Shown here: piece after piece, positions 1 to 25,819 of the stretch
Numbering within the stretch: the stretch's first letter is position 1
Layout: each line of letters opens with the position of its first letter
Origin: a virus
Strand: one strand, 5' to 3'
Length of the DNA stretch: 25,819 nucleotides
Virus record (IMG/VR): IMGVR_UViG_3300042317_000022
Location: 1-25,819 of that record
Notes under the pieces: model-generated
Databases searched by the model: none
Told to the model about the DNA's origin: nothing
The model's input: only the letters and a program-made list of their open reading frames with translations
Made by a program: the position numbers and the translations under genes

Positions 1-132
1 TCCCCACCGGGCCCCCCACCCCCTTCTATATAGAAAGGCCCCCCATAGGAGTCCCAACCTCCTCCCCTTGCACCACGATATATTTTTCTGTTACATTCCG
101 GCCACTCCCTTCTTTAAGGTGCTTCTCTAGTT
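1..132. other. Leader upstream of the terminase genes, C-rich with a palindrome
   Basis: This stretch has no gene I can support. It is strongly C-rich on the + strand. A perfect 12-bp palindrome, TTCTATATAGAA (24-35), sits between two direct copies of GGCCCCCCA (10-18 and 37-45). It gives way to an AT-rich patch (77-97) and then to an AAGGTG ribosome-binding site (117-122) for the first gene. It may be a late-operon leader or part of a packaging/end region; the sequence alone does not decide. Confidence 0.5.
68..97 (+). promoter_or_regulatory. Weak sigma70-like promoter candidate before the small terminase gene
   Basis: TTGCAC (68-73) and TACATT (92-97) are separated by 18 bp and lie about 35 bp before the first start codon. 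Agreement with the consensus is only 3/6 and 4/6. It is the best candidate in the leader, but phage late genes may use a different recognition sequence altogether. Confidence 0.2.
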
Positions 133-747
133 ATGATTCCTGTTGAGCCTACGGCAGAGCATCCGCTGCCCTTTGATCTCTCAGACGAACAGCCCAAGAC
201 ATATCGGGATGCTGTTGCCACTGCGGTCAATACCGTAGACCTGATCAACGAACTCGGCGGCAGCATTGACTATTCCGACGAAGACCTAGCAAAAGCCTCC
301 AACCTGATTCTTGGTGAGGAGAAACCAACCAAACCGCGTCATGTGGCCTCTGCAACAGAGGCGGCTGCGGCTCACGCGCTGGTCAAACGCTTCGATTTCA
401 CAGCTTTTGCGGATGCCCTTCAGGCCCGCAACTTCATCACCAACAAACTCATCTCAATTGCCGACTGCGGAGACCCGAAGTTGGAGTTGAAAGCCCTTGA
501 GTTGCTCGGAAAGCACAGCGATATTGGGCTGTTTACTGAGCGCAGCGAGATCACAATCCACCACACAACGTCCGAGACGCTCGAAAGGAGCATCAAAGAC
601 AGGATCAAGAGGCTGCTGCACGCAGACGTTGCAGATATTGCGCCGCTTGACGACCTCGATACGCAGTTGGGCACGCCCAAGCCAGTTGAAACCCCCGAAA
701 CCCCCGAAACCCCCGAAACTCCGGAAGAAACCGAGGAAAAACCGTGA
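133..747 (+). CDS. terS: Putative terminase small subunit
   Basis: A 204-aa protein directly upstream of, and overlapping by 4 nt, the large terminase gene. That is the usual place for the subunit that recognises viral DNA and hands it to the packaging motor. The assignment rests mainly on position, size and an acidic, helix-rich make-up: an Ala-rich helical core around residues 75-130, then a charged helix (about 148-165). I cannot point to a clear helix-turn-helix. The C terminus ends in a low-complexity Glu-Thr-Pro run (residues about 186-197) encoded by perfect 9-bp repeats. Start ATG 133 has AAGGTG about 10 nt upstream. It could be another small packaging protein, but none other is a candidate here. 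Confidence 0.65.
   Translation: MIPVEPTAEHPLPFDLSDEQPKTYRDAVATAVNTVDLINELGGSIDYSDEDLAKASNLILGEEKPTKPRHVASATEAAAAHALVKRFDFTAFADALQARNFITNKLISIADCGDPKLELKALELLGKHSDIGLFTERSEITIHHTTSETLERSIKDRIKRLLHADVADIAPLDDLDTQLGTPKPVETPETPETPETPEETEEKP
688..723 (+). repeat. 9-bp tandem repeat encoding Glu-Thr-Pro at the small terminase C terminus
   Basis: Three perfect copies of GAAACCCCC (688-714) are followed by one diverged copy, GAAACTCCG (715-723). They encode a flexible acidic Pro-rich tail. Because the unit is a multiple of three, copy number can change by slippage without breaking the reading frame. Confidence 0.9.
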
Positions 748-2270
748 GTGACGTGACACTCAAGGACATTGAGACCCTGATCAACTCAGGCAAACTCAGC
801 GAAAGCGACTTGCGCACGCTTGAGGCACAGCTTATTCGGCTGGAAAAGCTCAAAGAACGCGAGTTGTGTCAGCGGCGGTTCATCAAATTCGTGGAAAAAG
901 TGTGGCCGTCCTTCATTTCGGGTGCCCACCATAAGAGGATGGCTGACGCCTTTGAGAGAGTTGCGAACGGGCAGCTTAAAAGGCTCATCATCAACATGCC
1001 GCCACGGCATACCAAGTCGGAATTTGCTTCATATTTGCTCCCGGCGTGGTTCTTGGGGCGTTTTCCAGAGAAGAAAGTCATCCAGGCGTCCAACACAGGT
1101 GAGTTGGCCGTGGGCTTTGGCCGCAAGGTGCGAAATCTGGTCGATTCCGAGGGCTACAAAGAGATTTTCCCTGCCCTTTCACTGCAAGCCGACTCTAAGG
1201 CAGCCGGTAGGTGGAACACGTCCAAGGGTGGTGACTATTTCGCCATCGGTGTGGGTGGTACTGTGACGGGTAAGGGTGCCGACGTGCTGATCATTGACGA
1301 CCCGCACTCGGAGCAAGAGGCTGCACTGGCGGCGATCAACCCTGACGTGTATGACAAGGTGTACGAGTGGTACACATCCGGCCCCCGGCAGCGTCTCCAG
1401 CCGAACGGGTCGATCATCATCGTGATGACTCGGTGGGCCCAGAGGGACTTGACGGGGCAGGTGATCAAGAGCGCCGCGCAGCGTGGTGGTGAGGGCTGGG
1501 AGGTCATTGAGTTCCCGGCCATTTTGCCCTCGGGCAACCCGCTATGGCCACAGTTTTGGTCGCTTGAAGAACTCAACGCGCTCAAAGAAGAACTGCCCAA
1601 CGCCAAGTGGCAGGCGCAGTACCAGCAGAACCCAGTGGGTAACGAGAGCGCCATTGTCAAGCGCGACTGGTGGAAGTGGTGGGAGAAGGACGACCCGCCA
1701 GAGTGTGAGTACATCTTGCAGTCATGGGATACGGCCTTTGAGAAAACGTCTCGGGCCGACTACTCCGCTGGCACGACATGGGGCGTGTTCAGTTGCAAAG
1801 AAGACGGGTTCAGGCCCAACTTGGTCCTGCTCAATACGTACAAGAAGCGCGTGGAGTTTCCTGATCTGAAGAAGGACGTGCTCAACGAGTACAACATGTA
1901 CGAGCCCGACAGCGTCATCATCGAGAAGAAAGCCTCCGGGGCCCCGCTGATATATGACTTGCGAGCGATGGGTATACCCGTGCAGGAGTACACACCCAGT
2001 AAGGGTCAAGATAAGGTCGCCCGGTTAAATTCGGTCTCCGACATAATTGCATCGGGGAAAGTGTGGGTGCCGCGCACGCGCTGGGCCGAGGAGTTGGTCG
2101 ATGAAATTGCGGCGTTCCCATCAGGCGAGCACGATGACTTGGTTGACGCTACAACGCTGGCCCTGATGCGGTTCAGACAAGGTGGATTCCTGCGGCTGCC
2201 AATAGACGAGCCGGAGGATGTTGTGTATTTCAAAGGTAGCCGCCACCGTGAGCGGTTCTACACAGTTTAA
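744..2270 (+). CDS. terL: Terminase large subunit (packaging ATPase and nuclease)
   Basis: This 508-aa protein is the motor that pumps DNA into the prohead and cuts it. The N-terminal ATPase shows a Walker A-like loop MPPRHTKSE (85-93), Walker B VLIIDDPHS (181-189) and a motif III-type segment VMTRW (227-231). The C-terminal RNase H-like nuclease shows acidic residues at the expected places: SWDTAF (Asp329), VIIEKKASG (Glu394) and HDDLVDA (Asp464, Asp465, Asp468). Length is normal for the family. The start is GTG 744, overlapping the upstream stop as GTGA, with GAGGAAAA at 732-739. The Walker A has Thr where many relatives have Gly (PPRHGKS). Confidence 0.97.
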   Translation: MSDVTLKDIETLINSGKLSESDLRTLEAQLIRLEKLKERELCQRRFIKFVEKVWPSFISGAHHKRMADAFERVANGQLKRLIINMPPRHTKSEFASYLLPAWFLGRFPEKKVIQASNTGELAVGFGRKVRNLVDSEGYKEIFPALSLQADSKAAGRWNTSKGGDYFAIGVGGTVTGKGADVLIIDDPHSEQEAALAAINPDVYDKVYEWYTSGPRQRLQPNGSIIIVMTRWAQRDLTGQVIKSAAQRGGEGWEVIEFPAILPSGNPLWPQFWSLEELNALKEELPNAKWQAQYQQNPVGNESAIVKRDWWKWWEKDDPPECEYILQSWDTAFEKTSRADYSAGTTWGVFSCKEDGFRPNLVLLNTYKKRVEFPDLKKDVLNEYNMYEPDSVIIEKKASGAPLIYDLRAMGIPVQEYTPSKGQDKVARLNSVSDIIASGKVWVPRTRWAEELVDEIAAFPSGEHDDLVDATTLALMRFRQGGFLRLPIDEPEDVVYFKGSRHRERFYTV

Positions 2271-2279
2271 GGAGCCATC

Positions 2280-4757
2280 ATGGCAATGGAAAAAGGTTTG
2301 TATGCAGCGCCTCTTGGGATGATGGAGGGGGTTGAACCCCCCGTCGAGATTGAGATCGAAGACCCCGAAGAGGTGCGCATCGGTATGGGTGACATTGAGA
2401 TTGATCTCAAGCCACGCAAAGAAACTGCCGAGGATTTTGACGCCAACCTAGCAGACTATATGGACTCTAGTGAGTTGGAGTCGCTTGGCTCCGAGCTTAT
2501 CGAGGAGTTCGACAAGGACATTCAGGACCGCAAAGACTGGATGCAGACCTACGTAGAGGGGCTCAAGCTACTGGGGCTCAAGTATGAGGAGCGCACCGAG
2601 CCGTGGAATGGAGCCTGCGGTGTTTTCCATCCCATGCTCACCGAGTCTGTGGTTCGCTTCCAGAGCGAAGCCATGATGGAGACGTTCCCCGCGCAGGGGC
2701 CGGTCAAGACACACATCTTAGGCCGAGACACTCCCCAGGTGCAAGAAGTCGCCGCCCGTGTGCGGGACGACATGAACTACCAGCTTACCGAGGTCATGGT
2801 CGAGTACCGCCCGGAGCATGAGAAGCTGCTGTGGAACCTGCCGATTGCTGGCAGTGCGTTCAAAAAGGTCTACTACGATCCGAGCATCGGGCGTCAGGCA
2901 GCAGTGTTCATCCCCGCCGAGGACATCGTGGTGCCCTACGGTGCATCGAGCATCGAGAAGGCTGAGCGGGTTACGCATGTGATGCGTAAGACCAAAAACG
3001 AGGTCACCCGGCTCATGGAGGCTGGGTTCTACGTCAACGTGGACCTCGGGGAGCCGACGCACCAGCTTGATGACATCGAGAAGCAGAAGGCCGAGGAGAC
3101 CGGCATGTCTGCGATACAGGATGATCGGTTCCGCATCCTTGAGATGCACGTTGACCTTGACTTGCCTGGGTTTGAGCATAAGAATAAGAAGGGGGAGCCC
3201 ACTGGGATCGCACTGCCGTATGTGATCTCAATCGAGAAGGGCACCGGCAAGATTCTGGCTGTCCGCCGCAATTGGTATGAAGATGACCGACTCCACCTCA
3301 AACGGCAGCACTTTGTCCACTACCAATACATCCCAGGGTTTGGGTTCTACGGCTACGGGCTTATCCATCTCATTGGTGGTTACGCTAAGTCCGCTACCAT
3401 GCTCATCCGCCAATTGGTTGATGCAGGCACTTTGTCGAATCTCCCCGGAGGACTTAAGTCACGGGGGCTTCGCGTTAAAGGTGATGACACTCCCATCGCA
3501 CCAGGGGAGTTCCGGGACGTAGACGTGCCCTCGGGCTCGATCCGCGACAACATCCTGCCCCTGCCGTACAAAGAGCCCAGTCAGGTTCTCTACACGCTGT
3601 TCAACCAGATCGTGCAAGAGGGGCGAGCCTTCGCCTCCAGTGGTGATATGAAGGTCAGCGACATGTCGTCGCAGGCTCCGGTGGGCACCACACTGGCCAT
3701 CCTTGAACGCACACTCAAGGTGATGACTGCTGTGCAGTCTCGCATCCATCACGCGATGAAGCAGGAGTTCAAACTCCTCAAGGTCATCATCGCTGACTAC
3801 ACCCCGGAGGAGTACGACTACGAGCCGGTTGATGGCTCGCCCAAGGCCAAGAAGTCTGACTACGACATGGTCGATGTCATCCCGGTGAGCGACCCCAACG
3901 CCGCCACGATGGCCCAGAAGATTGTCACGTACCAAGCGGTCCTCCAACTGGCGCAAACCGCGCCCCAGCTTTATGACTTGCCCCTGCTGCACAGGCAGAT
4001 GATTGAAGTGCTGGGCATCAAGAACGCGGCCAAGCTTGTGCCGATTGAGGACGATGCTGTGCCTGTTGACCCGGTGCAAGAGAACATGAACCTGCTGACC
4101 CAAAAGCCGGTGAAAGCCTTCTTGGAGCAGAACCACCAAGCGCACATCCAGGCGCACATGGCGGCGATGCAGAACCCCAAGATTCAACAGCTTTTGCAGA
4201 TGAACCCCGCTGCCCAAGCTATCGCCGCTGCGGCTATGGCCCACATCAACGAGCACCTTGCGTTTCAGTACCGCGTTGAGGTTGAGCAGATGTTGGGCGT
4301 GCCGCTGCCTCCGATGCAAGAGAAAGGCGAAGAACAGCAGCAGATTCCGCCCGAGATTGCCGATCAGGTTGCGATCATGGCGGCTCAAGCTACGCAGCAG
4401 CTTCTTCAGCGCGACCAGCAGGCTATGGCGCAGCAACAGGCCCAGCAACAGATGCAAGACCCGGTGGTCCAGATGCAGATGCAGGAGCTTCAGTTGAAGA
4501 TGAAAGACCTTGAACTCAAAGCGCAGAAGCAAGCCACTGATGCAGCAGCCAAGGCCGACCAGATTCGGGTGGAAGAGTCACGGATCGCGGCCCAAAAAGA
4601 GATTGCAGCTATGCAAGTTGCGGCAAATGCAGCCGCTGCAAAAGACAAGCTCCATAAGGGCATGGAGCTTGAAGGGGCCAAGCTTGGCGTGCAGATCGCT
4701 AAGGACAAAGCACAAATGAGCCGCCCACAACGTCAACCCGAGAGGAGTAAATCGTAA
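2280..4757 (+). CDS. Portal protein (head-tail connector), long form
   Basis: An 825-aa protein right after the large terminase. It would form the dodecameric ring through which DNA enters and leaves the head. An acidic N terminus (about 20-80) leads into a segment typical of long podovirus portals (about 84-150, including TEPWNGACGVFHPML at 106-120). The body ends near residue 690. Residues 690-825 are Gln, Met and Ala rich with heptad-like periodicity, consistent with the helical barrel that P22-type portals extend into the capsid. AAGGAG (2268-2273) precedes ATG 2280. The stop shares one base with the next start (TAATG). Confidence 0.93.
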   Translation: MAMEKGLYAAPLGMMEGVEPPVEIEIEDPEEVRIGMGDIEIDLKPRKETAEDFDANLADYMDSSELESLGSELIEEFDKDIQDRKDWMQTYVEGLKLLGLKYEERTEPWNGACGVFHPMLTESVVRFQSEAMMETFPAQGPVKTHILGRDTPQVQEVAARVRDDMNYQLTEVMVEYRPEHEKLLWNLPIAGSAFKKVYYDPSIGRQAAVFIPAEDIVVPYGASSIEKAERVTHVMRKTKNEVTRLMEAGFYVNVDLGEPTHQLDDIEKQKAEETGMSAIQDDRFRILEMHVDLDLPGFEHKNKKGEPTGIALPYVISIEKGTGKILAVRRNWYEDDRLHLKRQHFVHYQYIPGFGFYGYGLIHLIGGYAKSATMLIRQLVDAGTLSNLPGGLKSRGLRVKGDDTPIAPGEFRDVDVPSGSIRDNILPLPYKEPSQVLYTLFNQIVQEGRAFASSGDMKVSDMSSQAPVGTTLAILERTLKVMTAVQSRIHHAMKQEFKLLKVIIADYTPEEYDYEPVDGSPKAKKSDYDMVDVIPVSDPNAATMAQKIVTYQAVLQLAQTAPQLYDLPLLHRQMIEVLGIKNAAKLVPIEDDAVPVDPVQENMNLLTQKPVKAFLEQNHQAHIQAHMAAMQNPKIQQLLQMNPAAQAIAAAAMAHINEHLAFQYRVEVEQMLGVPLPPMQEKGEEQQQIPPEIADQVAIMAAQATQQLLQRDQQAMAQQQAQQQMQDPVVQMQMQELQLKMKDLELKAQKQATDAAAKADQIRVEESRIAAQKEIAAMQVAANAAAAKDKLHKGMELEGAKLGVQIAKDKAQMSRPQRQPERSKS

Positions 4758-4951
4758 TGAGTGATGCCATCCATGCGTTTGCGCATGTGCAGAGAGAGAT
4801 TGATAAGTACCGGCAGGAGCAAGTCGCCTTTCTTGCAGCCAGCCGTGCCGATTCGTACGACGAGTACAAGAAAATCTGCGGAGTGATCCGGGGTCTTAAC
4901 TACGCAGATCATTTGATTGACGACCTCGTGCAAAGGATAAAGAATGATTGA
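4757..4951 (+). CDS. Small conserved phage protein between portal and co-chaperonin
   Basis: A 64-aa, mostly helical, charged protein (HVQREIDKYRQEQ near residues 10-22, then a second helix from about 33). It starts at ATG 4757, on the last base of the portal stop codon, and overlaps the next gene by 8 nt, so it is probably translationally coupled to both. I recall similar short proteins next to portals in environmental podoviruses, without a known function. The coding frame is tight between two confident genes, so I believe it is real. A role as a portal- or assembly-associated factor is only a guess from position. Confidence 0.65.
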   Translation: MSDAIHAFAHVQREIDKYRQEQVAFLAASRADSYDEYKKICGVIRGLNYADHLIDDLVQRIKND

Positions 4952-5348
4952 TTACGATGTGGCCGCAGTGGACCTATCCGGCATTTTGAATAAGAGTGCG
5001 GAGGAAAAAGCCAAGCAACTTCCTGACCCAAAGACGTACCACATGCTTTGTGTGGTGCCCGAGGCGATGGCGGAGTATGAAGATAGCGAAATTCTCAAAG
5101 CCGCCCAAACCATGCACTACGAGGAGGTTCTGACTCCCGTGCTGTTTGTAATCAAGCTTGGGCCTGACTGCTTCAAGGACAAGACTCGGTTCCCCAGTGG
5201 GCCATCGTGCAAGGAGGGTGACTTTGTCATCGTCCGACCCAATTCAGGCACCCGCTTGAAGATTCATGGCCGAGAGTTCCGAATCATCAATGATGAGTCG
5301 GTCGAGGCTATTGTGGAAGACCCGCGTGGCATTTCGCGTGCATCGTAA
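4944..5348 (+). CDS. GroES-like co-chaperonin (Cpn10 family)
   Basis: A 134-aa protein whose residues 32-124 follow the GroES layout. A first strand (YHMLCVVPEA, 32-41) is followed by a variable region that would correspond to the mobile loop (about 45-62), then VLFVIKLGP (66-74), KEGDFVIVRP (90-99), GTRLKIHGREFRII (102-115) and a closing strand ESVEAIV (118-124). Phage co-chaperonins such as T4 gp31 bind host GroEL and reshape the folding chamber for the major capsid protein. Its place between portal and scaffold fits a head-folding role. There is no GroEL gene here, so it would rely on the host's. Residues 1-30 are an extra N-terminal extension. ATG 4944 has AAAGGA just upstream (4932-4937). 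Confidence 0.8.
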   Translation: MIDYDVAAVDLSGILNKSAEEKAKQLPDPKTYHMLCVVPEAMAEYEDSEILKAAQTMHYEEVLTPVLFVIKLGPDCFKDKTRFPSGPSCKEGDFVIVRPNSGTRLKIHGREFRIINDESVEAIVEDPRGISRAS

Positions 5349-5358
5349 GGAGCGATAG

Positions 5359-6354
5359 ATGGCAAACAAATTTGACGATGAAGATTTCAAGTTCCCTCAT
5401 GAGAAGTCTGAGGGCGGGAAAACCGAAAAGGAAACTCCTGAGATTGAAATTGAAGATGACACTCCACCGGAAGATCGTGGGCGCAAGCCTATGAAGGAGC
5501 CTGTTGGGGATACTACTGAAGACGAGTTGGCTTCATACGACGAGAAGGTTCAAGCTCGGATCAAGAAGTTCACTCGTGGGTATCACGATGAGCGCCGTGC
5601 CAAAGAGGAAGCCCTGCGTGAGCGCGAGGCCGCTGAGCAGTTTGCCAAACAGGTGTACGAGGAGAACAAACGCCTGAAAGAGCAGCTTTCCACCGGCAGC
5701 AAAGCGTATATCGAGACATCGAAAAACGCCGCTGAAGTCCGCCTTGTCTCTGCCAAGAAGAAGCTGAAAGAGGCTTTCGAGGCTGGCGATGCGGAGGGTA
5801 TGGCCGAGGCTCAAGCGGAAATTGCTGACGTTACGGCAGAAGCGCGAGAGATTCAACGCATGAGGCCGGTTGAGGTTAAGGACGAAGGGGATTTCAAGCC
5901 CGCCGTTGCCCAACCCACCGCCCCCAAGATGACGCCCCGTATGCAGAAGTGGCTTGATTCCAACTCTGAATGGTGGGGTAATGACGAAGAAATGACGATG
6001 GCTGCAATGGGTATTGACAAGAAGTTGCAGCGAGAGTATGGTGCGGAATATGTAGGTACGGAAGAGTACTTTAAGACCGTTGACCGTACTATGCGAAAAA
6101 GATTTCCTGAGTATTTTGAAACTCAGAGCCAAGAGGACGATGACCCGCCTCCTCAAAAGAGGTCAGCCCCGGTGGAGGAGGAAGAATCTCCGCGCCGTGC
6201 TACAAAATCTGCCGCTGTGGTGGCTCCGGCCTCCCGCAGTTCGTCGCCTAGTCGCATTCGACTGAAGGCATCCGAAGCGAACATTGCCCGTCGCCTTGGG
6301 GTCCCTTTGGAACAATACGCCAAACAGGTTGCTTTACTTAACAGAGGTGAATGA
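5359..6354 (+). CDS. Scaffolding-like protein
   Basis: A 331-aa, highly charged protein upstream of the capsid gene. The N terminus (1-55) is acidic and looks disordered. Residues about 65-165 are Glu/Lys/Ala-rich with coiled-coil character (ERRAKEEALREREAAEQF at 78-95). A Trp-containing segment (about 198-208) follows, then a low-complexity Pro/Glu/Ser region (about 258-298) and a basic C-terminal helix (about 299-331). Phage scaffolds are typically elongated helical proteins whose C-terminal basic helix docks on the capsid protein, which fits. AAGGAG (5347-5352) precedes ATG 5359. No prohead protease is seen nearby, as in P22- and T7-type systems where scaffold leaves by exit rather than proteolysis. 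Confidence 0.75.
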   Translation: MANKFDDEDFKFPHEKSEGGKTEKETPEIEIEDDTPPEDRGRKPMKEPVGDTTEDELASYDEKVQARIKKFTRGYHDERRAKEEALREREAAEQFAKQVYEENKRLKEQLSTGSKAYIETSKNAAEVRLVSAKKKLKEAFEAGDAEGMAEAQAEIADVTAEAREIQRMRPVEVKDEGDFKPAVAQPTAPKMTPRMQKWLDSNSEWWGNDEEMTMAAMGIDKKLQREYGAEYVGTEEYFKTVDRTMRKRFPEYFETQSQEDDDPPPQKRSAPVEEEESPRRATKSAAVVAPASRSSSPSRIRLKASEANIARRLGVPLEQYAKQVALLNRGE

Positions 6355-6833
6355 TGGATCAACAAGCTCAAACTGATGCGCCCGTGCGTCAAAACCGTAC
6401 ACCCCGCGTGATGGAGTCGCGTGAAAAAAACATGCGAGTTCAGGCGTGGCGCAATCCAGAGACGCTCCCTTCTCCTGACGACCGTCCGGGCTGGAAACAT
6501 CGTTGGATTCGACTGAGCATCATGGGTTCTGACGATCCCAAAAACATCTCTAGCAAGTTGCGCGAAGGATATGAACCCTGCAAAGCAGAGGAGTATCCGG
6601 AGTTGATGTTGCCTGCCGTTGACAGTGGCCGCTTCAAGGGCGGTATTGAAATCGGCGGCTTGTTGCTTTGCCGTATTCCAGAAGAGTTTTTGCAGCAGCG
6701 GATGCAGCACTTCGATGCCAAAAACAAAGCTCAAATGGAGTCGGTGGACAGCGCCTACCTCAGTGAAAATGACCGACGAATGGAGAAGTTCTCTGAACGA
6801 AGCACCAAGGTCACTTTCGGTTCTGGTTCATAA
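6351..6833 (+). CDS. Conserved head-region protein of unknown function
   Basis: A 160-aa protein between scaffold and the structural genes. Recognisable features are a GWKHRWIR segment (47-54) followed by MGSDDPKNISSK (58-69) and REGYEPCKAEEYP (71-83), then a Gly-rich stretch and a charged C-terminal helix. I recall this pattern beside scaffold and capsid genes in many environmental phages, without a proven function. It overlaps the scaffold stop (ATG 6351; a second ATG at 6354 is equally possible), with AGAGGTGA upstream. Position suggests a capsid-assembly accessory role; that is inference. Confidence 0.65.
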   Translation: MMDQQAQTDAPVRQNRTPRVMESREKNMRVQAWRNPETLPSPDDRPGWKHRWIRLSIMGSDDPKNISSKLREGYEPCKAEEYPELMLPAVDSGRFKGGIEIGGLLLCRIPEEFLQQRMQHFDAKNKAQMESVDSAYLSENDRRMEKFSERSTKVTFGSGS

Positions 6834-6850
6834 ATTTTTAGGAGTCTTTC

Positions 6851-7507
6851 ATGGCTTTTCCCACCGTTGACCGTCCTTACGGTCTAAAGCCGCTCAATCT
6901 GTATGGTGGTACACCCTTTGCAGGTGCTACTCGCCAATATCGGATTGCTTCGGCGTACAACACAAGCATCTTCTATGGGGACCCCATCGAGATGATTAAC
7001 GATGGCACGATTATCAAATCTGCTATCACTACCGCCCGTGCAACTGTGACCACATCACAGATCATTGGTGTTTTCTTGGGCTGCTCTTACGTTAACGCGC
7101 AAGGTCAGACCATTTTTGCTCAGTACTTCCCAGCAAATACCACAGCCCCTACAGGTACATACATCACCGCTTATGTGTGTAATGACCCTGACACCCTGTT
7201 CAAAGCTGTGATTGCTACTGGTGCTACTCCCAACGATACTACTTCTGGCTTGTTGCCTTCCTCTACTACTGAATTTACCGTTATCGGTACTAACGTAGCA
7301 TTGGTGCAGAACTCTGGTGTTACCTCAACTGGCAATAGCCGTGTTGCGGTTGCCTCTTCTGCAACTACAGGTACATTGCCTATGAACGTTGTTGACGTTG
7401 TCCAAGACACGTCTTATGTCAACAGTTCTGGCAACGTTGTGTTCCCCGAGGTCATCGTTCGTTGGAACTTTGAGATTCATACAACCACTATCGCTTCTGG
7501 CGTTTGA
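6851..7507 (+). CDS. Conserved beta-rich virion protein, possibly capsid decoration
   Basis: A 218-aa protein rich in Thr, Val, Ala and Ser with few charges, as expected for a beta-structured virion component. The N terminus has a conserved-looking PYGLKPLNLYGG (9-20), then ATRQYRI (26-32) and FYGDPIEMINDGTI (41-54). It lies directly upstream of the major capsid gene, where decoration or stabilising proteins are often encoded. AGGAG (6839-6843) precedes ATG 6851. I know the family only as a recurrent phage structural-region protein. Decoration protein is my best inference; a minor capsid protein is the main alternative. Confidence 0.65.
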   Translation: MAFPTVDRPYGLKPLNLYGGTPFAGATRQYRIASAYNTSIFYGDPIEMINDGTIIKSAITTARATVTTSQIIGVFLGCSYVNAQGQTIFAQYFPANTTAPTGTYITAYVCNDPDTLFKAVIATGATPNDTTSGLLPSSTTEFTVIGTNVALVQNSGVTSTGNSRVAVASSATTGTLPMNVVDVVQDTSYVNSSGNVVFPEVIVRWNFEIHTTTIASGV

Positions 7508-7525
7508 TCTAAGGAGTAAATAAAA

Positions 7526-8437
7526 ATGGCAATTTCACGCGCACAACTGCTGAAAGAGCTGCTCCCCGGTCTGAACGCCCTGTTCGGTATGGAGTACGCT
7601 CGCTACGGCGAAGAGCACAAGGAAATCTACGAAAGTGAGACTTCCGAGCGTTCGTTTGAAGAGGAAACCAAGCTGTCTGGCTTCTCCGCCGCTCCGGTGA
7701 AGAACGAGGGCAGTGCGATTGCTTATGACAACGCGCAAGAGGCTTGGACGACTCGCTACACCCACGAAACCATTGCCCTGGGTTTCTCGATCACCGAAGA
7801 GGCGATTGAAGACAACCTGTATGACAGCCTGTCTGGCCGTTATACCAAGGCTCTGGCTCGTGCCATGGCTTACACCAAGCAGGTGAAAGCCGCTGCCGTG
7901 TTGAACAACGGTTTCTCCAGCACCTACCCCGGTGGTGATGGCGTTTCCCTGTTCAATGCGAACCACCCCCTGGTGTCGGGTGGCGTCAACAGCAACACTC
8001 CCGGTACTCAGGTTGACCTGAACGAGACTTCCCTGGAAGCCGCCGTTATTCAGATCGCAGCCTGGACCGACGAGCGTGGCCTGCTGATTGCAGCCAAGCC
8101 CAAGAAGATGATTGTTCCCCCGAGCCTGATGTTCGTTGCCAAGCGTCTGCTTGACACTGAACTGCGGGTTGCAACTGCTGATAACGACATCAACGCTATC
8201 AAGCAGATGGGCGCAATCCCCGAGGGCTACACCGTCAACCACTGGCTGACTGACAACAATGCATGGTTCCTGACCACTGATGTTCCCAACGGCATGAAGC
8301 ACTTTGTGCGGACTCCGCTCCAGAACTCGATGGACGGTGACTTTGACACTGGCAACGTCCGCTACAAGGCCCGCGAGCGTTATTCGTTCGGCTGGTCTGA
8401 CCCCCTGGGTATGTGGGGTTCGTCGGGTTCGACCTGA
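7526..8437 (+). CDS. Major capsid protein, Mu gpT-like (HK97 fold)
   Basis: A 303-aa protein resembling the Mu major head subunit (gpT) family, which builds the icosahedral shell from the HK97 fold. Visible landmarks are an N-terminal segment AISRAQLLKELLPGLN (2-17), a charged arm with EEETKLSGF (45-53), GFSITEEAIEDNLYD (86-100) and the characteristic FNANHPL (143-149) before a Gly/Ser loop. The C terminus is aromatic and Gly-rich. AAGGAG (7511-7516) lies 9 nt before ATG 7526, a strong site fitting high expression. A perfect intrinsic terminator follows the stop, also typical for a highly expressed capsid gene. Confidence 0.9.
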   Translation: MAISRAQLLKELLPGLNALFGMEYARYGEEHKEIYESETSERSFEEETKLSGFSAAPVKNEGSAIAYDNAQEAWTTRYTHETIALGFSITEEAIEDNLYDSLSGRYTKALARAMAYTKQVKAAAVLNNGFSSTYPGGDGVSLFNANHPLVSGGVNSNTPGTQVDLNETSLEAAVIQIAAWTDERGLLIAAKPKKMIVPPSLMFVAKRLLDTELRVATADNDINAIKQMGAIPEGYTVNHWLTDNNAWFLTTDVPNGMKHFVRTPLQNSMDGDFDTGNVRYKARERYSFGWSDPLGMWGSSGST

Positions 8438-8446
8438 TGAATGTGG

Positions 8447-8475
8447 AAAGGGGGCCTTGTGCCCCCTTTTCTTTT
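8447..8475 (+). terminator. Intrinsic (rho-independent) terminator after the capsid gene
   Basis: AAAGGGGGC (8447-8455) pairs perfectly with GCCCCCTTT (8461-8469) around the 5-nt loop CTTGT, followed by a T-rich tract to 8475. It lies 10 nt after the capsid stop codon. It may end the head transcript or reduce read-through into the tail genes. Confidence 0.9.
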
Positions 8476-8485
8476 GCTGTATATT
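8457..8485 (+). promoter_or_regulatory. Possible promoter overlapping the terminator
   Basis: TATATT (8480-8485, 5/6 to the -10 consensus) lies 17 bp after TTGTGC (8457-8462, 3/6 to the -35), which falls in the terminator loop and stem. If active it would restart transcription for the tail genes about 90 bp before the next start codon. Evidence is weak. Confidence 0.25.
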
Positions 8486-8576
8486 GTGCTTATTCCGGGG
8501 TCCCCGGCGTTTCTGACAGTCCCGGCTGACGACAAGCAGACAGAGCGCCCACAGTTAACTCGCTTGTGAGGATCAA

Positions 8577-9107
8577 ATGGCAAACACCACCTTCAACGGC
8601 CCAGTTCGATCACAGAACGGCTTTCAAACCGTCTCCATCAACGCAACCACTGGCGTTGTCACGACCGCTCCTGTTTCTATGGGCGTTTCTGGCATTGTTG
8701 CCACCCCGGTTGCTCTGGCTGACGCCAGCGCCACTTTGACCGCCGCAGCCAACGCTGGTGGCATGATCAATATCGTCCCTAACGGTACGCAGGACAACAC
8801 CTACACGCTGCCTGCACCTACTGCTGGCACTTCGTTTGTGTTTGTGTATGGCGGCGGCGCAGCAGATGCCACCGACTTCATCATCAACACTGGTTCAAAC
8901 ACCAACTTCTTTATTGGTGGTGTGGCTTTCCATGACACCGATGATGGCGCAGCTTCTGTTGTGTTCTCTGACGGCAACTCCAATTCCAAGCTGCAAGTGA
9001 ATGTACCTGCCGCTGCCCAAATTACCGTGATTGCACGGGACGCCACGAACTGGCAAGTGTTTGGCACGGTGGTTGGCGCAACCGCCCCTACGTTTGCTGA
9101 CCAGTAA
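8577..9107 (+). CDS. Beta-rich virion protein
   Basis: A 176-aa protein, very rich in Ala, Thr, Val, Gly and Asn and nearly without Lys. It begins NTTFNGPVRSQNGF (3-16), an opening I associate with a recurrent family of phage structural proteins. The remainder alternates short beta-like stretches and Gly/Asp loops (for example FVFVYGGG near residue 87). It is the first gene after the capsid terminator, separated by 139 nt, with a GAGG site upstream of ATG 8577. Likely a head-surface or minor structural protein; the exact role is unknown. Confidence 0.6.
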   Translation: MANTTFNGPVRSQNGFQTVSINATTGVVTTAPVSMGVSGIVATPVALADASATLTAAANAGGMINIVPNGTQDNTYTLPAPTAGTSFVFVYGGGAADATDFIINTGSNTNFFIGGVAFHDTDDGAASVVFSDGNSNSKLQVNVPAAAQITVIARDATNWQVFGTVVGATAPTFADQ

Positions 9108-9119
9108 TAGGAGCGCATC

Positions 9120-9620
9120 ATGACGATGCAGTATGACGTAAAGTCGAAACACATGACCTCTTCGGGCGTGGCGGTAAACTACCGAACACGCCTCAAGGGG
9201 GCCGTTGTGTCGGCAAACACTAGTGCGGCGGCGCGGCACACGGTGTTTGCAAGCAATGTGACGCAAACGGGTACTTACGGGCGGTCTACGACCACTGTGA
9301 CGGTGACAATCACCAATCACGGCCTCACTTCTGGGGACCGCGTTTGGTTGGACTTTTCTGCTGGCACAGGTGGTACGGCAACGGATAACATCTATTCGGT
9401 CACGGTTTCAGATGCCAATACGTTCACGGTAACGGACTCTGCCAGTGGCACCATCACCGGGTCTCCTGCGGTGTCGATGTACGCTGACATTTTGATGGAA
9501 GCAGATTCGTACAACGCGACTGCGTTTCCTGTGGTGATTCCGGGCGAAGGAATTTTGGCCAAAGATGGCATTTTTGTTGGTTTGGTCGCAAACGTAACAA
9601 CCACTTTGTTCTATGGCTAA
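9120..9620 (+). CDS. Virion protein with inserted beta domain
   Basis: A 166-aa protein. Residues about 57-114 look like a compact beta domain found as an insert in many phage structural proteins: NHGLTSGDRVWL (66-77), a Gly/Thr turn, then IYSVTVSDANTFTVTD (91-106). The flanking parts (1-56 and 115-166) would form the body and resemble each other in style to the preceding gene product. AGGAG (9109-9113) precedes ATG 9120. It overlaps the next gene by 8 nt. Probably a minor capsid or decoration protein; function is not established from sequence. Confidence 0.6.
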   Translation: MTMQYDVKSKHMTSSGVAVNYRTRLKGAVVSANTSAAARHTVFASNVTQTGTYGRSTTTVTVTITNHGLTSGDRVWLDFSAGTGGTATDNIYSVTVSDANTFTVTDSASGTITGSPAVSMYADILMEADSYNATAFPVVIPGEGILAKDGIFVGLVANVTTTLFYG

Positions 9621-9867
9621 GACCGCAGCATGGCAACGCAAGGAAGGCAAGAACCCCAAAGGCGGACTCAACGCCAAGGGGCGAGCCTCCTACAACAAGG
9701 CCAACCCCGGCAAGCCTGGGCTCAAGCCCCCACAGCCCGAGGGCGGCTCACGCCGAGACTCTTTCTGCGCCCGCATGGAAGGCATGAAGAAGAAGCTGAC
9801 CGGCGAGAAGGCCAAGAAAGACCCGAACAGTCGCATCAACAAAAGCTTGAGAGCTTGGAATTGCTGA
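9613..9867 (+). CDS. Small Lys/Gly-rich conserved phage protein (GGLNAKGR family)
   Basis: An 84-aa basic protein with AAWQRKEGKNPKGGLNAKGR (5-24) followed by KPPQPEGGSRRDSFCARM (38-55) and a C-terminal SLRAWNC. I recall this as a widespread short family in environmental phages (I believe carried in Pfam as a DUF, number not certain). Its function is unknown. It overlaps the upstream gene by 8 nt and opens the cassette of tiny basic proteins. The high Lys/Arg/Gly content and apparent disorder suggest binding to nucleic acid or to an acidic partner, but that is inference. Confidence 0.65.
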   Translation: MAKTAAWQRKEGKNPKGGLNAKGRASYNKANPGKPGLKPPQPEGGSRRDSFCARMEGMKKKLTGEKAKKDPNSRINKSLRAWNC

Positions 9868-9868
9868 C

Positions 9869-10072
9869 ATGAGCCAAAACACAGACACCGTTAAGAACGC
9901 GCTGGACATTGTTTCGGTGGTTGCAACCATTGGCTCGTTCTTGGAATTGCTCACGCCGGTATTTGGTTTGATTGGTGCCATCTGGACGCTGATGCGTATC
10001 GCGGAGATGGTTTCCGGCAAGACGTTTGCGGAGTTGATCCGCCGAAAGAAAGCAGATGCCGAGCAAGAGTAA
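9869..10072 (+). CDS. Small membrane protein, holin-like candidate
   Basis: A 67-aa protein with one long or two short hydrophobic segments: about 12-24 (LDIVSVVATIGSF) and 28-46 (LTPVFGLIGAIWTLMRIAE). A basic tail follows (RRKKADAEQE). Size, hydrophobic core and charged cytoplasmic end fit small phage holins, which form inner-membrane holes at lysis. The aromatic-plus-RIxE end of the second helix resembles other small phage membrane proteins I recall. No lysozyme or amidase gene is adjacent, which weakens the lysis reading. A virion or injection membrane protein is the alternative. The start follows the previous stop by one base; its last 17 nt overlap the next gene. Confidence 0.6.
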   Translation: MSQNTDTVKNALDIVSVVATIGSFLELLTPVFGLIGAIWTLMRIAEMVSGKTFAELIRRKKADAEQE

Positions 10073-10451
10073 GGCACAGCACAACTTGATGGCGATGGTG
10101 GCTAACAACCCCGCCGCTGCCAAGCGCAAAGGAATCCCTCGGTCTGTTGGCCAAGAGTTCATGAAGGCAGACAAGGGTAAGCGGTTTGGGTCTGGTAGTC
10201 GTTCTGATTTGCAGTCGATCAACAAACCCAAAACTGATCAAGGCAAGATGGAACTTTTCTCAAGAGGTGGTGATATGAAAAGCGCGAAGAAGATGGCCAA
10301 TGGTGGCATCACCAAGGCCAAAATGGGCACTGTGCGTACCGCAGCCCCCAGCAAAGACGGTCTGGCAGCCAAGGGCAAGACCAAAGGCACTATGGTCAAG
10401 ATGTCTGGCAGCAAGCCGCTGGGCATGAAAAAGGGCGGCTACGCCTGCTGA
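10056..10451 (+). CDS. Small basic protein with RADG-type tag (variant A)
   Basis: A 131-aa strongly basic protein. The N-terminal part SKSKAQHNLMAMVANNP (3-19) followed by GIPRSVGQEFMKADKGKRF (26-44) matches a recurrent phage pattern (SKAQ...M...A...P.SVG.EF). A low-complexity Lys/Gly region contains KKMANGG (78-84). Residues 99-114 then hold a version of the tag shared with nearby genes: SKDGLAAKGKTKGTMV. Unlike its neighbours it continues for 17 more residues, ending MKKGGYAC. It overlaps the membrane-protein gene by 17 nt. Function unknown; it probably acts with the other tagged small proteins. Confidence 0.6.
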   Translation: MPSKSKAQHNLMAMVANNPAAAKRKGIPRSVGQEFMKADKGKRFGSGSRSDLQSINKPKTDQGKMELFSRGGDMKSAKKMANGGITKAKMGTVRTAAPSKDGLAAKGKTKGTMVKMSGSKPLGMKKGGYAC

Positions 10452-10463
10452 TTGGGGGCCACT

Positions 10464-10895
10464 ATGGCACGTAGGTCACTGGGGAAAGTCGCCAAAGTTC
10501 TTGGCAGCTTAGGTGCGTTAGGCGCACTGGGCTATGCCCTATCTGGTACCGGGCGTACGAGGGCAATGCTTGCGCAAGACAAAGCAGACAGGCTACGCCG
10601 CCACCAAGACGACGAGCGTTACGGGCATCTTCGCATGAACCAACTTCCGACGGAAGACGAACTAATTGCTGCTCGTCGGGACGCAGTCCCTGGGCTTGTC
10701 CTTAGTGGTTCTGGCCTTCCTGTAGAAACTGAAGGTGTGGATGGCTTTGGCGCAAGTTACGTGAGGTCCGGCATGAAAAAAGGCGGCACTGCCAAAGCCA
10801 AGCCGAGAAAGATGGCCTCTGGCGGCATGGCCTCCGCCTCCAAACGCGCCGATGGTATCGCTACCAAAGGCAAAACTAAGTGCAAGATGTATTGA
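10464..10895 (+). CDS. Small protein with N-terminal hydrophobic helix and RADG tag (variant B)
   Basis: A 143-aa protein. After a basic start (MARRSLGK) comes a Gly/Ala/Leu hydrophobic helix (about 9-28, VAKVLGSLGALGALGYALSG), so it may insert in a membrane. A charged helical middle (33-75) follows. The C terminus carries MKKGG (104-108), KMASGG (116-121) and the tag KRADGIATKGKTKCKMY (127-143). I chose ATG 10464 rather than the in-frame TTG at 10452, because the GGGGG run 10454-10458 then sits just upstream as a weak ribosome site. Function unknown. The pairing of a membrane helix with the tag is notable. Confidence 0.6.
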   Translation: MARRSLGKVAKVLGSLGALGALGYALSGTGRTRAMLAQDKADRLRRHQDDERYGHLRMNQLPTEDELIAARRDAVPGLVLSGSGLPVETEGVDGFGASYVRSGMKKGGTAKAKPRKMASGGMASASKRADGIATKGKTKCKMY

Positions 10896-10904
10896 GGTGA
10901 CCCC

Positions 10905-11123
10905 ATGATGAACGACATGCTTGAGAAGCAGAAGAAGCAACCTAAAGGTATCCGGGGTGGCATCTACACCGAAGACTCGGGTTTGCCCCCTCCGCAAGAC
11001 GTTGATGGTGGTTCTGCCCCTCCGCCCCCCAAGAAGCCCAAAAAGATGGCAAGTGGCGGGTCTGCATCGTCTCGTGCAGATGGCTGCGCCCAACGCGGTA
11101 AGACTCGCGGCAAGATGGTGTAA
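10905..11123 (+). CDS. Small Pro/Lys-rich protein with RADG tag (variant C)
   Basis: A 72-aa protein in three parts: a charged start with KQKKQPKGIRGGIYTED (9-24), a Pro-rich linker (about 28-42) and a basic end. The end has KKPKKMASGG (43-52) immediately followed by the tag SSRADGCAQRGKTRGKMV (55-72), which runs exactly to the last residue. GAGGTGA (10894-10900) lies just before ATG 10905 (a second in-frame ATG is at 10908). It is almost a bare carrier for the tag, which argues that the tag is the functional part. Function unknown. Confidence 0.6.
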   Translation: MMNDMLEKQKKQPKGIRGGIYTEDSGLPPPQDVDGGSAPPPPKKPKKMASGGSASSRADGCAQRGKTRGKMV

Positions 11124-11125
11124 CC

Positions 11126-11410
11126 ATGATGGCCAGCCGTGGGATGGGGGCCATCAACCCCAGCAAAATGCCCGGGCCGAAACGCAAGGCCCGTAGGGAC
11201 GATACTGACTTCACTCAGTATGCTGCTGGGGGTAAGGTCAAGTCCAAGGTCAACGAGGCTGGCGTTTACACCAAGCCGGGTATGCGCAAGTCGCTGTTTG
11301 AGTCGATCAAGTCCCGTGCGGTGCAGGGCACAGGCGCAGGCCAATGGTCAGCCCGCAAGGCGCAGCTTCTGGCCAAGCAATACAAGGCCAAGGGTGGTTT
11401 GTACAAATGA
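11126..11410 (+). CDS. Small basic conserved phage protein (QWSARKAQ family)
   Basis: A 94-aa basic protein. Its second half shows a pattern I recall from many phages: AGVYTKPGMRKSLFESIKS (47-65), a short Gly-rich turn, GQWSARKAQLLAKQYKAKGG (72-91). A helical, Lys/Arg-rich domain like this could bind nucleic acid, but no function is known to me. It starts 2 nt after the preceding stop and overlaps the next start as ATGA, so it is probably coupled to both. The N-terminal 45 residues are low complexity and likely flexible. Confidence 0.65.
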   Translation: MMASRGMGAINPSKMPGPKRKARRDDTDFTQYAAGGKVKSKVNEAGVYTKPGMRKSLFESIKSRAVQGTGAGQWSARKAQLLAKQYKAKGGLYK

Positions 11411-11640
11411 AAGACCCGCAGCAATCGCTCAAGGACTGGGGTGCCCAGAAGTGGCGCACCAAGTCCGGCAAACCGTCTTCCAAGACGGGGGAGCGATACC
11501 TGCCTGAGAATGCGATCAAGGCGCTCAGCCCCGCTGAGTATGCAGCCACAACCCGTGCCAAGCGGGCGGGCAAGAAGGCCGGGAAGCAGTTTGTGAAGCA
11601 GCCGCCCAAAGTGGCGGCAAAGACAGCAAGGTATCGGTGA
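11407..11640 (+). CDS. Small basic conserved phage protein (DUF5872-like)
   Basis: A 77-aa basic protein: SLKDWGAQKWRTKSGKPS (7-24), then TGERYLPENAIKALS (27-41) and a Lys-rich end with GKQFVKQPPKVA (59-70). This resembles a short family seen in phages and large DNA viruses that I remember as DUF5872; the number is from memory. Function unknown. The start chosen is ATG 11407, which overlaps the previous stop as ATGA; an in-frame ATG at 11344 would extend it into the neighbouring gene. The stop at 11640 shares a base with the adaptor gene's start (TGATG). Confidence 0.65.
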   Translation: MKDPQQSLKDWGAQKWRTKSGKPSSKTGERYLPENAIKALSPAEYAATTRAKRAGKKAGKQFVKQPPKVAAKTARYR

Positions 11641-12575
11641 TGGCCACTACATCCGGCGCAAGCAGTTTTAACCTTGACCTGACCGAGTTGGTCGAGGAGG
11701 CGTTTGAACGCGCCGGTTCAGAGTTGCGCACGGGCTATGACCTCAAGACTGCTCGACGCAGTTTAAACATCATGTTCGCCGACTGGGCGAACCGTGGCAT
11801 CAACCTCTGGACGATTGAGCAGGGCACGATTGACCTTGTGCCGGGGCAGAACACCTATGCCTTGCCGACCGACACGATTGATCTTCTGGAGCATGTGATC
11901 CGCACCGGGGCTAACGTGGCGGCAACTCAGGCAGACCTGACCATCACCCGGATCAGTGTTTCTACCTACGCCACGCTACCCAACAAGCTTCAGCAGGCCC
12001 GACCGATTCAGGTCTGGGTCCAGCGTTACAACGGCCAGCAAAGCCCGACCGGCCTGTCCATCAGTGGCGGTGGAATCAGTGCCACCGTCAATCAGATTAC
12101 CCTCAACTCTGTGGTTGGCCTGCCTGCCACGGGGTTTATCAAGGTTGACTCTGAAATCATCAACTACGGATACATCTCAGGGAATACCCTATACAACTGC
12201 TTCCGGGGTCAGGCCGACACCACAGCCGCATCCCACTCCAACGGGGCGGCGGTTTACTGGCAGCAGCTTCCTGCTGTCACGGTCTGGCCAACGCCGGACA
12301 ACGCCCAGCAGTATCAGTTCGTGTACTGGCGTCTGCGCAGGACGCAAGATGCTGGTGGCGGTGTAAACGTCATGGATGTCCCTTTCCGGTTCATCCCATG
12401 CATGGCGGCGGGCTTGTCCTATTACATCGCCGGGAAAATCCCTAGCGGTATGGAGCGGTTGCCCATGCTGAAAGCTCAGTATGACGAGGCTTGGCAGTTG
12501 GCCGCCGATGAAGATCGTGAGAAGGCCGCAATTCGGTTTGTGCCCCGCCAGCAGTTCATTGGGAGCACTTACTGA
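11640..12575 (+). CDS. Head-tail adaptor (neck) protein with inserted beta domain
   Basis: A 311-aa protein with the layout of gp4/tubular-A-type adaptors that sit under the portal. A helical N terminus (LTELVEEAFERAG near 14-26 and ARRSLNIMFADWANRG near 38-53) is followed by a beta segment, GQNTYALPTDTIDLLE (69-84). The C-terminal part has VTVWPTPDNAQQYQFVYWRL (213-232) and a helical end. Between them, residues about 140-208 look like a separate beta domain (VDSEIINYGYISGNTLYNCF, 169-188). Similar inserts with an IINY...GNTL...RGQ pattern occur in other phage virion proteins. I chose ATG 11640 over GTG 11637. Confidence 0.82.
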   Translation: MATTSGASSFNLDLTELVEEAFERAGSELRTGYDLKTARRSLNIMFADWANRGINLWTIEQGTIDLVPGQNTYALPTDTIDLLEHVIRTGANVAATQADLTITRISVSTYATLPNKLQQARPIQVWVQRYNGQQSPTGLSISGGGISATVNQITLNSVVGLPATGFIKVDSEIINYGYISGNTLYNCFRGQADTTAASHSNGAAVYWQQLPAVTVWPTPDNAQQYQFVYWRLRRTQDAGGGVNVMDVPFRFIPCMAAGLSYYIAGKIPSGMERLPMLKAQYDEAWQLAADEDREKAAIRFVPRQQFIGSTY

Positions 12576-12967
12576 TGACGACAAATAAAATACATCGAAA
12601 ACCAATAGAACAAATCCCCGAGGGTTTTGGCGGTGGCGCTGGTGGCGGTGGCGGTGGCGGTGGCGCTGGGTTAGGCGCTAGTAGGATGAGTGAGACTGCT
12701 AGGCGGGTCCAGGCAATGTCCCCGCAAGAACGAGCAGCGCTGCTGGAGAACGTTGGTAAACAATTTGAAGGGGCAGTGCGCCATTTGCCAAAAAGAGTGC
12801 GAGAACGCGCTGACTCTATGTCAGCAAAAGAGCGTGCTGAGTTGGAAAACATAGGCGAACAATTTCGAGTACGACCTGAGAACAAGAAAAAAGGCGGCGT
12901 TGTTTCCGCTTCTAGACGCGCAGATGGCATTGCCAAACGCGGAAAAACGCGGGGTAAGGTGATTTAA
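12575..12967 (+). CDS. Gly-linker protein with internal repeat and RADG tag (variant D)
   Basis: A 130-aa protein. A short polar start leads to a Gly-rich linker (18-34). Then come two copies of a helical repeat: MSPQERAALLENVGKQF (48-64) and MSAKERAELENIGEQF (82-97). The end has KKKGG (104-108) and the tag SRRADGIAKRGKTRGKVI (113-130), finishing exactly at the stop. It is coupled to both neighbours (TGATG and TAATG junctions). It lies apart from the other tagged genes, beyond the adaptor, so the tag family is spread over the neck region. Function unknown. Confidence 0.6.
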   Translation: MTTNKIHRKPIEQIPEGFGGGAGGGGGGGGAGLGASRMSETARRVQAMSPQERAALLENVGKQFEGAVRHLPKRVRERADSMSAKERAELENIGEQFRVRPENKKKGGVVSASRRADGIAKRGKTRGKVI

Positions 12968-13389
12968 TGGGCAATAGGTTTGCCAGTGGTAAGTATGCGA
13001 TTGCTCAGTGCGACCGCTGCGACCAGCGGTTCAAGCTTTCGCAACTTCGTCGTGAGGTCGTCAAAACCAAGAACTACGAACTGCTGGTGTGCCCTGAATG
13101 CTGGGACCCGGATCAGCCGCAGTTGCAGTTGGGCATGTACCCGGTGGATGACCCGCAGGGTTTGAGGAATCCTCGTCCAGACCGCAGCTACAGGCTTTCT
13201 GGGACCAGCGGATTGCAGGTTGAGGCTGGTTTCGGGCCATTGGGCACTGGGACCGTGGAAGCTGGAAGTCGCATATTTCAATGGGGATGGAACCCAGTTG
13301 GTGGTTCTTCATTTTTCACCGCAAACGAAACGCCAAACAACTTGGTGTTGGCAGTGAATTTGGGTACAGTTACGGTTGCAACGACATAA
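12967..13389 (+). CDS. Zinc-ribbon-like neck-region protein
   Basis: A 140-aa protein. Residues 15-45 contain CDRC (15-18) and CPEC (42-45), separated by a basic beta-like stretch (FKLSQLRREVVKTKNYELLV, 22-41). This is the spacing of a four-Cys zinc ribbon. After it comes a conserved-looking PQLQLGMYPVDDPQGLRNPR (51-70). The second half is Gly/Thr-rich and beta-like. I recall this N-terminal arrangement in proteins encoded beside neck genes of many tailed phages, with no firm function. Metal binding is an inference from the cysteines. It could stabilise a small virion protein or bind DNA. Confidence 0.7.
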   Translation: MGNRFASGKYAIAQCDRCDQRFKLSQLRREVVKTKNYELLVCPECWDPDQPQLQLGMYPVDDPQGLRNPRPDRSYRLSGTSGLQVEAGFGPLGTGTVEAGSRIFQWGWNPVGGSSFFTANETPNNLVLAVNLGTVTVATT

Positions 13390-13399
13390 GGAGTCGATC

Positions 13400-13567
13400 A
13401 TGATGGACGCAAAGAAGGCAGTGCATAAGCACGAAAAGGCCATGCACCCCGGCAAACCCATGACCAAGCTGCGTGCTGGTGGCAAGACCAACGCCGACAT
13501 GCTCAAGATGGGGCGCAATTTGGCCAAGATTGCCAACCAGAAGTCCCCTGGCCGCAAAGGAGCCTAA
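13400..13567 (+). CDS. Small basic conserved phage protein (HPGKP family)
   Basis: A 55-aa basic protein: KKAVHKHEKAMHPGKPMTKL (5-24), AGGKTNADMLKMGRNLAKI (26-44), ending in a Lys/Gly-rich tail. I recall the MHPGKP.TKL...GG pattern from other environmental phages. The start ATG 13400 is preferred because TAAGGAG (13387-13393) precedes it by 6 nt; a longer in-frame reading begins upstream within the previous gene. Function unknown. It belongs in style and position to the cassette of tiny basic proteins. Confidence 0.6.
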   Translation: MMDAKKAVHKHEKAMHPGKPMTKLRAGGKTNADMLKMGRNLAKIANQKSPGRKGA

Positions 13568-13568
13568 G

Positions 13569-13769
13569 ATGGCTACGTACAAACAACCTACAAAAGTAGC
13601 ATCGGTTGTGGTGGGTGAAGAACCCGCCAAGACGACCATGCGCAAGGCTAATGTGGCTGTGGCCAACACCCGCAGCCAGGACTACCCTCCGATGAAAACC
13701 AGCGGCATCAAAATCCGTGGCACTGGCTGTGCAACTAAAGGTGTGATGGCTAGGGGTCCGATGGCATGA
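13569..13769 (+). CDS. Small protein with diverged C-terminal tag (variant E)
   Basis: A 66-aa protein starting one base after the previous stop. The first 40 residues are unremarkable and moderately basic. The end, SGIKIRGTGCATKGVMARGP (45-64) plus MA, matches the spacing of the RADG tag of nearby genes: Arg, two residues, Gly, one residue, Ala, one residue, Lys-Gly. I have seen very similar endings (GIK.RGTG.ATKG..ARGPM) in other environmental phage proteins. It overlaps the next start as ATGA. Function unknown. Confidence 0.6.
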   Translation: MATYKQPTKVASVVVGEEPAKTTMRKANVAVANTRSQDYPPMKTSGIKIRGTGCATKGVMARGPMA

Positions 13770-14467
13770 ACTACGCCGCGTTGTCTGCTGCGATTCAGGA
13801 TTACACCCAGAACTACGAAGATGAGTTCGTGGCAAATATTCCCGTCTTCGTCAAACAGGCGGAGCAGCGCATCTACAACACGGTTCAGTTTCCGTCCCTA
13901 AGAAAGAACGTCACGGGCTCCACGTACATCAGCAACAAGTACCTGTCATGCCCCAATGATTTTCTGTCGGTTTACTCGATGGCGGTGATTGACGCCACGG
14001 GGTCGTATGAGTACCTGCTCAACAAGGATGTGAACTTTATCCGGCAGGCGTACCCAAACCCCAATGACACGGCCATCCCCAAGTATTACGCGCTGTTTGG
14101 CCCGACCACGACTTCTGGGGAAAACCCACAGATTACCAATGAGCTGTCGTTTATTCTGGGGCCAACTCCTGATGCCATCTACAGCGTTGAGCTTCACTAC
14201 TATTACTACCCTGAGTCGATCACAACGGCTTCCAGCGGGCAAACATGGTTGGGTGACAACTTTGACTCGGTGTTGCTCTATGGCTCTCTGGTTGAGGCGT
14301 ACACGTTTTCAAAAGGCGAAGCCGATTTGATGGCTTTGTATGACGGTAAATACAAAGAAGCTTTGGCGCTCGCTTCCAGACTTGGTGATGGCCTTGAGAG
14401 GTCTGATTCATATCGTAGTGGCCAGTACCGACAGGCACCGTTACCACAGAACAGCGGGGTCAAGTGA
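13766..14467 (+). CDS. Head-tail adaptor protein (SU10 adaptor-like)
   Basis: A 233-aa protein like the adaptors of SU10-type podoviruses, which form a ring beneath the portal. Landmarks: FVKQAEQRIYNTVQFPSLRK (28-47) in the N-terminal helical part, YLSCPNDFLSVYSMAVID (59-76), YEYLLNKDVNFIRQAYPNP (81-99), then PKYYALFGP (105-113) and a beta stretch ending HYYYYPESI. The C-terminal helix (about 170-215) would contact the portal. With the 311-aa adaptor upstream it gives two neck-type proteins, as expected for a layered connector. It shares its stop with the start of the following HNH gene (TGATG). Confidence 0.85.
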   Translation: MNYAALSAAIQDYTQNYEDEFVANIPVFVKQAEQRIYNTVQFPSLRKNVTGSTYISNKYLSCPNDFLSVYSMAVIDATGSYEYLLNKDVNFIRQAYPNPNDTAIPKYYALFGPTTTSGENPQITNELSFILGPTPDAIYSVELHYYYYPESITTASSGQTWLGDNFDSVLLYGSLVEAYTFSKGEADLMALYDGKYKEALALASRLGDGLERSDSYRSGQYRQAPLPQNSGVK

Positions 14468-15030
14468 TGGAAGCAACCCGCAAAGCAGCGATTGCAAAGG
14501 GAGACTCCCAGTACTTCACTGGGAAGGCGTGCCAGCATGGGCATGTTGCTCCTCGTCGCGCTACTAGTGGGGAGTGCCTTGTGTGTCGTGCAGAGCGGTT
14601 GAAGGTATGGCGAATAGAAAACCCCATCAAAGTGCAGCAGCATAACAAGACGCAGTACAACCGTTTTGCGGAAAAGATCAAGGTCGCTACCAGAAAATAT
14701 CACGCGAAAAATGTTGATGTCGTGAACGCAAAGAAGCGGGCGTATCAAAAAACACACCTGCATATTTACGCCAAAATAAAAGCCAAGCGACACGCTGCTG
14801 AGTTAAAGCGCACCCCCGCGTGGCTCACAGAAGACGACCATTGGTTAATGGAACAAGCCTATGAGTTGGCCGCGCTAAGAACTAAGTTGCTTGGCATTTC
14901 TTTTCAGGTAGATCATGTGCTGCCTCTACAGGGTAAACTTGTGTCGGGGCTACACGTACCTCTAAATCTGCAAGTGATTCCTGCCAAAATGAACCGCGCC
15001 AAATCCAACAGTTTTGAGGTAACAGCGTGA
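14467..15030 (+). CDS. Free-standing HNH endonuclease with N-terminal Cys/His module
   Basis: A 187-aa protein. Near the N terminus CQHGH (22-26) and CLVC (37-40) could bind a structural metal. A long basic helical middle follows (about 45-115). The C-terminal part is an HNH (beta-beta-alpha-metal) nuclease: VDHVLPLQGK (148-157), GLHVPLNLQVIPAKMN (161-176) and a final Asn (181). Asp149-His150, Asn167 and Asn176 fit the motif. Such genes are usually mobile elements in phages that cut and copy themselves into related genomes. It is lower in GC than its neighbours (44% by hand count for 14641-14760). Start ATG 14467 is preferred to GTG 14464. Confidence 0.85.
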   Translation: MEATRKAAIAKGDSQYFTGKACQHGHVAPRRATSGECLVCRAERLKVWRIENPIKVQQHNKTQYNRFAEKIKVATRKYHAKNVDVVNAKKRAYQKTHLHIYAKIKAKRHAAELKRTPAWLTEDDHWLMEQAYELAALRTKLLGISFQVDHVLPLQGKLVSGLHVPLNLQVIPAKMNRAKSNSFEVTA

Positions 15031-15449
15031 GTTTTACCGGCAACTATTCCTGCAACACGCTGCGGTCGGGGCTTGCCAACGGCACGATCAACTTCGCCTC
15101 GGATACGTTCTATCTGGCGCTGTACACCAACGCGGCAACGCTGGATCAAACAACCACTGCTTACACCACGACAGGTGAAGCTTCGGGTGGAGATTATGTT
15201 GCCGGTGGTTTAGTGGTGACGGCCACCGTTGCAAGCCAAGAAACGGCAAGCGGCAGCATCACCTACATCAATTTTTCGTCCCCCGCGTGGACGGGTTCTA
15301 TCACCGCTCGTGGGGCGTTGATCTACACCCCTGGAGACAACGGCGCTGTGTGCGTTTTGGACTTCGGGTCTGACAAGATTTCAACCACAACTTTCACCGT
15401 CCAGATGCCTGCCAACACCAGCACATCTGCTCTCATCCGACTTGTTTAA
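15027..15449 (+). CDS. Small beta-rich tail or virion protein
   Basis: A 140-aa, low-charge, Thr/Ala/Ser-rich protein. It contains SDTFYLALYTNAATLDQTTT (25-44), then GEASGGDYVAGGLVV (50-64). I recall this DTF..ALYT..A.L pattern in short proteins near tail-fibre genes of many phages. The rest alternates beta-like strands. The start is GTG 15027, overlapping the HNH stop, with GAGGT (15016-15020) upstream. Likely a virion accessory or fibre-associated protein. No enzymatic motif is visible. Confidence 0.6.
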   Translation: MSFTGNYSCNTLRSGLANGTINFASDTFYLALYTNAATLDQTTTAYTTTGEASGGDYVAGGLVVTATVASQETASGSITYINFSSPAWTGSITARGALIYTPGDNGAVCVLDFGSDKISTTTFTVQMPANTSTSALIRLV

Positions 15450-15459
15450 GGGGTATCCC

Positions 15460-16038
15460 ATGTCAAACGAAATCGTAAAATCTGTTGATACCATGAGCGC
15501 CGGTCTGGTGGCAGGCACCCGTTCTGGCGAAGAGATGGTGGCTCTAGGCCGCTTCAAAGTTCAGTGCTTTGACAAAGACGGCAACCTCAAGTGGGAAGAT
15601 GAAAACCACAACCTCGTGGTAAACGTGGGCCTGCAATACATGTGCGGCACGGCCCTGACCAGCGTGGCTCAGATCACGACTTGGTACATCGGCCTGTATG
15701 GCGCTGGCGCATCCAACACCCCCGCTGCTGGTGACACGATGGCTTCCCACGCCGGATGGACTGAAGTTGTCCCGTACAGCAACGCCACCCGCCCGACCTG
15801 CACCTTTGCAACCGCAACGACGGCCAACCCGTCTGTGGCCACCAACTCCGCTTCTGTCGCGGTGTTTAACATCAATGCCACCCAAACTGTGGGCGGTGCG
15901 TTCTTGACCAGCGACAACACCAAGAGCGGCTCGACTGGTACGCTGTTCTCTGCGGCGGATTTCTCCGCCCCCGGTGACAGGGCCGTCACATCGGGCGACA
16001 CACTCAATGTAACGTACACCCTGTCGTTGGCAGGTTAA
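15460..16038 (+). CDS. Beta-rich virion protein near tail fibres
   Basis: A 192-aa protein. After a polar start comes LGRFKVQCFDKDGNLKWEDE (29-48), NLVVNVGLQYMC (51-62) and TWYIGLYG (74-81). The remainder is Thr/Ala/Ser-rich and beta-like. This arrangement recurs in phage proteins encoded just upstream of fibre genes and is usually called a structural protein. ATG 15460 is preferred over the in-frame TTG at 15442, because TAAGGGG (15447-15453) then lies at good spacing. The precise role is unknown. Confidence 0.6.
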   Translation: MSNEIVKSVDTMSAGLVAGTRSGEEMVALGRFKVQCFDKDGNLKWEDENHNLVVNVGLQYMCGTALTSVAQITTWYIGLYGAGASNTPAAGDTMASHAGWTEVVPYSNATRPTCTFATATTANPSVATNSASVAVFNINATQTVGGAFLTSDNTKSGSTGTLFSAADFSAPGDRAVTSGDTLNVTYTLSLAG

Positions 16039-16049
16039 AGGGGGCGTCG

Positions 16050-16223
16050 ATGATCAAAATCGACTTTGAATTCCAAACCCCCCACGGTAAGTTTGCTGAT
16101 GCTTTGCATCTGCCTGATGATCACACCTTTACGGATGCTGATATTGAGGCGATGAAGCAGCAGCGTGTGGACAACTGGATTGCCATCGTCACTGCCCCGC
16201 CTGTTGAAACTCCGCAGGAGTAA
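16050..16223 (+). CDS. 57-aa small acidic protein
   Basis: A 57-aa reading frame from ATG 16050 to TAA 16223, filling the gap between two larger genes. It begins MIKIDFEFQTPHGKFADALH, continues with an acidic stretch rich in Asp (22-33), a helix EAMKQQRVDNWIAIVT (33-48) and a Pro/Glu tail. AAAGGGGG (16037-16044) provides a ribosome site 5 nt before the start. Spacing to both neighbours is that of the rest of the operon, which supports it as real. Small phage proteins with a DADIEAMKQQR-type helix occur near tail genes; no function is known to me. Confidence 0.65.
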   Translation: MIKIDFEFQTPHGKFADALHLPDDHTFTDADIEAMKQQRVDNWIAIVTAPPVETPQE

Positions 16224-16225
16224 AC

Positions 16226-19200
16226 ATGGCTGCAAGGTTCTGGGTTGGTGGTACAGGCACTTGGGACTCGACCACCACAGCTAACTGGTCTGCAACATCT
16301 GGCGGTGCTGGTGGTGCATCTGTTCCCGGCGCTGCTGACGATGTAACCATCAACACTGCTTCGATTACCGTAACAACAAATTACAACGTATCTGTAATTT
16401 CGGTCACGATTAACGCTTCCGCTGCGACATTAAGTCTTGGCGGTACGTTGACTTGCTCTGGTGCTATCACCCTTACCCAAGGAACCTTTACCACCAACAA
16501 CTTCAACGTCACTGCCACATCCCTGTCGTCCAGCAACAGCAACGTGCGAACAATCAATCTAGGTAGCAGTACGGTTACGTTGAGTGGAAACTTTAACACT
16601 GGAATTCCAACAAACCTTACTTTTAATGCCGGAACATCAACGATTGTTTTGAGTTCTGGTGGGTTGGTTACGGGCGGTACTGTTTCCGCTTCTGGATTGA
16701 CGTTTTATAACTTATCTTTTACTTCGACATCTGCGTACACAACAAACATTGTTGGAATAAACACATTCAACAATTTGACCGTTACAGCCCCTGCTGCTGC
16801 TGGAGTAACCCAAGTAACTTTTGACTCTCGCACAACCATTAACGGCACTCTGTCCACCACAGGCACAGCAGGGAACAGGCGCGTATGGTTCCGTGGCGCA
16901 ACATACGGCCTTGCCCAAACCCTCACCATCAACAGCGCACCAAGCCTGACTGATGCTGATTTCCGTGACATCTACGTCATTGGCACTGCTGCACCGATCT
17001 CTGGCACTCGCATTGGTGACTTGCGCGGCATCAGGGGGATCACTGCATCTACACCAAAGACGGTGTATTGGAACCTTGCAGGGGCACAGAACTGGTCTGC
17101 CAACGGGTGGTCAGACACCAGCACAGGAGCGCCTAACACCAACTTCTTTCCGTTGGCTCAGGACACGGCTACGTTCACCAATGCCGGGAGTGTGACTGGC
17201 ACTATTACGATGGACGCTGCTGTGCCATATACAGGCACAGTGGATATGTCTGGTCGTACAAGTGCTATGACGCTTGGCGGATCAACTGGCTATGCAGTGT
17301 ACGGAAATTGGGTACTTGGTAGTGGGGTAACTCAAAGCTATTCTAATATCTTGTCATTTTCAGGCCGTAATACACAGACTATTACTAGCGCCGGAAAGAC
17401 TCTTTCAGGTGCAATCACCGTCGATTCCTACGGCGGCACAGTTGAGCTTGCTGATGCTCTGAACATTGTCGCAAACGTTCTTACCATCACCAACGGCACG
17501 TTTGACACCAAGAACTACAACGTTACTGCTGGTAGCTTTGAGGCGTTCTCTGGGTCCATCAAAACAATTACACTTGGGTCTTCTACGGTTTCCCTTTCGG
17601 CAAATTTGGGTGTTTACCAAACAGGTGTAGTGACGTTTAATGCTGGAACTTCTACTATCAATGTTTCACAAACGACAACATCTTTTTATGGCGGAGGGTT
17701 GACTCTATACAATGTAAACTTTACATCGACTTCAAGTGGTACTATTTCTTTTTTGGCCGCAGGAGGAAGTCAGACATTTGCAAATATGACGGTAACAGCT
17801 CCATCAACGGCTGGTTTACGTCTACTTTCATTGTCGGGAAACCAAACCATCACAGGCACCCTCACAGTCGCCGGAGCCACAGCAGTACGCCGCATCTTCC
17901 TGCGCTCTGACACCATTGGCACTACCCGCACCCTGACCGTTGGCACTCTATCTGCCACTGACTGCGACTTCCGTGACATCACAATAGCTGGCACTGCTGC
18001 TGGCTCATCGCCTACCCGTGCTGGTGACTGCGGTGGCAATACAGGCATCACGTTCCCTGCGGCCAAGACGGTGTATTGGAACTTGGCTGGTGCGCAGAAC
18101 TGGAGTGCAACAGCTTGGGCTCCATCTTCTGGCGGCTCCCCTGCGCTCAACAACTTCCCACTGGCTCAAGACACTGCGGTGTTTGATGAAGCTGCTGGCA
18201 GCGTGACGGGTACGATTACGATTAACGCAGCGTGGAACATTGGTACGTTTGATGCGTCACTGCGAACAAGCGCGATGACGTTGACCACTAGTACAAATGC
18301 CCCTGTTGTTTATGGCGACTGGAAGTTTGGCACAGGGGTAACTTCATCTAGCACTACAGGCACGATTACGTTTGCGGGGCGTGGTACAGAAAACATCACC
18401 AGCAACGGCATTTCCTTTGGTTGCCCAATCACCATCGACTGCGCCACAGGCACAGTCCAGCTTGCTGACGCTCTGACGATTAACTCCGCACGAACCCTGA
18501 CCCTGACCAGCGGCACGTTTGATGCTGTGACGTACAACGTGACAACGGGTTCAATCACGGCGGCTTCATCAGCACGTGTGATTTTAAAGATGGGGTCTGG
18601 AACTTGGACTCTTAGTGGCACTGGGCTGGTGTGGCAAATAGACACAACCCCCATCTTTTTTAAAGGTACAGCCAACATTGTTTTGTCTGACACAAGTGCT
18701 TCTGCAAGGACATTTAACGGCGGTGGCGTTAGCTATAACAAGCTGACCATTGGCGGCGCAACAGGCACATCAACCCTGACCATCAGCGGCAACAACCAAT
18801 TCACCGAACTTGCCTCAACAAAGACAGTTGCTCACACGATTGCCCTTGGCACAACCACACAGACCTTTGGCGCTTGGACGGTCACAGGCACGGTGGGCAA
18901 CGTGGTCACGGTCACAGGTACTGCTGCTTTGACGATTGCTGGTGCAGCGGTGTCAGGCGTGGATTATTTGGCTCTTGGCACAACCACAGTCAGCGCAACA
19001 AGCCCCGGTGAGTTCTACGCTGGAGCCAACAGCACGGCAACTTCTGCGGCTGCTCCTTTGTACTTGACTGCCAAGCCTGCCGACAGCACCCGATATTGGG
19101 TTGGCGGCACGGGCAACTGGAGCGACACGGCCCGTTGGTCTACGTCTTCTGGTGGCGGCTCTGGAGCCTCTGTGCCCCGCAGCCATGACGATGTGGTGTT

Positions 19201-22192
19201 TGACTCACTGTCCAACGCTACGGCCTACACAGCCACAGTAAACGCTGTCACAGGCGGCATCAGAACAAAGGCACTGACCATTGCTGGCCCTCTTGTTGGC
19301 AACGTGACGCTGGCTGGATCAACTGCAATTGTTGGCATTCACGGCAACGTGACTCTGCCTGCAACGGGCCTGACGAGGACGTACACGGGAGCAATCACAC
19401 TTTCTGGCTCCAGCACAGGCAGGACGTTGACGACCAATGGTGTAACGTTGGCTTCTGCAATTACGGTTAATGGGGTTGGCTGCGGCTGGACACTTGGCAG
19501 CGCGTTGAATATTGGTACATTTAATTTAACCGTTACAAACGGGTCTTTTGATCTTGCCTCATATAACTTAACACTTCAGAATATATCTTGTACGTCACAA
19601 AATGCGACAACACTTTCATTGAGCACAAGTTCTATCTCATCTAGCGGCACTTTTAATTTTTCAGGAACTGGATTAACCCTAAATGCCGGAACGTCAACAA
19701 TATTAAACGACAGGGGCAACTCAGCTCATATCCTTAATGGTGGGCTGGGGTTAACTTTTTATAATTACAGCGTAACCGCAACAAATCCATCCAGTGTAAC
19801 TGTAAACGGTGCAAACACATTTAATAACTTTACTGTTGTTGGCAAAACATCTGCTGGCGTTACGCCAATATCATTTGACGCCAATCAAACCATCACCGGA
19901 ACGCTGACGCTCTCCGCAGGAACCAACGCCACGATGCGGCACTTTTTGCAGTCAAACACCATCGGCACAACACGCACACTGACCTGCGCTGCTTTCTCAG
20001 GAACAGATGCAGACTTCCGTGACATCACCATTGCTGGTGCTGCTGCCCCTGTCAGTGGTACTCGCTTGGGTGACTGCAAGGGCAACAGCGGGATTACGTT
20101 TGGCGCTGGCGTTACGCGATATTGGAACCTTGCGGGTAGCAACAACTGGTCAGCTACTGGTTGGGCTGCAAGTTCTGGCGCATCTCCAGCGGTTAACAAC
20201 TTCCCACTTGCCCAAGACACTGCTGTGTTTGAGTCCACAAGCCCCGGCACAAGTACAACAACCACCATCAACCAGAGCTACAACATCGGCACGATTGATA
20301 TGTCTGCCCGTACCAGCAACACAATGACGCTGGCAACGAGTACGAATACACCAACGATCTACGGCAACTGGATCAACGGCACTGGCACTACGCTGACGGG
20401 TACAGGGGATTTGACTTTTGCTGGGCGTGGAAGTCAGACGATTACGAGTGCTGGAAAGACGTTTACGCAAGCGTTTGCTGTTAATACCCCCGGTGGGTCT
20501 GTGACTTTACAAGATGCTTTTGTGGGTGATAGGGCGCAACCTTATACGCTTACCTCTGGAACATTTGATGCAAACGGATTTAATTTCACACTGACGGGAT
20601 CAACAGGCACAAGCAGGTTTGATTGCTCCAACAGCAATGTAAGAACTCTTGCAATAGGTTCAGGAACGTGGACGATTGCTGGCCCACAAGGGTTTACTGC
20701 GGCAACATCTACCAACCTTACAGTCACAGGCACAGGCACGATCAGCCTAACTAACGCATCTGCCAAGACCTTTGCTGGTGGCGGTGTTTCCTACTCAAGC
20801 ATCACTCTTAACCAAGGCGGTGCAGGTACTCTGACCATCTCAGGCAACAACACCTTTGCCAATATCACCAACACCTACAGCGCAACGGGTGCAACGAACA
20901 TCACCATTGGCACGACAACGCAGCGTGTAACGCAATGGACGGCCACAGGGGCAGCAACTCGGGTTCTGACGGTACAGGGCACATCTGCATCCAGCCCCGG
21001 CACATTGATCCTGACAGGCGGCAACAAGCCCAACGTCGATTATTTGGCAGTCACCGGGGTGCGGGCGTACAGTCTTGATACTACATGGTATGCGGGAGCC
21101 AACTCCACCAATAACGGTTCGCTGGGCTGGTATTTTGAATCTGGCGTGGTGTCAATTACCGCCACCATTTCTGAGACATCCACTGCAACCGATGCGGTAT
21201 CTGCGGTACTGATATACATTTCCAGCCTGTCCGAGACATCGACAGCAACGGACACTGTAGACGCACCGGGCAGCACATTTAACCCCAGCCTGTCTGAAGC
21301 AGCCACGGCAACGGACGCTGTTGCAGGCACACTGACCCTGCTGGCGCAGGTGGCTGACGCCCTCACTGGCACTGACACTGTATCTGTCACGCTCACAATC
21401 AGCCCCAGTGTTTCTGAAACTGCTACGGCTACAGACGAAGTATCCAGTAAATTTTTGTTTGCTGGCATTATTTTGGAGTCCGCCACGATCACAGACGCTG
21501 TATCTCCAAAGTACAACGCAAACCCAAGTGTGGCCGAAACCAGCACGGCAACCGACTCGGACAGCGCTACGGCGGTGTTTACACCCAGCTTGTCCGAAAC
21601 CGCCACGGCTACAGACGCGCCCAGCACGGCCAACAACACGTTCAACCCAAGCCTTGCGGAAACGGCTACGGGGACTGACAGCCCGGTTGCCAATCTGAGT
21701 GTTACTGGCGCTGTTTCCGAAACCGCCACTGCCACGGATACAACTCAATCGGTGGTAATTTTTGTGGGGGCAGTATCTGAAACTGCCACGGCAACTGATC
21801 TGATCAGCGCCCTGACTAACTTCTTGGGGCAGATTGCAGAGACTGCCACGGCAACGGACATCACGCTGGTGGCCCCGTCAGTGTTCGGCCCGCAGGTTCA
21901 GGAAGCCGTTGCCGCGCTGGATGCCACCCGACCAATCAACAGCACGTTCAATGTTCAGCTTGTGGAGTCCGCCACGGTGCTGGACTCCGTCATTGGGGCA
22001 TTCCTGTGGAACCTGATCGACGACAACCAGAACCCCAACTGGGTAAACATCTCCAATCCGCAGAACCCCGGTTGGTTAGTCATAGATGACAACCAGAACC
22101 CCAACTGGGTAAACATCTCCAATCCGCAGAACCCCGGTTGGTCAGTCATAGATGACAGCCAGAACCCGAACTGGCAAAATACCGACGCATAA
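16226..22192 (+). CDS. Giant modular repeat protein, probable tail fibre or adhesin
   Basis: A 1988-aa, Thr/Ser/Gly/Ala/Asn-rich protein without catalytic motifs. Three zones are visible. Residues 5-1640 are five cassettes, each opening with an aromatic-Trp motif at 5, 281, 617, 957 and 1299 (FWVGGTG, YWNLAG, YWNLAG, YWVGGTG, YWNLAG). The cassettes carry repeated beta strands of the kind that fold as solenoids (for example LTITNGTFDTKNYNVTAG). Residues 1648-1928 are 14 repeats of about 20 residues around SETATATD. Residues 1930-1988 are a 22-residue Asn/Pro/Trp repeat. CAGGAG (16215-16220) precedes ATG 16226. It lies next to an S74 fibre, so surface attachment is the likely job. The repeat architecture is seen directly; the function is inferred. 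Confidence 0.75.
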   Translation: MAARFWVGGTGTWDSTTTANWSATSGGAGGASVPGAADDVTINTASITVTTNYNVSVISVTINASAATLSLGGTLTCSGAITLTQGTFTTNNFNVTATSLSSSNSNVRTINLGSSTVTLSGNFNTGIPTNLTFNAGTSTIVLSSGGLVTGGTVSASGLTFYNLSFTSTSAYTTNIVGINTFNNLTVTAPAAAGVTQVTFDSRTTINGTLSTTGTAGNRRVWFRGATYGLAQTLTINSAPSLTDADFRDIYVIGTAAPISGTRIGDLRGIRGITASTPKTVYWNLAGAQNWSANGWSDTSTGAPNTNFFPLAQDTATFTNAGSVTGTITMDAAVPYTGTVDMSGRTSAMTLGGSTGYAVYGNWVLGSGVTQSYSNILSFSGRNTQTITSAGKTLSGAITVDSYGGTVELADALNIVANVLTITNGTFDTKNYNVTAGSFEAFSGSIKTITLGSSTVSLSANLGVYQTGVVTFNAGTSTINVSQTTTSFYGGGLTLYNVNFTSTSSGTISFLAAGGSQTFANMTVTAPSTAGLRLLSLSGNQTITGTLTVAGATAVRRIFLRSDTIGTTRTLTVGTLSATDCDFRDITIAGTAAGSSPTRAGDCGGNTGITFPAAKTVYWNLAGAQNWSATAWAPSSGGSPALNNFPLAQDTAVFDEAAGSVTGTITINAAWNIGTFDASLRTSAMTLTTSTNAPVVYGDWKFGTGVTSSSTTGTITFAGRGTENITSNGISFGCPITIDCATGTVQLADALTINSARTLTLTSGTFDAVTYNVTTGSITAASSARVILKMGSGTWTLSGTGLVWQIDTTPIFFKGTANIVLSDTSASARTFNGGGVSYNKLTIGGATGTSTLTISGNNQFTELASTKTVAHTIALGTTTQTFGAWTVTGTVGNVVTVTGTAALTIAGAAVSGVDYLALGTTTVSATSPGEFYAGANSTATSAAAPLYLTAKPADSTRYWVGGTGNWSDTARWSTSSGGGSGASVPRSHDDVVFDSLSNATAYTATVNAVTGGIRTKALTIAGPLVGNVTLAGSTAIVGIHGNVTLPATGLTRTYTGAITLSGSSTGRTLTTNGVTLASAITVNGVGCGWTLGSALNIGTFNLTVTNGSFDLASYNLTLQNISCTSQNATTLSLSTSSISSSGTFNFSGTGLTLNAGTSTILNDRGNSAHILNGGLGLTFYNYSVTATNPSSVTVNGANTFNNFTVVGKTSAGVTPISFDANQTITGTLTLSAGTNATMRHFLQSNTIGTTRTLTCAAFSGTDADFRDITIAGAAAPVSGTRLGDCKGNSGITFGAGVTRYWNLAGSNNWSATGWAASSGASPAVNNFPLAQDTAVFESTSPGTSTTTTINQSYNIGTIDMSARTSNTMTLATSTNTPTIYGNWINGTGTTLTGTGDLTFAGRGSQTITSAGKTFTQAFAVNTPGGSVTLQDAFVGDRAQPYTLTSGTFDANGFNFTLTGSTGTSRFDCSNSNVRTLAIGSGTWTIAGPQGFTAATSTNLTVTGTGTISLTNASAKTFAGGGVSYSSITLNQGGAGTLTISGNNTFANITNTYSATGATNITIGTTTQRVTQWTATGAATRVLTVQGTSASSPGTLILTGGNKPNVDYLAVTGVRAYSLDTTWYAGANSTNNGSLGWYFESGVVSITATISETSTATDAVSAVLIYISSLSETSTATDTVDAPGSTFNPSLSEAATATDAVAGTLTLLAQVADALTGTDTVSVTLTISPSVSETATATDEVSSKFLFAGIILESATITDAVSPKYNANPSVAETSTATDSDSATAVFTPSLSETATATDAPSTANNTFNPSLAETATGTDSPVANLSVTGAVSETATATDTTQSVVIFVGAVSETATATDLISALTNFLGQIAETATATDITLVAPSVFGPQVQEAVAALDATRPINSTFNVQLVESATVLDSVIGAFLWNLIDDNQNPNWVNISNPQNPGWLVIDDNQNPNWVNISNPQNPGWSVIDDSQNPNWQNTDA
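16238..21145 (+). repeat. Two tandem blocks of cassettes in the giant protein (A-A-B, then A-B)
   Basis: Block I (16238-19093) starts RFWVGGTG and holds cassettes of type A, A and B. Block II (19094 to about 21145) starts RYWVGGTG and holds A then B. Type A ends with an ADFRDI or CDFRDI segment and a Gly-Asp turn. Type B has GGGVSY, a TLTISGNN strand and closes with YAGANST. At the DNA level an 18-mer, AAGACGGTGTATTGGAAC, is identical at 17057-17074 and 18065-18082. Other copies have drifted. Confidence 0.75.
21167..22010 (+). repeat. Fourteen tandem ~60-bp repeats encoding SETATATD units
   Basis: Each unit is about 20-21 residues and begins with a hydrophobic residue followed by S/A-E-T/S-A/S-T-A-T-D, then a variable stretch and a short hydrophobic end. 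Best copies are SETATATDEVSS, SETATATDAPST and AETATATDITLV. The last two (VQEAVAALD, LVESATVLD) are degenerate. Codon choices differ between copies, so the repeat is old rather than a fresh expansion. Confidence 0.85.
22022..22174 (+). repeat. 66-bp direct repeat at the C terminus of the giant protein
   Basis: Copies begin at 22022, 22088 and 22154 (the third is partial). The first two are nearly identical in DNA. The 22-residue unit reads DNQNPNWVNISNPQNPGW plus four residues ending in VID. The low divergence contrasts with the older SETATATD repeats just upstream and points to recent tandem duplication. Confidence 0.93.
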
Positions 22193-22246
22193 AATACTCA
22201 AGCGCCAAGCTGGACTCAAATCCAAACAGTCTGATAAGGAATCCAC

Positions 22247-24469
22247 ATGCCAACATCATACACATCCCTTCTCGGTCTAGCTCTTCCGGTTACGGGAGAA
22301 CTGTCCGGCACTTGGGGCGCTACGGTAAATGACTCCATCACTTCTTTGCTGGACACCGCCGTGGCGGGCACAACCAGCATTACGACCGATGCGGACATCA
22401 CGCTAACAACCACCACGGGCGCGTCCAATCAAGCACGGCAAGCGATTATTTTGTGGAACCCGGCGTCGGGTACTACGACTCGCAACATTACAGCCCCCGC
22501 ACAGTCCAAGATTTACACGGTGATCAACGCTTCTGGTGGTACGCAGTCCATCGTTTTCCGTGGCGTAGGCCCGACAACTGGCGTGACCATCGTTAAAGGC
22601 GAGGCCGCTGTTGTTACATGGAACGGCTCTGACTTCATCAAAGTCAGCAACACCAGCGGCGCAGGAACATTTACCGACCTGACTGTTACGGGCAACACGA
22701 CCTTGGGCGATGTAGTTGGCGACACCCTGACGGTCAATGCGACCTCCACCTTCAACAACGCCAATTTAACGCTTAATGCTGGCACCGCCAACGGCGTGGC
22801 CTACCTCAACGGCAGCAAAGTCCTGACCACTGGGTCTGCGCTGGTGTTTGATGGCAGCAACCTGGGCCTGGGGGTGACGCCGAGTGCTACAAGCGTAACT
22901 GGTTATAGAGCTTTGGAAATTGGCGCGGTTGGATCGGGTTTTCTGGGAGGCGCTAACGACCTGAACGCAGCAGTAAACGCCTATTACAACACAGGTCTTG
23001 GCGGTTGGATTCGCGCAAATACGTCGGCCCCTGCGCGGTATCAACTTGCATCTGGTGCCCATGTGTTTTACACGGCGGCTGCTGGAACAACGGGGACATC
23101 CTTTTCTTTCACCCAGGCAATGACGCTGGATGCGAGTGGGAATTTGGGTATTGGCATTACATCACCCGGACAAAAACTTCATGTTGAAAACAGTGTTAAT
23201 AGCTCAACTTGGACAAAGATTAGTAACGGGAATAGTGGTACTGGTGCAGCGGCAGGAGTTTTGTTTGGCACAGATCAAGGTGATGCTGGCGCATTATCTC
23301 AAAACAGCTCAAATGCGGGTTATGGTACGGCTGCAAATGCTGTGCGTTTGCGTAACTTGCTAAATGCCCCAATTACTTTTGAAACCAATAACACCGAACG
23401 CGCCCGTATCGACTCCTCCGGCAACCTCGGCCTGGGGGTGACGCCGAGTGCTTGGGGGTCAGGTCAAAAGGCCATCCAAGTTGGTTCCTCTGGGGCTATT
23501 AATGGAAGCTCAAATACATCACTGGTAGTTGTTTCCGCCAACCGCGTTTATAACGGTACTAACGATCTTTACATCAACACAGCAGCGGCGACAGCTTACC
23601 AACAATCAAGCGGAGCCCACGCTTGGTTCACCGCCGCTTCCGGCACCGCAGGCAACGCGATCACGTTTACGCAGGCGATGACGCTGGATGCGAGTGGGAA
23701 TTTGCAAATTGGCAACACGTCATATGCGTATCGCGTTGCGGCTTCGCGTGCATCAGACGGTATTGTTGGCTATTTCCGTCGAGATGGGGCAACGGTTAAT
23801 CCGGCGCTAACGATTTCCTGCAATGAGACAGGCAACACTGTTGGGTTTGGCACTGACTATGCTGGAGCAACAAGCCCGGCAATTACATTTAGTACGCAAG
23901 GCACCGAACGCGCCCGCATCACGAGCGGGGGTGATTTGCTGGTGGGGACGACGGATGCTGGAGCAACAACTGGTGTCGGCGTAAAGACTCTTTACAGCGC
24001 AACTATCCCCGCAATCTTCACCGTGTTTAATACGGCTGGCGGTGGTAATGCCTATAACTTTTACAACACAAACGCAACAAACAATGGCTATCGGTTTTAT
24101 GTAAAAGTCGACGGCGGTATTGCAAACTATCAGGCAAACGATCTTAATTTGTCTGACCAAAGACTCAAAAAAGATATTTCCGACGCAGGTAGTTATTTGG
24201 AAAAAATTTGCTCAATTCCTGTTCGCACATTCCGTTACAAAGACCAATCTGATTCTCTGCTGACTCTTGGGGTAATTGCTCAAGAGGTGGAGAAAGTTGC
24301 GCCTGAGTTGGTTAACAACGATGGGTTTGGCGACACTCCAGATGATGGTGTGCCATTGAAAACCATCTACCAGACCGACCTGCAATATGCGCTGATGAAG
24401 TGCATCCAAGAACTCAAAGCCGATCTCGACGCAACCAAGGCCGAATTGGCCGCACTCAAAGGAGCCTAA
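22247..24469 (+). CDS. Tail fibre/spike with C-terminal S74 intramolecular chaperone
   Basis: A 740-aa protein. The N terminus (about 5-40, SLLGLALPVTGELSGTWG) resembles the virion-anchoring start of other environmental phage fibres. The middle is beta-rich with two copies of a ~95-residue unit (from about 206 and 394), each running from LGLGVTPSA to MTLDASGN. The C-terminal 106 residues form a peptidase S74 domain: LSDQRLKKDI (635-644), FRYKD, LGVIAQEVEKVAPELV, and a terminal coiled coil. In this family the domain trimerises the fibre and then cuts itself off through a Ser-Lys pair. Ser636 and Lys641 match the SDxRxK spacing. TAAGGA (22235-22240) precedes ATG 22247. A receptor-binding role is inferred. 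Confidence 0.92.
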   Translation: MPTSYTSLLGLALPVTGELSGTWGATVNDSITSLLDTAVAGTTSITTDADITLTTTTGASNQARQAIILWNPASGTTTRNITAPAQSKIYTVINASGGTQSIVFRGVGPTTGVTIVKGEAAVVTWNGSDFIKVSNTSGAGTFTDLTVTGNTTLGDVVGDTLTVNATSTFNNANLTLNAGTANGVAYLNGSKVLTTGSALVFDGSNLGLGVTPSATSVTGYRALEIGAVGSGFLGGANDLNAAVNAYYNTGLGGWIRANTSAPARYQLASGAHVFYTAAAGTTGTSFSFTQAMTLDASGNLGIGITSPGQKLHVENSVNSSTWTKISNGNSGTGAAAGVLFGTDQGDAGALSQNSSNAGYGTAANAVRLRNLLNAPITFETNNTERARIDSSGNLGLGVTPSAWGSGQKAIQVGSSGAINGSSNTSLVVVSANRVYNGTNDLYINTAAATAYQQSSGAHAWFTAASGTAGNAITFTQAMTLDASGNLQIGNTSYAYRVAASRASDGIVGYFRRDGATVNPALTISCNETGNTVGFGTDYAGATSPAITFSTQGTERARITSGGDLLVGTTDAGATTGVGVKTLYSATIPAIFTVFNTAGGGNAYNFYNTNATNNGYRFYVKVDGGIANYQANDLNLSDQRLKKDISDAGSYLEKICSIPVRTFRYKDQSDSLLTLGVIAQEVEKVAPELVNNDGFGDTPDDGVPLKTIYQTDLQYALMKCIQELKADLDATKAELAALKGA
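22866..23452 (+). repeat. Duplicated fibre unit, exact 23-bp and 27-bp repeat pairs
   Basis: A 23-bp sequence (GCCTGGGGGTGACGCCGAGT plus GCT) is identical at 22866-22888 and 23430-23452. A second pair of 27 bp, encoding MTLDASGNL, is identical at 23120-23146 and 23678-23704. The segments between have diverged. Conserved edges around variable centres suit recombination that exchanges fibre modules. Confidence 0.85.
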
Positions 24470-24472
24470 ACC

Positions 24473-24796
24473 ATGACTACTATCACTTGGGTAATTTCTG
24501 CCCTCGACTGCATTCCTCAAACCCCAGAGGGCGCAGACTACGTTGTGACGGTTCACTGGGCCTGCAACGGCACGGACGGAGCCTATAACGCAAGCGTGTA
24601 CTCCACATGTTCTCTGCCTGTTGTTGACAGCGGAAATTTCATCCCGTATTCGTCGCTCACAGAGCAAACTGTGCTTGGGTGGATCTGGGCCAACGGCGTG
24701 GATCAAGCAGTCACAGAAGCCGCTGTGCAGCAGCAGATCGACAACCAGCGGAATCCTCCAGTTATTACGCCGCCGCTTCCATGGATCAGCCAGTAA
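24473..24796 (+). CDS. Small conserved phage protein (DUF7936-like) with a replaced 3' end
   Basis: A 107-aa protein: TITWVISALDCIPQ (3-16), VVTVHWACNGTDGAYNASVY (24-43), FIPYSSLTEQTVLGWIWANG (55-74), a helix with VQQQIDNQ (86-93), and the end PPVITPPLPW (95-104). I recall this family, which commonly ends in PPVVTPPLPW, from the fibre region of many phages, under a DUF name that I believe is DUF7936. Function unknown. AAAGGAG (24458-24464) lies upstream of ATG 24473. The oddity is at its end: the same ten-residue ending occurs again about 600 bp downstream, after an HNH gene. This suggests the present ending was supplied by that insertion. Confidence 0.75.
   Translation: MTTITWVISALDCIPQTPEGADYVVTVHWACNGTDGAYNASVYSTCSLPVVDSGNFIPYSSLTEQTVLGWIWANGVDQAVTEAAVQQQIDNQRNPPVITPPLPWISQ
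24755..24784 (+). repeat. Upstream copy of a duplicated gene end (PPVITPPLPW)
   Basis: Ten codons in the frame of the 107-aa gene. Compared with 25366-25395, nine of ten residues are identical, but only 21 of 30 bases match. Eight of ten codons differ, mostly at the third position. The HNH start codon (24781) lies inside this copy. Confidence 0.85.
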
Positions 24797-25407
24797 GTGA
24801 ACTTCAATTTAGTCGTTACACGCGGCTGATTGAATACGCCAAGCAACACCGGCCAGAGGGTCGGGTGGAGAGGCATCATATTATTCCGCGCTCTATGGGC
24901 GGCTCAAACGACAAGAACAATTTTGTTGAGCTTAGTCTAAGATTGCATTTTGTGGCGCATTGGCTTTTGTGGAAATCTTACCGAAACTCAAAAATGGCAA
25001 ACGCTTTTTGGACGATGGCTTGCTGCAATGGGCGGCGGTTAAATTCAAAAACATATGACATTGTTCGTTCAGTTGCCGCAAAATCTATAGCGGAGTCCAA
25101 GCGCGGGAAAACAACATCAGCAAAGCAAAAAGCCGTTGTTAGCGCTTTAATGTCCGGAAAAGTCTTTTCTAAAGAAACCTGTCAGCGTATCTCTAAGGCA
25201 AAGACTGGAAAAAAACAGACAGCGGAGCATAAAGCTAAGGTGGCTGCACAAAGAATTGGCAAAAAATTATCTCTGGAAACCAGAGAAAAAATGTCTGCGG
25301 CTAAACGTGGAAAAAAACCAAACAATTGGAAAGGTTGGAAAATGTCAGAAAACGCAATAAATTTCCCCCCGGTGGTTACGCCTCCCTTGCCCTGGAGCCA
25401 AGCATGA
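24781..25407 (+). CDS. HNH homing-type endonuclease with NUMOD3 repeats
   Basis: A 208-aa basic protein. The N-terminal nuclease shows RVERHHIIPRSMGGSNDKNN (28-47), with His32-His33, Asn46/47 and then His56 and His60, an HNH arrangement. Residues about 108-185 hold repeated Gly-Lys/Ser-x-Glu segments (GKVFSKETCQRISKAKTGKK, GKKLSLETREKMSAAKRGKK), the NUMOD3 DNA-binding pattern of homing endonucleases. The last residues (196-205, PPVVTPPLPW) do not belong to that family but match the end of the upstream gene. The start is ATG 24781, overlapping the upstream gene by 16 nt. Hand counts give 40-41% GC (24901-25020 and 25201-25320) against 55% in the upstream gene, a sign of transfer. Confidence 0.88.
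   Translation: MDQPVSELQFSRYTRLIEYAKQHRPEGRVERHHIIPRSMGGSNDKNNFVELSLRLHFVAHWLLWKSYRNSKMANAFWTMACCNGRRLNSKTYDIVRSVAAKSIAESKRGKTTSAKQKAVVSALMSGKVFSKETCQRISKAKTGKKQTAEHKAKVAAQRIGKKLSLETREKMSAAKRGKKPNNWKGWKMSENAINFPPVVTPPLPWSQA
25366..25395 (+). repeat. Downstream copy of the duplicated gene end (PPVVTPPLPW)
   Basis: Ten codons now read in frame as the C terminus of the HNH protein, followed by Ser-Gln-Ala and TGA. They probably represent the original 3' end of the 107-aa gene, displaced by the inserted nuclease. The TGA overlaps the next gene's ATG, the tight junction style used elsewhere in this operon. Confidence 0.75.
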
Positions 25408-25568
25408 ACGATCAAAAAATTGAACTGACACTGCCACTTGTTAACGCTATCCTGCAATACCTGGGCACCCGCCCTTTTGTGGAAGTTGCCGGTTTGATCA
25501 ACGAAATTCAGAAGCAGGCTGCTGCCCAAGGGGAGGCACCTGTTGAGCAGCCCAAAGCGGAAGACTGA
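25404..25568 (+). CDS. 54-aa small conserved phage protein
   Basis: A 54-aa protein, IELTLPLVNAILQYLGTRPF (6-25) followed by VEVAGLINEIQKQAAAQG and an acidic tail. Amphipathic helices and the LPLVNA.L.YLGTRPF pattern recur in short phage proteins near fibre genes; function unknown. The start chosen is ATG 25404, which overlaps the previous stop as ATGA; an in-frame ATG at 25326 lies inside the HNH gene and is less likely. This junction would have coupled it to the 107-aa gene before the HNH insertion. Confidence 0.65.
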   Translation: MNDQKIELTLPLVNAILQYLGTRPFVEVAGLINEIQKQAAAQGEAPVEQPKAED

Positions 25569-25589
25569 CGTAGCGTCGGAGCTAATGAA

Positions 25590-25819
25590 ATGATCGACCC
25601 GATCACCGCCCTTGCTGCAATATCGTCAGCGGTCGAACTTGTAAAAAAAGTCGCCGCGACGGTAGATGATGTCACCTCGCTTGGGCCGGTGTTGGGTAAG
25701 TATTTTGATGCCAAAGCCGACGCGATTGAAGTTGTTCAAAAGTCGCAAGAGGGTGGGTTCAAGGGGTCGGCGCTGGGCAAGGCGCTTGAGTTGGAGATGG
25801 CCATCGAGCAGGCCAAGCA
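25590..25819 (+). CDS. Conserved phage protein, truncated by the window edge
   Basis: The first 76 codons of a gene that runs off the right end. It reads MIDPITALAAISSAVELVKK, then a linker with VTSLGPVLGKYFDAKADA, a charged stretch, and a helix GKALELEMAIEQAK. This mostly helical start (Ala-rich helix, a Gly-Lys turn, then a Glu/Ala helix) resembles a family seen after fibre genes in environmental phages, role unknown. GGAG (25578-25581) lies 8 nt before ATG 25590. The missing C terminus prevents any further claim. Confidence 0.6.
   Translation, partial: MIDPITALAAISSAVELVKKVAATVDDVTSLGPVLGKYFDAKADAIEVVQKSQEGGFKGSALGKALELEMAIEQAK

Follow-up and report, generated by a model that had tools for sequence, protein, structure and literature searches.

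A probable HNH-NUMOD3 homing element at the 3' end of a phage DUF7936 gene, with a replacement gene end and a captured native end

Studies of fungal mitochondria have described mobile ORFs with inserted C-termini in atp6 of Allomyces macrogynus and in atp6, atp9, cox2 and nad3 of Glomus sp. (PMC3630166), and partial C-terminal duplications have been reported beside endonuclease ORFs in the same organelles (PMC6279837). The seg and mob genes of T4-like phages are free-standing; segF overlaps the upstream ORF by 11 bp, mobA by 23 bp and mobC by 24 bp, and double-strand break repair is accompanied by co-conversion of the flanking DNA (PMC2988022). The ShiLan-type hidden HNH insertion sits in a phage methylase gene (PMC11855218), and HomeR is an engineered home-and-rescue gene drive based on Cas9/gRNA in Drosophila (PMC7968924).

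In this study, we analysed a window of 25,819 bases, an IMG/VR viral record, and we believe that a phage DUF7936 gene was very probably invaded near its 3' end by a free-standing HNH-NUMOD3 homing element, which brought a replacement end and captured the native one. As in the fungal mobile ORFs (PMC3630166), the endonuclease ORF is inserted in a protein gene close to its 3' end, the replacement C-terminus is in phase with the host gene, and the native C-terminus now lies further downstream, still joined to its native flank. Codons diverge much more than residues between the two copies, and the native copy matches close relatives without the ORF. Unlike the fungal elements, this one lies in phage DNA instead of a mitochondrial genome and encodes an HNH-NUMOD3 protein instead of a LAGLIDADG or GIY-YIG nuclease. 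In addition, the nuclease gene starts within the replacement end and carries the native remnant as an in-frame tail, which keeps the overlap with the next gene. Because it is an HNH-NUMOD3 gene in a viral record, we regard the phage element as working like the fungal mobile ORFs but do not class it as a member, and there is no evidence of common descent.

The T4 seg and mob genes are likewise intron-free phage nuclease genes, some of which overlap an upstream ORF, and the mob genes are of the HNH family; unlike the element in the window, they are described as lying between genes, and that review, in a term search for duplications, reports no duplicated or replaced host gene ends (PMC2988022). 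The ShiLan-type insertion is also an HNH homing gene within a phage protein gene, with overlapping frames and neither intron nor intein. There, however, the host frame reads through the insertion (PMC11855218), whereas the DUF7936 frame stops at the replacement end (24794-24796) and has no need to be read through. With HomeR (PMC7968924), the element shares, as an analogy of working principle only, a nuclease cassette within a gene whose re-coded 3' end keeps the gene working. No phage report of gene-end replacement was found in searches of an open-access library without subscription papers.

Layout of the locus and the nuclease

The features of this locus are on the plus strand. The host gene (24473-24796) encodes a DUF7936 protein of 107 aa (Pfam PF25590, E=1.7e-26, residues 1-104), with the profile aligned through its final position, and is a hybrid of a native body and a replacement 3' end. 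Directly 5' of it lies a tail-fibre-like gene with a C-terminal Peptidase_S74 chaperone domain (22247-24469; PF13884, E=3.2e-13). The replacement end (24749-24796; RNPPVITPPLPWISQ and stop) contains the start codon of the nuclease gene (24781-25407, 208 aa). This start, ATGG, lies within the DUF7936 Pro-Trp codons CCATGG, which accounts for the 16-base overlap of the two genes. The displaced native end (25366-25407; PPVVTPPLPWSQA and stop) gives the nuclease its last 13 residues, its stop and an ATGA overlap with the following 54-aa gene (25404-25568). That gene was formerly coupled to the DUF7936 stop, and in L013, L015, L059 and L074 a homologue stands immediately after the uninterrupted DUF7936 gene. 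The whole interrupting unit in the 107-aa gene is approximately 650 bp. Elsewhere in the window, a 188-aa ORF at 14464-15030 with a Cys-rich N-terminus overlaps the stop of its upstream ORF (ATGA) and bears an HNH-nuclease-like stretch, DHVLPLQG...NLQVIPAKMNRAKSN; it had no Pfam match at E<=0.01.

The product of the HNH gene matched the phrog_655 homing endonuclease (E=4.2e-42). The NUMOD3 motif (PF07460; residues 160-190, 25258-25350), presumed to be the DNA-binding part, scored 33 bits, above its cut-off of 20.4, and the Pfam HNH and HNH_5 matches fell below theirs. Residues E30, H32, H33, N47 and H56 were invariant in nine sequences, and an AlphaFold model of moderate quality (mean 64.7) placed two strands and a helix in the HNH region. 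The gene shares an HNH catalytic motif, NUMOD3 repeats and a position outside any intron or intein with phage free-standing HNH-NUMOD3 homing endonucleases, and the full and empty pairs and mosaics described below are candidate sequence traces of its cutting, and being copied into, alleles that lack it. A recognisable intron RNA, the mark of a group I intron, is lacking: the Rfam scan found no intron family, and its sole match, to a human lncRNA model below threshold (E=0.57), was attributed to chance. Since the host frame stops at 24796, there is no intein either. Searches of bacterial and archaeal genomes gave only two weak hits, which leaves uncultured phage contigs as essentially the only known source of the element.

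The first-pass annotation regarded the nuclease tail as foreign to HNH-NUMOD3 proteins, and this was borne out. The NUMOD3 motif ends at residue 190 and residues 183-208 had pLDDT below 50, which indicates predicted disorder and a tail outside the recognised fold. Cultured phages gave many HNH-NUMOD3 hits at 30-38% identity, and in the four whose upstream gene could be compared, the tail was not matched. The same annotation put the GC content of the HNH gene at 40-41%, below that of the host gene; it is indeed lower (host 54.6%), with a value of 43.4% over 24797-25358.

The two copies of the gene end

The 107-aa gene terminates in ...NPPVITPPLPWISQ and the overlapping HNH gene in ...NFPPVVTPPLPWSQA. 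Both genes had been described as ending at PPLPW; the motif is present in each, with three more residues after it. The comparison of PPVITPPLPW with PPVVTPPLPW was reproduced exactly: between positions 24755-24784 and 25366-25395, 21/30 bases, 9/10 residues and 2/10 codons agree. Chance or convergence might be offered as the source of the likeness, the motif being short and rich in proline. However, the HNH tail scored 62 against the upstream gene end, while 2000 shuffles had a mean of 21.6 and a maximum of 44; none reached the observed score, here or in most other tailed loci, and the cultured-phage controls gave no match. Duplicated ends also follow the nuclease, being found in 6/9 DUF7936 loci with an HNH gene and 1/91 without one (p=5e-7), although the loci are few and partly related, so that this p-value overstates their independence. 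We therefore consider that shuffles, controls and the HNH-linked distribution leave chance or convergence with practically no probability. The apparent duplication in L199, which has no HNH gene, looks spurious, with a low score, a distance of 1.2 kb and an ORF of 31 codons.

Uninterrupted relatives show which copy is native. In L059 and L074, which lack the HNH gene, the DUF7936 gene continues as TGGAGCCAAGCATGAACGA straight into a homologue of the 54-aa gene, as the first-pass annotation had expected of such relatives. Their DUF7936 genes end ...CCTTGGAGCCAAGCATGAACGAC, overlapping this homologue, and the downstream copy in the window reads ...CCCTGGAGCCAAGCATGAACGAT. Junctions of the same kind are present in L015, L028, L051, L078, L186 and L187. 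This match identifies the downstream copy as the native end. It had also been predicted that native DNA would be nearer to the downstream copy. This held for the closest native alleles, L004-L006, which share 28/30 bases with the downstream copy and 21/30 with the upstream copy, and for L183 in relation to L086, but not across 77 DUF7936 ends, whose mean identity was 21.2/30 to the native copy and 21.4/30 to the upstream copy. The ends are codon-saturated, with freely varying codons, so the broad identity test was uninformative and the replacement end resembles an ordinary diverged allele.

Both copies read as DUF7936 ends, which would also be expected if a second, tandem DUF7936 gene had once stood downstream and the HNH gene had replaced its body, leaving the end behind. 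One tandem pair of a second host gene, described below, was indeed seen (L126). On the other hand, none of the loci L001-L080 has two DUF7936 genes, L013 and L183, the close empty alleles, each contain a single gene with a single end, and in uninterrupted relatives the native end directly adjoins the 54-aa gene. We rejected this origin as very improbable, since the full and empty pairs largely refute it.

Mobility of the unit and alleles without the nuclease

The window was compared with L007, a different phage contig. The host bodies are 81.9% identical, the replacement ends agree at 48/48 bases, the HNH genes are 99.5% and the native remnants 97.3% identical, and the flanks fall to 64% upstream and 40% downstream. 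The unit common to both thus comprises the replacement end, the nuclease gene and the start of the native remnant (24749-25395). The host gene of L007 is 95% like that of L008, which has no HNH gene, and follows it up to AACCAG, where the two split; ATCAACCCTCCTGTGGTTACG then follows in L008 and CGGAATCCTCCAGTTATTACG in L007. This split indicates that the replacement end begins at 24749 and travels with the nuclease gene. The same mosaic pattern was found in six further pairs, and the unit boundaries sit at the insertion point instead of being scattered. The 23-base core of the window's replacement end occurs elsewhere only in three viral contigs, L007, L001 and L002.

Full and empty alleles point in the same direction. 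L009 (HNH 67% identical) and the HNH-less L013 are nearly the same phage, because their flanks are 97.4% identical over 3.0 kb upstream and 98.6% over 4.0 kb downstream. L086 (HNH approximately 55%) and the empty L183 have nearly identical host genes until the replaced end, and a right flank at 93.5%. The class 1b loci L086, L088, L089 and L090 have a common replacement end, NPPVSP(A/T)NT(P/A)LPWTTA, and tails that vary: PPVSPQNTPLPWNQS and PPVSPENTPLPWSAA where in frame, a copy out of frame in L090, and no tail in L088. Each element-bearing locus thus retains its own native end where one remains. In L090 (102-953), one base was apparently lost, the displaced end is frame-shifted relative to the HNH frame and the nuclease C-terminus differs; the in-frame fusion is therefore not strictly kept. 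The duplicated tail is absent in the HNH relatives L083-L085, L087, L088, L106 and L107 and shortened in L114, L124 and L158, so it is not required and can be lost.

The first-pass annotation proposed entry near the 3' end with a substitute end, the original end becoming the nuclease C terminus and stop. The full and empty pairs, the mosaic pairs and the uninterrupted relatives all support this account. These alignments show the replacement end and the nuclease gene moving together into one specific gene at its 3' end; the replacement end completes the host reading frame, and the displaced native end continues the frame of the nuclease.

The mosaics of the window/L007 type would also come from ordinary phage recombination. 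The DUF7936 gene (window 24403-24785) is itself approximately 95-97% identical between phages with unrelated neighbouring sequence, which marks the gene behind the tail fibre as a recombination patch. Such a patch is what one would expect if generalised recombination at DUF7936 spread the unit passively, with a nuclease that is inactive or cuts elsewhere; the architecture would then be the same, without homing. Against this, the nuclease frame and the HNH residues are conserved across relatives down to approximately 50% identity, the boundaries of the unit coincide with the insertion point, and the closest HNH clade (10 loci, >50% identity) is confined to DUF7936 gene ends. We consider purely passive spread unlikely, though it deserves more weight than a tandem origin, and we keep homing as the preferred reading.

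Under homing, the uninterrupted gene end of a co-infecting phage would be cut by the nuclease close to the codons for QINPPVVTPP. Repair would then draw on the element-bearing copy, with the DUF7936 body serving as left arm and the native remnant, together with the DNA downstream of it, as right arm. The host gene would stay intact, the copied tract holding a complete, differently coded end that should escape cutting. Recombination between the two diverged end copies would permit a near-clean exit, leaving a functional gene with a replacement-end scar.

Alleles of this appearance exist. L001 and L002 (L001 2387-2698), which lack the HNH gene, carry the window's replacement end up to CGCCGCCGCT and then the native L004-type GCCCTGGACTGCATAA. 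L010 and L011, also without it, carry the end of L009 through the HNH start (CCATGGATTACCC) and then native CTGCGGCATAA. In both cases the switch from one end copy to the other keeps the register. These alleles are possible footprints of element loss (excision by recombination) or of partial conversion, which look alike; each process would leave an intact DUF7936 gene.

The codons of the replacement ends were also compared with those of native ends. CCATGG, which the nuclease start requires, occurs in 4/4 element-borne end lineages and 2/52 native ends (p=4e-5). The Ile codon of QINPP is changed in 4/4 element-borne lineages and kept in 40/52 natives (p=0.005, at a position picked afterwards), a weak hint that the replacement end may escape cleavage. 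The Ile-codon change speaks against the view that the unit simply carries with it the end of a diverged DUF7936 allele, as has been suggested for the fungal mobile ORFs, with any immunity incidental and no selected recoding that hides the site. In favour of that view, the upstream copy is no farther from other DUF7936 ends than the native copy is, by the means given above. We regard the matter as evenly balanced.

A second host gene and what the element means

More distant HNH relatives, at 33-40% identity, overlap an unrelated gene of approximately 60 aa, phrog_20370-like, at its end, which reads ...KWLAEGNTPLPAD; these HNH proteins carry tails such as AEYLKWLAEGNTPLPADAQPE, matching that end. 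In the pairs L122/L123, L114/L118, L126/L131, L128/L158 and L109/L112, the host body is 55-66% identical, the replacement end and HNH gene 87-100%, and the identity is lower beyond. A duplicated end was found in 6/17 loci with HNH and 0/69 without (p=3e-5, which again overstates the independence of partly related loci). End replacement with tail capture was observed at this gene in L109, L112, L113, L114, L115, L118, L120-L123, L126-L128, L131 and L158; in L126 the gene stands in two tandem copies, with the HNH insertion in one. In these comparisons, the end-replacement design recurs at a second, unrelated small phage gene.

We believe it about equally probable, either way, that these loci represent a widespread phage class of natural home-and-rescue elements. 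In such a class, HNH-NUMOD3 nucleases would target the 3' ends of small genes of at least two unrelated families (DUF7936 and the phrog_20370-like gene), with a cut-proof replacement end that holds the nuclease's own start codon and a native end captured as tail and stop, and loss of the element would leave replacement-end alleles immune to re-invasion.

The finding suggests how a coding sequence can host a homing gene that needs neither intron nor intein: the element brings along the end that would be missing, and so leaves the host gene functional. This design is known from fungal mitochondria; in phages it recurs with a different family of nuclease and in two or more unrelated host genes. 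For annotation, it is a warning that a C-terminal tail on a phage HNH protein may be a piece captured from a neighbouring gene. By analogy, the element resembles an engineered home-and-rescue gene drive in natural form. The natural full and empty pairs, together with the HNH-less alleles carrying element-borne ends, offer a simple system in which drive, rescue, exit and resistance can be tested directly.
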